Part shown: positions 1 through 64,000 of the stretch, one piece after another
Layout of the letters: every line of letters starts with the position of its first letter
Position numbering within the stretch: the stretch's first letter is position 1
NCBI GenBank assembly: GCA_009377525.1
Contig: WHTW01000010.1
Span: forward strand, 1 to 64,000
Source of the DNA: Rhodospirillales bacterium
GTDB taxonomy: Bacteria > Pseudomonadota > Alphaproteobacteria > Reyranellales > Reyranellaceae
Direction of reading: 5' to 3'
Length of the DNA stretch: 64,000 nt
Notes under the pieces: model-generated
Databases searched by the model: none
The model's input: only the letters and a program-made list of their open reading frames with translations
What the model was told of the DNA's origin: nothing
Translations under genes and position numbers: made by a program

Positions 1-1
1 A

Positions 2-418
2 TCACGTGCCGAGCGCTAAATCGCGGAAGGTCCTCCAGTGGTTGTCGTCGTGGTCCTCGAGAATCTGGAAGGTCCACCGCCCGTGAACGACGTCGCGTTC
101 GACAAGCTCGCCGTCGAGCCGGTCGGCGAGCTCGCTTTCGGCGTCGCCCAGGTCGGAGATCGCCGCCTCGTCGGGCAGCGCCACCTGCTTGGCGCGGCGG
201 CGCACGTCGTCCATCGCCGCGTTGCGGCCAACGAAGATCAGCCACGCCGCGGCATCGCGCGGCGGGCCGTTCTGCGGCCAGGTCTTGAGCGCGCGCAGGC
301 AGGCCTCTTGGAATGCCTCCTCGGCCGTATCGAGATCGCGGAAGTAACGCAGCAGCGCCCCGATCGCCTGGGCGCGCGCGGCGGTCAGAACCGCGTCGAT
401 CCAGCCGATGTCGTTCAC
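2..418 (-). CDS. ECF sigma factor with abnormal C-terminus (YCII-associated type)
   Basis: The first 100 or so residues are a sigma-70 region 2 of the ECF class that sits next to YCII/DGPF proteins. Visible parts are the region 2 core around residues 22-45 (RYFRDLDTAEEAFQEA) and the AAWLIFVGRNAAMDDVRRRA helix near 57-76. Such factors normally continue into region 4 and a long C-terminal extension, about 400 residues in all. Here the family pattern stops after ADRLDGE, about 35 unrelated residues follow, and a stop lies at bases 2-4. No frame shows region 4. The ATG overlaps the stop of the YCII gene by 4 bp, so translation is coupled. The protein probably cannot bind the -35 element. Truncation or fusion is inferred; sequence left of the window could clarify it. 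Confidence 0.7.
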   Translation of the reverse strand: MNDIGWIDAVLTAARAQAIGALLRYFRDLDTAEEAFQEACLRALKTWPQNGPPRDAAAWLIFVGRNAAMDDVRRRAKQVALPDEAAISDLGDAESELADRLDGELVERDVVHGRWTFQILEDHDDNHWRTFRDLALGT

Positions 419-804
419 GCCGCCGGCTTCCTCTGCTCGGCGAGCTGATAGTCGTGAAGCTCCGCCACCGGCCGGATCTCATAGCTGCCGGTGCCGGGAT
501 TGGCCTTGGCGAGATCCTTGGCGGTCTCGATTGCCGCATCGAGCGAGGGGCAATCGACGATGTAGAAGCCGAGCAGCTGCTCCTTGGTCTCGGCGAAGGG
601 CCCGTCGATCACCAGCTCCTCGCGGCCCTTGCGCAGGGTGGTGGCGGCGGTGGTCGGCAGCAGGCGGGCGACCGGGCCGAGCCGGCCCTGCTTGTCGAGC
701 TTGTCCTGGACGGCCATGAGCTTGGCCATGGTTTCGTCGTGATACTCCTTGGACCACGAGCCGACCGCGTCCTCCGAGTTGTAGCAAAGGATGGCGTAGA
801 GCAT
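415..804 (-). CDS. YCII/DGPF-domain protein (YciI-like)
   Basis: This is a 129-residue YCII-related protein with the diagnostic IDGPFAETKE motif near residues 66-75 and the usual MLYAILCYNSE start. YCII proteins are small dimeric alpha-beta barrel proteins. Those beside ECF sigma factors are thought to be part of the sigma factor's regulatory module, but their reaction is unknown. The start at 804 is supported by a GAGGGA ribosome-binding site a few bases upstream. The stop overlaps the start of the sigma factor gene, so the two form one transcription unit with YCII first. The family call is firm; the role is inferred from gene pairing. Confidence 0.88.
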   Translation of the reverse strand: MLYAILCYNSEDAVGSWSKEYHDETMAKLMAVQDKLDKQGRLGPVARLLPTTAATTLRKGREELVIDGPFAETKEQLLGFYIVDCPSLDAAIETAKDLAKANPGTGSYEIRPVAELHDYQLAEQRKPAA

Positions 805-878
805 GGGAAATCCCTCGATATTGCCTAGGACGAACGAAGCAGGTCGATTCCGACAGCCGACGGCAGGAAATTCGCCGG

Positions 879-1745
879 CTATTCCTCGCTGCGGGAAACC
901 GGGTTGGCGAAGGCCGTGCCGGCCTTGAGGATGCGGTAGCGGCCGTCCTGGATCTCGGCCGCGGTGACGATGCCGGTGCGGGCGCTGCCGCCGTCGAGGC
1001 CCAGCCGGTCGCCCTCGAACAGGTGCGGGTCTTCCATGCCGCTGATGGCGCGGTGCTTGTCGGGCGGCGTGTGGCCGTGCACCACCAGGGTGCCCTTGAA
1101 GCCCGCCTTCCAGTCGAGGAAGACGTGGTTGATCCAGGCCCAGCGCGCCTCGGTGAAGATGGTCCAGGGGCGCGTCAGGAACTCGTCGGGATCGGCGTGC
1201 GGATCGAGCCCGCCATGGACGAACAGCGTGTTGCCGAGCCGCACGTGGCTGCGCATGCCCCACAGGCGATGGACCACGGCGTCGCCCAGCGCGGCCTTGA
1301 GCAGCGCCTGGTCGGGCCGGGCATCCGGCTGGCCGGCCCGCGCCCGCATCTGGTCCAGGAGCGCGGTCCCGCCCATGCGCTTGGAAAGCCACATCGTCTC
1401 GGCCTTGTGGGCGTGCGGCCCGCCGATGACGGTGAGCAGCATCATGATCTCGTGGTTGCCCATCAACCGGTCGACATGATCGACGCCGTGGGCTTCTTCA
1501 TCCCGCGCCCACTGCTCCAGCACGCCCACGCTGTCGGGCCCGCGATTGATCATGTCGCCGAGATAGATCAGCCGCCGCTTGCCCGTGGCCTCGCCGGCCA
1601 GGCGGGCGATGGCGTCGAGCAGCATGCGCAGCTCGGCGTCACAGCCATGTACGTCGCCGATCGCGAACACGGTCTCGCCGCCCAAGGCGAACGGAGCGGG
1701 CTTCCATTCGGAGATCTCGACCGGAAACTCTACGGCGGCATCCAT
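879..1745 (-). CDS. PPP-family metallophosphoesterase (serine/threonine phosphatase-like)
   Basis: This 288-residue calcineurin-like phosphoesterase carries the full metal-binding signature in order: GDVHG near residue 27, GDMINRGPDS near 62, GNHE near 95, and HGHTPP in the C-terminal half. These residues bind two divalent metals and hydrolyse phosphomonoesters. The MINRGPDS form is that of PPP-type protein or diadenosine-tetraphosphate phosphatases. No signal peptide or membrane segment is visible, so it should be cytoplasmic. It stands alone, with the YCII/sigma pair downstream on the same strand and a palindromic repeat directly upstream of its start. The substrate cannot be decided from sequence. 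Confidence 0.87.
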   Translation of the reverse strand: MDAAVEFPVEISEWKPAPFALGGETVFAIGDVHGCDAELRMLLDAIARLAGEATGKRRLIYLGDMINRGPDSVGVLEQWARDEEAHGVDHVDRLMGNHEIMMLLTVIGGPHAHKAETMWLSKRMGGTALLDQMRARAGQPDARPDQALLKAALGDAVVHRLWGMRSHVRLGNTLFVHGGLDPHADPDEFLTRPWTIFTEARWAWINHVFLDWKAGFKGTLVVHGHTPPDKHRAISGMEDPHLFEGDRLGLDGGSARTGIVTAAEIQDGRYRILKAGTAFANPVSRSEE

Positions 1746-1754
1746 GTCGGAATG

Positions 1755-1877
1755 CTAGAGCACCTTTCGATCGTATGGAACCGCTTGCGGTTCCATACGA
1801 TCGAAAGTGCGTTGGCTCGAACATCATGGCCGGGCACATTCCGTCCGGCTGATTTTCAGCCGGACGGAATGTGCTTA
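1755..1877. repeat. Double-hairpin repeat element, copy A1
   Basis: Two near-perfect palindromes stand side by side. Hairpin 1 (1760-1810) has arms CGATCGTATGGAACCGC and the reverse complement, with one bulged C. Hairpin 2 (1834-1874) has 19-bp arms GCACATTCCGTCCGGCTGA around a TTT loop. The element begins at a CTAG. Three further copies lie at 41829, 61337 and 62783; this copy has the order hairpin 1 then hairpin 2. It lies upstream of the phosphoesterase gene and behind the MscS remnant. Confidence 0.9.
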
Positions 1878-1898
1878 AGCCCTAACCTGCGCGGCGCT

Positions 1899-2316
1899 CT
1901 ACTGCCGGCCTTGTGATGTTGGTGGGGGCCGGCGCTCGAACTTCTCCTTGACCGTGCGATCGAGGTTGACGCGCACGGCGATCACGTCGCGCCGGGACAC
2001 CCAGAGATGGACGGCCAGCGTGTAATTGCCGTCGCCGACGCTCTCGACGCCGATGTCGAAGACCCCAGGACGCGCTTGTCGCGCTGGATCAGCTCGCCGA
2101 GACGGGCGATGGCGGCGCCGATGTCGTCGTTGGCGGGGCGCTGGAAGCGCAGCTCGATCCACGTCGTGTCGTTGCGCTTCGGCACGCGCACGATCTCGCC
2201 CCACAGCTTGCCGTTGGGAATGATGATGCGGGTGTTGTCGTCACCGTCGATCTCGGTGAAGAACAGGTTGATCTCGCATACCGCGCCGCCGACGTTTCGG
2301 GCGCTCCTCAGAAGGT
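1899..2316 (-). pseudogene. Remnant of a small-conductance mechanosensitive channel (MscS family)
   Basis: Two frames together spell the C-terminal half of an MscS channel. The first (about 2305 down to 2066) reads NVGGAVCEINLFFTEIDG and RIIIPNGKLWG, the family's conserved beta domain. The second (about 2063 down to 1899) continues VFDIGVESVGDGNYTLAVHLWV. The frame changes near 2065, within a run of Gs. The membrane-spanning N-terminal half is absent because the depolymerase gene ends 20 bp away. It is a 5' truncated and frameshifted relic with no likely product. Even if the frameshift were a sequencing error, the pore helices would still be missing. Confidence 0.8.
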
Positions 2317-2334
2317 GAGGTCGTTTGACGCGCG

Positions 2335-3555
2335 TCAGCGCCCGTCGTTGTCGCGGATGAAGTCGCGGACGCGCGGCATGATCTGCTCGCGCCACTTGCG
2401 GCCGTTGAAGATGCCGTAGTGCCCGACCCGCGGCTGCTCCCAATGCACATGACGCGCGCCGGGAATGTTCGGCGTGAGCGCATGCGCGGCCTTGGTCTGG
2501 CCGACGCCCGAGATGTCGTCGAGCTCGCCCTCGACGGTCATCAAGGCGGTCTCGATGAAGGAGGGATCGACCTTGCGGCCGCGGCTCACCCAGACGCCGC
2601 GCGGCAACTGGTGCTCCTTGAACACGACCTGGATGGTCTGCAGATAGAACTCGGCGGTGAGGTCCATCACCGCGAGATACTCATCGTAGAAGGCGCGATG
2701 GCCGTCGGCCGAATCGTCGTCGCCTTTCACGAGATGCTCGAACTGGCGCATGTGGGCGTTGATGTGCCGGTCGAGGTTCATGCTGATGAACGAGGTGAGC
2801 TGCAGGAAGCCCGGATAGACTCGCCGCATCGCGCCCGGATAGGCGAAGGGCACCGTCGAGATGACGTTCTGGCGGAACCACATCATCGAGTTGCGCATCG
2901 CCAGGTCGTTGGGTGTGGTCGGGCTGACGCGCGTGTCGATCGGGCCGCCCATCAGGGTGATCGATTTGGGCTGGCGTGGGTCCTTGTCGGCGGCCATCAG
3001 CGCGGCCGCCGCCATGACCGGCACCGACGGCTGGCAGACCGCGATGACATGGACGTCCGGGCCGAGATAGCGGCAGAACTCCATGACGTAGTCGGCATAG
3101 TCGTCGAGATCGAAGTTGCCCTGAGAGAGCGGCACCTCGCGCGCGTCGGTCCAGTCGGTGATGTGCACGTCGTGGTCGGGCAGCAGCGCCTCGACCGTGC
3201 CGCGCAGCAGGGTGGCGTAATGGCCGCTCATCGGCGCCACCACCAGCACCTTGGGGTCGTGCCGTGTCGTGTCGCGATGAAAGCGCAGCAGCTGGCAGAA
3301 CGGCTTGCGCAGCAGGATCTCTTCGTTGACCGCGACGGTCTCGTTGCCGATCTGCGTGGTCTTCAGGCCGAAGGCGGGCTTGGCGTAGTTCTGGGTGAGC
3401 CGCGCCATGATCTCGGCGCTCGCCGCCACCGACTTGCCGAACCAGGTGTCGCTGAGCGGGTTGTAGGGGCTGGAATAGACCTGCTCCAGCGCGTTCGCCC
3501 AAAGGCGGACGGGCTTGGCGAGCAGACGCTGGAACTCATACGCGGCATAGAGCAT
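2335..3555 (-). CDS. phaZ: Intracellular polyhydroxyalkanoate depolymerase
   Basis: This 406-residue protein matches the type I intracellular PHB depolymerase family, which mobilises stored polyhydroxybutyrate granules to 3-hydroxybutyrate oligomers. The family uses a Cys nucleophile in an alpha/beta fold; it is visible here as VCQPSVP with Cys174. The oxyanion region APMSGHYATLLRG lies near 108-119, and the C-terminal histidine motif is VGHYGIFNGRKWR. The N-terminal part (YEFQRLLAKPVRLWANA) is the usual start for the family, and the length is typical. There is no signal peptide, as expected for a granule-associated cytosolic enzyme. It is monocistronic as far as can be seen. With acetyl-CoA synthetase nearby it fits a carbon-storage lifestyle. 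Confidence 0.92.
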   Translation of the reverse strand: MLYAAYEFQRLLAKPVRLWANALEQVYSSPYNPLSDTWFGKSVAASAEIMARLTQNYAKPAFGLKTTQIGNETVAVNEEILLRKPFCQLLRFHRDTTRHDPKVLVVAPMSGHYATLLRGTVEALLPDHDVHITDWTDAREVPLSQGNFDLDDYADYVMEFCRYLGPDVHVIAVCQPSVPVMAAAALMAADKDPRQPKSITLMGGPIDTRVSPTTPNDLAMRNSMMWFRQNVISTVPFAYPGAMRRVYPGFLQLTSFISMNLDRHINAHMRQFEHLVKGDDDSADGHRAFYDEYLAVMDLTAEFYLQTIQVVFKEHQLPRGVWVSRGRKVDPSFIETALMTVEGELDDISGVGQTKAAHALTPNIPGARHVHWEQPRVGHYGIFNGRKWREQIMPRVRDFIRDNDGR

Positions 3556-3644
3556 TGGGCGCGGATTGTACGCGCGGCCGGGGCCTTGTCACCCCAATAG
3601 TGCGGTGCACAAATCGTGTGAATTCAATGACTTGATTGTGGCCG

Positions 3645-4223
3645 TCAGAGCAATTTGCCCACAGCCGCTGCAATCTGTTCGACCTTTGCCTCATGGGTGA
3701 AGTGGGTCACGAACCGCCCGTTGCGGTCGAGCAGGTAGACGATCGAGGAGTGGTCCATCAGGTATGGCCCGCCATCCTTGCCCGGCACCTTCTGGAAGTA
3801 GACACGGTAGGCGCGGGCGGCGTCGGCGATCTGCTGCGGCGTGCCGGTGAGCCCGATGAAGGTCGGCCCGAAATTGGTGACGTAGCCCTTGAGCAGCGCC
3901 GGCGTGTCGCGCTCGGGATCGACCGTGATGAACACCAGGTTCACCTTCGCAGGTGTGTCCGGTCCCAGCTTCTCGATGGCGTTTTCCATCAGCAGCAATG
4001 AGGTCGGGCAGACGTCGGGACAGTAGGTGAAGCCGAAATAGATCAGCGTCGGCTTGCCCTTGAGGCTGTCGCTGGTGACGGTGCGGCCGTCCTGGTCGGT
4101 GAGCGCGAACGGCCCGCCGATGGCGGGCTTGCCGCCTTGATACGCATCCCAGCCGATCCACACCGCGGCGGCGGCCAGGGCGGCAATCCAGACGCCCAGC
4201 AGCGCCTTCATCGTACGTGACAT
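3645..4223 (-). CDS. SCO1/SenC family copper chaperone
   Basis: This is a membrane-anchored thioredoxin-fold protein of about 192 residues. An N-terminal hydrophobic segment (LLGVWIAALAAAAVWIGW) is followed by the copper-binding motif FTYCPDVCPTS and the distal histidine in YLMDHSSIVYL. SCO proteins deliver copper to the CuA site of cytochrome c oxidase from the periplasmic side of the membrane. I chose the ATG at 4223; a second ATG at 4211 is equally possible because neither has a strong ribosome-binding site. The longer reading upstream lacks homology and overlaps the divergent HD gene. Oxidase genes are not present in this window. Confidence 0.92.
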   Translation of the reverse strand: MSRTMKALLGVWIAALAAAAVWIGWDAYQGGKPAIGGPFALTDQDGRTVTSDSLKGKPTLIYFGFTYCPDVCPTSLLLMENAIEKLGPDTPAKVNLVFITVDPERDTPALLKGYVTNFGPTFIGLTGTPQQIADAARAYRVYFQKVPGKDGGPYLMDHSSIVYLLDRNGRFVTHFTHEAKVEQIAAAVGKLL

Positions 4224-4300
4224 GAGCGGAAGATGGGCCGGCCCGGCTGGCTCGACAAGCCGGACGGTTGGTCGCACAACAGGAGTTGATGGGGGAGTTG

Positions 4301-4855
4301 ATGAACACCGACCTGGCCCCTGATCTGGTTCGCTTGGCGCGCGCTGCCGACTACGCCGCCCGCCAGCACATCGCACAGCGGCGCAAGGGCGAGCGCGCCG
4401 AGCCCTACGTCAACCACCTGACCGAGGTGGCCGCACTGCTCGCCGAGGCGACCGACGGCAGCGACGTCGTGCTGCTGATGGGCGGCCTGCTGCACGACAC
4501 GCTCGAGGACACCGACGCGACCTACGAAGACCTCGAGCAGCGCTTCGGGCCCGAGGTGGCGGCGCTGGTGGCCGAGGTGACCGACGACAAGTCGTTGCCC
4601 AAGGAGGAGCGCAAGCGCCTGCAGATCGAGAAAACCCCGGCCAAATCGCGACGCGCCAAGCTGCTCAAGCTCGCCGACAAGACCTCCAACCTGCGCGGGC
4701 TGGTTGCAAGCCCGCCGGTGGGATGGACAGAGGCGCGGCTGCGCGATTATGTCGTGTGGGCCAACGATGTCGTGCAGTCATGCCGCGGGCTCAACCCACG
4801 GCTGGAGGCCGCCTTCGACGAGGCCCATGAAACGGCGAGCCGGCACTTCGGCTAA
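4301..4855 (+). CDS. HD-domain hydrolase, small SpoT/MESH1-like
   Basis: A roughly 184-residue single-domain HD protein. The motifs YVNHLTEVAALLAEATD, LLHDTLEDTD and KLLKLADKTSNL match the hydrolase half of RelA/SpoT enzymes and stand-alone homologues such as MESH1, which remove pyrophosphate from (p)ppGpp or phosphate from NADPH. No synthetase, TGS or ACT domain follows, so it could only degrade. Alternative starts exist: an ATG at 4289 and a TTG at 4268. I favour 4301, where homology starts; the purine-rich stretches upstream do not settle the choice. It is divergent from the SCO gene and followed after 9 bp by the flavin reductase gene. The substrate is inferred from family only. Confidence 0.8.
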   Translation: MNTDLAPDLVRLARAADYAARQHIAQRRKGERAEPYVNHLTEVAALLAEATDGSDVVLLMGGLLHDTLEDTDATYEDLEQRFGPEVAALVAEVTDDKSLPKEERKRLQIEKTPAKSRRAKLLKLADKTSNLRGLVASPPVGWTEARLRDYVVWANDVVQSCRGLNPRLEAAFDEAHETASRHFG

Positions 4856-4864
4856 GAGGAAACC

Positions 4865-5500
4865 ATGTTCTACGATGCCGCCAAGCGCGACCACGGGCTG
4901 CCGCAGGATCCTCTGAAGTCGCTGATCGTGCCGCGGCCGATCGGCTGGATCTCGACGGTCGACCGGCAGGGCCGCGTCAACCTGGCGCCCTACAGCTTTT
5001 ACAACGCGGTCAGCGAATTCCCGCCGATCGTCTGCTTCGCCATCACCGGCACCTACGGCAGCACGCCGACCAAGCACAGCCGGCTGAACGCGGAGGCAAC
5101 GGGCGAGTTTGTCGTCAACATGGTGAGCGAGAGCCTGAAGGAGCAGATGAACGTCACGACCACCATGGTCGAGTTCGGCGTCGACGAGCTCAGGCTCGCC
5201 GGCCTGACGCCCGAGCCCAGCACCCTGGTGAAACCGCCGCGGGTGAAGGAATCGCCGGTAGCGCTCGAGTGCAGGTACTGGCGCACCATCGAGCTGCCGG
5301 TCGAGAAGGGCCACGAGACCAAGCGCGGCTCGGTGGTGTTCGGCCAGGTGGTGGGCGTGCACATCGACGACGGCATCATCAAGGACGGCCGCATCGACAC
5401 GCTGGCCTTCAAGCCGGTGGCGCGGCTGGGCTACAGCGAATACACCACGACCGACAACGTCTGGCGCATGCGACGGCCGGACGATCCGAAGTATCAGTAG
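4865..5500 (+). CDS. Flavin reductase-like domain protein (flavoredoxin type)
   Basis: The 211-residue protein has the FMN-binding split-barrel pattern of the flavin reductase-like family: VPRPIGWISTVDRQGRVNLA near 21-40, PYSFYNAVSEFPP following, and a late FGQVVGVHIDD strand. Members bind FMN and reduce flavin or act as flavoredoxins. The ATG at 4865 is preceded by AGAGGAAACC, a good ribosome-binding site. The HD-domain gene ends 9 bp upstream, so co-transcription is likely. The physiological acceptor is unknown. A compound palindromic repeat begins 5 bp after its stop codon. Confidence 0.87.
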   Translation: MFYDAAKRDHGLPQDPLKSLIVPRPIGWISTVDRQGRVNLAPYSFYNAVSEFPPIVCFAITGTYGSTPTKHSRLNAEATGEFVVNMVSESLKEQMNVTTTMVEFGVDELRLAGLTPEPSTLVKPPRVKESPVALECRYWRTIELPVEKGHETKRGSVVFGQVVGVHIDDGIIKDGRIDTLAFKPVARLGYSEYTTTDNVWRMRRPDDPKYQ

Positions 5501-5504
5501 TCTT

Positions 5505-5628
5505 GCGGACCGCCGGCATCCTGCCGGCTCATGTGGAGCGCGGACCTCCAGGTCCGCTCATGAGCATGATGCGGACCTGGAGGTCCGCGCCCCGAAGAGT
5601 ATGAGCCGGCTGGAAGCCGGCGGTCCGG
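5505..5628. repeat. Nested palindrome: one hairpin repeat inside the loop of another (copy B1)
   Basis: The outer arms (5505-5532 and 5601-5628) read GCGGACCGCCGGC with an internal GCCGGC pair, and match the uninterrupted hairpin at 54283-54353. Within the outer loop sits a second hairpin (about 5534-5591) with arms GCGGACCTCCAGGTCCGC, related to the GGAGCGCGGGCC elements at 20698 and 36085. The array fills the space between two convergent genes. It may act as a bidirectional terminator, but no U-tract follows it. Confidence 0.85.
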
Positions 5629-5632
5629 AAGA

Positions 5633-6973
5633 TCATGAGCTGCGCACCACCGGCGCGACTGAGCGGGCCATCGCCAGGATGCGCCTGTCGGTCATCGCCT
5701 CGCCCATCAGCGTGAAGCCGACCGGCAGCTCGCCGGGTGCGTGGCAGGGCAGGCTGATGCTGCAGCGGTCCAGGAAGTTGCCGACCGTGGTGTTGCGCAG
5801 CAGCAGCATGTTCTTCTTGGTGAAACCGTCGGATGTCGAGACCTCGTCGAGCGTCGGCGCGACGATGGCGCAGGTCGGCATGACGACGGCGTCGTAGTTC
5901 GAGGTGATCGCCGACACCCGCCTCTGCAGGTCGGCGCGCGCCGCCAGCAGGTCGATGTAGTCGGCCGCACTCATCTCCTTGCCGCGCATGATGCGCGGGT
6001 AGACGAGCTGGTCGTAGTCCTTTCCGCGGCGCTCGATCAGCGTGCGGTGCCAGGCATAGGCCTCGGAAGCGGCGAAGGTGCCCCGGGCGTTGATCGTGTT
6101 GAGCTCGTTCAGCTCCGGCAGATCGATCTTCTCGATCTTCACGCCGACGCCCGACAATGCCTTCAGCGCCCGCTCGAAGGCCGTGGCGACCACGGGATCG
6201 AGATCGTCCATCACGAAGTGCATGGGCACGGCGAAGCGCAGGCCGGCCAGCGGCGCCGGCGCAGGGACCGATATTGGCTCGCCGGCGAACACGGCATCGA
6301 CGATGGCGCAGCATTCCACCGAATTGGCCAATGGCCCTATCGAATCGAGCGAGGTCGAGAGCGGCACCACGCCGTCGATCGGCACCCGCCGCGCCGTCGG
6401 CTTGAAGCCCGTGATGCCGCAGACGGCGGCGGGAATGCGCACCGAGCCGCCGGTGTCGGTGCCGAGCGCCGCCACGGCCATGCCGTCGGCCACCGAGACT
6501 GCCGCGCCCGACGAGGAGCCGCCCGGCACGCGCTTGCGGTCGGCCGGGTTGCCCGGCGTGCCGTAGTGCGGGTTGAAGCCCACGCCTGAGAAGGCGAACT
6601 CGCTCATGTTGGTGCTGCCGACGATCACCGCGCCGGCCGCGCGCAGCCGCGCCACGACAGGCGCGTCGTGCTTCGCCGGCGGCGCATCGTCGAGCGCCTT
6701 GGAGCCGGCCAGCGTCGTCTCGCCGGCGACGTTGCACAGGTTCTTGATCGAGACCGGCAGGCCGGCGAGCGGCGAGAGCACCAGACCCGCCTTGCGCTGC
6801 AGGTCGCTGGCGTCGGCCGCGGCCAGCGCCTGGTCGCGCCAGACCTTGATGAAGGCCCGTCCGCCTTCGCCCTTGGGGTCGGCGATGCGGGCCAGCGCTT
6901 CTTCGGCGAGCTTGCGCGAGGTCGTGCGGCCGGCCGCCAGGTCGGCGCTGAGTTGCTGGATGGTCGGGTTCAC
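5633..6973 (-). CDS. Amidase (amidase signature family)
   Basis: A 446-residue amidase-signature enzyme with the complete Ser-cisSer-Lys triad region: the lysine in LPVSIKNLCNVAGE near residue 77, and the serine-rich loop PGGSSSGAAVSVADG followed by GTDTGGSVRIPAA. These enzymes hydrolyse amide bonds of varied small substrates. No signal peptide is present. The start is a GTG at 6973, 10 bp after the stop of the acetyl-CoA synthetase gene on the same strand, so it is probably the last gene of that unit. Its stop codon lies 5 bp from the nested palindrome. It is not GatA, because no gatB or gatC is near and the gene stands in a catabolic context. The substrate is unknown. Confidence 0.88.
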   Translation of the reverse strand: MNPTIQQLSADLAAGRTTSRKLAEEALARIADPKGEGGRAFIKVWRDQALAAADASDLQRKAGLVLSPLAGLPVSIKNLCNVAGETTLAGSKALDDAPPAKHDAPVVARLRAAGAVIVGSTNMSEFAFSGVGFNPHYGTPGNPADRKRVPGGSSSGAAVSVADGMAVAALGTDTGGSVRIPAAVCGITGFKPTARRVPIDGVVPLSTSLDSIGPLANSVECCAIVDAVFAGEPISVPAPAPLAGLRFAVPMHFVMDDLDPVVATAFERALKALSGVGVKIEKIDLPELNELNTINARGTFAASEAYAWHRTLIERRGKDYDQLVYPRIMRGKEMSAADYIDLLAARADLQRRVSAITSNYDAVVMPTCAIVAPTLDEVSTSDGFTKKNMLLLRNTTVGNFLDRCSISLPCHAPGELPVGFTLMGEAMTDRRILAMARSVAPVVRSS

Positions 6974-6983
6974 TTGCTTGGGT

Positions 6984-8921
<1,938 letters not shown>

Positions 8922-9009
8922 GGTTCCCTCCCGTCGGCTTTTGCCGCGAATTAAGCGGGTTTTAGCCCGCGCGCGCCGGCTTCGGCAATTCGACTTTGGT
9001 GCCCCGGTT

Positions 9010-9681
9010 TTACTCGCTGAACCAGGTCGTGAAGTCCTTGAGCGGGGCGCGCTCGGTGATCAGGTTGTTGGGCACCTCGTCGGGATCGGCATAGCCCAGC
9101 GCCAGGCCGCAGATCACGACCTCCTCGTCGGGTACTTCCAGCTCGCGGTGCACGACGTGCTGGTAGCGGCTGAAGGCGGCCTGCGGGCAGGTATGCAGGC
9201 CCTTCTCGCGCGCCAGCAGCATGAGCTGGTCGAGAAAGATGCCGCAGTCGATCCACTGGCCGTTGCCCATGCGCCGCTCGACGCACAGGATCATGCCGAC
9301 CGGCGCATCGAAGAAGTCGTAGTTCTTGCGGAACTGGTTCAGCATGCCGGCGGCATCGCCGCGCGGCACGCCGAGCAGGGTGTAGAGCTGCTTGCCGACG
9401 AGCTTGCGGCGCGCGTCGTACATGGCAGTGAATTCCTTGGGATAGACGTTGTATTCGGCGCCCGGCCCGTTGTCGCCGTCGTCCATCGCCTTGAGGATGG
9501 CGGCCGACAGGCGTTGCCGCGCCTTGCCCGTGGTGACGTAGAGCTTCCATGGCTGCAGGTTGCCGTTCGAGGCCGCGCGGCTCGCGGTGGAAATGATCCA
9601 TTCGATAGCGGACTGCGGCACGGGATCGGCCTTGAACACGCGCATCGAGCGGCGGGAGTTGATGGCTTCGGACACGCGCAT
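9010..9681 (-). CDS. Nitroreductase family protein
   Basis: This 223-residue FMN-dependent nitroreductase-fold protein starts with the family's [15 protein letters not shown] and has [20 protein letters not shown] near residues 31-50, which lines the FMN site. Members reduce nitro groups, quinones or other electron-poor substrates with NAD(P)H. It follows the VOC/hydrolase gene by 6 bp, so the two are likely co-transcribed and may act on the same compounds. Length and motifs are typical. The substrate cannot be predicted. No export signal is seen. Confidence 0.9.
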
Positions 9682-9687
9682 GAAAGA

Positions 9688-10809
9688 TCAGCTCCGATTG
9701 AGATGGCGGCGCAGGAAGTCGAACAGCTTACGCCGGGTCTGCGCGTTCTGCTGTTCCGTGAAGAAATGCGTACCGCCTGGCACAATGAAGGTCTCGACCT
9801 CCTTGCCGTGGCTCTTCAGCGCTTCGGCCATCGCCTGCGCCTGTTCCACCGGCACGTTCTCGTCGCGATCGCCGTGGACCAGCAGTACCGGTGCGTCGAT
9901 CTGCGCCACCCGCAGGATCGGCGAACGGACCGGCAGGCCTTCGGGTCCGCACAGGTCGTCGAGATAGTCGCGGATGAAGGGATTGGCCTCGCGCCAGCGT
10001 GCCAGGTCGGTCGGGCCGTAGAAGGAGGCGACGGCGCGAATCGGCGGCCTGTGGGCTGCCACCAGCAGCGCCACCTGGCCGCCCATCGAGGCGCCGACCA
10101 CGGCGATGCGGTCCTTGTCGACCAGCGGCCGCTTGGCCAGCCAGTCGATCGCCGCCAGCACGTCGAGCGGCTGGCGCAGGCCCTGGTCGCTCTCGCCTTC
10201 AGAACCCAGCCAGCCGCGCAGCGACAGGGCGAGTGCGGCGTAGCCGTTGGCCGTGCAGGTCCGCGCCAGCCCGACCATGTTGTGCGCATGGCCGGCGAAG
10301 CCGTGCAGCAGGATCACCGCCGGATAGGGCGGCGTGCCGGCCTGCGGCTTGAAGAAGTAGCCGCCCAGGGTCACGCCGTGACCGGGCACCTGGACCTGCT
10401 CGGCGTCGGCCACCTCCGGCAATTCGTCCCAGCGGTGCGCCACCTCGATCGGCACGCCGTCGGGATCGCGGAAGGCGACCGAATAGTAGCCGGGTGCGAA
10501 GTAGTCGAGCTCCTTGGGCGGCTGCAGGATCTCCGCGCCGGCGTCGCGCAGCTCGGCGAACACCTGGTCGACCTGGGCGCGGCTCTCGGCCGAGACGGCA
10601 AGCCACAGCGCGCCCGGGCCGTAGGAGATCCCTTCCTTGGCCTGGCGCATGACGAAGTGGTCGTAGCCGCGCGACCACATCACGCGGTCGGGTCCGGCCC
10701 AGACGCGACGGAAGCCCAGCATCGGCAGCCACAGGCGATGGAAGGCGACCGAGCGGCCGAGGTCGCTCACTTCGATCGCCGCGCCCGCGAAGGAGGAACG
10801 TGGTCGCAT
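9688..10809 (-). CDS. Fusion protein: N-terminal VOC (glyoxalase-like) domain and C-terminal alpha/beta hydrolase
   Basis: The 373-residue protein joins two folds. Residues about 8-128 form a vicinal-oxygen-chelate domain (IEVSDLGRSVAFHRLWLPMLG, then FRDPDGVPIEVAHRW). Residues about 140-373 are a dienelactone-hydrolase or peptidase-S9-like alpha/beta hydrolase with oxyanion motif ILLHGFAGH, nucleophile elbow VGASMGG (Ser241), an acid in VHGDRDENVP, and the histidine in PGGTHFF. The reading is continuous, with no stop or frame change at the junction. Its start codon shares a base with the DinB gene's stop. The VOC domain may bind or isomerise what the hydrolase then cleaves; this is inference. 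Confidence 0.85.
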   Translation of the reverse strand: MRPRSSFAGAAIEVSDLGRSVAFHRLWLPMLGFRRVWAGPDRVMWSRGYDHFVMRQAKEGISYGPGALWLAVSAESRAQVDQVFAELRDAGAEILQPPKELDYFAPGYYSVAFRDPDGVPIEVAHRWDELPEVADAEQVQVPGHGVTLGGYFFKPQAGTPPYPAVILLHGFAGHAHNMVGLARTCTANGYAALALSLRGWLGSEGESDQGLRQPLDVLAAIDWLAKRPLVDKDRIAVVGASMGGQVALLVAAHRPPIRAVASFYGPTDLARWREANPFIRDYLDDLCGPEGLPVRSPILRVAQIDAPVLLVHGDRDENVPVEQAQAMAEALKSHGKEVETFIVPGGTHFFTEQQNAQTRRKLFDFLRRHLNRS

Positions 10810-11363
10810 CAGCGCTGGGGCAAGCCAAGCAGACGCTGCTCGTCGCTCCGCAGATGCTCTTCGCCCGCGAGGAAGAACTCGTCGAGCTGCGGCGGCTTGA
10901 CCGACGTGCTGCTCAGCATCGCATGCGCCTGGCCGCGATGATGGATCTGGTGCTGGAAGAGATGTTCCAGGATCGAGGCGACGCTGGAGGGTGGCGGCGT
11001 GCGGTTGGGCCGCGGCAGGCTGAGCCCCTCGGCGAGGCTCGCGTCGGTCTGCCGTTCGCAGAAATCGACCAGCCGACGGTCACTTTGGCGCTGCACATTG
11101 TAGAGCTGGCGGGCGTCGGGAAAATCCGGCGGCGGATCGTTGTAGCGCTGCAGCACCGTCGGATCGCGATACAGCGCGTCGATGTAGTAGATGTCGACCC
11201 ACAGGATGTGGTTCAGCGTAGCGCGCAGCGACGGGAAGAAGCCCGTGCGCCGCTCGGCGAACTCGGCCGGCGTCAGCGCCTTGCAGGCCGTCAGCAGCCG
11301 GTGATTGGACCAGGCATTGTTGCCGGCCATGGCGACGAAGTGACTGACCAGTCCCGTCGCCAT
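10809..11363 (-). CDS. DinB/YfiT-family protein
   Basis: A 184-residue four-helix bundle protein of the DinB superfamily. The metal-ligand histidines are visible in TLNHILWVD near residue 51 and HQIHHRGQAH near 136-145, the usual three-His arrangement. The C-terminal half reads like family members that act as metal-dependent thiol transferases or have no known reaction. There is no signal peptide. It is closely spaced after aconitase and overlaps the VOC/hydrolase start, suggesting a read-through transcript. Function beyond fold is not assignable. Confidence 0.85.
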   Translation of the reverse strand: MATGLVSHFVAMAGNNAWSNHRLLTACKALTPAEFAERRTGFFPSLRATLNHILWVDIYYIDALYRDPTVLQRYNDPPPDFPDARQLYNVQRQSDRRLVDFCERQTDASLAEGLSLPRPNRTPPPSSVASILEHLFQHQIHHRGQAHAMLSSTSVKPPQLDEFFLAGEEHLRSDEQRLLGLPQR

Positions 11364-11375
11364 GGCCGGTGGTTC

Positions 11376-14063
<2,688 letters not shown>

Positions 14064-14174
14064 GATGATACTCCTGACGGTCGATCTCGTGCGGGCGGGT
14101 GGCAAAATAGGGGCAGGGCGAGGCACAGGCAATCGGCGGATGCAGGCGCCGGCCCATTGTGCCAGATTGCGCGA

Positions 14175-15173
14175 ATGCAGCCGAAAATGGCCCGGATTCT
14201 TGCGGCTTTTGCACTGCTCGTGACCATCTCGGGCGAGGCCTCGGCGCAGCGTAACGCCGTCGAGGCCTGGGATCCCTCGGCGCGCGAGTTCGGCCGCCTG
14301 CCTGTCGAGCCCAGCCTGCCGTCCGATGCCCGCAATTCGACCCTCGACGCGCTGAACAAGATCCTGCGGAGCTCCAGGCTCTCGGATTTCGATCGGTCGA
14401 TCTATCTCAGCATCCGCGCCTATCAGCTCAATCGCCTGGGCCGTCAGACCGACAGCCAGAAGGACATCGCCCAGATGGGCAAGGTCCTGCCCACGACCTG
14501 GCAGCTCGTGCTGTCGAGCACGCTGCCGGAGCTGGCCGGCGGCGGCGATCGCGCGGCCGCCCTGCGCACGCTCGACAGCGCCCTGCAGCAGAAGCCGGGC
14601 GATTCCTGGCTGGTGATCGCCCAGGCGCGGGTCTACATGCAGCTCGCCGACTTCCTGCGCGCGCTTGGCCTGCTCAACGAGGCGCTGGCCGGCTCGACCT
14701 CGCCCGCCGACCGGCGCACGGCGCTCTACTATCGCGGCCACGCCCATTTCGATCTCGGCCAGTACGCCCTGGCGGCCGAAGACTTCGACGCCACGCTGGC
14801 CGGCCGCACGACATTCCGGGCGCGGCTGGGACCGCTTCTGTGGCGCTACGCGGCGCAGGTCCGCGCCCGGCGCGATGCGCGCGGCCTGCTGGCCAAGGAG
14901 ATCGGCAACGAGAACCTGAGCGACTGGCCCGCGCCGATCGCCAGGTTCCTGCTGGGCCACATGCCGGCCGGCGAGCTCGAGGTCGCCGCCGAGACCGACG
15001 AGGCCGCCAGCCGCACCAACGGCAAGTGCGCGGCGGCCTTCTTCATCGGCATGGATGCGCTGCGCCGCGGCGACAAGCGGCGCGCCCGCGAACAGCTCCA
15101 GCTCACCCAGGCCCGCTGCCCGACCGTGTCGGAGCTGAACTGGGCGGCGGCGAGCGAGCTGAAGCGGCTCTGA
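14175..15173 (+). CDS. Secreted tetratricopeptide-repeat protein
   Basis: A protein of about 332 residues with an N-terminal signal sequence ([22 protein letters not shown]). At least two TPR-like helical pairs follow, the clearest being [20 protein letters not shown] near residue 190. The pattern resembles NlpI-type TPR proteins of the envelope, but no lipobox cysteine is seen. The start at 14175 was chosen because it gives a complete signal peptide; the open frame runs further upstream across the aconitase leader without homology. It is probably a periplasmic scaffold protein. No partner is encoded next to it. Confidence 0.75.
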
Positions 15174-15179
15174 TTCATG

Positions 15180-15218
15180 CTCCTCTCCCCCGCTAGGGGG
15201 AGAGGTTGGGTGAGGGGG
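15180..15218. repeat. Left arm of paired-arm repeat element C1
   Basis: This 39-bp arm contains a hairpin (CTCTCCCCC, loop, GGGGGAGAG) followed by GTTGGGTGAGGGGG. The mirror arm lies at 15562-15602 in opposite orientation. The DUF559 gene lies exactly between and reads into this arm, which supplies its last residues and its TAG stop. The same two arms recur at 23941-24057 with only 18 bp between them. Confidence 0.9.
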
Positions 15219-15561
15219 TTACAGGCGATCGATCGCTCAACGCGATTTCAATCGAGGCCCAGATTCCTTCGGGATTTTGCACGACCTCGTTCGCCCAGAA
15301 TCTTAGAACGCGCCAACCCTCGCGTTCCATCGCAGCCGTCCGATGCGCATCAGCTTCGACTTGAAAGGCGTGATGCTCACCGTCGATCTCGATGACGAGT
15401 TTTCTCGATACGCAGGCGAAGTCGGCGAAATACCGCCCGATCGGATGCTGTCGGCGAAACTTGACGCCGTTGATCCGTCGGTCACGGATCAGGTCCCAGC
15501 AGATCTGTTCCGCCCGACTGCCGTCGCGGCGCAGCTCGCGCGCTCTTGAGACCTTGTCCAT
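15193..15561 (-). CDS. DUF559 endonuclease-fold protein framed by repeat arms
   Basis: A 122-residue DUF559 protein, related to the very-short-patch-repair and restriction endonuclease fold. Visible motifs are RSRAEQICW-like [32 protein letters not shown] near 36-51, VIEIDGEHH near 56-64 and the late [15 protein letters not shown]. The D...E-x-D pattern fits a nuclease core, but activity has not been proved for the family. The ATG follows the right repeat arm directly, and that arm supplies a GAGGGGG ribosome-binding site. The last residues (TPSPNLSP) and the TAG stop are encoded by the left arm. It therefore behaves as a cassette inside the repeat rather than as part of a neighbouring operon. 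Confidence 0.85.
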
Positions 15562-15602
15562 GCCCCCTCACCCAACCTCTCCCCCTAGCGTGGGAGAGGA
15601 GC
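15562..15602. repeat. Right arm of paired-arm repeat element C1
   Basis: The arm reads GCCCCCTCACCCAACC followed by CTCTCCCCCTAGCGTGGGAGAG, which forms its own hairpin. It is the inverted counterpart of the arm at 15180-15218. Read on the minus strand it places GAGGGGG one base before the DUF559 start codon. Confidence 0.9.
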
Positions 15603-15630
15603 ATGAAAGAAATACAAGGCTAGATTGCGG

Positions 15631-16428
15631 CTAGCCCACCAGCGCCAGCGGGGCGATGAAGCGGGTGATTTCGGACAACACGTACGCCGGCTGCTGCAGG
15701 TGCGGGCTGTGGCCGCAGTCGGGCACCAGGCGCGTCTCGCAGTAGCCGCCGACCTTGCCGGCGATGATGCCGAGCTGCAGCTCGCTGCCGTATTCGTCGT
15801 CCTCGCCCTGGATCGCCTGCACCGGCACGACGACGCCGGGCAGCCGGCCGTCGGCGTCCATCGGCTCGAAGTCCGCCGCCACCCAGGCGTCGGACCACAG
15901 GCGGAAGGCGCCGTCGGTGTTGGCGCCGTGATACTTCATCAGCCGCTGGCGCAGGTCGCCCGCCGCGAACGCCTCGCGCGCCTTGACGATGCTGGCCACG
16001 CACGCCGGCTCGTTGATGGCATGGGCCGCCAGCGTCACCACGGCGCGCAGCGGCTCGGGATCGCGCGCTGCGTAGTTCAGCGCAATCGTGCCGCCGTCGC
16101 TGTGTCCGACCAGCACGCAGTCTTCGATTGCGAGCTTCTGCAGCAGGCGCGGCAGCACCTCGTCGGCCTCGATCTCCATGTAGCGCTGCCCGGGATCGGC
16201 CGGCCACGGGCTCGAGCCGCCATAGCCGGTGCGGTCATAGACGACGCCGGCCGAGCGCGTGGCGTCGCACAGCCTCTGCGGGAAGTCGCGCCACATCTCG
16301 ATGCAGCCCAGGCCCTCGTGCAGGAACACCAGGGTCGTGCGCTCGAGCCCGTCGGCCTGCCGCGGTACGAGGCGGCGCAGGCGCAGGCGGCGGTCGCCGA
16401 GGTCCAGAAGTTCGTCTGAAGGCGTCAC
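15631..16428 (-). CDS. Alpha/beta hydrolase
   Basis: About 265 residues with a classical alpha/beta hydrolase order: oxyanion motif LVFLHEGLGCIEMW, DRTGYGGSS loop, nucleophile elbow VLVGHSDGGTIAL, acid in IQGEDDEYG and histidine in PDCGHSPHLQQP. It resembles esterases and ring-cleavage product hydrolases. No leader is present, so it should be cytosolic. The frame is open far upstream inside the response regulator gene; I place the start at the GTG at 16428, just before homology (TPSDELLDLGDRRLRL). It is divergent from the two-component system. The substrate is unknown. Confidence 0.82.
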   Translation of the reverse strand: MTPSDELLDLGDRRLRLRRLVPRQADGLERTTLVFLHEGLGCIEMWRDFPQRLCDATRSAGVVYDRTGYGGSSPWPADPGQRYMEIEADEVLPRLLQKLAIEDCVLVGHSDGGTIALNYAARDPEPLRAVVTLAAHAINEPACVASIVKAREAFAAGDLRQRLMKYHGANTDGAFRLWSDAWVAADFEPMDADGRLPGVVVPVQAIQGEDDEYGSELQLGIIAGKVGGYCETRLVPDCGHSPHLQQPAYVLSEITRFIAPLALVG

Positions 16429-16521
16429 ACCTGCAGATGTAGCCGCCGGCAGGCGTCGTGAGAAGGCAAGTCGTGCTAGGATTTGAGGCAGGGCAACCAG
16501 GCGGAAAGGAGGACCACGCCG

Positions 16522-17202
16522 ATGAGGGCCCTTCTTGTCGAGGACAGCGACGAACTCGTCGCTTTGCTGAAGAAGGGCCTGGCGCAGGGTGGCTTCTCCG
16601 CCGACGCCGTGCGCACGGCCGCCGACGCCGCGCACGCGCTCGCTACCATGCGCTATGCCGCGATCGTGCTCGACCGCGGGCTCCCCGACGACGATGGGCT
16701 GAACCTCCTGCGCGACATGCGCCGGCGCGGCGATTCCACGCCCGTCCTGGTGCTGACCGCGCGCGACGGCGTCAGCGACCGCGTCACCGGCCTGCGCGAG
16801 GGCGCCGACGACTACATGGCGAAGCCCTTCGCCATGGAAGAGCTTTTGGCCCGCCTGCAGGCGCTGCTGCGGCGCTCCGACAACCTGCTCGGCCGACGGC
16901 TCACCTTCGGCAACGTCGCGCTCGACGCTGAGGGCCGCCAGGTGATCATCGGCGGCGCCGTGCGCGCCTTCCCGGCGCGCGAGACCGCGGTATTGGAGAT
17001 CCTGCTCAGGCGCAGCGGCAACGTCGCGCCCAAGCGGCTGTTCGAGGATCACCTGTTCGGCCTGTCGGGCGACGTCGGCTCCAACGCCGTCGAGGTCTAT
17101 GTCCATCGCCTGCGCAAGATGCTGGCCGATTCCGGCGCCACGGTGAAGATCCACACGGTGCGCGGCGTCGGCTACCTGATGGCCGAGGAAAAGACCGGGT
17201 GA
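16522..17202 (+). CDS. OmpR-family response regulator
   Basis: A 226-residue two-domain regulator. The receiver domain has acidic residues in LLVEDSDE, phosphoacceptor Asp51 in IVLDRGLPDDDG and Lys101 in MAKPFAMEE. The C-terminal winged helix ends with VYVHRLRKML and VRGVGYLM. AAAGGAGG lies 9 bp before the ATG at 16522, which decides the start over the longer frame. The histidine kinase gene follows after 7 bp, so this is a cognate pair. It belongs to the QseB/PmrA/TctD-like group by motif; the signal is unknown. Confidence 0.92.
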   Translation: MRALLVEDSDELVALLKKGLAQGGFSADAVRTAADAAHALATMRYAAIVLDRGLPDDDGLNLLRDMRRRGDSTPVLVLTARDGVSDRVTGLREGADDYMAKPFAMEELLARLQALLRRSDNLLGRRLTFGNVALDAEGRQVIIGGAVRAFPARETAVLEILLRRSGNVAPKRLFEDHLFGLSGDVGSNAVEVYVHRLRKMLADSGATVKIHTVRGVGYLMAEEKTG

Positions 17203-17209
17203 CCGACGG

Positions 17210-18565
17210 GTGACGCGCTTCCGCTCGATCCTCTCGCGCGTCGTGGCACTGCACGTCGTGGCGATCGGCGTGATCTCGGTCGCGATGCCGCTGGCGCTTT
17301 ACTGGTTGCTGAACGAGGCGGCCAACAGCCTGCATCGCGACGCCTTGCACAGCCAGGCGGTGACCATCAGCGGGTTCCTGAAGCCGCTCGCCAGCGGCGT
17401 GGTGCTCGACATCCCGCCCGAATTGGAGCCGCTCTATGCCGGCAGCTACGGGCTCTACGCATATGCCGTGCTCGATTCCGCGGGCCATGTCCTGTTCTCG
17501 TCGCGCAACGACGGCAGCGCGCTGTTCCCGCCCAAGGAGTCGGGCAACGGCGAGTGGGTCGTGCGCCGGCGTGGCACGGGCTCGGTGCTGTTCGGACTGA
17601 GCGTGTCGCGCACCGTCGATGGCCGCACCTATGTGATCCAGGTGGCGCAGGACCTGTCGCATCGCGACGTCATCATCGACGACATCGTCGCCTCGTTCCT
17701 CCCCAGCGTCGCCTGGATCACCTTCCCGCTGCTGCTGGCGCTGCTCTTGATCGACATCCTGATCTTCCGCCGTGCGCTCAAGCCGGTGCGCGAGGCCTCG
17801 ACCACGGCGGCCACCATCGGCCCGACCAACACCGAGGTACGCCTGCCGGAGAAGGCGATGCCGACCGAGATCGTGCCGCTGGTGCAGGCCGTCAACCAGG
17901 CGCTCGATCGCCTCGAGAAGGGCTTCCGCGCCCAGCGCGAATTCACCGGCGACATGGCGCACGAGCTGCGCACGCCGCTCACCGTCATCCGCGCCCGCGT
18001 CGATTCGCTGGAGTCCGGCCCGTTGCGCGACTCGCTGCGCAAGGATCTCGAGAACATGACGCACATCGTCAACCAGGTGCTCGACATCGCCGAGCTCGAA
18101 ACCTTCATCGTCGCCGGCGACGCCCGCGCCGACCTGCAGGCGGTCTGCGCCGAGGCCGTCGCCTTCATGGCGCCGCTCGCCGTGGGGCAGTCCAAGACCA
18201 TCGCGCTCGGCGGCAGCGAGAAGCCGGTGTGGGTACACGGCCATGCCGAGGCGCTGTTCCGGGCCGTGCGCAACCTGATCGAGAACGCCATCCGCCATGC
18301 CCCGACCGGCGGCTCGATCGAGGTCGAAGTCTCGGCCGACGGCACGGTGCGCGTGCTCGACGACGGGCTGGGCGTGCCCGAGGCCGAGCGCGAATCGATC
18401 TTCCGGCGCTTCTGGCGGCGCGATCGCACGAAGGCCGAAAGCAGGGGTCTCGGGCTCGCCATCGTGGCCCGCGTCGCCGAGAGCCACGACGGCAGCGTCA
18501 CGGTCGAGAACCGGCCGGGCGGCGGCGCGGCCTTCACCCTGCGCCTGCGGCCTGCGGCCGCTTGA
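17210..18565 (+). CDS. Sensor histidine kinase
   Basis: A 451-residue membrane kinase that partners the preceding regulator. Membrane helix 1 lies at about residues 9-33, a periplasmic sensor region follows to about 160, and helix 2 lies at about 163-186, then a HAMP-like linker. The H-box is FTGDMAHELRTPLTVI with His251. N-box (NLIENAIRHAP), G1 (VLDDGLGVPE) and G2 (RGLGLAIVARV) motifs of the ATPase domain are intact. It starts with GTG at 17210. Its last codons and stop are part of the first unit of a 24-bp tandem repeat. The ligand is unknown. Confidence 0.92.
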   Translation: MTRFRSILSRVVALHVVAIGVISVAMPLALYWLLNEAANSLHRDALHSQAVTISGFLKPLASGVVLDIPPELEPLYAGSYGLYAYAVLDSAGHVLFSSRNDGSALFPPKESGNGEWVVRRRGTGSVLFGLSVSRTVDGRTYVIQVAQDLSHRDVIIDDIVASFLPSVAWITFPLLLALLLIDILIFRRALKPVREASTTAATIGPTNTEVRLPEKAMPTEIVPLVQAVNQALDRLEKGFRAQREFTGDMAHELRTPLTVIRARVDSLESGPLRDSLRKDLENMTHIVNQVLDIAELETFIVAGDARADLQAVCAEAVAFMAPLAVGQSKTIALGGSEKPVWVHGHAEALFRAVRNLIENAIRHAPTGGSIEVEVSADGTVRVLDDGLGVPEAERESIFRRFWRRDRTKAESRGLGLAIVARVAESHDGSVTVENRPGGGAAFTLRLRPAAA

Positions 18566-18616
18566 CCCCCGCGGCCGGCGGCCGCTTGACCCCTGCGGCC
18601 GGCGGCCGCTTGACCA
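18547..18616. repeat. 24-bp tandem repeat, three units, over the kinase stop codon
   Basis: Units at 18547, 18571 and 18595 share the core GCGGCCGCTTGACCCC with one or two changes; the third ends early. The first unit encodes the last residues of the histidine kinase and its TGA stop, and the other two repeat that stretch downstream. The arrangement looks like local slippage or duplication. GCGGCCGC makes each unit internally palindromic. Confidence 0.85.
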
Positions 18617-18705
18617 TCGCAAATTGACTGTGGCTATCTGCCTGTCGGAACGCCGCAAAAGCCAAGCAATCAAATCAAGGCGGTCCCAGGGAGCGAAAGC
18701 AGGGG

Positions 18706-20685
18706 ATGACGACGGGAACGGCCGATACCGCGACCGACGCTCGGGACACGTTTCCCAAGCTTCTGGCCGAGCGCGCCCGGACCAGCCCGGACCGGCCGGC
18801 CTACCGCGAAAAGGAATACGGCATCTGGCAAAGCCACAGCTGGCGCCATGTCGCGGCCGAGGTCCGTCTGTTCGCCGCGGGCCTGGCCGATCTCGGCTTC
18901 CGCCGCGGCGACCGGCTGATCGTGGTCGGCGACAACCGTCCGCTGCTCTACTGGTCGATGTGCGCCGCGCAGTCGCTGGGCGGCCTGCCGGTGCCGGTCT
19001 ACCAGGACTCGGTGGCCGACGAGCTCGCCTATGTCGTCGAACATGCCGGCGCGCGCTTCGCGCTCGCCGAGAACCAGGAGCAGGTCGACAAGCTCCTGGA
19101 GATCCAGAAGAAGGTGCCGACGCTCGAAGTCGTGATGTACCAGGACCCGCGTGGGCTGCGGCATTACGAGGGATTGTTGTCGGTCGCCGAGGTGCAGCAA
19201 CGCGGCGCCAAGCGGCTCGAGGCGACGCCCGATCTCGTGTCCTCCGAGGTCGCCCGCGGCCGCGGCGCGGACGACGCCATCATGCTCTACACCTCGGGCA
19301 CGACCGGTCGGCCCAAGGGCGCGGTGCTGAGCTACGACAACCTGATCTGGGCCGCCAAGGCCGGCGCCGATTTCGACGGCCTGAAGGAGGGCGACGAGCT
19401 CTTGTCCTACCTGCCGATGGCCTGGGTCGGCGATCACATCTTCTCCTACGCCCAGTGCTACGTCGTCGGGCTGGTGGTGAACTGCCCCGAATCGGCCGCC
19501 ACGGTGATGATTGACCTGCGCGAGATCGGCCCGACCTACTACTTCGCGCCGCCGCGGGTGCTGGAGAACCTGATCACCCAGGTGACGATCCGCATGGAGG
19601 ATGCGGGCTTCATCAAGCGCCGGCTGTTCCAGTATTTCATGGCGCTGGCGCGCAAGGTCGGCCCGGCATTGCTCGACGGCCGGCCGGTGTCGCTGCTCGA
19701 CCGGCTGCTCTACGGCGTCGGCAACCTGCTGATCTACGGCCCGCTCAAGAACACCCTGGGCATGAGCCGCGTGCGCGTCGCCTACACCGCGGGCGAGGCG
19801 GTGGGGCCGGAGATCTTCAACTTCTATCGCGCGCTCGGCGTGAACATGAAGCAGCTCTACGGCCAGACCGAGGCCTCGGTGTTCGTCACCATCCATCCCA
19901 ACGGCGAGGTCTTCCCCGACACGGTCGGCAAGCCGGTGGCCAATGTCGAGCTCAGGATCGCCGATTCGGGCGAGGTGCTCTATCGCAGCCCCGGCGTGTT
20001 CAAGGAGTATTACAAGAACCCGCAGGCGACCAATGACACCAAGACCGAGGACGGCTGGGTCCATACCGGCGATGCCGGCTACCTCGACGAGCGCGGGCAT
20101 CTGCGCATCATCGACCGCGCCAAGGACGTCGGGAAGCTGAACGACGGCACGCTGTTCGCGCCCAAGTTCATCGAGAACAAGCTGAAGTTCTTCCCGCACA
20201 TCAACGAGGCGGTGGCGTTCGGCCATGGCCGTGACTTCGTGGCGGTGTTCGTCAACATCGACATGACCGCGGTCGGCGACTGGGCGGAACGGCGCAATAT
20301 CGCCTATGCGAGCTACCAGGAATTGGCCGCGCGCAGGGAGGTCTACGACCTGGTGCAAGGCGAGATCGAGCGCGTCAACCGCGACCTCGCCGGCGATCCG
20401 CGCATGGCGGGCGCCCAGATCCGCCGATTCCTGATCCTGCACAAGGCGCTCGACGCCGACGACGGCGAGCTCACGCGCACCAACAAGGTGCGCCGCGGCT
20501 TCATCGGCGAACGCTACATGCCGCTCGTCGACGCGCTCTACGGGACGGCCAAGAGCGCGCACATCAAGGTCGACGTCACCTTCGAGGACGGCCGCAAGGG
20601 CGCCATCGAGGGCGATGTCGAGATCCGCGATCTCGCGCCGCATCCCGGCGTCGGCGGTACGCTGCCGCTGCGCAAGGCAAGCTGA
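18706..20685 (+). CDS. Long-chain acyl-CoA synthetase / AMP-dependent ligase (FadD-like) of the LIV operon
   Basis: The 659-residue protein is an AMP-forming acyl-CoA ligase with the P-loop-like signature IMLYTSGTTGRPKGAVL, the QLYGQTEASVF acyl-binding and ATP motif, GWVHTGDAGYLDERGHL and a long C-terminal domain. It activates a carboxylic acid as CoA thioester in the cytosol, possibly at the membrane. Genes of this type commonly precede LIV-type transporters in alpha- and betaproteobacteria, where the transporter is thought to bring in the acid that the ligase activates. Downstream are livG, livH, livM, livK and livF homologues on the same strand. The substrate (aromatic, branched or fatty acid) cannot be told. 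Confidence 0.9.
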   Translation: MTTGTADTATDARDTFPKLLAERARTSPDRPAYREKEYGIWQSHSWRHVAAEVRLFAAGLADLGFRRGDRLIVVGDNRPLLYWSMCAAQSLGGLPVPVYQDSVADELAYVVEHAGARFALAENQEQVDKLLEIQKKVPTLEVVMYQDPRGLRHYEGLLSVAEVQQRGAKRLEATPDLVSSEVARGRGADDAIMLYTSGTTGRPKGAVLSYDNLIWAAKAGADFDGLKEGDELLSYLPMAWVGDHIFSYAQCYVVGLVVNCPESAATVMIDLREIGPTYYFAPPRVLENLITQVTIRMEDAGFIKRRLFQYFMALARKVGPALLDGRPVSLLDRLLYGVGNLLIYGPLKNTLGMSRVRVAYTAGEAVGPEIFNFYRALGVNMKQLYGQTEASVFVTIHPNGEVFPDTVGKPVANVELRIADSGEVLYRSPGVFKEYYKNPQATNDTKTEDGWVHTGDAGYLDERGHLRIIDRAKDVGKLNDGTLFAPKFIENKLKFFPHINEAVAFGHGRDFVAVFVNIDMTAVGDWAERRNIAYASYQELAARREVYDLVQGEIERVNRDLAGDPRMAGAQIRRFLILHKALDADDGELTRTNKVRRGFIGERYMPLVDALYGTAKSAHIKVDVTFEDGRKGAIEGDVEIRDLAPHPGVGGTLPLRKAS

Positions 20686-20697
20686 TGCTCATCAAGC

Positions 20698-20748
20698 GGA
20701 GCGCGGGCCTCCGGCCCGCTCATGATGCGGGCCGGAGGCCCGCGCTCC
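20698..20748. repeat. Perfect hairpin repeat B2 in front of livG
   Basis: Two perfect 22-bp arms (GGAGCGCGGGCCTCCGGCCC plus GC) surround a 7-base TCATGAT loop. The right arm ends one base before the ATG of the ABC ATPase gene, leaving no other leader. The purine stretch of the right arm (CCGGAGG) is the only candidate ribosome-binding site and would be hidden in the stem. Confidence 0.92.
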
Positions 20749-20749
20749 C

Positions 20750-21538
20750 ATGAAGCGCACCCGTTCCTTCAACGAAGTCCTGCTCGCCGTCGAGAACATC
20801 AGCCTGTCGTTCGGCGGCGTGAAGGCGCTCTCCGACATCAGCTTCGACATCGCCAAGGGCGAGATCCGCGCCATCATCGGGCCCAACGGCGCCGGCAAGT
20901 CGTCGATGCTGAACTGCATCAACGGCTTCTATCATCCGCAGCAGGGCGCCATCACCTACAAGGGCGTGCGCCGCAGCCAGATGCGCCCGCACGAGGCGGC
21001 CGAGCAGGGCATCGCGCGGACCTTCCAGAACATCGCGCTGTTCCGCGGCATGTCGACCCTCGACAACATCATGACCGGCCGCAATCTGCGCATGAAGACC
21101 GGCCTGTTCTGGCAGGCCCTGCATGTCGGCCCGGCGGCGCGCGAGGAGATCGAGCATCGCCGGGCAGTCGAGAAGATCATCGATTTCCTGGAGATCCAGC
21201 ACATCCGCAAGGTGCCGGTCGGCCAGCTTCCCTACGGCCTGCAGAAGCGCGTCGAGCTCGGCCGCGCGCTGGCCGCGCAACCCGAGCTGCTGCTGCTCGA
21301 CGAGCCGATGGCCGGCATGAACATCGAGGAGAAGCAGGACATGTGCCGCTTCGTGCTCGACGTGAACGACGAGTTCGGCACCACGATCTGCCTGATCGAG
21401 CACGACATGGGCGTGGTCATGGACATCTCCGACCGCGTCGTCGTCCTCGACTACGGCAAGAAGATCGGCGACGGCGCGCCCGACGAGATCAAGGGCAACC
21501 AGGCGGTGATCGACGCCTATCTCGGGGTGAGCCACTGA
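20750..21538 (+). CDS. livG: Branched-chain amino acid-type ABC transporter ATPase (LivG-like)
   Basis: A 262-residue ABC ATPase. Walker A is GPNGAGKSS near residue 44-52, the LivG-type RTFQNIALFRGMSTLDNI Q-loop follows, then the signature-like LPYGLQKRVELGRAL and Walker B LLLLDEPMAG, and the switch histidine in LIEHDMGVVMD. It powers import together with the LivF-like ATPase at 25659. The start ATG follows the hairpin repeat directly. The signature motif is LPYGLQKR rather than LSGGQ, which is common in this subfamily. Substrate specificity comes from the binding protein at 24177, not from this subunit. Confidence 0.92.
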   Translation: MKRTRSFNEVLLAVENISLSFGGVKALSDISFDIAKGEIRAIIGPNGAGKSSMLNCINGFYHPQQGAITYKGVRRSQMRPHEAAEQGIARTFQNIALFRGMSTLDNIMTGRNLRMKTGLFWQALHVGPAAREEIEHRRAVEKIIDFLEIQHIRKVPVGQLPYGLQKRVELGRALAAQPELLLLDEPMAGMNIEEKQDMCRFVLDVNDEFGTTICLIEHDMGVVMDISDRVVVLDYGKKIGDGAPDEIKGNQAVIDAYLGVSH

Positions 21539-21549
21539 TGTTGTCATTG

Positions 21550-21673
21550 CTGGGAGCGCGCCACTCCAGTGGCGCGTCAAGATCTTCCGGACCGCGCGCA
21601 TCCTGCGCGCTCATGATCATGAGCGAGCGGGAAGGTCGCGTCAGACGCGACCCAGCTCGCGGTCCAGAAGAGC
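21550..21673. repeat. Composite hairpin repeat B3 between livG and livH
   Basis: It contains a GCGCGCCACT/AGTGGCGCGT hairpin (about 21556-21577) and a longer imperfect palindrome with CTTCCGGACCGCG on the left and CGCGGTCCAGAAG on the right (about 21583-21671). The second shares the CTTCCGGACCG and TCATGA features of copies at 5505 and 54283 but has different inner sequences (GGTCGCGTCAGACGCGACC). Confidence 0.75.
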
Positions 21674-21695
21674 CTGAAAAGAGAAGAGCCTGCCC

Positions 21696-22820
21696 ATGCT
21701 AGGCCCATTCCTCGAAACCCTGATCGGCGGGCTGCTGACCGGCGTGCTCTATTCGCTGGTGGCCCTGGGCTTCGTGCTGATCTTCAAGGCCTCGGGCGTG
21801 TTCAACTTCGCCCAGGGTGCGATGGTGTTGTTCGCCGCCCTCACGCTCGCCCGCCTGACCGGCGAGATCGACGGCCGCGAGGTGCATCTCGCCAACTTCG
21901 TGATCGCCGCCGCGATCCTCGGCACCGCGCTCGCCTTCGTCGGCTGGTACGCCTGGCGGGAATACATGGCGCGTGGCGGCGGACCGGCCGAGCGCAACCG
22001 GATGGCCGTGCTGGCCGTCGTCGGCGCCGTGATCGGCGGTGCCGTCGCCTGGTTCTATGGCAAGGGCTCGTGGCCGCTCTGGGTCGCCTTGCCGGCCACC
22101 GCGGCGATCATGGGCGTGCTGGCCTACGCCATCGAGCGGCTGGTGCTGCGCCACCTGGTGAACCAGGAAGGCATCATCCTGTTCATGGCCACCCTCGGCA
22201 TCGCCTACTTCCTCGACGGCTTCGGGCAGACGCTGTGGGGCAGCGACATCTACAAGATCGATCTCGGCCTGCCCAAGGCCCCGATCTTCCTGTTCGAGGA
22301 CGTCTTCCCGGGCGGCCTGCTGGTCGAGCCGGGCGACCTGGTGGCGGCCCTGATCGCCGGCCTCCTGGTCGTGGTGCTGGCGATCTTCTTCCAGAAGACG
22401 CGCATCGGCCGTGCGCTGCGCGCGGTCGCCGACGATCATGCGGCGGCCCAGTCGGTCGGCATCCCGCTCAACACCATCTGGCTGATCGTGTGGACGGTGT
22501 CGGGCTTCGTGGCGCTCGCCGCCGGCGTCATCTGGGGCGCCAAGCTCGGCGTGCAGTTCTCGATCTCGCTGATCGCGCTCAAGGCGCTGCCGGTTCTCAT
22601 CCTGGGCGGCTTCACCTCGGTGCCGGGCGCCATCGTCGGCGGCCTGATCATCGGCGCCGGCGAGAAGCTCTCCGAGGTCTTTTTGGCGCCGATCCTGGTC
22701 AGGCAGTTCGATCTCGCCGGCGGCGGCATCGAGAACTGGTTCGCCTACATGCTGGCGCTGATCTTCCTGCTGTTCCGGCCGCAGGGCCTGTTCGGCGAAC
22801 GCATTATCGAGCGGGTCTGA
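21696..22820 (+). CDS. livH: LIV-type ABC transporter permease (LivH-like)
   Basis: A 374-residue inner-membrane permease. It opens with the family pattern LIGGLLTGVLYSLVALGFVLIF as the first helix, followed by KASGVFNFAQGAMVLFAALT. About eight hydrophobic helices are visible, and the EAA-like cytoplasmic loop RIGRALRAVADDHAAAQSVG contacts the ATPases. The insert of about 50 residues between helices 2 and 4 (ARGGGPAERN region) makes it longer than E. coli LivH. Its stop is 2 bp before the LivM start, so the permeases are translated together. Confidence 0.92.
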   Translation: MLGPFLETLIGGLLTGVLYSLVALGFVLIFKASGVFNFAQGAMVLFAALTLARLTGEIDGREVHLANFVIAAAILGTALAFVGWYAWREYMARGGGPAERNRMAVLAVVGAVIGGAVAWFYGKGSWPLWVALPATAAIMGVLAYAIERLVLRHLVNQEGIILFMATLGIAYFLDGFGQTLWGSDIYKIDLGLPKAPIFLFEDVFPGGLLVEPGDLVAALIAGLLVVVLAIFFQKTRIGRALRAVADDHAAAQSVGIPLNTIWLIVWTVSGFVALAAGVIWGAKLGVQFSISLIALKALPVLILGGFTSVPGAIVGGLIIGAGEKLSEVFLAPILVRQFDLAGGGIENWFAYMLALIFLLFRPQGLFGERIIERV

Positions 22821-22822
22821 CC

Positions 22823-23890
22823 ATGCTTTACCGCGAGGCCGGCCAGTTCAAGACGACCTACGGCGCCGACCAGCAGATCTTCCCGATCCTGCAGGACCGC
22901 CTCTTCGTGCTGGCCGTGATCGCGGCGGCCGTCCTGGTCGTGCCGCTGTTCGCCACCCAGTATCTCTACACCGAGATCCTGATCCCGTTCCTGATCCTGT
23001 CGCTCGCCGCCATCGGCCTCAACATCCTGGTCGGCTATTGCGGGCAGGTGTCGCTGGGCACCGGTGGATTCATGGCCGTAGGCGCCTACGCCGCCTACAA
23101 CCTCGGGCTCCGCGTGCCCGAGCTCAACAATCTGGTGATCGTGTTCCTGTTCGGCGGGTTGATGTCGGCGGCGGTCGGCATCCTGTTCGGGCTGCCGTCG
23201 CTTCGGATCAAGGGTTTCTACCTCGCCGTCGCCACGCTCGCCTCGCAGTTCTTCCTCGACTGGCTGTTCGCGCGCGTGAAGTGGCTCACCAACTACACCC
23301 CGTCGGGCTCGGTGGCGGTCGGCGAGACCAGCGCCTTCGGCTGGAAGATCGACACGCCGGCCGAGCGTTACCTGTTCATCCTGGCCTTCGTCGTGGTCGC
23401 CACCGTGGTCGCCAAGAATCTGGTGCGCGGCCATATCGGCCGCTCGTGGATGGCGATCCGCGACATGGACATCGCCGCCGAGATCATCGGCTTCCGGCCA
23501 CTCCGGACCAAGCTCTCGGCCTTCGCCGTCAGCTCCTTCTTCATCGGCATCGCCGGCGCCATGTGGGGCTTCTTGCGCCTGGGCTCGTGGGAGCCGCTCG
23601 CCTTCGACATCAACCGCAGCTTCCAGATCCTGTTCATGGTGATCATCGGCGGGCTCGGCTCGCTGCTCGGCAGCTTTTTAGGGGCGGCCTTCATCGTCCT
23701 GACACCGATCCTGCTCAACCAGATGCCGGGCTGGCTCGGCGTCGGGATGTCGACTGCCCTGATCAGCCACCTCGAATTCATGGTGTTCGGCGCCATGATC
23801 ATCTTCTTCCTGATCGTCGAGCCGCACGGGCTGGCGCGCCTGTGGTCGATCGCCAAGGAGAAACTGAGGCTATGGCCGTTTCCGCATTGA
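22823..23890 (+). CDS. livM: LIV-type ABC transporter permease (LivM-like)
   Basis: A 355-residue inner-membrane permease that pairs with the LivH-like subunit. The conserved stretches LSLAAIGLNILVGYCGQVSLG and PSLRIKGFYLAVATLASQ are the LivM hallmarks, and the coupling loop IGRSWMAIRDMDIAAEIIG is present. About ten hydrophobic segments span the sequence. The ATG at 22823 was chosen because homology starts there; the longer frame upstream is out-of-frame livH. A paired-arm repeat follows before the binding-protein gene. Confidence 0.92.
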   Translation: MLYREAGQFKTTYGADQQIFPILQDRLFVLAVIAAAVLVVPLFATQYLYTEILIPFLILSLAAIGLNILVGYCGQVSLGTGGFMAVGAYAAYNLGLRVPELNNLVIVFLFGGLMSAAVGILFGLPSLRIKGFYLAVATLASQFFLDWLFARVKWLTNYTPSGSVAVGETSAFGWKIDTPAERYLFILAFVVVATVVAKNLVRGHIGRSWMAIRDMDIAAEIIGFRPLRTKLSAFAVSSFFIGIAGAMWGFLRLGSWEPLAFDINRSFQILFMVIIGGLGSLLGSFLGAAFIVLTPILLNQMPGWLGVGMSTALISHLEFMVFGAMIIFFLIVEPHGLARLWSIAKEKLRLWPFPH

Positions 23891-23940
23891 AGATCACGTC
23901 AGACGAGCAGCTTGTTTCCCCATGCTCCTCTCCCTTCATG

Positions 23941-24057
23941 CTCCTCTCCCCCGCTAGGGCCCCCACGGGGGAGAGGTTGGGTGAGGGGGCATCGACAGCT
24001 CGCGCAACCCCCTCACCTAGCCTCTCCCCCTAACGGGGCCCTAACGGGGGGAGAGGA
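23941..24057. repeat. Paired-arm repeat element C2 without a gene inside
   Basis: Left arm 23941-23989 and right arm 24008-24057 are in opposite orientation and separated by 18 bp. Each arm has its own hairpin of CTCTCCCC and GGGGAGAG, followed or preceded by TGAGGGGG/CCCCCTCA. The arrangement matches the arms that enclose the DUF559 gene at 15180-15602. A short partial copy (ATGCTCCTCTCCC) precedes it at about 23922. It lies between the permease and binding-protein genes. Confidence 0.9.
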
Positions 24058-24176
24058 ATATGAGATCGAGAAAGATGAGATCGAACAGAGAAGTGATTTC
24101 GACGATCCGCAATATGTTCTAGGCTGCAACCAAGGACCGGCCTCAAGGAACGGTCCATCATCCGAGGAGGAAACCG

Positions 24177-25502
24177 ATGGGACTTCGCAAGCTAGCGCTG
24201 ATGGGCGCGGCCGTCGTGGCGGCCGGGATCGCCACATCGGCAACCGCCCAGGGGCCGAATGAGCAGTTCATTCCCGGCCTGATCTACCGCACCGGCGCCT
24301 ACGCGCCCAACGGCATCCCGTTCGCCAACGGCGTTGCCGACTACTACGCCCTGATCAATGAGCGCGACGGCGGCATCAACGGCGTCAAGATCGTCTACGA
24401 GGAATGCGATACCGGCTATGCCACCGACCGCGGCGTCGAATGCTACGAGCGGCTGAAGAACAAAGGCCCGACCGGGGCCGCCTACGTCAACCCGCTCAGC
24501 ACGGGCATCACGTTCGCGCTCACCGAGAAGGCGCCGATCGACAAGATTCCGGTGATCTCGATGGGCTACGGCCGCTCGGAGTCGCGCGACGGCAGCGTGT
24601 TCCAGTGGAACTTCCCGCTGCTCGGCACCTACTGGTCGGCGGCCGACATCATCATGCAGCACATCGCGCTGAAGGAAGGCGGCTTCGACAAGCTCAAGGG
24701 CAAGAAGATCGTGCTGGTCTATCACGATTCGCCCTACGGCAAGGAGCCGATCGCGCTCCTCGAGAAGCGCGCCAAGATGCACGGCTTCACGTTCACGCCG
24801 ATGCCCGTCACCCATCCCGGCGTCGAGCAGAAGGCGACCTGGCTGCAGATCCGCCAGAACCGGCCGGACTATGTCCTGCTGTGGGGCTGGGGCGTCATGA
24901 ACTCGACCTCGATCAAGGAGGCTGCCGCAGTGGGCTTCCCGCGCGAAAAGCTGTTCGGCGTGTGGTGGTCGGGTGCCGAGCCCGACGTGCGCCCGGCCGA
25001 GGGCGGCGCCAAGGGCTACCATGCCGCCATGCTGCAGCACGGCGCCGGCCAGTTCGGCGTCCATGCCGACCTCAAGAAGTACCTCTACGACAAGGGCAAG
25101 GGCGTGGCGAAGTGGGATGAGACCGACGAGGTCCTCTACAACCGCGGCCTGGTCAACGCCATGCTGGGCGTCGAATCGATTCGTACGGCGATGAAGAAGT
25201 TCGGCAACAAGCCGATGACCGGCGAGCAGGTGCGCTGGGGCATCGAGCATCTCGATCTCAGCGCCGCCCGGCTCAAGGAGCTGGGCTTCGAGGGCATGCT
25301 GCAGCCGCTCAAGGTGACCTGCAGCGACCACGAGGGCACGCGCGCCGGCCGCATCCAGCAGTGGGACGGCGCCAAGTGGGTGGTGGTCTCCGACTGGTAC
25401 CAGTCGGACGACAAGGTCATCAAGCCGATGGTCGACGCCGCCGCCAAGAAGTACGCGGCAGAGAAGAAGCTTCCCGTCCGCGATTGCTCGAAGGAGAGCT
25501 GA
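24177..25502 (+). CDS. LIV-type ABC transporter substrate-binding protein
   Basis: A 441-residue periplasmic binding protein with signal peptide (LRKLALMGAAVVAAGIATSATAQ) and a type I periplasmic-binding fold of the Leu/Ile/Val family. A strong GAGGAGGAAACC site precedes the ATG. Family features include NGVADYYALINERDGGINGVK and VYHDSPYGKEPIALLEKRAK. It presents substrate to the LivH/LivM permeases. The subgroup is that found beside acyl-CoA ligases, so an organic acid is a more likely ligand than an amino acid; that is inference from context. Confidence 0.9.
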   Translation: MGLRKLALMGAAVVAAGIATSATAQGPNEQFIPGLIYRTGAYAPNGIPFANGVADYYALINERDGGINGVKIVYEECDTGYATDRGVECYERLKNKGPTGAAYVNPLSTGITFALTEKAPIDKIPVISMGYGRSESRDGSVFQWNFPLLGTYWSAADIIMQHIALKEGGFDKLKGKKIVLVYHDSPYGKEPIALLEKRAKMHGFTFTPMPVTHPGVEQKATWLQIRQNRPDYVLLWGWGVMNSTSIKEAAAVGFPREKLFGVWWSGAEPDVRPAEGGAKGYHAAMLQHGAGQFGVHADLKKYLYDKGKGVAKWDETDEVLYNRGLVNAMLGVESIRTAMKKFGNKPMTGEQVRWGIEHLDLSAARLKELGFEGMLQPLKVTCSDHEGTRAGRIQQWDGAKWVVVSDWYQSDDKVIKPMVDAAAKKYAAEKKLPVRDCSKES

Positions 25503-25513
25503 GATCGGGGAAA

Positions 25514-25641
25514 ACCTCGTCCTGAGGAGCGGCCCGCATACGCGCATTCACATGCGCGCTTGCCGTGTCTCGAAGGACGGCCACAGTCGTGATGTGGCCC
25601 ACCCTTCGAGACGGCTGCTGCGCAGCCTCCTCAGGGTGAGG
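25514..25641. repeat. Palindromic repeat D (CCTCGTCCTGAGGAGC type)
   Basis: The ends are ACCTCGTCCTGAGGAGC and GCCTCCTCAGGGTGAGGC, imperfect inverted copies. Inside is a second inverted pair, GTCTCGAAGGACGG and CACCCTTCGAGACGG. This compound palindrome resembles dispersed intergenic repeats that I recall from Bradyrhizobium and relatives; only one copy lies in this window. It fills the gap between the binding protein and LivF-like genes. Confidence 0.75.
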
Positions 25642-25658
25642 CAATTCAGGAAACGAGC

Positions 25659-26489
25659 ATGAGCGTCACCACGCCCGCACCTGCGCCCGCCGCCAACGTC
25701 ATCGACGTGGTCAACATCGAGGTGATCTACAATCACGTCATCCTCGTGCTGAAGGGCGTGTCGCTCGCGGTGGCACAGGGATCGATCGTGGCGCTGCTGG
25801 GCGCCAACGGCGCCGGCAAGTCGACGACGCTGAAGGCGATCTCCAACCTGCTGCGGACCGAGCGCGGCGAGGTCACCAAAGGCCATGTGCTGTGCCGCGG
25901 CGAGCGCGTCGATGGGCTCACACCCAACGACCTGGTGCGGCGTGGCGTCATCCAGGTCATGGAAGGCCGCCACTGCTTCGGCCATCTCACGGTCGAGGAG
26001 AACCTGCTGACCGGCGCCTTCATCCACGGCAGCAAGCGCCGCCAGATCGCCGACGACCTCGAGAAGGTCTACCACTACTTCCCGCGCCTCAGGGAACGGC
26101 GCACCAGCCAGGCCGGCTACACCTCGGGCGGCGAGCAGCAGATGACGGCGATCGGCCGCGCCCTGATGAGCCGGCCCAGCACCATCCTGCTCGACGAGCC
26201 GTCGATGGGCCTGGCGCCGCAGCTTGTCGGGGAGATCTTCGAGATCGTCAAGAACCTCAACGAGCAGGAGAAGGTCTCGATCCTGCTGGCCGAGCAGAAC
26301 ACCAACGTCGCCCTGCGCTACGCCCATTACGGCTACATCCTGGAGAACGGCCGCGTCGTGCTCGACGGCGACGCTGCCTCCTTGCGCGAGAACGAGGATG
26401 TGAAGGAGTTCTATCTCGGCATCGGCGGCGAGGGCCGCCGCTCGTTCCGCGACGTCAAGCACTACCGCCGGCGCAAGCGCTGGCTCTAG
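25659..26489 (+). CDS. livF: LIV-type ABC transporter ATPase (LivF-like)
   Basis: A 276-residue ATPase, second nucleotide-binding subunit of the transporter. Walker A is GANGAGKSTT, the signature is TSGGEQQMTAIGRAL, Walker B is ILLDEPSMGLAP and the C-terminal switch has a glutamine-rich LLAEQNTNVALRYAHYGY. It has a slightly long N-terminus rich in Ala and Pro. It ends the LIV operon; a BrnT remnant starts 35 bp later. All motifs required for ATP hydrolysis are present. Confidence 0.92.
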   Translation: MSVTTPAPAPAANVIDVVNIEVIYNHVILVLKGVSLAVAQGSIVALLGANGAGKSTTLKAISNLLRTERGEVTKGHVLCRGERVDGLTPNDLVRRGVIQVMEGRHCFGHLTVEENLLTGAFIHGSKRRQIADDLEKVYHYFPRLRERRTSQAGYTSGGEQQMTAIGRALMSRPSTILLDEPSMGLAPQLVGEIFEIVKNLNEQEKVSILLAEQNTNVALRYAHYGYILENGRVVLDGDAASLRENEDVKEFYLGIGGEGRRSFRDVKHYRRRKRWL

Positions 26490-26524
26490 GGGCCTGCCAA
26501 ACCTAATTTTCGTAACTACAAATA

Positions 26525-26806
26525 ATGCCGTTCGTCTGGGATCCGCCAAGGCCGAGCGTAACCTCGCCAGGCACGGAATCTCGTTCGAAGAGGCATGGGA
26601 ATTCGATTGGGCCGGCGCCGTCGTCGTCGACCGGTCTCGCCGTGTCGACGGTGAGCTTTCGCCAGGCGGCGATCGGCCTTTTGCACGGCCGTGTCTGTAC
26701 GCTGATCTTTGCCGATCGTCCCGATGGCGTTCGATTGATCAGCTTCCGGCGGGCCAATCGATCGGAGGAAAAGGTCTATGAGAAAGTCCGGCCAAGGTCG
26801 GCGTAG
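26525..26806 (+). pseudogene. brnT: BrnT-type toxin with two compensating frameshifts
   Basis: The frame opens as MPFVWDP, the normal BrnT start, then leaves the homologous frame near 26542. There a single G appears to be lost, so that AKAERNLARHGISFEEAW is read in another frame. Near 26656 the original frame returns as FRQAAIGLLHGRVCTLIF and continues to FRRANRSEEKVYEKVR. The net reading frame is kept, giving 93 residues whose middle 40 are nonsense. The BrnT core histidine region (ARHG) and the central strands are lost, so RNase activity is unlikely. The BrnA start lies inside its 3' end, so translational coupling to the antitoxin is preserved. Confidence 0.8.
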
Positions 26807-27047
26807 CCGCGTCAGGGACGACAGCCCATTGAGCGCAGCCGAGCTGCGAACCGCTCGGCCTGCCCGGGATGCCGTGCCTCATGTCGTCGAAGCCGTCCGT
26901 CGACGCGGTCGTCCCCGCGGCGAAAGCAAGGCCCTGGTCACCTTGCGTCTCGACAAGGATGTCGTCGCCGCACTGCGAGCCGGCGGCGACGGTTGGCAGA
27001 CGCGCATCAACGAGTTGCTGCGCGTGGCCGTCGGCTTGAGGGGCTGA
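26778..27047 (+). CDS. brnA: BrnA-type antitoxin
   Basis: The 89-residue protein has the BrnA C-terminal ribbon-helix-helix region VTLRLDKDVVAALRAGGDGWQ followed by TRINELLRVAVGL. BrnA binds BrnT and represses the operon through this domain. GGAGG lies 9 bp before the ATG at 26778. The gene overlaps the end of the BrnT reading frame by 29 bp, as in intact modules. With a defective toxin it is either a free repressor or on the way to decay. The N-terminal half is basic and unusual. Confidence 0.82.
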   Translation: MRKSGQGRRSRVRDDSPLSAAELRTARPARDAVPHVVEAVRRRGRPRGESKALVTLRLDKDVVAALRAGGDGWQTRINELLRVAVGLRG

Positions 27048-27120
27048 GGCCACCTCGCCTCGGGCACGGCTACCTCGCAGGTAATTGCCCGTCTCCATTG
27101 CCGCGGCCGATGCTGATGGC

Positions 27121-27495
27121 ATGTGGACCGCCCTTGCCTTTGCCGTCGTCGGCGCCATCCACCTGATGCCGGTCGCCCCGGTGTTCGTGCCCGAGACCCT
27201 GTCGCGCCTCTACGGCATCGTGCCGACCGATTCCACGCTGCTGGTGCTGATGCGCCATCGCGCCCTTCTGCTGGCGCTGGTCGGGATTCTCTGCCTCTGG
27301 GCGAGCTGGGCGCCACCGGTGCGGCCCGCCGCGCTCCTGGCGGCCGCGATCAACATCGTGGGCTTCCTCGGCTTCTATGTCCTCTACGGCAATCCCGGCG
27401 GCGCCTTGCGCACCATCGCCATCGCCGATCTGATCGCGCTGCCGCCGCTTGCCTTCGCGGCCTGGACGACGCTGGCGCGCAGCTCGGCGTCTTAG
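27121..27495 (+). CDS. Small four-helix membrane protein, unknown function
   Basis: A 124-residue hydrophobic protein with four predicted membrane helices (about 2-20, 43-61, 67-88 and 95-118). A short loop MRHRALLLALVG carries basic residues. I recognise the type as a conserved proteobacterial family sometimes mislabelled phosphopantetheine adenylyltransferase; it has no HxGH nucleotidyltransferase motif, so that label would be wrong. The ATG at 27121 gives the best hydrophobic start. It converges with the exporter gene and the two stop codons overlap. Confidence 0.65.
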   Translation: MWTALAFAVVGAIHLMPVAPVFVPETLSRLYGIVPTDSTLLVLMRHRALLLALVGILCLWASWAPPVRPAALLAAAINIVGFLGFYVLYGNPGGALRTIAIADLIALPPLAFAAWTTLARSSAS

Positions 27496-27815
27496 GCCGA
27501 ATTGTCCGACAGCTTCATCAGGATGAGGCCGCTCACGATCAGCACGGCCGCCACGATGCGCCCGAAGCTCGCCTGCTCGCCCAGGATGACGATGCCGAAG
27601 ATGAAGGCGCCGGCTGCGCCGATGCCCGTCCACACCGAGTAGGCGGTGCCGAGCGGCAGCGTCTTCATGGAGATCGACAGCAGGATCATGCTCGCGACCA
27701 TTCCCACCAGGCTGATGATGGTCGGCCGGAGCTTGGTGAAGCCTTCGGAATGCTTCATTGCCGAGGCCCACACGATCTCCAGCAGGCCCGCGATCGTCAG
27801 ATATATCCAAGCCAT
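27492..27815 (-). CDS. SMR-family exporter, SugE/Gdx (guanidinium) type
   Basis: A 107-residue four-helix small multidrug resistance protein. Glu13 in the first helix (TIAGLLEIVWASAMK) is the essential proton and substrate carboxylate. The WASAMKHSEGFTKLRP stretch and GTAYSVWTGIGAAGAF are typical for the SugE/Gdx branch rather than EmrE. Gdx proteins export guanidinium in exchange for protons. AAGGAGA lies 6 bp before the ATG at 27815. I looked for a guanidine riboswitch in the 117 bp upstream and could not find the consensus of any class. No partner SMR gene lies beside it, so it would be a homodimer. Confidence 0.87.
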   Translation of the reverse strand: MAWIYLTIAGLLEIVWASAMKHSEGFTKLRPTIISLVGMVASMILLSISMKTLPLGTAYSVWTGIGAAGAFIFGIVILGEQASFGRIVAAVLIVSGLILMKLSDNSA

Positions 27816-27944
27816 ATCGGCTCTCCTTACACAGAGCCGGGCCGTCCCGGACATGTGCCCATCGATTGGGGGAGGACGTGGCCTCGCGTCGGCGATGTAG
27901 GCGGTGGACGCTGCCGTTCAACCGTGGGGCGGCCTTAGAAAAAA

Positions 27945-28426
27945 TCAGGCCGCCTTGCTCTCCGCCGCCTTCTTCGGGATCGGCGGCGCGAAGCGGAAAG
28001 CCGCGCCCAGCCGGTTCCAGGCGTTGATGTTGGCAACCGCCACGCTGAGCGCGATCACCTCGTCCTCGCTGAAGTGACGGCGCACCGCCTCGTAGGCCTC
28101 GTCGGGCACGCTGCGGTCGGCGAGCCGCGTCAGCAGCTCGGCCCAGGCGAGCGCCGCACGTTCCTTGTCCGAAAAGATGCCGGCCTCGTGCCAGGTCGCC
28201 ACCAGGTCGACCTTCTCCTGCGGCACGCCGAGCCGCCGCGATACGTTGAGATGGATTGCAGGCAGAAGGCGCAGTTGTTGATCTGCGAGACGCGCAGCTT
28301 GGCCAGCTCGACGATCGTCTTGTCGAGGCCCGACCCCTCGGTGCTCTTGCCCATGGCCAGCAGGGCAGCCTGGGCGCCGGGCGCGGTCTTCTGAAAGGTT
28401 TCATAGGAGATACGGACGTGGGACAT
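27945..28426 (-). pseudogene. AhpD/carboxymuconolactone decarboxylase-like protein, frameshifted
   Basis: Two frames make one protein of about 160 residues. The first (28426 down to about 28258) has VELAKLRVSQINNCAFCLQ with the CxxC redox motif. The second (about 28250 to 27945) continues VPQEKVDLVATWHEAG and ALAWAELLTRLAD to the end. One base seems to be missing after the CAFCLQ codons near 28256, since restoring it reads IHLNVSRRLGV across the joint. Intact relatives are peroxidase-like disulfide proteins. The rest looks undecayed, so this may be a very recent mutation or an assembly indel. Confidence 0.82.
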
Positions 28427-28513
28427 GCCATGAATTCCAAGATATTCGAACTCTGATATAACGCCCTGGCGGGCAGTTCAAGAGCGGACCGCCGCCGGCC
28501 GTGGTACCTTGGA

Positions 28514-28678
28514 ATGGCCATGGACAGTGAAACTATCAAGCTTGCTCTCGACCTCCTGCGCGCCATCCAGGCCGACCTGGACGCCGTGAGAGAGGACCTG
28601 CGCGAGATCAAGCGATGCCTGACGTCGCTGGAAGCCTCCGTAGCGGACTTGGCCGTGGTGCTGCAGGCATTTCGATAG
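28514..28678 (+). CDS. Small coiled-coil protein (54 residues)
   Basis: An open frame of 54 residues beginning MAMDSETIKLALDLLRAIQ and ending in VVLQAF-R. The sequence is almost entirely helical with leucines and isoleucines at heptad spacing (ADLDAVREDLREIKRCLTSLE), so a coiled coil is likely. It resembles a family of short alphaproteobacterial proteins with ETIKLALDLLRAI starts, usually somewhat longer. A second ATG lies 6 bp downstream. The ribosome-binding site is weak. It sits between a frameshifted AhpD-like gene and the PaaK-like ligase. Function unknown. Confidence 0.55.
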   Translation: MAMDSETIKLALDLLRAIQADLDAVREDLREIKRCLTSLEASVADLAVVLQAFR

Positions 28679-28740
28679 GCTGCCTTGGCAAAGGGCCGTC
28701 ACGGCGTCTACCGTGGTCGCCAAAGCCCGAGGAAACGCCC

Positions 28741-29976
28741 ATGTCCAAGCACTACGACACTCTGGAGATTCGCACACCCGCCGAGCGCGAGAAGGCGCTC
28801 ATGCAGGCCCTGCCGCAGCAGCTCGCCCACGCCAAGGCCAACGCGCCGTTCTTCCAGGAATGGCTGAAGGACGTCGATCCCGCGTCGGTCAGCTCGCGCG
28901 AGGCGCTCGCCAGGCTGCCCGTGCTGCGCAAGTCCATGCTGGGCGAGGTGCAGAAGAAGAACCCGCCGATGGGCGGCCTGATCGCCGTGCCCATGAGCAA
29001 GGTGCGTCATGTCTTCATGTCGCCCGGCCCGATCTTCGAGATCGACACCGACGAGCCCGACTATTTCCGCGGCGCGCGGGCGATGCATGCGGCGGGCTTC
29101 CGGCCGGGCCACGTCGTCTACAACACCTTCTCCTATCACCTGACGCCGGCCGGCATCATGATGGAATCGGCGCTGCGGGCGCTGGGCTGTGCCGTCGTGC
29201 CGGGCGGCGTCGGCAACACCGAATTGCAGCTCGATGCCATCGCCGGCATCCGGCCCGATTGCTATGTCGGCACGCCGTCGTTCCTGAAGATCCTGATCGA
29301 GAAGGCGGCCGAACTGGGCAAGGACATCTCCTCGCTGAAGCACGCCTTCGTCGGCGCCGAGGCGCTGCCGCCGTCGCTGCGCCAGATGTTCATCGACAAG
29401 GGCATGACCTGCCTGCAGAGTTACGGCACGGCCGACCTCGGCACCATCGCTTACGAATCCGAGTCGATCCAGGGCATGACGGTCGACGAGGGCGTGATCG
29501 TCGAGATCGTGCGCCCCGGCACCGGCGATCCGGTGCCCGAGGGCGATGTCGGCGAGGTCGTGGTGACGACCTTCAACCACGCCTATCCCCTGGTCCGCTT
29601 CGGCACCGGCGACATGTCGGCGGTGCTGTCCGGCCCGAGCCCCTGCGGGCGCACCAACATGCGCATCAAAGGCTGGATGGGCCGCGCCGACCAGCGCACC
29701 AAGGTGCGCGGCATGTTCGTCGATCCGGAACAAATCGCCGAGATCGCCAAGAAGCATCCGGGACTCGGCCGCCTGCGTCTGGTCATCGACTGGGTCAACC
29801 AGGCCGACACGATGACGCTCAAGGTCGAGGCGCCGCAGCCGTCGCCTGGTCTCGAGAAGGCGATGGAAGGCACCATCCGCACCGTCTGCAAGGTCGGCGG
29901 CAAGGTCGAGTTCGCCGCGCCGGGCAGCCTGCCCAACGACGGCAAGGTGATCGACGACGTCAGGAAATACACCTGA
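28741..29976 (+). CDS. Phenylacetate-CoA ligase-like (PaaK family) AMP-binding protein
   Basis: The 411-residue protein belongs to the PaaK branch of acyl-CoA ligases. It has PFFQEWLKDVDPASVSSREA near the start, the adenylation region HVFMSPGPIFEIDT (replacing the usual SSGTTG loop), LQSYGTADLG as ATP motif and VVTTFNHAYPLVRFGTGD. The C-terminal domain ends DGKVIDDVRKYT. It would activate an aryl or related carboxylic acid to CoA ester in the cytosol. The phosphate-binding loop is poorly conserved (SPGP), so activity or substrate may differ. It is monocistronic, with no phenylacetate epoxidase genes nearby. Confidence 0.82.
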   Translation: MSKHYDTLEIRTPAEREKALMQALPQQLAHAKANAPFFQEWLKDVDPASVSSREALARLPVLRKSMLGEVQKKNPPMGGLIAVPMSKVRHVFMSPGPIFEIDTDEPDYFRGARAMHAAGFRPGHVVYNTFSYHLTPAGIMMESALRALGCAVVPGGVGNTELQLDAIAGIRPDCYVGTPSFLKILIEKAAELGKDISSLKHAFVGAEALPPSLRQMFIDKGMTCLQSYGTADLGTIAYESESIQGMTVDEGVIVEIVRPGTGDPVPEGDVGEVVVTTFNHAYPLVRFGTGDMSAVLSGPSPCGRTNMRIKGWMGRADQRTKVRGMFVDPEQIAEIAKKHPGLGRLRLVIDWVNQADTMTLKVEAPQPSPGLEKAMEGTIRTVCKVGGKVEFAAPGSLPNDGKVIDDVRKYT

Positions 29977-30061
29977 CGGGTCGGATTTCCGCAAGAGCCT
30001 GTTGACCTGACCCTTGGGGCCGGCCTCATAAGGCGTCGGTCAGCAAGAACGAGGGTGAACT

Positions 30062-31114
30062 GTGGGCTGCTCGACCGAATTCCTGAATCCGTCCGAAGCC
30101 GCCCGGCGGCTCGGCATCTCGACCAAGGCCCTGCGGCTCTACGAGCAGCGCGGCCTCATCACGCCGATCCGCAGTGCCGCGGGCTGGCGCGCCTACGGTG
30201 CCGACGAGATGACCCGCGCCGCGGACATCGTCGCCTTGCGGGCGCTGGGCTTCAGCCTCGCCGAGGTCGCGCGGGTGCTGAAGGGCGATCTCCATGTCCT
30301 CGAGCCCGCCTTGGCCGCTCATCAGGCGGTGCTGGAAGGGCGACTCCGCGACCTCGGCCTCACGGTGGAGAAGGTTCGCGCGCTCCGAGACGATCTCGGT
30401 CGCGGCCAACCGCCGACGGTGGGCGACCTGGCGCGATTGCTGGGGCCTGCATCTGAATTCCAGGTCGCCTTCGACCTTCCGTGGCCGTGGGGCGGCGAGC
30501 GCTTCGAGCTGCGCGACATCCGTCCGCTGAACTACATCACCGGTCCGCTGGGCAGCGGCAAGACACGACTGGCGAGGCGCCTGGCCGAGGCCCTGCCGGA
30601 CGCGGCGTTCCTTGGCCTCGAGCGACTGTCGGATGGCGGCGCGCCGGCTCGGTCGCGGCTCGACGCCGACCCGATCCTGAAGTCGCGTGTCGATCGCGCC
30701 CTCGCATGGCTCGTCGAGGATGGTGCCCGGGTGTCGGATGCCCTGGTCACGCTGCTGGTCGGGCTGGAAGCGGATGGCCCGTCCGTCCTGGTCATCGACA
30801 TGCTGGAGCAGGGGTTGGACCAGGCCTCTCAGGAGGCCCTGATCGCCCGGTTGCGCCGGCGTGGCCCCGGCGCGCGACCGCTTTTCGTCCTGACGCGCTC
30901 GACCGCCATCCTGGATTTCGACGCCGTCGGCGCCGACGAGGCGATCATCCACTGCCCCGCCAATCACAGCGTGCCGCTTTGCGTCGCGCCCTATCCCGGC
31001 GCGCCTGGCTACGAGGCGCTTGCCTCCTGTCTGGCGTCGCCCGACGTGCGGGCGCGAACCGAGGGCGTGATCGCGTGGCGGCCGACCGCGCCGGAAAGCC
31101 ATGATCATTCGTGA
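30062..31114 (+). CDS. MerR-type regulator fused to a P-loop NTPase domain
   Basis: The 350-residue protein begins with a MerR winged helix (NPSEAARRLGISTKALRLYE, then GWRAYGADEMTRAADIVALRALGFSLAEV) and a dimerisation helix to about 125. From about 150 it is a P-loop domain: Walker A is TGPLGSGKTRLARRLAE and Walker B is PSVLVIDMLEQGLD. The reading is continuous. The start is a GTG with GAGGG six bases upstream. The MFS pump gene follows on the same strand, 69 bp after the stop, suggesting that this regulator controls it. Typical MerR proteins have a short effector domain; an ATPase in that place would make the regulator nucleotide-responsive. Confidence 0.85.
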   Translation: MGCSTEFLNPSEAARRLGISTKALRLYEQRGLITPIRSAAGWRAYGADEMTRAADIVALRALGFSLAEVARVLKGDLHVLEPALAAHQAVLEGRLRDLGLTVEKVRALRDDLGRGQPPTVGDLARLLGPASEFQVAFDLPWPWGGERFELRDIRPLNYITGPLGSGKTRLARRLAEALPDAAFLGLERLSDGGAPARSRLDADPILKSRVDRALAWLVEDGARVSDALVTLLVGLEADGPSVLVIDMLEQGLDQASQEALIARLRRRGPGARPLFVLTRSTAILDFDAVGADEAIIHCPANHSVPLCVAPYPGAPGYEALASCLASPDVRARTEGVIAWRPTAPESHDHS

Positions 31115-31183
31115 CATCCGCCAGCGCGGCCATCGGCTCGCGCCAGCCCGCGCATGCTTGCGGACATACTCGAAGGACCGGCC

Positions 31184-32587
31184 GTGCCAGCTCATAACCG
31201 CCTGCTGCCGCTCCTGATATCCGCAACTTTCATGATGGAATCGCTGGACAGCACGATGATCTCGACACCGCTGCCGATGATTGCGCGCGACCTCGGCGTC
31301 GATCCCGTCCAGGCAAAGGCGGCCTTGACGTCGTATTTCCTGGCAACGGCCGCCCTGATTCCCCTCAGCAACTGGCTATCGGACCGGTTCGGTCCGCGTC
31401 GCATCTTCACGGCGGCGATCGCGGTGTTCACGCTCGGCTCGTTGCTCTGCGCGATCGCGCCCACGCTTGGCGTGCTCGTCGCGGCAAGGCTCCTTCAAGG
31501 GGTGGGCGCGGCAATGATGTTCCCGATCGGCCGCATGATCCTGCTGCGTTCGGTATCGAAGAAGGATCTCGTTCGGACGCTGTCGCTTGTCTCGATCCTT
31601 CCCGCGCTTGCCCTTGTCGTCGGCCCGCTGCTGGCGGGCTACGTGGCGACCTTTGCAGACTGGCGGCTGCTCTTCCTGATCAACGGTCCGATCGGCGTCG
31701 CCGGGATCGTGCTGGCGCTCTTTCTCGTTCCCAGGATATCCGAAACGCCTAAAACGCCGTTCGACGGGGTGGGCTTCATGCTTTCTTCCGTCGGCCTCGT
31801 GGCGCTGGGCTGTGGCCTCGGCACCATGGGAGGACCGACCATTTCTCTCGGGATCGGCATCGGGCTGTCGGTGCTCGGCGCGCTCTTCGTGTTGCTCTAC
31901 GTGAAGCATGCACGGCAAACGGCCTCGGCCATTCTCGATCTCTCGCTGTTGCGGTACCGGACCTTCAGGATCGCCGTCAGCAGCAGCTTTGTCGTCCGGG
32001 CTGCCGTGGTCGGCGCCTTGCCGTTCCTCCTGCCGATGATGCTGCAGGTCGGCTTCGGTCTCACCGCTTTCGAATCCGGCTCGATCACCTTCATCGGTGC
32101 GGTCGCCACGCTGATGACCAGGTTCCTCATCAGCCCAATGCTGCGGCTGCTCGGATTCCGAAGCTTTCTGGCGGGAACGGCCCTGTTTGGGGTGTTGTCG
32201 ATGCTGTTTCTCGCCTTCGTCACCGAAACGACGCCGCACGTCACCATCATGGCGATCATATTCTTGGGAACGCTGTTTCGGGTTCTGCAGATCCTCGGGC
32301 TGGAGTCCGTGATCTTCGCCGAGGTGCGGCCATCGGAGATGGGCCAGGCGTCTTGCCTGCTGAGCGTCGTCAAGCAGCTTGCCGCATCGGCAGGCGTTGC
32401 CTATGCGGCGCTGGTCTTGCAGGGCGCTGAGCTGTTCAAGGGCGGTCCAATGGCCGGCGGCGATATCCGCACGGCCATCGTCTTTGTCGCCGTTCCGCTC
32501 GTCCTGACGGTGATCATGTCCTTCCGGTTGTCCTCGGAGGATGGCGCCGAGATCGCCGGCCGCGCCGCAGCGTCGACCAAATCCTGA
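31184..32587 (+). CDS. MFS drug-efflux transporter (DHA2, EmrB/QacA type)
   Basis: About 467 residues with 14 hydrophobic helices. The family motif A region is LSNWLSDRFGPRRIF, motif C-like LVVGPLLAGYVATFADWRLLF follows, and the first helix holds the DSTMISTPLP motif typical of DHA2 exporters. I prefer the GTG at 31184 because GAAGGA lies six bases before it; an ATG at 31154 in frame gives ten more residues. It exports hydrophobic or cationic compounds with proton antiport. The MerR-ATPase fusion upstream is its likely regulator. The 3' end abuts the remains of a serine hydrolase gene. Confidence 0.88.
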   Translation: MPAHNRLLPLLISATFMMESLDSTMISTPLPMIARDLGVDPVQAKAALTSYFLATAALIPLSNWLSDRFGPRRIFTAAIAVFTLGSLLCAIAPTLGVLVAARLLQGVGAAMMFPIGRMILLRSVSKKDLVRTLSLVSILPALALVVGPLLAGYVATFADWRLLFLINGPIGVAGIVLALFLVPRISETPKTPFDGVGFMLSSVGLVALGCGLGTMGGPTISLGIGIGLSVLGALFVLLYVKHARQTASAILDLSLLRYRTFRIAVSSSFVVRAAVVGALPFLLPMMLQVGFGLTAFESGSITFIGAVATLMTRFLISPMLRLLGFRSFLAGTALFGVLSMLFLAFVTETTPHVTIMAIIFLGTLFRVLQILGLESVIFAEVRPSEMGQASCLLSVVKQLAASAGVAYAALVLQGAELFKGGPMAGGDIRTAIVFVAVPLVLTVIMSFRLSSEDGAEIAGRAAASTKS

Positions 32588-33472
32588 GCGTCCGTCGCCA
32601 CCTTGCATGATCGTAGCCGAGATCTGGCGTGAGGCGCCGCGACTACAAGCCTTTCGCCGCCGCGCTCGTGACCCGCCACATCGACGAGCCAGGTCGCGTC
32701 GCGCTCCATGCCGTAGGCCTGCCACAGCTTCTCGGAGGCGTACTGCGACAGCGACCTGCCGACGGCATTGGCGACCAGGATGCTGGCAAGGTCGGTTTCG
32801 CCGGTGTTGTAGTGGAACTTCGTACCCGGCTCGTTGGCCCGCGGCAGGGCCTTCATGTAGCTCACGATCGGATTGACGCCGGGCTCCAGGATCTTGGCGC
32901 CGGCGCGGGCGACGTCGGCGTTGGGATCGGAATAGTCCTCGTTCCACTTCACGCCCGAGCTCATGGTGAGGGGTTGCGGACGGTCACGCCGTCATAGGCC
33001 GAGCCCTTGAGCTCAGGAATGTAGAGCGTGACGGCGTCGTCGACCGACTTGATCTTGCCGTCGCGGATGGCCGCGCCGACCAGCGTGGAGGTGATCGACT
33101 TGGTGACCGAGAAGGAGATCCAGCGGTCCTCGGGCTTGCGGCCGAGCCCGTAGCGCTCGAGCATCACCTTGCCGTCCTTCACGACCATCGCGCCCGAGAC
33201 GTTGTAGGCCTTCATGTAGTCCAGCTCTTGTCTGCTTGGCTGTAGGTCAGGGTGTCGAGGGAGCGCTCGGCCTTGGGCAGCGGCCGCACGTAGTCGCCGC
33301 GCTTTACGGTTGCGGTGCGATAGACCATCTCGATCGCGGGATACCACTCGGTCTGCTGCTCGAGCGTCCAGCGCAGGAGGCTGGGCGTCCCGGGTCTGAC
33401 GACGGTCTGAGCGTTCGCCACGCCGGCGGCCAGCACCGCCACAGCCATCAGCAACCCGATCATCTTGCGCAT
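32588..33472 (-). pseudogene. Decayed serine beta-lactamase-like hydrolase
   Basis: Three frames read one protein. The first (33472-33225) has a signal peptide (KMIGLLMAVAVLAAGVANAQ) and the N-terminal region. The second (about 33222-32985) has FSVTKSITSTLVGAAI, the catalytic SxxK motif of class C beta-lactamase-like hydrolases. The third (about 32980-32640) has LTMSSGVKWNEDY and FHYNTGETDLASILV. Frame changes lie near 33224 and 32982, each apparently one base. Homology ends near 32640, where the C-terminal third is missing and the MFS gene ends. The truncation argues for true decay rather than sequencing error alone. Confidence 0.8.
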
Positions 33473-33545
33473 GGTTGCCTCCCGTGTTGCCTCGCTGGTG
33501 CGGCCGTTGTCAGATCGCCGACCGCAACTCGGGTGTGAGGATGCC

Positions 33546-34340
33546 ATGGATTTGGGGCTTGCCGGCAAGCATGCATTGGTGACCGGCTCGACGGCCGGCA
33601 TCGGCTACGCCATCGCCAAGGGGCTTGCGGCCGAGGGCGCAAGCGTGATCGTCACCGGCCGCACCAAGGCCAATGTCGATGCCGCGTTGACGCGCATCCG
33701 GCAAGCCGCGCCCGACGCGAGCGTGACCGGCATTGTCGCGGACTGCGCCACGGCTGCCGGCGCCAGGGCGGTGTTCGAGCAGGTGCCCGACCTCGACATC
33801 CTGGTGAACAATCTCGGCATCTACGGCCGCAATCCGGCGTTCGAGATCGACGACGCCGAATGGCAGCGCTTCTTCGAGGTCAACGTCATGAGCGGCGTGC
33901 GCTTCACCCGCCATTATGCGCCGGGCATGGCCCAACGCGGTTGGGGACGTGTGGTGTTCGTGTCGAGTGAATCGGCGCTCAACATCCCCAAGGAGATGAT
34001 CCACTACGGCATGACCAAGACCGCCCAGCTCGCGATCTCGCGCGGCTTCGCCATGGAGTTGGCCGGCACCGGCGTCACGGTGAACGCCCTGCTGCCCGGT
34101 CCGACCCATACCGAGAACACCGACCGCCTGCGCGCCGAGCGGGCCAAGGCCGCCGGCATTACCGTCGCTGAGATCGAGGCCGCCTTCTTCCGCGACTTCC
34201 GCCCGACGTCGCTGTTGCGCCGCTTCACCTCGGCCGACGAGGTGGCCGCACTTGGCATCTATCTCTGCAGCGAGGCCGCGTCAGGCACGTCGGGTGCGGT
34301 CATGCGGGTCGATGGCGGTGTCGTCAACCAGATCATGTGA
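33546..34340 (+). CDS. Short-chain dehydrogenase/reductase
   Basis: A 264-residue SDR. Cofactor motif VTGSTAGIGYAIAKG lies near residues 12-26, the NNLG motif is ILVNNLGIYG, and the catalytic set is Ser in VVFVSSESALN and Tyr-x-x-x-Lys in HYGMTKTAQL. The acidic-to-basic change TGRTKAN after strand 2 suggests NADP preference. It is an oxidoreductase of unknown substrate. The start at 33546 has a GAGG stretch upstream. It is divergent from the decayed hydrolase, so the two may have shared a control region. Length and motifs are complete. Confidence 0.9.
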   Translation: MDLGLAGKHALVTGSTAGIGYAIAKGLAAEGASVIVTGRTKANVDAALTRIRQAAPDASVTGIVADCATAAGARAVFEQVPDLDILVNNLGIYGRNPAFEIDDAEWQRFFEVNVMSGVRFTRHYAPGMAQRGWGRVVFVSSESALNIPKEMIHYGMTKTAQLAISRGFAMELAGTGVTVNALLPGPTHTENTDRLRAERAKAAGITVAEIEAAFFRDFRPTSLLRRFTSADEVAALGIYLCSEAASGTSGAVMRVDGGVVNQIM

Positions 34341-34371
34341 GCACTTAGGTAATTGTTACTCACCTGAGTTA

Positions 34372-34400
34372 TTGACAATGAGCGCCGCGTTGATTATGCT
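34372..34400 (+). promoter_or_regulatory. Near-consensus sigma-70 type promoter without an obvious gene
   Basis: TTGACA at 34372-34377 and TATGCT at 34395-34400 are separated by exactly 17 bp. The surrounding 230 bp are less GC-rich than the rest of the window. No supported open frame follows on the plus strand: the next 700 bp hold a decayed gene on the other strand. It could drive a small RNA or be a relic of the regulatory region of a lost gene. Confidence 0.45.
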
Positions 34401-34569
34401 GACGACAGGCGCTGCTTCGCCGGCGGTGCCGCTGAAAACTTGCGTAACCGTTCGAATTCGGCGACCCAACTGATTGGGGGTACGGCTTCTCTCCAATACT
34501 AGGCTCTCTGTCGGAAACGCCGGAAATACCGGAAAGCTTCATGGAACTGTAACAATGCCAGCAGTGACG

Positions 34570-35063
34570 TCAGTTCACGTCGAGCTGCAGCCCTTCCTTG
34601 TCGATGACGTCCTTCCCCATTGGGCGATCTGCGCCTTGACGAACGTGTCGAACGCCGGGCGAGTCATAGGTGGGAGTCCGCAATGGTCGAGAAGTGTTCC
34701 TTGGCCCTGGGATCGTCGCGCCAGCTCTTCATCTGGGCGTTCAACGCCTCGACGATCGGCTTGGGCCGACATTGCCCATCAGGGCGGTGTAGCTGTCGGG
34801 CGCCGCCTTCACGACCTCGTTGGAGCCGATGACGCCGCCCGCGCCCGACTTGTTGTCGACCACGCAGGACTGGCTCTTGGCCTGTTGCAGCCAAGCCGCC
34901 GGCAGGCGGCGACGATGTCGGTCATGCCGTCGGGAGCGGCCGGACGACGATCGGATGCCTTGGCTCGGCTTCCAGGGGCGGCGGCACGTCGCGGCAACAG
35001 ATTGGCCACCAGCAGGGCGGCGGCGGGGGCAAGGTCAGCGCGGCGGGAAAGCAGGCATTTCAC
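34570..35063 (-). pseudogene. Remnant of a Bug/TctC-family periplasmic binding protein
   Basis: Fragments in different frames match the tripartite tricarboxylate (Bordetella uptake gene) receptor family. [21 protein letters not shown] lies near 34865-34800, [20 protein letters not shown] near 34765-34705, FDTFVKAQIAQWG near 34655-34615, and DVIDKEGLQLDVN ends at 34570. A leader-like start is seen near 35063. Large internal parts are missing: intact proteins have about 320 residues, and only about 165 codons remain. The gene is dead. No TctA or TctB membrane genes are present. Confidence 0.8.
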
Positions 35064-35209
35064 CGGTTTACGCGTCGTTCATTAAATATCGTTGAGGCTT
35101 CCCGCATCACGGGCGCACTGGCAAATCCGCCACAATTCCCGTATCAATTCGGTGTGCGGTTGCCCCCGATTCCCCTCCTTCAAATGGGGTCCGCGCCAAG
35201 GAGGATATC

Positions 35210-36082
35210 TTGAAGAGACGCACCTTCGTCTCCGGCAGCGCGGCGCTGGCTGCCGCCGGTTTTGCATCGACGACCGCCCAGGCGGCGAGCATCAAGCCCT
35301 ACAGCTGGGATCTCAGCCCGCCGACCGACACGCGCGACAATTTCATCGCCTGGGGCAAGGCCCGCGGCGAGGATCCGGTGTTCCTCGGCCAGCGCTGGGA
35401 CCGCTTCCAGGCCTTGGTCAGGAACAAGGACATCTGGGGGCAGGCGACCATCCGCGCCTTCCTGCTGACGCCGCGCGAGGAGTTCTCGGCGATCAACCCG
35501 GCGATCCACAAGCGCGCCTACGAGCACGCCTTCCTCGACATCGGCTATGGCGTCACCATGTCGGGCCCGCATCTGCAGGCGCGCATGACCAACGTGATCG
35601 ACGTCAAGCGCGGCGAGAAGGTGCTGGAGATCGGCACCGGCTCGGGCGTGCAGTCGGCCTACATCGCCAACCTGACCGAGAACGCCTACACCATCGAGAT
35701 CATCGCCCCGCTGGCCCAGCGCACGCGCGGTCTCTACGACAAGCTGATCGACAAGGGCTACACCGAGTACAAGCACGTCAAGTCCAAGGCGGCCGACGGC
35801 TACTACGGCTGGGAAGAGGCCGCCCCCTTCGACAAGATCATCGTGACCTGCGGCATCGACCACGTGCCGCCGCCGCTCCTGCAGCAGCTCAAGGCCGGCG
35901 GCCTGATGGTGATCCCGGTCGGCCCGCCGGGCGCGCAGCGCGTGCTCAAGGTCGCCAAGACGCAAGGCGCCGACGGCTCGATCACCACGAGCCGCGAAGA
36001 CATCTACGGCGGCAAGATCGTGCCGTTCGTGCCTTTCACCAAGATGGATGGCGACAAGATCGTCGGTACGCATAACCGCTGA
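35210..36082 (+). CDS. Exported protein-L-isoaspartate O-methyltransferase-like protein
   Basis: A 290-residue protein with a twin-arginine type leader (KRRTFVSGSAALAAAGF, cleavage after TAQA). It continues as a PIMT-family methyltransferase: MSGPHLQARMTNVIDVKRGE and the SAM loop VLEIGTGSGVQSAYIANL near 130-150, with FDKIIVTCGIDHVPPPLL later. The usual enzyme repairs isoaspartate in the cytosol, using S-adenosylmethionine; an exported homologue is odd, because SAM is not known to be available outside. The start is a TTG, fixed by AAGGAGG five bases upstream. The membrane protein gene follows after a hairpin. Repair activity outside is unproven. Confidence 0.85.
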   Translation: MKRRTFVSGSAALAAAGFASTTAQAASIKPYSWDLSPPTDTRDNFIAWGKARGEDPVFLGQRWDRFQALVRNKDIWGQATIRAFLLTPREEFSAINPAIHKRAYEHAFLDIGYGVTMSGPHLQARMTNVIDVKRGEKVLEIGTGSGVQSAYIANLTENAYTIEIIAPLAQRTRGLYDKLIDKGYTEYKHVKSKAADGYYGWEEAAPFDKIIVTCGIDHVPPPLLQQLKAGGLMVIPVGPPGAQRVLKVAKTQGADGSITTSREDIYGGKIVPFVPFTKMDGDKIVGTHNR

Positions 36083-36084
36083 AC

Positions 36085-36138
36085 GGAGCGCGGGCCTCTG
36101 GCCCGCATTCATGAGTGCGGGCCGGAGGCCCGCGCTCC
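36085..36138. repeat. Hairpin repeat B4 in front of the 909-residue membrane protein gene
   Basis: Arms GGAGCGCGGGCCTCTGGCCC and the reverse complement of GGAGCGCGGGCCTCCGGCCC enclose an ATTCATGAGT-like loop, with a single mismatch between arms. As at 20698, the right arm ends one base before the ATG of the following gene. The left arm begins only two bases after the stop of the preceding gene. Confidence 0.92.
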
Positions 36139-36139
36139 C

Positions 36140-38869
36140 ATGAAAACAACGACCGGCAGGAGTCCCCCCTTGACCGTCACGGTCGATCTCGACCATCGCC
36201 CGCCGCTTTCCTTCTATTTGTCCGTAGGGCTTGTCGCCGGCAGCATCATCGCGCTGCAGATCGGCATCATGCGCGTGTTCTCCGTCGGCAGCTGGGCGCA
36301 TTTCGGCTCGCTGGTGGTGAGCCTCGCCATGTTCGGCTTCGGCCTCACCAGCGCCGTCATGTGCGTCGGCAAGGGCTGGTTCGAGCGCCACTGGCTGGGC
36401 GCGGTCAAGGGCGCGCTGCTCGCCTTCGGGCCATTGATGGTGGTGTGCAACCTCGCCGCCCAGCAGGTGCCCTTCAACGCCATCTTCCTGGTGTCCGACC
36501 CGATGCAGAAGTGGCGCCTGTTCGCCAACTTCGTGCTCTACTTCCTGCCGTTCTTGGCCGGCGCGCTCTATCTCGGCGTCGTCTTCCTGAAGGCGCAGAA
36601 GACTTTTAACCGCGTCTACTTCGCCGACCTCGTGGGTTCGGGCCTGTGCGGCCTCTCCGTGCTGCTCGCCATGTACTTCTTCCGCCCCGACGACCTGATC
36701 ATGGCGCCGCTGGTCTTGTGGCTCGTTGGCGGCGTGCTGTGGTTCGTGGCGATGGGTGACCGGCGCGGCATCGGCGCCATCGTCATCGTCGCGATCCTGT
36801 CGGCCGTTGTGCACTACCTGGCGCCGTCGGTGCTCGGCATCCCCAAGCTCGCCGTGTCGGACTACAAGGGCGTCTCCTACGCCCGCAAGTTCCCCGACAA
36901 CCAGCGCACCTACGAGCGGGCCTCGCCGTTCGGCTACCTGGAAATCTACTCGAGCTCGTATCTGCATTTTGCGCCGGGCCAGTCGGACAACGCCGCGTTC
37001 AACCTGCCGACCATGCCGAAGAACGCCTATCTCGGTCTCTATATCGATTCGGAAGGGCCGTCGGGCATCATCAAGGACCTGCCGGCCAGCGAGACGGCGT
37101 ACTTCAAGTACCTGTCGATGTACTATCCATACGTCCTGAAGCAGCACCCCGACACCTTCGTCGTCCAGTTCGGCGGCGGGCTCTCGACCGCGGTGGCGCT
37201 GAAGGCGGGCTCGGCCCATGTCACGGTCGCCGAGGGCAATCCCGCGATCCTGACGGCGTTTCGCGAGGACAAGCACCTGCGCGATTTCACCGGCGACATC
37301 CTCAACAACCCCAAGGTCACCGTCGTCGATTATGACGGCCGCCTCTACGTCGCCCATACCAGGAACCGGTACGACGTCATCGACCTGTCGCTGGCCGATT
37401 CGGCTGGCCTGTCGAGCCCCGGCGGCTTCTCCATCGTCGAGAAGTACTCGTATACCCGCGAGGCGATGAGCGCCTACATGCGGGCGCTGAAGCCGGGCGG
37501 CATCCTCTCGGTCACGCTGTGGAACAAGGAAGAGCCGCCCAAGTCGGTGCTCAAGCTCTACGCCACCATGGTCGCCGCGGCGCGCGACGTCGCCCCTCAT
37601 GAAGGTGGGGGCTCCGACATCGCCAAGGATTTTTACGTCGCCTCGTCCTATCTCTCGACGGCGACCGTCCTGTTCAAGCGCGGTGGTTTCACCCCGGAAG
37701 AGATCGCCAAGCTCAACGCCCATACCAAGGCGATGTCGTTCGACGCGATCTATTACCCGGGCATCAAGGTCGACGTGAGCGACCTCAAGCAGATCCTGCA
37801 GGACTACCACGACCAGTTCTTCTTCCAGGGCACGCCTGCCGATCCGACGGGCCCGTCGGAGACGGAACCCAACGACAAGCCGCCGCCCGGCATGACCGCG
37901 ACCGGCGTCGACGGCAAGGCCGAGGCCAAGGACGAGGGGCCGGCCCCATCTATGCAAGAGGGCCCGCGCGTGCCGGCCACCGTGCTCGGCCGGCTGGCCT
38001 GGCACTACCTGATCAACGGCGGCTGGGAGAAGGTGGCGGACGAGTACGTGTTCGACACCCGCATCCTCACCAATCATCAGCCGTACTTCGCCGCCTACAT
38101 CAAGGTGAAGGACCTGTTGAAGTTCACCGACCGGCTCGAGCTGGTGCAGGACGAGTGGGGCTATCTGCTGGTGTGGGCGACGCTCGGCATCGCTGCCATC
38201 TTCGCCTTCACGCTGGTGCTGTTCCCGCTGATCTTCGGCTGGCGCACGATCTTCAGCCGCTATCCCGGCAAGTTCGGCACGATGATCTATTTCCTCTGCC
38301 TCGGGCTGGGCTACATCATCGTCGAGGTGGGCATGATCTCCCACTTCATCCTGGCGCTCTCCAACGCCACGGTGTCGGCCTCGGTGCTGATCACCGGCAT
38401 GCTGGTCTTCTCCGGCATCGGCAGCTTCTTCTCCGAGCGCTATCTCGATCGCGCGCGCAGCGTGATGCCCAGAATCTTCCTGGCGATCTTTTTGATCCTG
38501 ACGCTCTACGCCTTCACCATCGACTACGCGCTCGACTGGATCGGCACGCTGCCCTATGCGCTGCGCATCGTGCTCTGCCTGCTGCTGCTGTTGCCGCCGG
38601 CCTTCCTGATGGGCTTCCCCATGCCGACGGCGATGACCACGCTCGGCCGCCTGGGCAAGGGCCACATGTTCCTGTGGGCCTGGGGCATAAACGGCTGCTT
38701 CTCGGTGATCGGCGCGGCGCTGGTGCCGATCGTCGCCACCAGCTTCGGCCTGCCGGCCGTCGTGCTGGTGGGCGCCATCGCCTATCTCGTGGCCCTGCCT
38801 GCCTTCTTCTCCGTGCTGATGCCGCTGCGTCCCCAGGCAACGGGGGCAGCGTGGCCTGCGGCGGCGTGA
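36140..38869 (+). CDS. Polytopic membrane protein with central spermidine-synthase-like domain
   Basis: A 909-residue protein in three parts. Residues about 24-235 hold seven hydrophobic helices, beginning with LSFYLSVGLVAGSIIALQIG. Residues about 240-560 are a Rossmann methyltransferase domain like spermidine synthase, with VVQFGGGLSTAVALKAGSAH, acidic VAEGNP and VVDYDGRLYVAHTRNRYDVI. Residues about 670-895 hold seven more helices. A proline-rich linker lies near 570-610. The family is known only as a membrane spermidine-synthase-like protein; the catalytic aspartates of true polyamine synthases are not evident, so polyamine synthesis is unlikely. Its stop overlaps the GTG of the esterase gene. 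Confidence 0.8.
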   Translation: MKTTTGRSPPLTVTVDLDHRPPLSFYLSVGLVAGSIIALQIGIMRVFSVGSWAHFGSLVVSLAMFGFGLTSAVMCVGKGWFERHWLGAVKGALLAFGPLMVVCNLAAQQVPFNAIFLVSDPMQKWRLFANFVLYFLPFLAGALYLGVVFLKAQKTFNRVYFADLVGSGLCGLSVLLAMYFFRPDDLIMAPLVLWLVGGVLWFVAMGDRRGIGAIVIVAILSAVVHYLAPSVLGIPKLAVSDYKGVSYARKFPDNQRTYERASPFGYLEIYSSSYLHFAPGQSDNAAFNLPTMPKNAYLGLYIDSEGPSGIIKDLPASETAYFKYLSMYYPYVLKQHPDTFVVQFGGGLSTAVALKAGSAHVTVAEGNPAILTAFREDKHLRDFTGDILNNPKVTVVDYDGRLYVAHTRNRYDVIDLSLADSAGLSSPGGFSIVEKYSYTREAMSAYMRALKPGGILSVTLWNKEEPPKSVLKLYATMVAAARDVAPHEGGGSDIAKDFYVASSYLSTATVLFKRGGFTPEEIAKLNAHTKAMSFDAIYYPGIKVDVSDLKQILQDYHDQFFFQGTPADPTGPSETEPNDKPPPGMTATGVDGKAEAKDEGPAPSMQEGPRVPATVLGRLAWHYLINGGWEKVADEYVFDTRILTNHQPYFAAYIKVKDLLKFTDRLELVQDEWGYLLVWATLGIAAIFAFTLVLFPLIFGWRTIFSRYPGKFGTMIYFLCLGLGYIIVEVGMISHFILALSNATVSASVLITGMLVFSGIGSFFSERYLDRARSVMPRIFLAIFLILTLYAFTIDYALDWIGTLPYALRIVLCLLLLLPPAFLMGFPMPTAMTTLGRLGKGHMFLWAWGINGCFSVIGAALVPIVATSFGLPAVVLVGAIAYLVALPAFFSVLMPLRPQATGAAWPAAA

Positions 38870-39903
38870 AGCGGCGGGCGCTGCTGCTGGGGGCTCTGCT
38901 GATGCCGACCGCCGCGCATGCCCGCACGACAAGGAAGCCGGCGAAGAGGCCGGTCAAGCAGCCGGCCAAGAAAGCGGCGACAACGACCAAGCCGCTCGGT
39001 CCGCAGCCCCTCAAGGACGGCAGGACCCAGCTCGTCGCCTTCAACGCCTCGGCCTTCCCCTATCGCAGCGTCGTTCCCGGCAGCAACAAGCCATTCCTCG
39101 ACGTGCGCAACGGCAAGCAGCGCGGCCATACCAGCCCGCGCGGCAACGTCTACTGGGAGCACCCGACCTACAGCGACCGTCGCTCTCTGCTTTACTTGCC
39201 GGTGGGCTTCGATCCGCGGCGGCCCGTGCTGATGGTGTTCTATTTCCACGGCCAGGGCGCCACGCTCGAGCGCGACGTGATGGTGCGCCAGGCCGTGCCG
39301 CGCCAGATTGCCGAATCCGGCCAGAATATCGCCCTGGTGGCGCCGCAGCTCGCCGTCGACGCCGCCGATTCCAGCGCCGGCAATTTCTGGAAGCCCGGCC
39401 ATTTCGCCGCCTATGTCGACGAGGCCGCCGAGCGGCTGATGCGGCTCTACGGCAACCGCGCCGCCGGGCGGCAGCTCAACCTCGCGCCGGTGGTGATCGT
39501 GGCCTACAGCGGCGGCTATCTCTCGGCGGCCTATGCGCTCGACCGCGGCGGCGCCAACCATCGCATCAAGGGCGTGATCCTGATGGACGCGCTCTATGGC
39601 GACGAGGACAAGTACGCGGCGTGGATGGCGGCGCGCCGGCGGCAGGCCTTCCTGCTCAGTGCCTACACCGATTCGACCAGGAACGAGAACGCGGCCTTGC
39701 AGGGCCTTTTGGGCAAGAAGCGCGTGCCTTACGCCAAAAACCTGCCGTCGGCCCTCAATCCCGGCACCATGGCCTTCGTGTCCTGCGGCGGGCTCAACAT
39801 GCATGGCGATTTTGTTACGCGCGCGTGGCGGCCCGATCCCCTGAAAGCCGCCCTGGCGATGATTCCCGGTTATGCGCTGGTTCGTGATAAGAAGAGCGTA
39901 TGA
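38866..39903 (+). CDS. Exported alpha/beta hydrolase-like esterase
   Basis: A 345-residue protein starting at a GTG that overlaps the previous stop as GTGA. It has a leader with paired arginines (KRRALLLGALLMPTAAHA), then a Lys/Pro-rich linker (TTRKPAKRPVKQPAKKAA). The hydrolase part has LMVFYFHGQGATLERD as oxyanion region, VIVAYSGGYLSAAYAL as likely nucleophile elbow, and ILMDALYGDED. A histidine in LNMHGDFV may complete the site. It is most similar in pattern to feruloyl-esterase or PHB-depolymerase-like secreted hydrolases. Tight coupling suggests it acts with the two methyltransferase-like proteins before it. Confidence 0.72.
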   Translation: MKRRALLLGALLMPTAAHARTTRKPAKRPVKQPAKKAATTTKPLGPQPLKDGRTQLVAFNASAFPYRSVVPGSNKPFLDVRNGKQRGHTSPRGNVYWEHPTYSDRRSLLYLPVGFDPRRPVLMVFYFHGQGATLERDVMVRQAVPRQIAESGQNIALVAPQLAVDAADSSAGNFWKPGHFAAYVDEAAERLMRLYGNRAAGRQLNLAPVVIVAYSGGYLSAAYALDRGGANHRIKGVILMDALYGDEDKYAAWMAARRRQAFLLSAYTDSTRNENAALQGLLGKKRVPYAKNLPSALNPGTMAFVSCGGLNMHGDFVTRAWRPDPLKAALAMIPGYALVRDKKSV

Positions 39904-40448
39904 GCGATCCCCTGTGCCAGGAACTCTTGGACATCTTCGTCGGCCGCGCCACCAAGCGCTACGGCTTGAGCGCCATCAACCAGCTCCAGCACGCGCTGCA
40001 GGCGGCGGCTCATGCCGAGACCGATGACGCGCCGCCCGCCACCGTGCTCGCCTCGCTGCTGCACGATGTCGGCCACATGGTCCATCAGCTCGGCGAGGAC
40101 CCGGCCGCGCGCGGCGTCGACGACGTGCACGAGGAGCTCGGCGCCAAGTGGCTGGCCGAGCGCTTCGGACCGGAAGTCAGCGAGCCGGTCCGCCTGCATG
40201 TCACGGCCAAGCGCTACCTCTGCACCGTCGAGTCCGATTATTTCGGCAAGCTCTCGCCCGATTCGGTGCGCAGCCTGAAGCTGCAGGGCCGGCTGATGTC
40301 GCCCGATGAGGTCGAGCAGTTCCGCGCCAATCCCTATCACGCCGAGGCCGTCCGCCTGCGCCGCTACGACGAGGCCGCCAAGGACCCGCGCGCCACCACG
40401 CCGGACTTCGACCACTACCTGCGCCACGTCGCAGCCTGCCGTCTCTGA
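39900..40448 (+). CDS. HD-domain oxygenase of the PhnZ/TmpB type
   Basis: A 182-residue HD protein of the subgroup in which the metal site is a mixed-valence di-iron oxygenase. Ligand motifs are NQLQHALQAA, LLHDVGH, HEELGAKWL, the paired RLHVTAKRYL and the late DFDHYL. PhnZ cleaves 2-amino-1-hydroxyethylphosphonate, and TmpB a related methylated phosphonate. The RLMSPDEVEQF segment is also typical. No PhnY-like hydroxylase or other phosphonate gene is seen, so the substrate is open. Its ATG overlaps the esterase stop by 4 bp, which ties it to the upstream cluster. Confidence 0.82.
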   Translation: MSDPLCQELLDIFVGRATKRYGLSAINQLQHALQAAAHAETDDAPPATVLASLLHDVGHMVHQLGEDPAARGVDDVHEELGAKWLAERFGPEVSEPVRLHVTAKRYLCTVESDYFGKLSPDSVRSLKLQGRLMSPDEVEQFRANPYHAEAVRLRRYDEAAKDPRATTPDFDHYLRHVAACRL

Positions 40449-40450
40449 TC

Positions 40451-41380
40451 ATGATCGGCCGCAAAGACGTCGAGGCCGCCTGGAGCCTCATCCGATCGCA
40501 CGTCCGCCGCACGCCCACGCTCGAGCTGCCCCCGGGATTCGTTCGGCCTACGCTGCGCCAGCCAGTGGCGCTGAAGCTCGAATCGCTGCAGGTCAGCGGC
40601 TCGTTCAAGGGACGCGGCGCCTTCCACAAGCTGCTCGCGTCGAAGGTGCCGCCGGCGGGCATCATCGCTGCCTCGGGCGGCAATCACGGCGCCGCTGCCG
40701 CCTACGCCGCGCGAGCACTCGGCCACAAGGCCGAGATCTTCGTGCCGACCATCGCCTCGCCGACGAAGGTCGCGCGCCTGGAGAGCTATCACGCCATCGT
40801 GCACCAGGTTGGCGCTGTCTATGCCGAGGCACGCGCGGCCTCGGAGAAGCGTGCGGTCGAGACCGGTGCGCTCACCGTCCCTGCCTACGAGGATGAGGTC
40901 GTGTTCGTCGGCGCGGGCAGCGTCGCGCTGGAGTTCGCCGAGCAGGCTCAGTTCGACACCTTGCTGGTGGCGGTGGGCGGCGGCGGATTGATCGCGGGCT
41001 GCGCGGCGGCGATCGGCGAGGGCGTCAGGATCGTGGCCGTCGAGACCGAGGGCACGCCGACGCTGCACGAGGCGTTGCGCGCGGGTCGTCCGGTCGACGT
41101 GAAGATCTCCGGCATCGCCGCCGATGCGCTGGGCGCGAGCCGCATCGGCGTGCCCAACTTCGAGGTGGCGCAGAAGCTGGTCGCCGAATCGGTGCTGGTT
41201 ACGGACGACGCCGTGCGCAGGGCACAGCGCTTCTTGTGGGAAGAGCTTCGCGTGGTCGCCGAGCCGGCCGGCGCGACCGGCCTGGCCGCGCTGATGTCGG
41301 GCGCCTATCGCCGCGCCGCCGGCGAGCGCATCGCCACGCTGGTCTGCGGCGCCAACACCGATCCAGGCTCGGTGGCCTAG
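40451..41380 (+). CDS. PLP-dependent threonine/serine dehydratase-like enzyme
   Basis: A 309-residue fold-type II PLP enzyme. The PLP lysine is in SGSFKGRGAFHK near residue 54, the substrate loop is ASGGNHGAAAAYAA, and the phosphate-binding glycine loop is VAVGGGGLIAGCAA. A C-terminal serine/threonine-rich end (VCGANTDPG) binds the ring nitrogen. It deaminates hydroxy amino acids or racemises serine; without the regulatory ACT domain it is a catabolic-type enzyme. It follows the HD oxygenase by 2 bp, so it may process the same metabolite. Full length. Confidence 0.87.
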   Translation: MIGRKDVEAAWSLIRSHVRRTPTLELPPGFVRPTLRQPVALKLESLQVSGSFKGRGAFHKLLASKVPPAGIIAASGGNHGAAAAYAARALGHKAEIFVPTIASPTKVARLESYHAIVHQVGAVYAEARAASEKRAVETGALTVPAYEDEVVFVGAGSVALEFAEQAQFDTLLVAVGGGGLIAGCAAAIGEGVRIVAVETEGTPTLHEALRAGRPVDVKISGIAADALGASRIGVPNFEVAQKLVAESVLVTDDAVRRAQRFLWEELRVVAEPAGATGLAALMSGAYRRAAGERIATLVCGANTDPGSVA

Positions 41381-41386
41381 CCCGCC

Positions 41387-41956
41387 ATGCGCCGGCGACT
41401 GTCCGCGCGGCTGCTGATCCTCGACGAGGCGAACCGGGTCCTGCTGTTCCGCTTCGTCTACAGGCGCGGGCCGCTCGCCGGTCAGGACTTCTGGGGAACG
41501 CCGGGCGGCGGCGTCGAGGACGGCGAGACGCTGGAGCAGGCCGCCTTGCGCGAGCTGGTCGAGGAAACCGGCTTGCGGCGCGAGAGCGTCGGCTCGGAGG
41601 TAGCCTGCCGCGAAGTCGCGCTGCAGCTGCCCGACGGCGAGCGCGTCGTGCAAGACGAGCGCTACTTCGTGGTCTGCGTCGCCGACAACGCCCTATCGAG
41701 AGACGATTGGACCGACCTGGAACGGGAGGTCATGGTCGAGCATCGCTGGTGGTCGCTCGAGGAACTGTCGCGGACCGAAGCGACGGTGTGGCCCGAGAAC
41801 CTTCGGAAAATGATAGAGGCGGCGCTCTCTAGAGCACATTCCGTTCGGCTAGAATCAGCCGAACGGAATGTGCCTGTTGCAACAACTAACCCCAGTGCGC
41901 GCGATTCCGACCAGATGGAACCGCTCGCGGTTCCATCTGATCGGAATCCGCTCTAG
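41387..41956 (+). CDS. Nudix hydrolase with repeat-derived C-terminal tail
   Basis: The protein has a Nudix box GGGVEDGETLEQAALRELVEE followed by TGL, binding metal for pyrophosphate hydrolysis. The Nudix domain proper occupies residues 1 to about 148. The last 41 residues (from [13 protein letters not shown] to PSDRNPL) are encoded entirely by the double-hairpin repeat at 41829-41956, which also supplies the TAG stop. Without the repeat the protein would presumably end nearby. It follows the PLP enzyme gene by 6 bp. The substrate is unknown; the WGTPGGGVE form is common in ADP-sugar and nucleotide hydrolases. Confidence 0.85.
   Translation: MRRRLSARLLILDEANRVLLFRFVYRRGPLAGQDFWGTPGGGVEDGETLEQAALRELVEETGLRRESVGSEVACREVALQLPDGERVVQDERYFVVCVADNALSRDDWTDLEREVMVEHRWWSLEELSRTEATVWPENLRKMIEAALSRAHSVRLESAERNVPVATTNPSARDSDQMEPLAVPSDRNPL
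41829..41956. repeat. Double-hairpin repeat element, copy A2
   Basis: The element is 128 bp with CTAG at both ends. Hairpin 2 comes first (41834-41873), with arms GCACATTCCGTTCGGCT. Hairpin 1 (41903-41948) has arms GATTCCGACCAGATGGAACC plus GC with a single C/A mismatch. Order is reversed relative to A1 and A4. Its right CTAG forms stop codons on both strands, for the Nudix gene and for the minus-strand secreted protein. Confidence 0.92.
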
Positions 41957-42519
41957 CGCGTGACGCTGGTCACCACGGCGCGGTTTGCCTTTCCGGCGCC
42001 ATCGCTGAAATCGAAGCGGATGGCATACTTGTCGGCGGGCGAGATCCACCAGCGCGAGACGGCGCGATGGCCGTTGGCGCCCTGTTCCTGCATCTCGATC
42101 AGGAAGGTGTCGATCATGGCATTGCCCGGACCGGCGCGCTTGTCGTAGCGCACCACGGTCAGGATGTAGTTCCAGGTCTGGCCGCCGGTGCTGTAGCGCG
42201 CCTCGATCTTCCTGCCGACTTCGAGAGGCCACAGCCGCTCCGGCTTCAGCGCATTGATGAAGGCCGACATGTCGCGGCCGTCCGGCGCGGGATTGTCGAA
42301 CAGCAGCGCGCGCAGCTTGTAAGGCTTGCCGCCGACGATTTCCATGGTGCAGTCCATGCCATCCTTGCCGCGCGCCACGACCTTGGTGCCGCTGTCGTAG
42401 GTGAAGGTCGTGCCGGGATCGGGGCAGGCGAAGTCCATGGTCTGGGCATTGGCCGTGGCCGAAGAGAGCAAGGCGACTGCAAGAGCCGCGGCGAATCGCG
42501 TCGTCATCGGGCCGATCAT
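41953..42519 (-). CDS. Secreted protein of unknown function
   Basis: A 188-residue protein with signal peptide (TTRFAAALAVALLSSATANAQ) and no family I recognise. The mature part starts DFACPDPGTTFTYDSG and has a second cysteine in MDCTMEIVGG, so one disulfide is possible. The alternation of hydrophobic residues suggests a beta-rich fold (IEARYSTGGQTWNYILTVV). An in-frame ATG at 42507 is an alternative start. It ends in the CTAG of repeat A2, converging with the Nudix gene. Periplasmic location is inferred from the leader. Confidence 0.7.
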   Translation of the reverse strand: MIGPMTTRFAAALAVALLSSATANAQTMDFACPDPGTTFTYDSGTKVVARGKDGMDCTMEIVGGKPYKLRALLFDNPAPDGRDMSAFINALKPERLWPLEVGRKIEARYSTGGQTWNYILTVVRYDKRAGPGNAMIDTFLIEMQEQGANGHRAVSRWWISPADKYAIRFDFSDGAGKANRAVVTSVTR

Positions 42520-42531
42520 AGCCGACGGCCG

Positions 42532-44127
42532 TCAGCTTGCCAGCCAGACCTCGTGCCAGCTCGCGGCGAGGAAGTTGGGATCGTTGGAATGGTTCTGCAC
42601 CCGGGTGCTGGCCACCGTGATCGAGTCGAGCTCGACCAGCGGCAAGAGCGGGGCCTCGACCGTGGCGATCTTCTGGAACTCGACGACCAGCGCCTTGCGC
42701 TTGGCGGGATCGGTCTCGACCTTGATCTTCTCGACCAGGGCATCGACCTCATCGGTGTGGAAACCCGAGGCATTGCGGAAGGGCACGCCTTTCCGGATGC
42801 CGTCGGAGGTGTAGTACTGCGTCGTCGACGGCACGGGTTCCGACGGGCTGGCCGCGTTGGAGACCGCGAGGTCGAAGTCGTAGTCGGTGTAGAGGCGCCT
42901 GATCGAGGTCGTCCGGTCGGGGACCGTGAGATTGATGCCCACGCCGACATCCTCCAGCCCCTGCTTGACGATGGCGCCGACCTTGCCGTTCTCGGCAAAC
43001 CAGCCGGCCGCCAGCAGGTTCAGCGTGAAGCGCTTGCCGCCGGCCTTCTTTGGATGGCCCGCCGTGTCGAGCAGGGCTGCCGCCTTCTTGGGATCGAAGG
43101 CGGTGCTGAAGGTATCCGACGTGAAGAATGTGCTGTTGGCCGTGGGGATCGGGCTCGTCCCGGGTCGTGCATAGCCATAGTAGACGGTCTTGGCGATCAG
43201 GTTGCGGTCGACCGCGAAGAACATCGCCTGCCGCACCTCGCGCTTGGCGAAGACCAGGTTGCGCATGTTGCATTCCAGTGTGGCCGACCACACGGCTTCC
43301 TCGTAGCCCTTGGTCGGGGCGACGAACTTGCCGGTTGTGGTCAGCCGCTTCACGTCGGGCAGCTCCATGGGATTGAGCACGCCGATATGGATGTCGCCCG
43401 CCTCGATGGCGGCGGCGCGGCCGGCCGGATCGCGCACGTAGCGGATGATCAGCCGATCGAGGTAGGGCGTGTCCTCGCGCCAGTAGGCGTCGTTCCTGAC
43501 GTACTCGAAATGGCTGCCGCGCAGCCATTGCTTGAACTTCCAGGGGCCGGTGCCGACCGGTGCGTTGTTGGCCGGGTTGGTGACGGGATCGCTGCCGGCA
43601 TAGACGTGGCGGGGCACGATGTAGTTCACCGGGCCGCAGAGCAGGGAGGAGAAGTAGAACTCGGGCACGGGCTTGCCGAAGCTGACCATCACGGTGTCGG
43701 CGTCGGCAGCGGCAACGCCGGCGAAGTCGGCGAGCGCCGCGGCCGCCGCGTACTTCTTCCAGATCTCATCGATCGAGTAGACGACGTCGCCCGGGGTCAT
43801 GTCCTTGCCGTCGTGGAACTTCACGCCCTTGCGGATCTTGATGGCGTAGGACTTGAAGTCGGCGGCCGGCTTCCAGGCCTCGGCCAGCTCGCCCTGGAAC
43901 TCGCCGTCCATCCGGCGGCTGGCCAGGCGTTCCAACAGCTTGGACGAGGAGAAGGTGGGCGACGGGCCGCCTCCCGAGGGGACGTAGCAGGCCTGTGGCT
44001 CGCCGCCGCCCCAGGTCGCGACCAGCGTGCCACCCCGTCTGGGCGTCTCCTCGGCAAGTGCCGCCTTGCCGGCAAGCGTGGCCGCCAAGACGCCGGCGCC
44101 GAACGCGCGCCGCGAACCTCTGATCAC
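42532..44127 (-). CDS. ABC transporter substrate-binding protein, oligopeptide/dipeptide family 5
   Basis: A 531-residue periplasmic binding protein with leader SRRAFGAGVLAATLAGKAALA, possibly Tat-type. Family 5 features are RGGTLVATWGGGEPQACYVP, YAIKIRKGVKFHDGKDMTPGD at the lobe I motif, GTGPWKFKQW and RNDAYWRED. The start is a GTG at 44127 with GGAGAAGG upstream. It would deliver a peptide, opine or similar compound to a family 5 importer, but no permease or ATPase genes are beside it. It is an orphan receptor placed at the end of a minus-strand catabolic run. Confidence 0.87.
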   Translation of the reverse strand: MIRGSRRAFGAGVLAATLAGKAALAEETPRRGGTLVATWGGGEPQACYVPSGGGPSPTFSSSKLLERLASRRMDGEFQGELAEAWKPAADFKSYAIKIRKGVKFHDGKDMTPGDVVYSIDEIWKKYAAAAALADFAGVAAADADTVMVSFGKPVPEFYFSSLLCGPVNYIVPRHVYAGSDPVTNPANNAPVGTGPWKFKQWLRGSHFEYVRNDAYWREDTPYLDRLIIRYVRDPAGRAAAIEAGDIHIGVLNPMELPDVKRLTTTGKFVAPTKGYEEAVWSATLECNMRNLVFAKREVRQAMFFAVDRNLIAKTVYYGYARPGTSPIPTANSTFFTSDTFSTAFDPKKAAALLDTAGHPKKAGGKRFTLNLLAAGWFAENGKVGAIVKQGLEDVGVGINLTVPDRTTSIRRLYTDYDFDLAVSNAASPSEPVPSTTQYYTSDGIRKGVPFRNASGFHTDEVDALVEKIKVETDPAKRKALVVEFQKIATVEAPLLPLVELDSITVASTRVQNHSNDPNFLAASWHEVWLAS

Positions 44128-44186
44128 CGGGCCTTCTCCGTTCTTTCGCTCCCCCGCTCTATGATTCAGACCTCACGCCTGTGGCA

Positions 44187-44627
44187 TTATGCGGGCAGCG
44201 TCGAATAGGTCGCACGGCCCACCGCCAGCAGGGACTTCTGCTCGTTGAACACGTCGACATCGACCACGCCCACGCTCTTGCCGGCGCGGCGCACCTTGGC
44301 GGTGATGACCAGACCGGTCTTGATGGCGGGCCTGAGATAGTCGACGCGGAAGTTGATGGTCGGCAGCCCGCGGCGTAGCGCCATGATCAGCGCATAGTCG
44401 CCGACCGTGTCGATGATCGCCGCCAGCGGACCGCCATGCCATTGACTGGTGCCCTTGCCACGCTCGAACTCCAGCTTCATGGCGCAGGTCATGGTGATCT
44501 GCTCGTTGGCCGGATCCGCCTCGGTCACCCTGAGGCCGAGGAAGGCGATGAAGGGCGAGTTGTCGAGCATCTTCTGCAGCTCGTCCTTGGTCAGCGGCAC
44601 GATCTTGTCGCTCCCCTTGTCGCTCAT
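44187..44627 (-). CDS. PaaI-family thioesterase (hotdog fold)
   Basis: A 146-residue hotdog-fold protein. The PaaI motif is QWHGGPLAAIIDTVGDYALIMA near residues 63-82, followed by TINFRVDYLRPA and a final VDVDVFNEQKSLLAVGRATY. Such enzymes hydrolyse acyl-CoA esters, releasing CoA from dead-end aryl or acyl thioesters. Its ATG overlaps the stop of the quinone oxidoreductase gene by 4 bp. With the acyl-CoA ligase upstream it forms a ligase-reductase-thioesterase unit. Substrate not known. Confidence 0.87.
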   Translation of the reverse strand: MSDKGSDKIVPLTKDELQKMLDNSPFIAFLGLRVTEADPANEQITMTCAMKLEFERGKGTSQWHGGPLAAIIDTVGDYALIMALRRGLPTINFRVDYLRPAIKTGLVITAKVRRAGKSVGVVDVDVFNEQKSLLAVGRATYSTLPA

Positions 44628-45637
44628 GGGGCCACCACGACCTTGCCGAACACCTCGCGGTCCTCGATCACACGCAGCGCCTCGCGCGCGTCCGTCAACG
44701 GGAAGACCTTGTCGATCAGCACTTTCAGCGCGCCCTCCTGGACGAGCTTCAGGAGCTGCTCGATGTCCGTGCGCATCCAGCCGTTGGAGCCCAGCACCTT
44801 CAGCTCGAACGTCCAGATGAAGCGGATGTCTTCCGTCGGTGCGTAGCCCGCGGTGGCGCCGCAGGTCAGCAGGCGGCCGCCGACCTTCAGCACCTTCAGT
44901 GATTTCACCCAGGTGTCGCCGCCGGTGTAGTTCACCACCACGTCGACGCCGCGATCCGTACCGCCGCCACGCCGCGTCGGCTTGCCGTAGAGCTCGTAGA
45001 CTTCCTTTTGGAAGTCGTGGGTGACGTAGTTGATGGTCTTGTCGGCGCCGAGCTCCATGAGCCGCTTGGCCTTGGCGTCGGTGCCGGCGCAGGCGATCAC
45101 CTCGGCGCCGGCGAGCTTGGCAAGCTGCAGGCAGCATACGCCGACGCCACCTGAGGCGCCCAGGATCAGCACCCTCTCGCCTTTCGCGACATGGCCGTTG
45201 GTCGTCATCATGCGCAGCGCCGTGCCGTAAGCGACGGGCAGCGCCGCGGCATCGGCGAAGCTGACGCCGTCGGGGATCTTGATGAGCTGGTGCTCGCGCG
45301 CCTTGCAGAGCTCGGCTAGGCCACCATGCACCGTCTCGCCCATCAGGCCGCCCTCGACGCGGTTGATGGGATCGACCAGCACGCGGTCGCCCTTCTTCCA
45401 GCCCGTGACTCCCGGGCCGACCTCGGCGATCTCGCCGGCGACGTCGAGGCCCATGATGGCCGGCATCGGCACCTTGATGCCGGGCATGCCGCGCCGCGTG
45501 AACACGTCGTGGTAGTTCAGCGACGAGGCCTTGACCGCCACGATCACGTCGCCCTCGCCGGGCGTGGGATCGGGGAAGCCGGTCTCGAAGGCGAGGCGAT
45601 CGGGCCCGCCATGCTCGCGGACGACTGCGGTTTTCAT
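44624..45637 (-). CDS. Zinc-type alcohol dehydrogenase / quinone oxidoreductase family protein
   Basis: A 337-residue medium-chain dehydrogenase/reductase. The GroES-like N-terminal domain has VKASSLNYHDVFTRRGMPG and GLDVAGEIAEVGPGV. The cofactor domain has LILGASGGVGVCCLQLAKLAG. The zinc-ligand cysteines of the catalytic site are absent, so it is more likely a quinone or enoyl reductase than a true alcohol dehydrogenase. NADPH preference is probable but not certain. GGAG lies ten bases upstream of the ATG, inside the end of the ligase gene. It overlaps the thioesterase gene. Confidence 0.87.
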   Translation of the reverse strand: MKTAVVREHGGPDRLAFETGFPDPTPGEGDVIVAVKASSLNYHDVFTRRGMPGIKVPMPAIMGLDVAGEIAEVGPGVTGWKKGDRVLVDPINRVEGGLMGETVHGGLAELCKAREHQLIKIPDGVSFADAAALPVAYGTALRMMTTNGHVAKGERVLILGASGGVGVCCLQLAKLAGAEVIACAGTDAKAKRLMELGADKTINYVTHDFQKEVYELYGKPTRRGGGTDRGVDVVVNYTGGDTWVKSLKVLKVGGRLLTCGATAGYAPTEDIRFIWTFELKVLGSNGWMRTDIEQLLKLVQEGALKVLIDKVFPLTDAREALRVIEDREVFGKVVVAP

Positions 45638-45639
45638 TT

Positions 45640-47154
45640 TTAGGATTCTCCTCCGGTTGGAATCTGCTTGGCGAGTACGCGCTTGTCGATCTTGTTGGTG
45701 CCGGCAAGCGGCATCTCGTCGATGAAGATGACCTGGCGCGGATGCTGGTAGGCCGGCGCGTTGGCGAGCGCGTAGCTCTTGACCGCCTGCTCGTCGAGAT
45801 CGGCGCCGTTGGCGCGCACGACGAAGGCGATGGGCTTGTGGCCTTTCAGCTCGTCGGGGATCGGGATGACGGCCGCCTGGTGGATGCCGGGATGACGCTC
45901 CAGCATCTTCTCGACCTCGCCGGGATAGATGTTCTCACCGCCGCACACGAACATGTCGTCGGCGCGGCCGACGAAGAAGAAGAAACCGTTGTCGTCGCGG
46001 CGGAACACGTCGCCGGTGCGGTAGTAGCCGTCCGGCGTCATCGCCTTGGCCGTGACCTCGGGCAGCTTGTGATAGTGCGTCATCAGCGCGCCGCACTTCA
46101 TCTCCAGCACACCCCCCTCGGCGTCATTCCCCTCGACCTCGCGGCCGTCACGCACCAGCCGCAGCTGCACCTCGGGATGCGGATAGCCGGTCGACAGCTC
46201 CGGCTGCGGGATGCCGTCGGGGTGTGGGCCGAACACGACGGGCCCGGCCTCGGTGGTGCCGTAGCCGTTGCTGATCGCGGCCTTGGGAAACACCGCCCGC
46301 ACCTGATCGATCAGCGACTGGGTGATGGGTGCGGAGCCCATGCGCACGGCCTCGACGGCCGAGAGGTCGTTGGCGGCCAAAAGCTCCTTCTCGCGCAGCA
46401 TCATGGCGATCATGGTCGGCACGGAAGTGAGGAACGCGACGCGATGGCGCGCGGCGGCCTCGATGTAGCCCTTGGTCGTGAACTGCGGCAGGAGCGCGAT
46501 GGTGTCGCCGTGACTGAGCGTGGTCTGGCACATGGCGAGACCGTTCATGTGATAGAGCGGCGCCGCTACCAGCGAGCGCTGGCTCTCCGGCACCGGCCGG
46601 CGCGGGCGCTGGGCGATCGCCCAAAGGTGCGAGTAGTGCGACAGCACCACGCCTTTGGGCCGGCCCGTCGAGCCCGAGGTGTAGAGGAACATCGCCGGTT
46701 CCTCGGGCTGCATTTCCAGCGGCGTGAACGGACCTTCGTCGAGCAAGGACGCAAAGTCCGAATCGAAGGAGATCTTGGGCACGTTGTCGGGCGCGAGCTT
46801 GAGCCGTGTGTCGTCGCCGATCACCAGCTTGGCGTCGCAGTCGGCCACGATGTAGGCCACGGTCTCGGCCGGCAGCTTGTAGTTCACCGGTACCGACACA
46901 AGGCCGGCCTGCATGGTGCCGAAGAAGGTGAGCAAGAACTCGGCGCGGTTGGCCGACAGGATGGCGACGCGGTCGCCACGCTTCAGCCCGCGCTTCAGGA
47001 GGCCGCGCGCGACGGCGCCGCTCAGGCGGAAGATGTCGTCATAGGTGTAGAAGCGCTCGCTGCCGTCGCCGCCGGCATCGATCAACGCTAGCGCCTCGCG
47101 CGGTACGTCGCGCGAGATCGCGTTGCCCTGGTTGTCGTGCTTGTTGCTCACCAT
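45640..47154 (-). CDS. AMP-dependent acyl-CoA ligase (class I)
   Basis: About 504 residues. ATP motif [56 protein letters not shown] and ENIYPGEVEKMLERHPG are all present. The C-terminal lysine lies in LAGTNKIDKRVL. It forms a CoA thioester of an unidentified acid. I place the start at the ATG at 47154; an ATG at 47202 would overlap the VOC gene. The N-terminal segment is short, with little before the adenylation domain. It is the first of three coupled genes with the reductase and thioesterase. Confidence 0.87.
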   Translation of the reverse strand: MVSNKHDNQGNAISRDVPREALALIDAGGDGSERFYTYDDIFRLSGAVARGLLKRGLKRGDRVAILSANRAEFLLTFFGTMQAGLVSVPVNYKLPAETVAYIVADCDAKLVIGDDTRLKLAPDNVPKISFDSDFASLLDEGPFTPLEMQPEEPAMFLYTSGSTGRPKGVVLSHYSHLWAIAQRPRRPVPESQRSLVAAPLYHMNGLAMCQTTLSHGDTIALLPQFTTKGYIEAAARHRVAFLTSVPTMIAMMLREKELLAANDLSAVEAVRMGSAPITQSLIDQVRAVFPKAAISNGYGTTEAGPVVFGPHPDGIPQPELSTGYPHPEVQLRLVRDGREVEGNDAEGGVLEMKCGALMTHYHKLPEVTAKAMTPDGYYRTGDVFRRDDNGFFFFVGRADDMFVCGGENIYPGEVEKMLERHPGIHQAAVIPIPDELKGHKPIAFVVRANGADLDEQAVKSYALANAPAYQHPRQVIFIDEMPLAGTNKIDKRVLAKQIPTGGES

Positions 47155-47191
47155 GCGATTCCCCACCATCGCCCCCGACGAGGGCTGATGG

Positions 47192-48034
47192 CTATTCGAC
47201 AAACTCCAACACGGCGTTCACCGCCTGCTGGGCCGGCACGACCAGCCGGCCGGATGTCTGGACCACGCCCGCGATCTTGCCCTCCTGCAACGCGCGGGCC
47301 GCCTTCTGGACCGAGACCGTGCGGAACGTAAGGCCGGCCATGTAGGCCTTGCGCCCTTCGGGGTCGGGCACGGCGTCGCCGAACTGCGCCTTGAGCTCGG
47401 CCTCGGTGACGATGTCGAAGCGCGAATTGCCTATGGCCACGCTCTTGCCGCCCTTGATGTCGCGCACTGCTTCCACGCCGAACATGTCGGCATAGAGCTT
47501 GGCGCCGGCCGCCGGATCGGGCTCGACGATCAGGGCGCGCACGACGGCCACGGTGCCGTTGGCGTGATGACGCCACTCGTCGCGCCACACCAGGTCGCGC
47601 GTGAAGTGATGACAATAGTAGACGCGGCCGTAGGGTACGACGCCCGCCTTCATGCGCACCGTGCGGAAGCGCGCATCGTGCTCCTTGCCGGCGATCTTCA
47701 CGGGCCGGGTGAACTCGACCGGCGGATCGACCGGCACGCCGACCTTGGCGAGCGATTCGTAGGTGACGGTGGAGTCCTCCGAACCGAACACTAGGCCGTT
47801 CAGACCGAATGGGAAGGTCAGCAGGTCCATGCGGCCGGTCGTGGCGCCCTTCGGCACGGCTATGAGTTCGAGATAGTCGGTGCCGAACATGGCGAGGTGG
47901 TTGATCGAGCCCAGCGAATGATAGCCGCGCTCGGTGAGCGTGAAACCCAGCCGCCGATAGATGTCCGCCGCGCGATCCATGTCGTCGCGCGTGTTGATGA
48001 CCACGTGGTCGAGCGTTGCCGCCGGCAGTGTCAT
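47192..48034 (-). CDS. VOC-family protein (glyoxalase-like, two modules)
   Basis: A 280-residue protein with an N-terminal VOC module (LDHVVINTRDDMDRAADIYRR, FGTDYLELIAVP) and a second module after residue 145 with RALIVEPDPAAGAKLYADMF. The pattern is that of the Glyoxalase_3-type family, in which a metal is bound between modules. Reactions range from isomerisation to ring-opening dioxygenation. GAGGGGG six bases before the ATG at 48034 supports that start. It lies 37 bp ahead of the acyl-CoA ligase gene on the same strand and probably belongs to the same pathway. Confidence 0.82.
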   Translation of the reverse strand: MTLPAATLDHVVINTRDDMDRAADIYRRLGFTLTERGYHSLGSINHLAMFGTDYLELIAVPKGATTGRMDLLTFPFGLNGLVFGSEDSTVTYESLAKVGVPVDPPVEFTRPVKIAGKEHDARFRTVRMKAGVVPYGRVYYCHHFTRDLVWRDEWRHHANGTVAVVRALIVEPDPAAGAKLYADMFGVEAVRDIKGGKSVAIGNSRFDIVTEAELKAQFGDAVPDPEGRKAYMAGLTFRTVSVQKAARALQEGKIAGVVQTSGRLVVPAQQAVNAVLEFVE

Positions 48035-48203
48035 GCTGAACCCCCTCTCGCTATCCAAACGTGGCGCATCTTGGCACGCCGGGCACGTCAGTATTTTTTA
48101 TTCCGTCGCGATCGTGTCGTACGCGGAAATGATTTCCAAGACCCGACCTGCGGAAGGAACGAAATCCCATCGCTTACCCGGGCCTAATGCGGCGCGGGGA
48201 CGC

Positions 48204-48686
48204 CTACTTGTCGTCATTGAGCTCGGCAACGCGCGCCAGCATGAATTCACCGGCACGTTCCGCAAAATCGAGCAGCGTCTTCAGCTCGTCGCGGCTGTAG
48301 CCGGCGAGCAGTCCCTGCATGGACTTCTCCATCGGTGCAAACAGCGCGCCGATGGGGGCGATCTTGTCCTCGCGCACTCGCACCAGCACCTTGCGCCGGT
48401 CCTGGGCGTCGGCCATGCGCTCGACCAGGCCCAGCCGCTCCAGCCGGTCGATCAGGCCGGTGACGGCGCCGCTGGTGAGGCCGGTGCGGCGTGCGATGTC
48501 GCCCGCCGTCGACGGTCCATTCAACAGGATGAGATCGAGGCATTCGAGGTCGCTCGAATTGACGCCGACCCGGCGGGCGATCGCCTGGCCATGCAGGACA
48601 CCCGCCGCCGACGAGCGGCGCATCGCCAGCATGAGGCGACCGATCAGCGCCTCCTTGTTGTCCTGGTTGGGGTTGCGGTTGGCCAT
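48204..48686 (-). CDS. MarR-family transcriptional regulator
   Basis: A 160-residue winged-helix regulator. The recognition part is GPSTAGDIARRTGLTSGAVT followed by GLIDRLERLGLVER, and the wing reads DAQDRRKVLVRV. MarR proteins are dimers that release DNA on binding aromatic or phenolic ligands. Start at 48686 (MANRNPNQ) is chosen since homology begins there and the longer reading has no support. Placed between an orphan binding protein and the VOC-ligase set on the same strand, it is a good candidate regulator of that set. An operator was not identified. Confidence 0.88.
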   Translation of the reverse strand: MANRNPNQDNKEALIGRLMLAMRRSSAAGVLHGQAIARRVGVNSSDLECLDLILLNGPSTAGDIARRTGLTSGAVTGLIDRLERLGLVERMADAQDRRKVLVRVREDKIAPIGALFAPMEKSMQGLLAGYSRDELKTLLDFAERAGEFMLARVAELNDDK

Positions 48687-48741
48687 GTCTCTTTGCCGCC
48701 AAGATAATGGTCCTGGCGGCAAAGGGAAGCGCCAGGCGCCG

Positions 48742-49965
48742 TCAGGTGCTCTCGTTCGCCAGCACGTCGCCGAACAGGCGCCAGGTCTCGCCGTCGAAGC
48801 GGGCGAGCCGGACCGCCTGGATGGGATAGAAGTCCGTCGGGCTGGTATTGATCTTGATGCCGGGCAGCAGCAGCGGCACCATAAGGTTCTTCATGCTGGC
48901 GGCCTGCTTCATCAGGTTCTCGCGGGTGAGCAAGTCGCCGCACTGCGTCAGCACATGGCGCATCGTGGCCGACACGGCATAGGCATAGACGTAGCTCGCG
49001 TCGGACAGGTTGGCGCCCGGCATGTACTTGCCCATCCACGCCTTCCATTCGATGAAGTCGGGTGCGGATTCCCATTGCGGGTCGGTCGGGTCCTTGAGGT
49101 ATGCCGCCGTGATGATGTCCTTGCTGTTCTCGAGCCCCGCGGGCTTCAAGGTCGAGGCCACCGAGGCCGAGACGTTGGCGAGGTAGTGCCTGGGTTTCCA
49201 GCCAAGGTCGGCCACCTTGCGGATCGCCTGGGCCGCAGCCTTGGGGGCCGCGTCGTTGAAGAAGACGTCGGCGCCGGAATCCTTCAGTTGAATGACCTGG
49301 CTGTCGACCGTGGGATCGGTGACCTCGTAGCTCGCCGTCTTGATCAGGAACTTGTCCTTGTCCTTGCCGAAGCCGGCCTGGAAGCCGTGCAGGTAGTCTT
49401 TGCCGGAATCGTCGTTCTGGTAGAGCATGGCCACCTTGGCATTGGGATGGTTGGCCATGATGTGCTTGGCGTAGATCGCCGCCTCGGTGGCGTAGTCGGG
49501 CTGCCAGCCCATGGTCCAGGGAAATTCCTTGGGCATGCCCCATTTCGACGCTCCGGTGGCGACGAAGAGCTGCGGCACCTTCTTCTGGTTCAGGTACTTC
49601 TGCACCACCGTGTTGGTCGGCGTGCCGAGCAGCTGGTAGATCGCGAAGACTTGGTCATCCTCGACGAGCTTGCGCACCATCTCGACGGTCTTCGGCGGCT
49701 GGAAGCCGTCGTCGTAGGTGATGAAGTTGATCTTGCGGCCGTTCACGCCACCCTGGTCGTTGACCATGTTCCAGTAGGCGGTGATGCCCTTGCCGATCAC
49801 GCCATAGGCCGAGAGCGGTCCGGAGTAGGGGTTGGTGTGGCCGAGCTTGATCTCCTTGTCGCTGACGCCCGGGTCGTACTTCTTCTGCGCCCGCACGATG
49901 GTTGGCGTCGCGAGAGCGAACGCCACCCCGGACGCGACAAGCGTCCGACGATTGATCCTCGTCAT
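48742..49965 (-). CDS. LIV-type ABC substrate-binding protein, orphan
   Basis: A 407-residue periplasmic binding protein with leader NRRTLVASGVAFALATPTIVRA. It belongs to the type I family with KLGHTNPYSGPLSAYGVIGKG near residues 41-60, FITYDDGFQPPKTVEMVRKL, and YQNDDSGKDYLHGFQAGFGK. GAGGAGGAAACAC precedes the ATG. No permease or ATPase lies beside it; it may feed the transporter at 20750-26489 or another one elsewhere. Members of this branch bind aromatic or branched acids, consistent with the MarR-ligase cluster downstream. Confidence 0.88.
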   Translation of the reverse strand: MTRINRRTLVASGVAFALATPTIVRAQKKYDPGVSDKEIKLGHTNPYSGPLSAYGVIGKGITAYWNMVNDQGGVNGRKINFITYDDGFQPPKTVEMVRKLVEDDQVFAIYQLLGTPTNTVVQKYLNQKKVPQLFVATGASKWGMPKEFPWTMGWQPDYATEAAIYAKHIMANHPNAKVAMLYQNDDSGKDYLHGFQAGFGKDKDKFLIKTASYEVTDPTVDSQVIQLKDSGADVFFNDAAPKAAAQAIRKVADLGWKPRHYLANVSASVASTLKPAGLENSKDIITAAYLKDPTDPQWESAPDFIEWKAWMGKYMPGANLSDASYVYAYAVSATMRHVLTQCGDLLTRENLMKQAASMKNLMVPLLLPGIKINTSPTDFYPIQAVRLARFDGETWRLFGDVLANEST

Positions 49966-50020
49966 GTGTTTCCTCCTCGACCGCCCCGTTCCTCGGAGTC
50001 GCAGCCGGGAGTGTAGCGGC

Positions 50021-51127
50021 TTAGAGCGCCTCGGGCGACGTGTAGGGCAGGGCCAGCGCCTCGGAGACCGGCCGGCAGGTCACCTTGCCCTCATGCACGT
50101 TCAGCCCGTTGCGCAGGTGCGGATCCTCGGCGATCGCCTTGCGCCAGCCCTTGTCCGCCAGAGCCAGCGCGAAGGGCAGAGTGGCGTTGTTCAACGCGAA
50201 TGTAGAAGTGCGCGCCGCCGCGCCCGGCATGTTGGTGACGCAGTAGTGGATCACGCCTTCCTCGACATAGGTCGGATGCGAATGCGAGGTGGGCTTGGAT
50301 GTCTCCACGCAGCCGCCCTGGTCGATGGCGATGTCGACGATGACGCTGTTGGGTTTCATCGACGCCACCATCTCGCGCGCGACCAGTTTTGGCGCGGCAG
50401 CCCCTGGTACAAGCACCGCGCCGACTAAAAGGTCGGCACGGCGCAGGATGGTGCCGAGCGCATCGCGGGTGGAGAAGATGGTGCGCAGGCCGGGGAACTG
50501 TGCCGCCAGCCGGCGCAGCACATCGGCTGATCGATCGACCACAAAGACGGTGGCGCCCATGCCGAGCGCGATGGTGGCGGCATGCGTGCCCGACACGCCG
50601 CCGCCCAGCACCACGACCTCGGCTGGCGGCACGCCCGGTACGCCGCCTAAAAGCACGCCACGGCCGCCGGCGGTGCGCTCGAGATAGTGGGCGCCGACCT
50701 GCGGTGCGAGCCGTCCGGCGATCTCCGACATCGGCGTGAGAAGAGGCAGGGTGCCGGTGGGCGAAGTGACGGTCTCGTAGGCGATTGCCGTGACACCGCT
50801 CTTCAGCAGGTCCTCGGTCTGGGCGCGATCGGGCGCGAGATGCAGATAGGTGAACAGCACCTGGCCGCGGCGCAGCCGCTTGCGTTCGGCCGCCAGCGGC
50901 TCCTTCACCTTCACGATCATCTCGCTCTGGGCAAAGACATCCTCGGCGCTGTCGACGATGCGCGCGCCGGCGGCGACGTATTGCTCGTCGCCCAACCCTG
51001 CACCCAGCCCGGCGCCGCGCTCGACCAAGACCTCGTGGCCGTGGTGTACCAGCTCGGCGACCGACGAGGGCACAAGCCCGACGCGGTCTTCGTGATCCTT
51101 GATTTCCTTGGGAACGCCGACGCGCAT
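50021..51127 (-). CDS. ald: Alanine dehydrogenase
   Basis: About 368 residues. It shows MRVGVPKEIKDHEDRVGL at the start, substrate residues in EMIVKVKEP and LFTYLHLAPD, and the NAD motif VVVLGGGVSGTHAATIALGMG near 170-190, then the VDIAIDQGGCVET and VTNMPGAAARTST blocks. It interconverts alanine and pyruvate with NAD and ammonia. I chose the ATG at 51127; a GTG at 51136 directly abuts the ribA stop. Cotranscription with GTP cyclohydrolase II is likely from spacing but not from known pathway logic. Confidence 0.93.
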   Translation of the reverse strand: MRVGVPKEIKDHEDRVGLVPSSVAELVHHGHEVLVERGAGLGAGLGDEQYVAAGARIVDSAEDVFAQSEMIVKVKEPLAAERKRLRRGQVLFTYLHLAPDRAQTEDLLKSGVTAIAYETVTSPTGTLPLLTPMSEIAGRLAPQVGAHYLERTAGGRGVLLGGVPGVPPAEVVVLGGGVSGTHAATIALGMGATVFVVDRSADVLRRLAAQFPGLRTIFSTRDALGTILRRADLLVGAVLVPGAAAPKLVAREMVASMKPNSVIVDIAIDQGGCVETSKPTSHSHPTYVEEGVIHYCVTNMPGAAARTSTFALNNATLPFALALADKGWRKAIAEDPHLRNGLNVHEGKVTCRPVSEALALPYTSPEAL

Positions 51128-51136
51128 TCTTTGCAC

Positions 51137-52300
51137 TCAGAGCATATGGCCCGCACGCTCGGCCTTGGTGCGCAGGTAGTTTTCGTTGTGCCCGTTGGCC
51201 GGGAAGGAGTGGGCCACTCGCTCGGCCACCTCGATGCCATAGCGCTCGAGCTGGCTGATCTTCTGCGGATTGTTGGTCATCAGGCGCACGCGCTTGATGC
51301 CCATGCGCGACAGCATGGTCGCGGCCGGCGCGTAGATGCGCTCGTCGGCGTCGAAACCCAGCTGCTCGTTGGCGTCGATCGTGTCGAAGCCGTCGTCCTG
51401 CAGTTCATAGGCGCGCAGCTTGTTCACCAGGCCGATGCCGCGGCCTTCCTGTGCAAGATAGAGCAGCACGCCCGAGCCCCGCTTGGCGATCTCGGCGATG
51501 GCGCCGCGCAACTGCACGCCACAGTCGCAGCGCAGCGAGCCCAGAAGGTCGCCGGTGAAGCATTCGGAGTGGAGTCGGATCAGCACCGGCTCGGTGGGAT
51601 CGATCTCGCCGACGACGATGGCGAGATGCTCCTTGCCGCCGTCGCTCGGACGCCAGGCGAGGATGCGGGCGTTCTCCGCGCCCTCGAGCGGCACGTGCGC
51701 CTGGGCCACCTGCTGGAGGTTGCGCGCCGAGATCTCCTCGTAGGCCAGCACGTCGGCGGCATCGACGTAGACCAGGTCCTGGTCGCGCGCCCAGTCGCGG
51801 CGCTTGTTCTTGGCATCACGCGTCAGCGGTCCCAGCACGACGGCGGGCAACAGCCGGGCGAGCTTGGCGAGCTCGATCGCGGTCGCGGCGATCACCGGCG
51901 CGTGGCTGGCGACCGGCCGCGAGAGGTAGCGAAGGGCGGCATGGCGGCCGGCCTCCTCGGTCTCGTGCGGCTGCAGGATGACGTCGGCCGGCACGCCCTC
52001 GGGGAGGTCGAGCGTGATCGGCTTGTTGGTCTCGCCCATGCCGCCCGCGATATGCGGCGGGATCTCCATGCCGATCGCCTCGGCCCGGCGGCGCGTCGTG
52101 ACCAGCACGGGCGCCTGCTGGGCCAGGCCCTGCAGGCGCTGCAGGGCGCGCGGGCCGCAGGCTTCGGCCGCGATCACCAGCCCGCCGGCGCCGTCATCGT
52201 CGCGCAACACCACGATGCCGCCGCGGCGCAGCTCCGCCAGGGCGCGTTCGACGGCGGCCAAGGCCGTGGCAGTACGGGAATGAACCTGGCCCGGAATCAT
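51137..52300 (-). CDS. ribA: GTP cyclohydrolase II with degenerate N-terminal RibB-like domain
   Basis: The 387-residue protein ends in a normal GTP cyclohydrolase II domain, with zinc cysteines in HSECFTGDLLGSLRCDCG, the catalytic region LAQEGRGIGLVNKLRAY and the LMTNNPQKISQLERYGI block. It opens the GTP ring in riboflavin synthesis. The first 170 or so residues resemble DHBP synthase, but the metal and catalytic acidic motif is altered to RDDDGAGGLVIAAE, so that activity is probably lost. Such partner domains are seen in several alphaproteobacteria. It heads the pair with alanine dehydrogenase. Confidence 0.88.
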   Translation of the reverse strand: MIPGQVHSRTATALAAVERALAELRRGGIVVLRDDDGAGGLVIAAEACGPRALQRLQGLAQQAPVLVTTRRRAEAIGMEIPPHIAGGMGETNKPITLDLPEGVPADVILQPHETEEAGRHAALRYLSRPVASHAPVIAATAIELAKLARLLPAVVLGPLTRDAKNKRRDWARDQDLVYVDAADVLAYEEISARNLQQVAQAHVPLEGAENARILAWRPSDGGKEHLAIVVGEIDPTEPVLIRLHSECFTGDLLGSLRCDCGVQLRGAIAEIAKRGSGVLLYLAQEGRGIGLVNKLRAYELQDDGFDTIDANEQLGFDADERIYAPAATMLSRMGIKRVRLMTNNPQKISQLERYGIEVAERVAHSFPANGHNENYLRTKAERAGHML

Positions 52301-52416
52301 GCTTTACCTGGGGACATCCTTAGCACGGCGCGGGGCCTTTTTGCCGGAGTGAACCGCTTTTGCCATCTTTTCGTACCAGTTAGTGTATTTAGGGTGCGCC
52401 AGCAGGTAGCAACAGC

Positions 52417-53115
52417 ATGTCTGTAAACAATCGCGGCAAGAAAATTCTGCTGGTCGACGACGACCATGGCTTGCGCACCGTGCTCGCCGAGCAGCTCGAC
52501 CTCTACGATGGCTTCACTACCATCCAAGTCGGCACTGCGGCGGAGGGCATGGAGAAGGCGAAGCTCGCTCATTATGACGCCATCCTGCTCGATATCGGGC
52601 TGCCCGACATGGATGGCCGCGAGCTCTGCAAGTTGATGCGTCGCCAGGGCGTGCGTGCGCCGGTGATCATGCTGACGGCGGCCGATTCCGATGCCGACAC
52701 CATCCTGGGCCTGGAATCGGGCGCCAACGACTACGTCACCAAGCCCTTCCGCATCAACGTCCTGCTCGCCCGGCTTCGCGCCCATCTGCGCCAGCACGAG
52801 CGCAGCGAGGACGCGGTGATGACCATCGGCCCTTACGAATTCCATCCCGCCGCCAAGATGCTGATGGAGAAGGCGGGCAAGAAGAAGATCCGCCTGACCG
52901 ACAAGGAAGCCTCGATCCTGAAATACCTGTTCCGCGCCGGCGACCGGCCGGTGGCGCGCGATGTCCTGCTGAACGAGGTGTGGGGCTACAACGCCGGCGT
53001 CACCACCCACACGCTGGAGACCCACATCTACCGCCTGCGCCAGAAAATCGAGCGCGATCCGGCCAGCGCCGCCATCCTGCTCACCGACCGCGGCGGCTAT
53101 CGCCTGCAGCCTTAG
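52417..53115 (+). CDS. OmpR-type response regulator, CenR-like
   Basis: The 232-residue regulator has a receiver with Asp59 (ILLDIGLPDMDG) and Lys109 (YVTKPFRINV), and a winged helix ending LETHIYRLRQKIE and DRGGYRLQP. The GKKKIRLTDKEASILKYLFRA and LLNEVWGYNAGVTTHTLETH segments recall CenR, an essential cell-envelope regulator of alphaproteobacteria; I propose that relationship from memory of the family only. No histidine kinase gene lies next to it, as in CenR loci. It is divergent from ribA, and the first di-iron gene follows downstream. Confidence 0.85.
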   Translation: MSVNNRGKKILLVDDDHGLRTVLAEQLDLYDGFTTIQVGTAAEGMEKAKLAHYDAILLDIGLPDMDGRELCKLMRRQGVRAPVIMLTAADSDADTILGLESGANDYVTKPFRINVLLARLRAHLRQHERSEDAVMTIGPYEFHPAAKMLMEKAGKKKIRLTDKEASILKYLFRAGDRPVARDVLLNEVWGYNAGVTTHTLETHIYRLRQKIERDPASAAILLTDRGGYRLQP

Positions 53116-53144
53116 TTTCGGCGGGTGGTCGACTTGCCAAAAGG

Positions 53145-53163
53145 TGACCAAAGCGTCATCTTT
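53145..53163 (+). promoter_or_regulatory. Putative operator upstream of first di-iron gene
   Basis: The stretch TGACCAAAGCGTCATCTTT contains an inverted pair TGAC and GTCA spaced by six bases. A closely related stretch (TGAACGGAGCGTCATATTT) lies at 56073-56091, upstream of the paralogous gene. It ends 39 bp before the start codon here. Conservation between the two leaders, while the neighbouring bases differ, suggests one regulator for both genes. Confidence 0.5.
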
Positions 53164-53202
53164 TGATCAGCCTGAGAAAGCTATCACCCGGGAGGGCCCC
53201 TC

Positions 53203-54270
53203 ATGAGCACCCAGCGCATTTACGCCCTGCCCGTCGAGACCACCGAGTGGAAGTTCGACGGCGCCACCGAGATCCAGTTCAACTGGGAATACGACGACGG
53301 CTCGGACTCGCTGCTGGAACTCTACGACAAGGGCAAGAAGCAGCAGTGGGACGCCAGCAGCCGGCTCGACTGGTCGCTTGAGCTTGACCCGCAAAATCCG
53401 ATGCAGCTCAAAGACGAGGCGCTGTCGATCCACGACACCGACTACTGGCGCAAGATGACCGACAAGGAGAAGGCTTGGCTGCGCCGGAACCTGCAGGCCA
53501 ACCAGATCTCGCAGTTCATGCACGGCGAGCAGGGCGCCTTGATCGCCACCGCCAAGATCGTCGGCACCGTGCCCGACATGAACGCCAAGTTCTACGCCGC
53601 CACGCAGGTCATGGACGAGGCGCGCCACGTCGAGGCTTACAAGCGCCTGCTGCACGAGAAGTTCGACCTCGCCTATCCCATCAATCCGTCGCTCAAGACG
53701 CTGCTCGAACAGACGCTGACCGACCGGCGCTGGGACATGACCTATCTCGGCATGCAGGTGCTGATCGAGGGCCTGGCACTGGCCGCCTTCCAGTCGATCC
53801 GCGACAAGGCCGGCAACACGCTGGCCAGCGCGGTCAACGCCTACGTCATGCAGGACGAGGCGCGGCACGTCTCGTTCGGCCGCTTGGCGCTGCGCGAATA
53901 CTATCCGCGCCTGTCGGACGCCGAGCGCGACGAGCGCGAGCAGTTCGTGGTCGAGGCGCTCTACTTCATGCGCGACCGCTTCAACCAGTCGGAAGTGTGG
54001 GAGCGTCTCGGCCTGCCGGCCGACCTCCTTAACGAGCTCCACTACAACTCCAAGCAGATGGCGTCGTTCCGCGGCCGCCTGTTCAGCCGCGTCGTGCCCA
54101 CGGTCAAGGATATCGGTCTGTGGGGCGAGCGCGTGCAGAAGGCCTTCGCCGACATGGGCGTGATGGACTACGCCAACATCGACGTCGCCGAGCAGCTCGC
54201 CAACGACGGCAAGGTCGCCGAGGACTTCGACAAGAAGATGTTCGTCGAGAAGGCGATCGCGGCCGAATAG
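53203..54270 (+). CDS. Ferritin-like di-iron protein, paralogue 1
   Basis: A 355-residue soluble helical protein with a classic di-iron carboxylate set: Glu109 (MHGEQGAL), Glu139 and His142 (MDEARHVEAYK), Glu189 (VLIEGLAL), Glu219 and His222 (QDEARHVSFGR). This two-ExxH layout is that of ribonucleotide reductase R2-like and AurF-like oxygenases and ferritin-like proteins. A protein of equal length with the same residue numbers is encoded at 56143. A flavin/2Fe-2S reductase gene lies between them, a plausible electron donor. AGGGCCCC-type purines before the ATG give a fair ribosome-binding site. Oxygenase activity is inferred. Confidence 0.85.
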   Translation: MSTQRIYALPVETTEWKFDGATEIQFNWEYDDGSDSLLELYDKGKKQQWDASSRLDWSLELDPQNPMQLKDEALSIHDTDYWRKMTDKEKAWLRRNLQANQISQFMHGEQGALIATAKIVGTVPDMNAKFYAATQVMDEARHVEAYKRLLHEKFDLAYPINPSLKTLLEQTLTDRRWDMTYLGMQVLIEGLALAAFQSIRDKAGNTLASAVNAYVMQDEARHVSFGRLALREYYPRLSDAERDEREQFVVEALYFMRDRFNQSEVWERLGLPADLLNELHYNSKQMASFRGRLFSRVVPTVKDIGLWGERVQKAFADMGVMDYANIDVAEQLANDGKVAEDFDKKMFVEKAIAAE

Positions 54271-54282
54271 CACGCGCTCATA

Positions 54283-54353
54283 GTCTTCCGGACCGCCGGC
54301 TTCCAGCCGGCCTCATGAGCATGAGCCGGCAAGATGCCGGCGGTCCGGAAGAC
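54283..54353. repeat. Hairpin repeat B5 (uninterrupted form)
   Basis: Arms GTCTTCCGGACCGCCGGC and GCCGGCGGTCCGGAAGAC enclose a second inner GCCGGC pair and a CTCATGAGCATGAG loop. It lies between the convergent stops of the di-iron gene and the DUF1275 gene, one base from the latter. It is the intact form of the outer palindrome at 5505-5628. Confidence 0.92.
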
Positions 54354-54354
54354 G

Positions 54355-55011
54355 TCAGAGAAGCACGACGATCACCAGCAGGACGGCCGGCACCAGCAGC
54401 GGCCAGGCCACGACGTGCAGCAGCAGGCCGCCCGCGACCGCGCCCACCAGATAGCCGAGCCAGGTCAGCAGCAGCAGGCGCGGCGTGGCGACGACCGGCA
54501 ACTTCTCCGCTTCGGCCGGCCATAGATGGTCGAGCGCGGCATCGGCGGTGCGGGCGAGCGTGCTGGTCACGACCACGGTGCTGACGGAAACGCCGCCGAA
54601 CTGGGTGATGGCCGAGGCCTGCAGGCCCATCGCAAACGCCAGGACCAGGACGGCAGTCTCCTCCATGGCGATCGGCAGGAAGCCCATGGCGCCGATGATC
54701 GCCGCCTCCAGCAGGATCGGGATCATCGGCCTGCTCCACAAACGCAGAAGCAGGCGCGCCAGCATGGCGCCGATGAAGAAGGCGACCAGCGGTACGAGAT
54801 GCCGCCCGGCGTCCGGGTAGCGGCCTTCGGCGCCGGCGATGCCGGCCAGCACGGTGTTGCCGGTCATGTTGGCGGCGAACACGCCGCCCATGGTGACGTA
54901 GCCCACCGCGTCGGCGATGCCGGCGATGATGGTGAGCAGCGTCGCCTGTATCTGCGGCCGGACGATCGCTACACCACGTCGTAGGTGATCTCGACCTCGG
55001 CGCCGAAGCAA
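54355..55011 (-). CDS. DUF1275 (YoaK-type) membrane protein
   Basis: A protein of up to 218 residues with six hydrophobic helices. Its opening ATLLTIIAGIADAVGYVTMGGVFAANMTGN carries the DUF1275 signature (ADAVGY and ANMTGN). A later block reads AMGLQASAITQFGGVSVSTV. Function is unknown in all bacteria studied to my knowledge. The only in-frame start is the ATG at 55011, which makes it overlap the reductase gene by 43 bp, so translational coupling is expected. Placement with the reductase and di-iron genes may be functional. Confidence 0.82.
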   Translation of the reverse strand: MLRRRGRDHLRRGVAIVRPQIQATLLTIIAGIADAVGYVTMGGVFAANMTGNTVLAGIAGAEGRYPDAGRHLVPLVAFFIGAMLARLLLRLWSRPMIPILLEAAIIGAMGFLPIAMEETAVLVLAFAMGLQASAITQFGGVSVSTVVVTSTLARTADAALDHLWPAEAEKLPVVATPRLLLLTWLGYLVGAVAGGLLLHVVAWPLLVPAVLLVIVVLL

Positions 55012-55991
55012 TGGCCCTGGCAGGTCAGGATCCAGTTATTGGCGAGGTCGTCGGGCGTGTAGATGTCGTTCTTGGCCAGAAGCACCTTGCCCTTGATGCG
55101 CTTGGCCGCGCACGAGGCGCAGAAGCCTTCCTCGCACGACGACAACGGATTGAGCCCGGCTTCGCGCGCCGCCTCGAGGATGGTCTGGCCCTTCTTGTAG
55201 GCGACCTTGTGCGCCTTGCCTTCGAAATGAATGACGATGTGATCGGGGATGACGTCGCCCTCTTCGCTGGGCTCGATCGGGATGGCGTCGTTGCCCGAGG
55301 CCTCGAAGCGCTCGATCCGCACGCGGTCGTGGCTCATGCCGTGCTCGAACAGCGTCTCCTCGACGAGCGACATGAACGGCCCGGGTCCGCAGAGATAGGC
55401 GTCGCCCGCCTCGAAGCCCCTCGTCGCCGCCACGATCTCCTCGGGCTTGGTGATGCCCTGTTCGGCATCGAGATGATGGACGATCTCCAGCCGGCCGGGA
55501 TGGGCCTTCACCAGCGCCTCGAACTCGGCGTCGAAGATCACCGATTGCTTGTCGCGGTTGGCATAGAACAGGCGGATCTGTCGCTTGCCGGTTTTGAGTG
55601 CCGACTTGATCAGCGACATCATGGGCGTGATGCCGCTGCCGCCGCCGAACAGCAGCAGCGTGGCGTCGCTGTCGCCCAGCACGAAGCGGCCGGCCGGCGG
55701 CAGCACTTCCAGCGTGCCGCCTTCCTTCAGCGCGTCGTGGAACCAGTTGGAGCCCTTGCCGCCCGCGACACGCTTCACCGTGACCTTGGGCAGGCCGTCG
55801 GTCTCGGGCGCGCTCGACAGCGAATAGCAGCGGTTGAAGACGCCGTCGGGGTGACCCACCTTGAAGGTCAGGAACTGCCCGGCGCGATAGCGGTACTTGT
55901 CGGCAAGGTCGGCGGGGACATCTAGGACGAAGGAGCGCGCATCGGGCGTCTCTTGGATGATCTTGGCGATGCGCAGCTTGTTGTAGGACAT
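54969..55991 (-). CDS. Flavin/2Fe-2S oxidoreductase (PaaE/KshB-like reductase)
   Basis: A 340-residue electron-transfer protein. The FAD domain (about 1-105) has YRAGQFLTFKV and RCYSLSSAPE, the NAD(P) domain has LLLFGGGSGITPMMSLIKS, and the C-terminal plant-type ferredoxin has CEEGFCASCAAK with the fourth cysteine in ILTCQGHC. This order is that of PaaE and 3-ketosteroid hydroxylase reductase, which pass electrons from NAD(P)H to oxygenases. It lies between two di-iron proteins and is the natural donor candidate. It is transcribed opposite to both, with its start 152 bp from the second di-iron start. Confidence 0.92.
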   Translation of the reverse strand: MSYNKLRIAKIIQETPDARSFVLDVPADLADKYRYRAGQFLTFKVGHPDGVFNRCYSLSSAPETDGLPKVTVKRVAGGKGSNWFHDALKEGGTLEVLPPAGRFVLGDSDATLLLFGGGSGITPMMSLIKSALKTGKRQIRLFYANRDKQSVIFDAEFEALVKAHPGRLEIVHHLDAEQGITKPEEIVAATRGFEAGDAYLCGPGPFMSLVEETLFEHGMSHDRVRIERFEASGNDAIPIEPSEEGDVIPDHIVIHFEGKAHKVAYKKGQTILEAAREAGLNPLSSCEEGFCASCAAKRIKGKVLLAKNDIYTPDDLANNWILTCQGHCFGAEVEITYDVV

Positions 55992-56072
55992 TCGATAAAC
56001 CAGCGTTCAGGGCCCGTGCAATTTCCAGGGGGCGACTCTCCTAGCAGACTGTGCTAGCTTCCGCCGAGAAAA

Positions 56073-56091
56073 TGAACGGAGCGTCATATTT
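56073..56091 (+). promoter_or_regulatory. Putative operator upstream of second di-iron gene
   Basis: TGAACGGAGCGTCATATTT matches the 53145 motif at 15 of 19 positions, differing at the fourth, sixth, seventh and sixteenth bases. It lies in the divergent region between the reductase (start 55991) and the second di-iron gene (start 56143), so one factor could act on both. It ends 51 bp before the di-iron start. Confidence 0.5.
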
Positions 56092-56142
56092 GTCGCTCCG
56101 CTGTGGGATGGGACAGCGTTCAGAGCCAGGAGGCAAGAGCCA

Positions 56143-57210
56143 ATGACGACGCAGAAGATCTATCAGCTCCCGGTCGAGGTCACGAACTGGAAGTTCGACG
56201 GCGCCACCGAGATCGCCTTCAACTGGGAATACGATGCCGGTTCGTCCGACCTGCTGAACCTCTACGAGAAGGGCAAGCAGCAACAGTGGGACACCAGCAC
56301 CCGGCTCGATTGGAGCCAGGAGCTCTTCGAGGGCAACCCGATGGGCATGGATGACCAGACCATCCCGATCTACGGCTCGCCCTTCTGGGACAAGATGACC
56401 GACAAGGAGAAGGACTGGCTGCGCTTCAACCTGCAGTGCCATTCCATCTGCCAGTTCATGCACGGCGAGCAGGGCGCGCTGATCGCGACGGCCAAGATCG
56501 TCAACACCGTGCCCGACACGAATGCCAAGTTCTATGCCGCCACCCAGGTGATGGACGAGGCACGCCACGTCGAGACCTACAAGCGGCTGATCCACGAGAA
56601 GTTCAAGTCGGCCTATCCCATCACCGACTCGCTCAAGAACCTGCTCGAGCAGACGCTGTCTGACCGGCGCTGGGACATGACCTATCTCGGCATGCAGGTG
56701 CTGATCGAGGGCCTGGCGCTGGCGGCCTTCCAGCGCATCCGCGACAGCGCCAAGAACAACCTGGCCGCCGCCGTGAACGCCTACGTCATGCAGGACGAGG
56801 CGCGCCACGTCACCTTCGGCCGCATGGCGCTGCGTGAGTACTACCCGCACCTTTCCGATCACGAGCGCGCTGAGCGCGAGGAGTTCACGGTCGAGGCGCT
56901 CTACTTCATGCGCGACCGCTTCAACCAGGCCGAGGTCTGGATGCGCTCGGGCCTGCCGGTCGACAAGCTCATGGAGTATGCCTACCACTCGGGCGCCATG
57001 CAGCAGTTCCGCACGCGCCTGTTCACCCGCATCGTGCCGATCCTCAAGGAGATCGGCCTGTTCGGGCCCAAGGTGCAGAAGGCGCTAGGCGACATGGGCG
57101 TGATGGGCTACGCCGAGATCGACGTCGAGCAGCTGATCGCCAACGACCTCAAGGTCGCCGACGACTTCGACGCCAAGAAGTTCGTCAAGGAAGCGATCGC
57201 GGCGGAATAG
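56143..57210 (+). CDS. Ferritin-like di-iron protein, paralogue 2
   Basis: A 355-residue protein that aligns without gaps to the one at 53203. The ligand set has the same numbering: Glu109, Glu139, His142, Glu189, Glu219, His222. Differences cluster in residues 60-104 (for example LFEGNPMGMDDQ against LDPQNPMQLKDE, and QCHSICQFMHGE against QANQISQFMHGE), near the first helix of the iron site, so the two may differ in substrate. CCAGGAGG lies upstream of the ATG. A clear intrinsic terminator follows. A heterodimer with paralogue 1 is possible. Confidence 0.86.
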   Translation: MTTQKIYQLPVEVTNWKFDGATEIAFNWEYDAGSSDLLNLYEKGKQQQWDTSTRLDWSQELFEGNPMGMDDQTIPIYGSPFWDKMTDKEKDWLRFNLQCHSICQFMHGEQGALIATAKIVNTVPDTNAKFYAATQVMDEARHVETYKRLIHEKFKSAYPITDSLKNLLEQTLSDRRWDMTYLGMQVLIEGLALAAFQRIRDSAKNNLAAAVNAYVMQDEARHVTFGRMALREYYPHLSDHERAEREEFTVEALYFMRDRFNQAEVWMRSGLPVDKLMEYAYHSGAMQQFRTRLFTRIVPILKEIGLFGPKVQKALGDMGVMGYAEIDVEQLIANDLKVADDFDAKKFVKEAIAAE

Positions 57211-57231
57211 CCGGGATCGGACGACCGAATC

Positions 57232-57257
57232 AAAAAGGGGGCCGCGAGGCCCCTTTT
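57232..57257 (+). terminator. Rho-independent terminator after di-iron paralogue 2
   Basis: A stem AAAAGGGGGCC / GGCCCCTTTT with a GCGA loop is followed by further T-rich bases (TTTTCATT). It begins 22 bp after the stop codon. The A-tract and T-tract on both sides of the GC stem make it potentially bidirectional, also ending the minus-strand transcript of the 57325 gene. Confidence 0.85.
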
Positions 57258-57324
57258 CATTCGGCACATGGCCTCGGTGCGTCTGAGGATCTGGTCATTC
57301 GACTGATCGAGGACGTCCTGCCCT

Positions 57325-57651
57325 TCAGGAGGCGCTCTCATTCTTGTCAACGATCACTAGCATGTTGTCTCTCATGTCAACGAACTTTTGACCGTCCGTT
57401 CCGAGCATGTCGTCAGGTACGTCTTGAAAGATCTCAACGTCTCGTCCGTCGCATTCCATGACACGCGAACGCTCAACGACATCACGTTTTCCAAAAGCCA
57501 GCGTGAGTTGTGGAACAAAATGAGGATTTGAGGTGTTCCCCACCTGCCACACGATCACGGGCACATATCCAGGTCCTTGTTCCGTTTCGAACCACTTCGC
57601 GTATTGCTCGACAAGGCTTTCCGCGCGGGCCGTGATCGTCACCTTCTTCAT
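57325..57651 (-). CDS. Hypothetical protein, 108 residues
   Basis: I do not recognise this protein. It starts MKKVTITARAESLVEQYAKW and is acidic overall, with the C-terminal half rich in Asp. No signal peptide, membrane helix or metal motif is visible. Predicted order is alpha-beta, with a strand-like PVIVWQVGNTS and LTLAFGKRDVV. AGAGGG before the ATG supports translation. Codon use looks less GC-biased than its neighbours, so acquisition by transfer is possible. It lies between the terminator of the di-iron gene and the large frameshifted hydrolase. Confidence 0.55.
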   Translation of the reverse strand: MKKVTITARAESLVEQYAKWFETEQGPGYVPVIVWQVGNTSNPHFVPQLTLAFGKRDVVERSRVMECDGRDVEIFQDVPDDMLGTDGQKFVDMRDNMLVIVDKNESAS

Positions 57652-57798
57652 GCAGCCCTCTCACTCGACGCCGGAAATCTCCGCGCCGATCGCTGGCGTG
57701 AGCTTGCGGATAGCGATGGTTTCGTAGGCGATGGCGCGATGATCCACGGTTCACCGTGCCTTGCCAAGTCGCGGCGCAACCGCAAAAGCACGTTCCGT

Positions 57799-59675
57799 CT
57801 AGCTGGACACGCCTGTCATGTGTTCCTTCGGCTGGACCGGCAGTGGCTGGAAAAGCCACCGGATGGCCCCCAGGGCGACGATCAATATGAGGGTCAGCGA
57901 CAGCAAGCCGATGGCCGTGCGGGCAGCACCTGGATGGTTCAGCAACTGCACCACGTATTGGACCGGGGCTATGGCGGCCAGTTCTCCTGCGAGCCACCTG
58001 CCGGTGCTGACGAAACAAGCCTTGACGTGTCCGAGGGCGGCCCCGATCCACGGCGAGGTCTTCCAGAGCAATGCACCGGCGACACCGATCGTCAGCCATC
58101 GCAGCCATCGCGGCGTGTCGCCATCATGTTTCCGGTTCACCAACCAGCCGATCAGGTTCAACACGGCGGCAACGGCGATGACGGAGACCGCGGTGACAGG
58201 CCATTCGCCCCGTCGTAGCCACGCAAGCCACTTGTGCGGAAGAATATACCAGAGCAGGGCGGCCGTACCGAGCCAGACGGCAAGACCGATGAGAAGAACT
58301 TCCGCCACGCGCAGCGCCGCGCGGGGCCATACTGCCGGCGCCGCGCTTTGAAGGCCGTCAGCATCGAAGCTGTCGTTGATCAGCCATGACGAGACCTTGG
58401 ACACCAACAGGTGCCTGGGGCGTTCGAAGCCCGGCGATGGCCGCTTGAGGTAGCCGAGATGGCTCAACAGCCATATCGGCCCCGCCTTGTACGCGATGCT
58501 CTTCTTGATCTTCGCCGCACTCCTGTGGTCGACAGTTTCCGGCGCATTGATGTTCTGGTCTGTGCCATCCCATCGGCCTCGCGTGCCGAGGAACGCGAGC
58601 AGCGGACCGGATACCGGATCGGTCGGCTCGTGGACGTTGAACCATTCGAATTTTTCCGGGAACACGTATTCGTCCCGATTTGCCGGGACGATCACCGGCC
58701 AGATCGCTCGGAATTTGCCGATGGCAGACCCGTAGGTCAGCAGGCCGCGCAGCCTGCCGAACAGCACCCGGCGGTCGATGCCGTCGGTCGGTTTGAGCCA
58801 CACCGGCCGACGCGGCAGCATGACGTCGATCACGGGCTCCACGATCGAGTGAATCCGCTCGCCACCCGCCGTCCTGAAGGCTTTCACCTGCTGCCATCGT
58901 GTCGGGCCGAGATAGTTCGGCAGTGCGGCTTCGGTTTCCATCAGGCCGTTGTAGGCGACGACGCTGCCCAGGCTGTGGGCAAGGATGAACCACTGATCGT
59001 ACTCGCGCATGGCGAACTCGACCAAGGCGTCGACCATGCGGGCGCGAATTGCGACGCGCGGCGGCTCGCCCAGTTCCGAGACGATCGGGTTTTGATCCCG
59101 CGCCGGTTGGCTGTACAGCATGACATCGCCCACGTAGGCGGTCAGCAGGTCGGAAATCGGCACCCGCGGCAGTTTCAGGCGGTCCAGGATCACATTGAGC
59201 AGACCGACCGTCGCCGCACCCAGGAGGAAGAGGGCTCCATAGAAGCCAAGCACGAACCGCCCCAGGTACTTGAAGCGGCCGTCTCTCGGCACGTACATGT
59301 CCTTGAAGCCGACGAGCTTGGTATGCTCGCGTCCGGCAACCGTCCACATCGACAGCGCCCAAAACCAGAACTTGACCTGTCGCGGCAGCGTCGCTTCCTC
59401 GCCGAGGTCCGCCCAATAGACCTCGTTGAATTCGATGCGAAGTTCGCGCGCCGGGGTGCTTGCGGTGGTGACGTCCACGCGGACAATGTTCTTGGCAAAA
59501 TCGGCGTTGAACCTGTCGGGCACCTCTCCGGGATGGATGGCTCGGTGGGGACCGATATCGCCGCAACCTCTTCGCCTAGCGCGGCGACGATGTTGCGGGC
59601 TTCACCGACGAGATGCTGGTTCGGCAGCTGCATGCCGATGCCGTGCACCAGCAGAACTCCGATTCGATCTGCCAT
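57799..59675 (-). CDS. Large membrane-anchored alpha/beta hydrolase-like protein with a frameshift
   Basis: The first part (59675 to about 59526) reads MADRIGVLLVHGIGMQLPNQH, the oxyanion motif of a lipase-like hydrolase. Homology then moves to another frame that starts near 59523 and runs 574 residues. That part contains FILAHSLGSVVAYNGL, the nucleophile elbow, and at its end (about residues 405-560) four to five hydrophobic helices. One missing base near 59525 would join the frames. GGGGGAG five bases before 59675 marks the true start. Either the gene is broken and the GTG at 59523 gives a shortened product without the VHGIG motif, or the assembly has an indel. Confidence 0.65.
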
Positions 59676-59771
59676 GGTAACTCCCCCGATGGACCTGGCG
59701 GAGGGCACAATGCCGGACGAATCGGAATCAGGCAATCCTGATGATTGAAAGACTTTCCATTCCTGCTACGA

Positions 59772-60428
59772 TCAGTGGCAGTTGGTGATCCTGGGCGGCG
59801 CACCGATCACCGCGGCCACCTTGGAGATGTCGAGGCAGCGGTTGCCGATCCAGGCCTTGTCCTGCACGAAAATGGCGAACTTGGCGAAAGTGTCGGCCTG
59901 CTCCTGTGGCGTCGGCCGCGCCTGCGCCAGCAGCCAGTAGAGGGCATAGAGATTGCTGGTGGCGAAATCCGCCGCCGCCACGTCGAGATCCTTGTTCCAC
60001 ATCGCGGCGTTCTTGGCCGCGGCGCCCGTCGGATCGGGCAGCGCCGCCAGCCAGGCGTCGGCGTTGGAGGCGACGCCGTAGGGGCCCCCATTCTGCGCCT
60101 TCAGGTTCTTCACCTGCTCGGCCATGGCGACGTAGCCCTTGCCCTCGATGGTGTTGCCGGCGCAGCCACTGCGGCACAGCGCCACGAAGGTCAGGTACTC
60201 GGCCAGGGTGATCTCGATATTGCCGTTGTTGTGCTTGCGCCAGGCGCGCGCCATGTGCCAGCCCTGAGTCAGTTTGCTGCCGGTCCAGGGCTTGGCGCCA
60301 AGCGGCGTGTCGCGTTCCAGGTCGCCGATCACCGCCTGCGCGGCGGCCTGCCATTCGGCCGGAATCTGCGCGAACACCCGGCCGGTGGCAGCGAAGGTGA
60401 TCAGCACGAACATGGTCAGGATTTTCAT
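59772..60428 (-). CDS. Secreted hypothetical protein, 218 residues
   Basis: I do not recognise the family. A signal peptide (KILTMFVLITFAATGRVFAQ) is followed by a mostly helical mature part with four cysteines, in LCRSGCAGNTIEG, NRCLDISK and RITNCH, so two disulfides are possible. It is likely periplasmic. GAGGGGG four bases before the ATG fixes the start and overlaps the stop of the upstream 60438 gene, so the two are translated in sequence. No enzyme motif can be named. Confidence 0.65.
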   Translation of the reverse strand: MKILTMFVLITFAATGRVFAQIPAEWQAAAQAVIGDLERDTPLGAKPWTGSKLTQGWHMARAWRKHNNGNIEITLAEYLTFVALCRSGCAGNTIEGKGYVAMAEQVKNLKAQNGGPYGVASNADAWLAALPDPTGAAAKNAAMWNKDLDVAAADFATSNLYALYWLLAQARPTPQEQADTFAKFAIFVQDKAWIGNRCLDISKVAAVIGAPPRITNCH

Positions 60429-60437
60429 GAAGCCCCC

Positions 60438-61103
60438 TCAGTAACGACGCGCCCGTTTTCGGTCGGCGCTGTCGTATTGCACCAGGTCGTCCGCGCGCAG
60501 CTCGGTGGCGTCGCGCGGCCTCAGGTTGCGCGCCTGCACGGGCGTGATCAACCGGTGATGCGGCGTGTCCTCGAGCGAAGCGCCGACGTCCCAGCAATCC
60601 TCTTCGTTTGTCACCCAGTCCTCGACGGCGAATTGGCGTAGGTCGATGGGCTGCGAATAGGTCCGCAACGTCTTGCGATGCTTGTTGCTGTACTCGTGGA
60701 AGTACGACATCGCGAGCTCGCGCGGGGAGCGATAGACCGGGTCGCGCCAGCGCAGCCAGACGTGGTTGCTCTTGGAAATGGCGCCCCAGCAGCCATTGCG
60801 CCGGAAGAGGGCGATGACGTGGTCCGAATCGCCCTTGGCGACGAGGTCCATGAGCAATGGCGGATCGCCGTGCAGCCACAGCGCGCAGGCCGCCGTGAAG
60901 GCCGCCTCGATGCAATGGGCGCAGCCGTGCCGCAGCACGCCGCGCACCGAACGCAACGTGTCGCCTTCCTCCTCGAAGTTGGCGCCGAGGCCGATCACGA
61001 ACTCCTGGATGCGCCAGGGCGTCGTCAGGGGACGCAGGATACGTCCTTCCTCGACGGTGAGACCGAAATCGGCGGCTGTGGGACGGCGCTTGCGGACCAG
61101 CAT
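60438..61103 (-). CDS. Hypothetical protein, possibly transglutaminase-like
   Basis: About 221 residues. The segment [13 protein letters not shown] followed by [23 protein letters not shown] has cysteine, histidine and aspartate placed somewhat like a transglutaminase-type Cys-His-Asp site, and I have a vague recognition of the family under that label. No signal peptide. The start at 61103 was chosen because the frame further upstream runs through the tRNA gene and repeat A3 and has no homology. It is cotranscribed with the secreted protein at 59772. The function is a guess from motif order only. Confidence 0.6.
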
Positions 61104-61174
61104 GGCCCGCGAGTGTGGGGGACCTTTGGGGCCCCGAACAGTTCCCTCGGCCCGCGGCCTCGGGATAAACCGGT

Positions 61175-61250
61175 TGGTGGAGCTGAGGGGGATCGAACCC
61201 CTGACCTCCTCATTGCGAACGAGGCGCTCTCCCAGCTGAGCTACAGCCCC
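61175..61250 (-). tRNA. tRNA-Ala, anticodon CGC
   Basis: A complete 76-nt tRNA with encoded CCA. The acceptor stem GGGGCTG pairs with CAGCTCC and contains the G3:U70 pair (61248 and 61181), the identity mark of alanine tRNAs. The anticodon loop is TTCGCAA with CGC at 61217-61215, reading GCG codons. The D arm (GCTCAGCTGGGAGAGC) and T arm (AGGGGTTCGATCCCCC) are normal. The gene lies upstream of the 61103 gene and downstream of repeat A3. Confidence 0.96.
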
Positions 61251-61336
61251 CATCAACCGAACCTGGGCAAGCAAAAAGGCCCAGGGAAGGCGCGGATAAT
61301 GCTTGGCGGGTCCCCTGTCAAGCAAACCGGCCCAAA

Positions 61337-61456
61337 GCACATTCCGTCCGGCTGGAATCAGCCGGACGGAATGTGCCTGTGAACGAGGCGCCTGGAACAA
61401 CGCGTTTCCAATCAGCTGGAACCGCAAGCGGTTCCAGCTGATTGGAAGCCGCTCTA
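61337..61456. repeat. Double-hairpin repeat element, copy A3
   Basis: Hairpin 2 (61337-61376) has arms GCACATTCCGTCCGGCTG, and hairpin 1 (about 61404-61449) has arms TTCCAATCAGCTGGAACCGC and its complement. The right end is GCTCTAG as in A2, but the left end lacks the CTAG. It sits between the tRNA-Ala gene and ridA and probably contains parts of both leaders. Confidence 0.9.
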
Positions 61457-61507
61457 GTGTTAGCGTTCCCGTCAATTCTTGGCCTCATTCAAAACGGAGC
61501 TTTGGAA

Positions 61508-61903
61508 GTGCCCACAAGCAGCAAGAAGGTTGTCCAGTCCGACGCCGCCCCCAAGGCGCTCGGCCCCTATTCGCAGGCCATCGTCGCCAACGGCCTGGTG
61601 TTCTGCGCCGGCCAGATCCCGCTCGATCCCAAGACCGGCGATCTCGTGCCGGGCGGCATCGCCGAGCAGACGCACCAGGTGCTGAAAAACCTGCGCGCCG
61701 TCCTGCAAGCGGCGGGCAGCGATCTCGACCGCGCGGTCAAGACCACGGTGTTCCTGAAGAGCATGGACAGCTTCGTGGCCATGAACGAGGTCTATGGCCG
61801 GCCGGAGTATTTCGGCGCAGGTGCGCCGGCGCGCTCGACCGTCGAGGTGGCGCGCCTGCCACGCGACGTGCTGGTCGAGATCGAAGTCACCGCGCTCGCC
61901 TGA
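61508..61903 (+). CDS. RidA-family enamine/imine deaminase
   Basis: A 131-residue RidA/YjgF protein. KALGPYSQAIVANGLVFCAGQ near the start and ARSTVEVARLPRDVLVEIEVTAL near the end are the family signatures; the arginine in PARSTVEV anchors the carboxylate of the imine substrate. It deaminates reactive 2-aminoacrylate made by PLP enzymes such as the dehydratase at 40451. The start is a GTG at 61508, with GGAG eight or so bases upstream. The longer frame upstream is repeat A3 sequence. Trimeric, cytosolic. Confidence 0.9.
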   Translation: MPTSSKKVVQSDAAPKALGPYSQAIVANGLVFCAGQIPLDPKTGDLVPGGIAEQTHQVLKNLRAVLQAAGSDLDRAVKTTVFLKSMDSFVAMNEVYGRPEYFGAGAPARSTVEVARLPRDVLVEIEVTALA

Positions 61904-61913
61904 GCTTTTGCCC

Positions 61914-62153
61914 GTGGACCCGATCGCCTGGCTGCTCGGCCTCGGCTCGCTGCTGATGTTCGGCATTGTCGTCGTGCATCTGCTGACGGCGCTGGTGCTG
62001 ATCATCCCGACCTGGCGCATCTGCATGCGGGCCGGCTTCTCGGGTGCGCTGTCGCTGTTCCATCTCGTGCCGTTGATCGGCCCCTTCATCGTCATGGCCG
62101 TGCTGGCCTTCAGCGACTGGCCCGGCGGCGAAGCCTCGCCGGGAAAGCGCTGA
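61914..62153 (+). CDS. Small two-helix membrane protein
   Basis: A 79-residue protein from a GTG at 61914. It has two hydrophobic helices, WLLGLGSLLMFGIVVVHLLT and SLFHLVPLIGPFIVMAVLAF, and a short basic loop IPTWRICMRAG between them. It overlaps nothing and starts 10 bp after ridA; the next gene starts 2 bp later and also opens with two helices. The resemblance of the two (both have a polar loop between helices, and the WP near the end of helix 2) suggests an ancient duplication. Function unknown. Confidence 0.6.
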   Translation: MDPIAWLLGLGSLLMFGIVVVHLLTALVLIIPTWRICMRAGFSGALSLFHLVPLIGPFIVMAVLAFSDWPGGEASPGKR

Positions 62154-62154
62154 C

Positions 62155-62781
62155 ATGGGCGTGGAGATCCTCAGCCTGCTGGGGCTGTCGAGCGTCTTCG
62201 GCCTGATCGGGCTGGTGTTGGCAGGCTGGATGGCTTGGCGCATCGTCGAGAAGACGGGCCTGCCGGGCTGGGCGGGGCTTAGCGCCATCCTGCTGACGCT
62301 GACCGGTGTCGGCACGATCGTGCCCCTGATCCTGCTGTGGGTCTTCGCCTTCATGCGCTGGCCGCGCGACGAGATGGCGGGTGTGGCGCTTGGCACGTCA
62401 TCGCCGGCCCGGCCAGCATCACCTTCGGCTTTGCCACCGCCGCCGGCCGCCGTGGCCGATCGCCGGGCCTGGCGATTGAGCGGCAGCCTATCGTCCGGCG
62501 GCACCGTGACCCTGACGGTCGATGGATCGGTCCCGGCCTATCTCCTGACGGGCGCAGCGGCGGCGCAGGCCAACGAGCTCTCGGTGCCCGACCCCTCGGT
62601 CGGCCAGCCGCATGCCCGGCTGCTGAGCGCCGCCGGCCGGCTCGGGCTGGAGGATCTCGGCACCGCCGGTAGCACCTTCATCGACGGCGCGCGGCTCCTG
62701 CCCGAGCACGGCCCGCGCGATATCAGTGCGGCCCGCGCAATCCGGCTGGGCAGCGTCGAACTGGCCCTGTCGCGGGCGTGA
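62155..62781 (+). CDS. Membrane protein with C-terminal FHA-like domain
   Basis: A 208-residue protein. Two hydrophobic helices (LGLSSVFGLIGLVLAGWM and AILLTLTGVGTIVPLILLW) are followed by a Pro/Ala-rich linker at 80-100. The C-terminal domain has the pattern of a forkhead-associated fold: LSVPDPSVGQPHARL with the conserved Ser and His, then LEDLGTAGSTFIDG, where the usual GTxxN is GTAGS. FHA domains bind phosphothreonine; the altered residue may weaken that. Starts 2 bp after the previous gene. No kinase is encoded nearby. Confidence 0.7.
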   Translation: MGVEILSLLGLSSVFGLIGLVLAGWMAWRIVEKTGLPGWAGLSAILLTLTGVGTIVPLILLWVFAFMRWPRDEMAGVALGTSSPARPASPSALPPPPAAVADRRAWRLSGSLSSGGTVTLTVDGSVPAYLLTGAAAAQANELSVPDPSVGQPHARLLSAAGRLGLEDLGTAGSTFIDGARLLPEHGPRDISAARAIRLGSVELALSRA

Positions 62782-62782
62782 G

Positions 62783-62910
62783 TAGAGCGGTTTCCGATCA
62801 GGTGGAACCGCGAGCGGTTCCACCTGATCGGAAACGCGCGCACGGGAGATGCTTGTGTCACCGGGCACATTCCGTCCGGCTGATTCCAGCCGGACGGAAT
62901 GTGCTTCTAG
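62783..62910. repeat. Double-hairpin repeat element, copy A4
   Basis: A 128-bp element with TAGAGC on the left and CTAG on the right. Hairpin 1 (62790-62835) has perfect 22-bp arms including TTCCGATCAGGTGGAACCGC. Hairpin 2 (62865-62904) has arms GCACATTCCGTCCGGCTG around ATTC. Orientation is as in A1. It begins two bases after the stop of the FHA protein gene. Confidence 0.92.
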
Positions 62911-62997
62911 GGGCGGGAAATTGCCTTGTGATCGGCAATCCCTGCCGAGTAGGGTGCCCGGTCGGCGGCCTGCCGGCGCTTGTGAGTCAGAGGGGCG

Positions 62998-63279
62998 ATG
63001 ATGGCGGTGGGGAAGCTCGTCTACGACGTTCTCGGCATCTACTCCGGCATCATCATCGCCAGCGCGATCATGAGCTGGCTGGTCGCTTTTGGTGTCATCA
63101 ATGTGCGCAACCAGGTCATCCGCGTGATCGTCGACCTGCTCTATCGCGTCACCGAGCCGGTGTTGCGGCCGATCCGCCGCTTCCTGCCCAACCTGGGCGG
63201 CATCGACATCTCGCCGGTCGTCGCCCTGCTGCTGATCATCGTCATCCAGCACGTCATCGCGAACTACATCGGATTCTAG
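62998..63279 (+). CDS. YggT-family membrane protein
   Basis: A 93-residue protein with two hydrophobic helices separated by a loop that carries the YggT signature YRVTEPVLRPIRRFLPNLGGIDISP near residues 49-73. Members sit in the inner membrane and have been linked to osmotic tolerance and to envelope or cell division, without a settled function. A second ATG lies three bases downstream. DUF167 follows after 4 bp; this YggT-YggU order is widespread in proteobacteria. Confidence 0.88.
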   Translation: MMAVGKLVYDVLGIYSGIIIASAIMSWLVAFGVINVRNQVIRVIVDLLYRVTEPVLRPIRRFLPNLGGIDISPVVALLLIIVIQHVIANYIGF

Positions 63280-63283
63280 CCTT

Positions 63284-63604
63284 GTGGCAGGCGATCCGGC
63301 GTTCCTGCGTCGCACCGGCACGGGTGTGACGATCGAAGTGCGCGCCCAGCCGCGGGCACGACGCACCGCACTCGCGTGCAGCGGTGGCGTGCTCAAGGCC
63401 CAGGTGACGGCACCCGCCGAGGATGGCAGGGCCAACGCCGCCGTGATCGAGCTGCTGGCGGCGACCTGGCGGGTGCCTAAGTCGGCGTTCTCGGTGACGC
63501 GTGGCGCCACGTCACGCGACAAGGTCATAAGCATTGCCGGCGAGCCCGCGTTGCTTGCGGCAAAGACGGACTGGGCAAGGGAGTCCGCGGGGAGAGATGG
63601 CTGA
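63284..63604 (+). CDS. DUF167 (YggU) family protein
   Basis: A 106-residue protein with the DUF167 pattern [20 protein letters not shown] near residues 20-39, [19 protein letters not shown] and [16 protein letters not shown]. The family is widespread, small and without a known activity. It starts with a GTG at 63284. Its end overlaps the folD start by 8 bp, so yggT, yggU and folD are one transcription unit. Confidence 0.88.
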
Positions 63605-64000
63605 AGCGAAACTCATCGACGGCAAGGCCTACGCGGCCGGCCTGCGCAAGCGCGTGGCCGCGGGCGTCGAGGCGCTGATCGCCGAGGGCGGGCCCAAGCC
63701 TGGCCTGGCGACAGTGCTGATCGGCGAGGATCCGGCGAGCCAGGTCTATGTCCGCAGCAAGAGCAAGCTCGCGGCCGAGCTCGGCATGGCGAGCTTCGAT
63801 CACCGCCTGCCCGTGAGCACGACCGAAGCCGAGCTGCTGGCGCTGATCGCCCGGCTCAATGCCGACAAGACCGTGCACGGCATCCTGGTTCAGCTGCCGC
63901 TGCCCAAGCACATCGACACCGCGCAGGTGCTGCTGGCCGTCGATCCGGCCAAGGACGTCGACGGTTTCCATCCGCTCAATGTCGGTCGGCTGGGCACGGT
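63597..64000 (+). CDS. folD: Methylenetetrahydrofolate dehydrogenase/cyclohydrolase, 5' part
   Basis: The first 134 codons of FolD, cut by the window end. The catalytic lysine region [14 protein letters not shown] and the folate-binding motif [12 protein letters not shown] followed by [13 protein letters not shown] are clear. The bifunctional enzyme interconverts methylene- and formyl-tetrahydrofolate with NADP. GGGGAG lies a few bases before the ATG at 63597, which overlaps the DUF167 gene. The NADP-binding half lies outside the window. Confidence 0.93.

Follow-up and report, generated by a model that had tools for sequence, protein, structure and literature searches.

The window, by which we mean the whole stretch of 64,000 nucleotides analysed from a Rhodospirillales bacterium of the family Reyranellaceae, contains four copies of an element built of two hairpins, H1 and H2, and all four were found where the first-pass annotation had placed them (1755, 41829, 61337 and 62783). 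Two copies lie on each strand, showing that the whole element occurs in either orientation. Copy 1 (1755..1879, minus strand) comprises an H2 hairpin at 1764-1807 and an H1 hairpin at 1834-1874; it reads CTTAAGC at its H1 end and its loop carries no GANTC. Copy 2, on the plus strand, has an element proper of 122 bp running from GAGC to GCTC (41832..41953), with H1 at 41834..41873, whose loop contains GAATC, and H2 at 41903..41948; its left TA (41830..41831) lies inside a CTAG at 41829-41832 and its right TA (41954..41955) inside a CTAG at 41953-41956, a duplication suggested here by the other copies. Copy 3 (61335..61454, plus strand; H1 61337-61376, H2 61406-61447) stands between a tRNA-Ala gene and a gene named by eye, which we take to be RidA-like. 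Copy 4 (62785..62907, minus strand; H2 62790-62835, H1 62865-62904) directly follows the stop codon of a called gene and is framed by a left TA at 62783..62784, compared below with the empty site of relative G020, and a right TA at 62908..62909. The window also holds C-rich palindromic repeats (CTCTCCCCC..CTAG..GGGGGAGAG) at 15193-15620 and 23954-24017, and similar repeats occur at L038 6172 and L046 16896.

Read in one orientation, the element has the order TA-GAGC...H1-linker-H2...GCTC-TA, with decayed variants present. The H1 arms are 18 bp long around a loop of mostly 4 nt, the H2 arms 22 bp around a short loop, and the linker measures 29 nt in 70 of 93 copies. In two sequences (L018 1489-1561 and L027 338-417) the H2 hairpin alone is gone while H1 and the linker are kept, a loss that slippage across a DNA hairpin would be expected to cause. 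Most ends had been described as showing CTAG; 40 of 62 parsed right ends carry it (3 of 65 rows, with ends that could not be parsed, were dropped), the left ends are more variable, and the true boundary is TA. In some copies the terminal TA is itself replaced by TG, CA or TT.

A profile search of 777,845 b of the window's own genome, consisting of the window plus 40 stretches most of which were picked around copies, returned 73 full-length copies (≥100 b), and 20 stretches of relatives yielded 24 more. A 400-kb sample selected without regard to copies contained 13, 12 of them full length, or about one per 31 kb, and we estimate that a Reyranella genome holds a few hundred copies. First-look candidates from the genome searches numbered 265 and 288, with scores for only 40 and 21 of them, and the window's own genome had the most element-copy candidates among the genomes searched. 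With one 133-base copy as query, 8 of the 24 other genomes from the genus gave a match and none of 16 from outside it did. No autonomous copy with the same hairpin ends was noticed in the first 777,845 b, among the paired hairpins and those lone hairpins that were traced. Measured against a crude gene call based on codon usage, 15 of the 85 copies share at least 60 bp with a gene, 22 share less and 48 share nothing, compared with 79.5% of random placements overlapping a gene by at least 60 bp.

Among its readings the first-pass annotation had offered a non-autonomous mobile element, and this is supported by empty orthologous sites, TA duplications and a nested copy. The protein-binding signal that it also offered may hold as well, for instance as a transposase site or a GANTC site. 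The check that it proposed, an empty site with a single CTAG, is seen for the 62783 copy in G020, which reads TGA-CTAG-GGGCGGG as against TGA-GTAG/AGCGG...CTTCTAG-GGGCGGG in the window; this site is empty in all six relatives, the junction TA being kept in only three of them (CTAG, ATAG, TTAG). At the 61337 copy, five of six relatives are empty and read CCTATGTTAG, and the sixth, G020, did not resolve; the filled site has CTAG-TGTT against CTA-TGTT in the five relatives, one G beyond the prediction of a TA duplication. For the 41829 copy, G014 is without a copy and has a shorter left flank, L093 and L097 carry other DNA at the orthologous site, and three relatives have just one flank. The sequence found at this site in L093 and L097 includes a stretch similar to GCATCGTT.ATCCGA, which is conserved in a dispersed repeat with a CATCCCGTCCGGCTG palindrome at L038 1741, L043 21 and L044 11594.

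Further sites come from own-genome copies outside the window. The clearest case is the copy at L016 13380, where five of five relatives are empty, all reading GAACTGC-C-TA-CCC, and the filled site reads C-TA/GGGC...GCTC/TA-CCC, an exact TA duplication. The target here is C-TA-C, and it is the target that sets the outer base next to H1, so that the duplication is of TA and not of CTA or CTAG. At L016 8393 six of six relatives are empty, each with one CTACT; at L050 6943 four of four are empty, with TG (three) or GC (one) where TA was expected; and at L016 9718 one relative is empty and one is occupied by a single-hairpin sequence. The nested copy (L050 9643) sits at a CTAG in the H2 apex of another copy, with 4 bp absent on one side in comparison with uninterrupted relatives such as L041 16845. 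A 4-bp CTAG duplication was considered and rejected, given an empty site CTAC whose outer bases follow the target; by eye, the left and right outer bases also seem to vary apart. The same outer bases were present on both sides as CTGG in two copies and as CCAG in one. Because the empty sites of congeners fit a 2-bp TA duplication, the boundary is set at TA rather than CTAG. The family is thus a mobile element whose target is TA, in most cases as part of CTAG, and whose insertion leaves the TA duplicated.

As a candidate for the mobilizer, we identified in relatives an IS630 subgroup with the ends CTA/GAGC...GCTC/TAG, at first in 5 of 24 loci. After a protein search, GAGC was present at both ends in 18 of 54 transposase loci, the other 36 being fragments, contig ends or members of other groups; removal of three identical copies and addition of L219 and L220 left 17 distinct IS copies. 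In all 17, a GANTC occupies precisely nt 21-25 counted from one end, with further GANTC starting at 30-34 and at 53-57; they hold three to seven GANTC in all, most within 60 nt of one end, at about 21, 33 and 56. In the seven copies checked, the transposase frame begins at the GANTC-bearing end. The left end follows CTA in 17 of 17 copies and the right end is followed by TAG in 16 of 17. The element has GANTC at the same position, nt 21-25 from the H1 end and thus in the loop, in 68 of 95 copies; these include many near relatives of one another, and 2 of the 97 copies were left out of this count. TA followed by GAGC/T has GANTC at nt 21-25 in 1 of 341 sites outside copies, compared with 32 of 101 inside copies at either end. 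Element and IS ends have GAGC and GANTC at nt 21-25 in common and are otherwise only loosely alike; the best further likeness, GAGCGGTTTC, between IS copy L238 and the H2 end of some elements, could be chance. The idea that GANTC is kept up in single copies was not supported, as the loop T varies (GAAG 6, GAAA 5, GAAC 4) more than the N.

The DDE frame of L198 scored 147.8 bits with NF033545 (IS630); its identity to Sinorhizobium proteins annotated as ISRm2011-2 family is about 60%. A copy on pSymA of S. meliloti 1021, in a record without annotation of it, has the same GAGC ends and 59.8% identity, like the annotated ones. Among three plasmid IS loci, GAGC ends were found in two (pSymA and Mesorhizobium), and the Neorhizobium locus (L221) was not resolved. 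Compared with the element, the ISRm2011-2-type IS630 has the same CTA/GAGC...GCTC/TA ends and GANTC at nt 21-25 from one end, but it is about 1050 bp long and carries transposase frames, with no paired end hairpins noticed by eye. A transposase match was obtained in 40 of 61 genomes of the genus, many of these matches being short or weak, and, against a link between the two, co-occurrence of IS and element across the genus was not found: G003, G008, G011, G015, G016 and G021 have the transposase with no copy detected, and G000, which is the window's own genome, G005 and G006 have copies with no transposase match. A limited literature search, whose silence is not proof, recognised no paper that connects the mobility of such repeats with ISRm2011-2 or GANTC.

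It is also conceivable, if unlikely, that the element is mobile through a different transposase, be it of another IS630 group, of IS5/IS427 type, or one that has been lost or lay outside our searches. In this direction points the own assembly, which is 96.7% complete and in which none of 18 scored candidates was an ISRm2011-2-type transposase; the search of the own genome covered PF01797, PF13358, PF13340 and the ISRm2011-2-type protein only. CTA is also where the own-genome IS630 copies (L121-L124) lie, with ends of a different sequence, and in four of five a GANTC is found no more than two bases away from that position; neither target choice nor an end-proximal GANTC is thus diagnostic of a single group, which slightly lowers the odds of the ISRm2011-2 type. 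Two IS427-type copies (L130, L131) apparently use CTAG or TAG, and CTAG seems to be a target common to several mobile families here. Against a different transposase speak the resolved ends of the own-genome IS copies (GTACC, GTCGCC, CCAGCC, GGTCGAAACC, GTTCTGTGG), which do not match GAGC, and the position of their GANTC, which in 0 of 5 IS630 copies is exactly at nt 21-25, four copies having it start at nt 22, 23, 23 and 19. As candidates, the seven IS630 matches were rejected with resolved ends of GTACC, GTCGCC or CCAGCC (two were without resolved ends), and so were three IS427-type matches (PF13340), the ends found for two of them not matching.

The paired stem changes noted in the first-pass annotation are real and reach far beyond the four window copies, being seen in 32 aligned copies, hand-chosen for variety, and in 90 distinct copies (97 less four with a poor hairpin and three duplicates). 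In the 32-copy alignment, 99.5% of 1278 stem cells pair, compared with a mean of 86.6% after shuffling; 23 of 40 stem pairs have changed on both sides, with 152 two-sided changed cells against 31 in shuffles, and four cells changed on one side. Across the 90 copies, the match between an arm and its own partner is 98.8% in H1 and 97.4% in H2, and it falls to 85.5% and 76.3%, respectively, when arms are swapped between copies. Reconstruction with FastTree and parsimony gave 177 pair-to-pair changes, 78 of them transversions, and 67 pair-to-mismatch changes, 66 of these on terminal branches, with no mismatch-to-pair change; these counts are rough, as the tree was built on little sequence, stems included, that may have recombined, and tie-breaking favoured paired states. 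The mismatches look like decay of resident copies, and the lineages that founded new copies appear to have stayed paired while both arms changed. Templated correction of a folded strand would be the simplest account of the paired changes, and the remark in the first-pass annotation that one arm may template the other would fit these data best.

Strong covariation of the stems and a mostly intergenic location could be expected if the hairpins were kept by selection on a transcript, such as a sRNA, a terminator or a stabiliser of mRNA ends, with the spread of copies as a by-product, and there are likenesses to Rfam families below threshold, for instance to Rhizobiales-2 (RF01723; 25.5 bits against a gathering score of 40, E=2), although most such likenesses are chance. 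The structured RNA proposed in the first-pass annotation is nevertheless not supported and is very unlikely. The mismatches in the 90 copies are even in type (G-T 23, A-C 23, other 24), with no wobble excess on the strand read, and the scarcity of one-sided changes set out above is at odds with an RNA stem, for which G-U pairs on its own strand are acceptable. Of the copies between co-directional genes, 22 share the gene orientation and 21 oppose it, and these even counts, together with the even mismatch types, indicate that no RNA strand shows. At the gathering score, the only Rfam family in the window is a tRNA, with none for the element. Stem co-variation that mimics a conserved RNA, without wobble or strand bias, is a warning for covariation-based RNA discovery.

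Least probable of all, and hardly credible, is a REP/BIME-type element that owes its mobility to a RAYT (Y1) transposase and has CTAG instead of GTAG: two hairpins do face each other as in BIME, with a tetranucleotide at the foot, and the own genome has four Y1_Tnp genes (two, checked against NCBIfam, were both named REP-associated tyrosine transposase), but all four have other palindromes with TCATGA-like centres (GGAGCGCGG.. or TCTTCCGGACCG..) as inverted copies on either side, which makes RAYT unlikely as the mobilizer, the double-hairpin family flanks none of the four, and the element has a TA duplication, which to our knowledge is not expected of Y1 transposition. The element also differs from REP/BIME in having two unlike hairpins per unit of about 122 bp. 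One of the other palindrome families (GGAGCGCGGGCCTC...GAGGCCCGCGCTCC, TCATGA-like centre) occurs in the window at 20698-20748 and 36085-36138, and relatives of it lie on both sides of the RAYT genes L009 and L010. Around L011 and L012 stands a second family, TCTTCCGGACCG..TCATGA. Both families look like the true REP/RAYT pairs of the genome. One study is concerned with GTAG- and CGTC-tagged REPs, and its text has no mention of CTAG (PMC3733652).

On balance, we favour as the probable reading a non-autonomous transposon of about 122 bp that inserts at TA, has hairpins at its ends, is moved in trans by an ISRm2011-2-type IS630 transposase and has arms that evolve as a unit. The element is MITE-like, of the CIR plan described below, with one hairpin at each end, and its insertion, mostly within CTAG, duplicates the TA, as the empty sites show. 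The action of the transposase in trans is suggested by the common ends, the common target and the common motif position, and the enzyme may recognise the terminal GAGC together with a subterminal block holding GANTC at nt 21-25. That the two arms of a hairpin evolve as one unit would most likely be due to repair or copying of a folded strand, in which one arm serves as template, and to the failure of mismatched copies to found new ones.

CIR stands for Caulobacter CcrM-associated intergenic repeats, reportedly described by Chen and Shapiro in 2003. The passages on CIR in a 2007 review depict intergenic units of alphaproteobacteria of about 110 bp, with two long inverted repeats and a linker, whose termini are TA and one of whose hairpins has GANTC at its terminal loop; they call CIR abundant in Caulobacter and related alphaproteobacteria, the role of their GANTC unknown and their mobility mechanism in need of more information (PMC2229807), and an entry in a review of MITEs likewise lists CIR as intergenic (PMC10969869). 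The element is alike in its length of about 122 bp, its two hairpins with linker, its intergenic location, its GANTC at the terminal loop of H1 and its TA termini. It occurs in another genus, and the comparison with CIR is one of plan. Given these architectural features, we place the family in the CIR-type class by architecture; the TA duplication and the mobilizer candidate are added here and are new evidence on the possible movement of that class.

Double hairpins of the same plan were found in four other genera of the class. A covariance model, applied with strict filters, gave matches in 4 of 141 other genomes of the class, one each from four other families, and all 16 of the 25 fetched matches that were read by eye had two hairpins at or near CTAG-like sites. 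GANTC stands at nt 21-25 of an end in five of nine copies in G095, in two of four in G117, in three of five in G089, two of these being near-identical, and in 0 of 7 in G127, where the ends are mostly GGGC or GCGC.

Two palindromes are likewise reported for RIME, which is said to be 108 bp long (Osteras 1995). An element at pSymB 30046 of S. meliloti, which we take to be RIME-like, has two palindromes and begins CTA/GAGCGGGATGAG; similar DNA was found at 28 places in pSymB and at least 2289 in 177 plasmid records, and it shares 10 nt of its end, GAGCGGGATG, with the pSymA IS of the same strain. Its site has one TA when empty, in Sinorhizobium sp. K101, and two TA when filled. It thus resembles our element in the CTA/GAGC start and in the TA duplication seen against an empty site, but is without GANTC at nt 21-25, and its other end begins GATC. 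A search with one window copy against plasmid records, including S. meliloti pSymB, gave no match at E≤1. The name RIME, as passages in two papers give it, denotes the Rhizobium-specific intergenic mosaic element (PMC2573895, PMC2245857). Correia/NEMIS, RUP and other small TA-flanked elements, as outlined in the 2007 review, are also small, with TA termini and target duplication, but they form one stem-loop from paired ends, whereas our element has its own hairpin at each end (PMC2229807).

A case of the same plan gives the CIR class an observed TA duplication and a testable class of mobilizer, and the positional match of GANTC between element and IS may explain the link of CIR repeats with CcrM. 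Dam licenses IS10 transposition. We raise tentatively, as a possibility that is itself rather doubtful, that GANTC at nt 21-25 is a control or binding site common to ISRm2011-2-type IS630 and CIR, with licensing by CcrM, pickup of single-stranded DNA and repair that copies arms. Hemimethylation of CcrM sites behind the replication fork would then permit transposition, folded single-stranded DNA would be picked up, and repair would copy one arm onto the other. If true, this would account together for the CcrM sites in alphaproteobacterial repeats, for their movement and for a stem co-variation that is nearly free of wobble.
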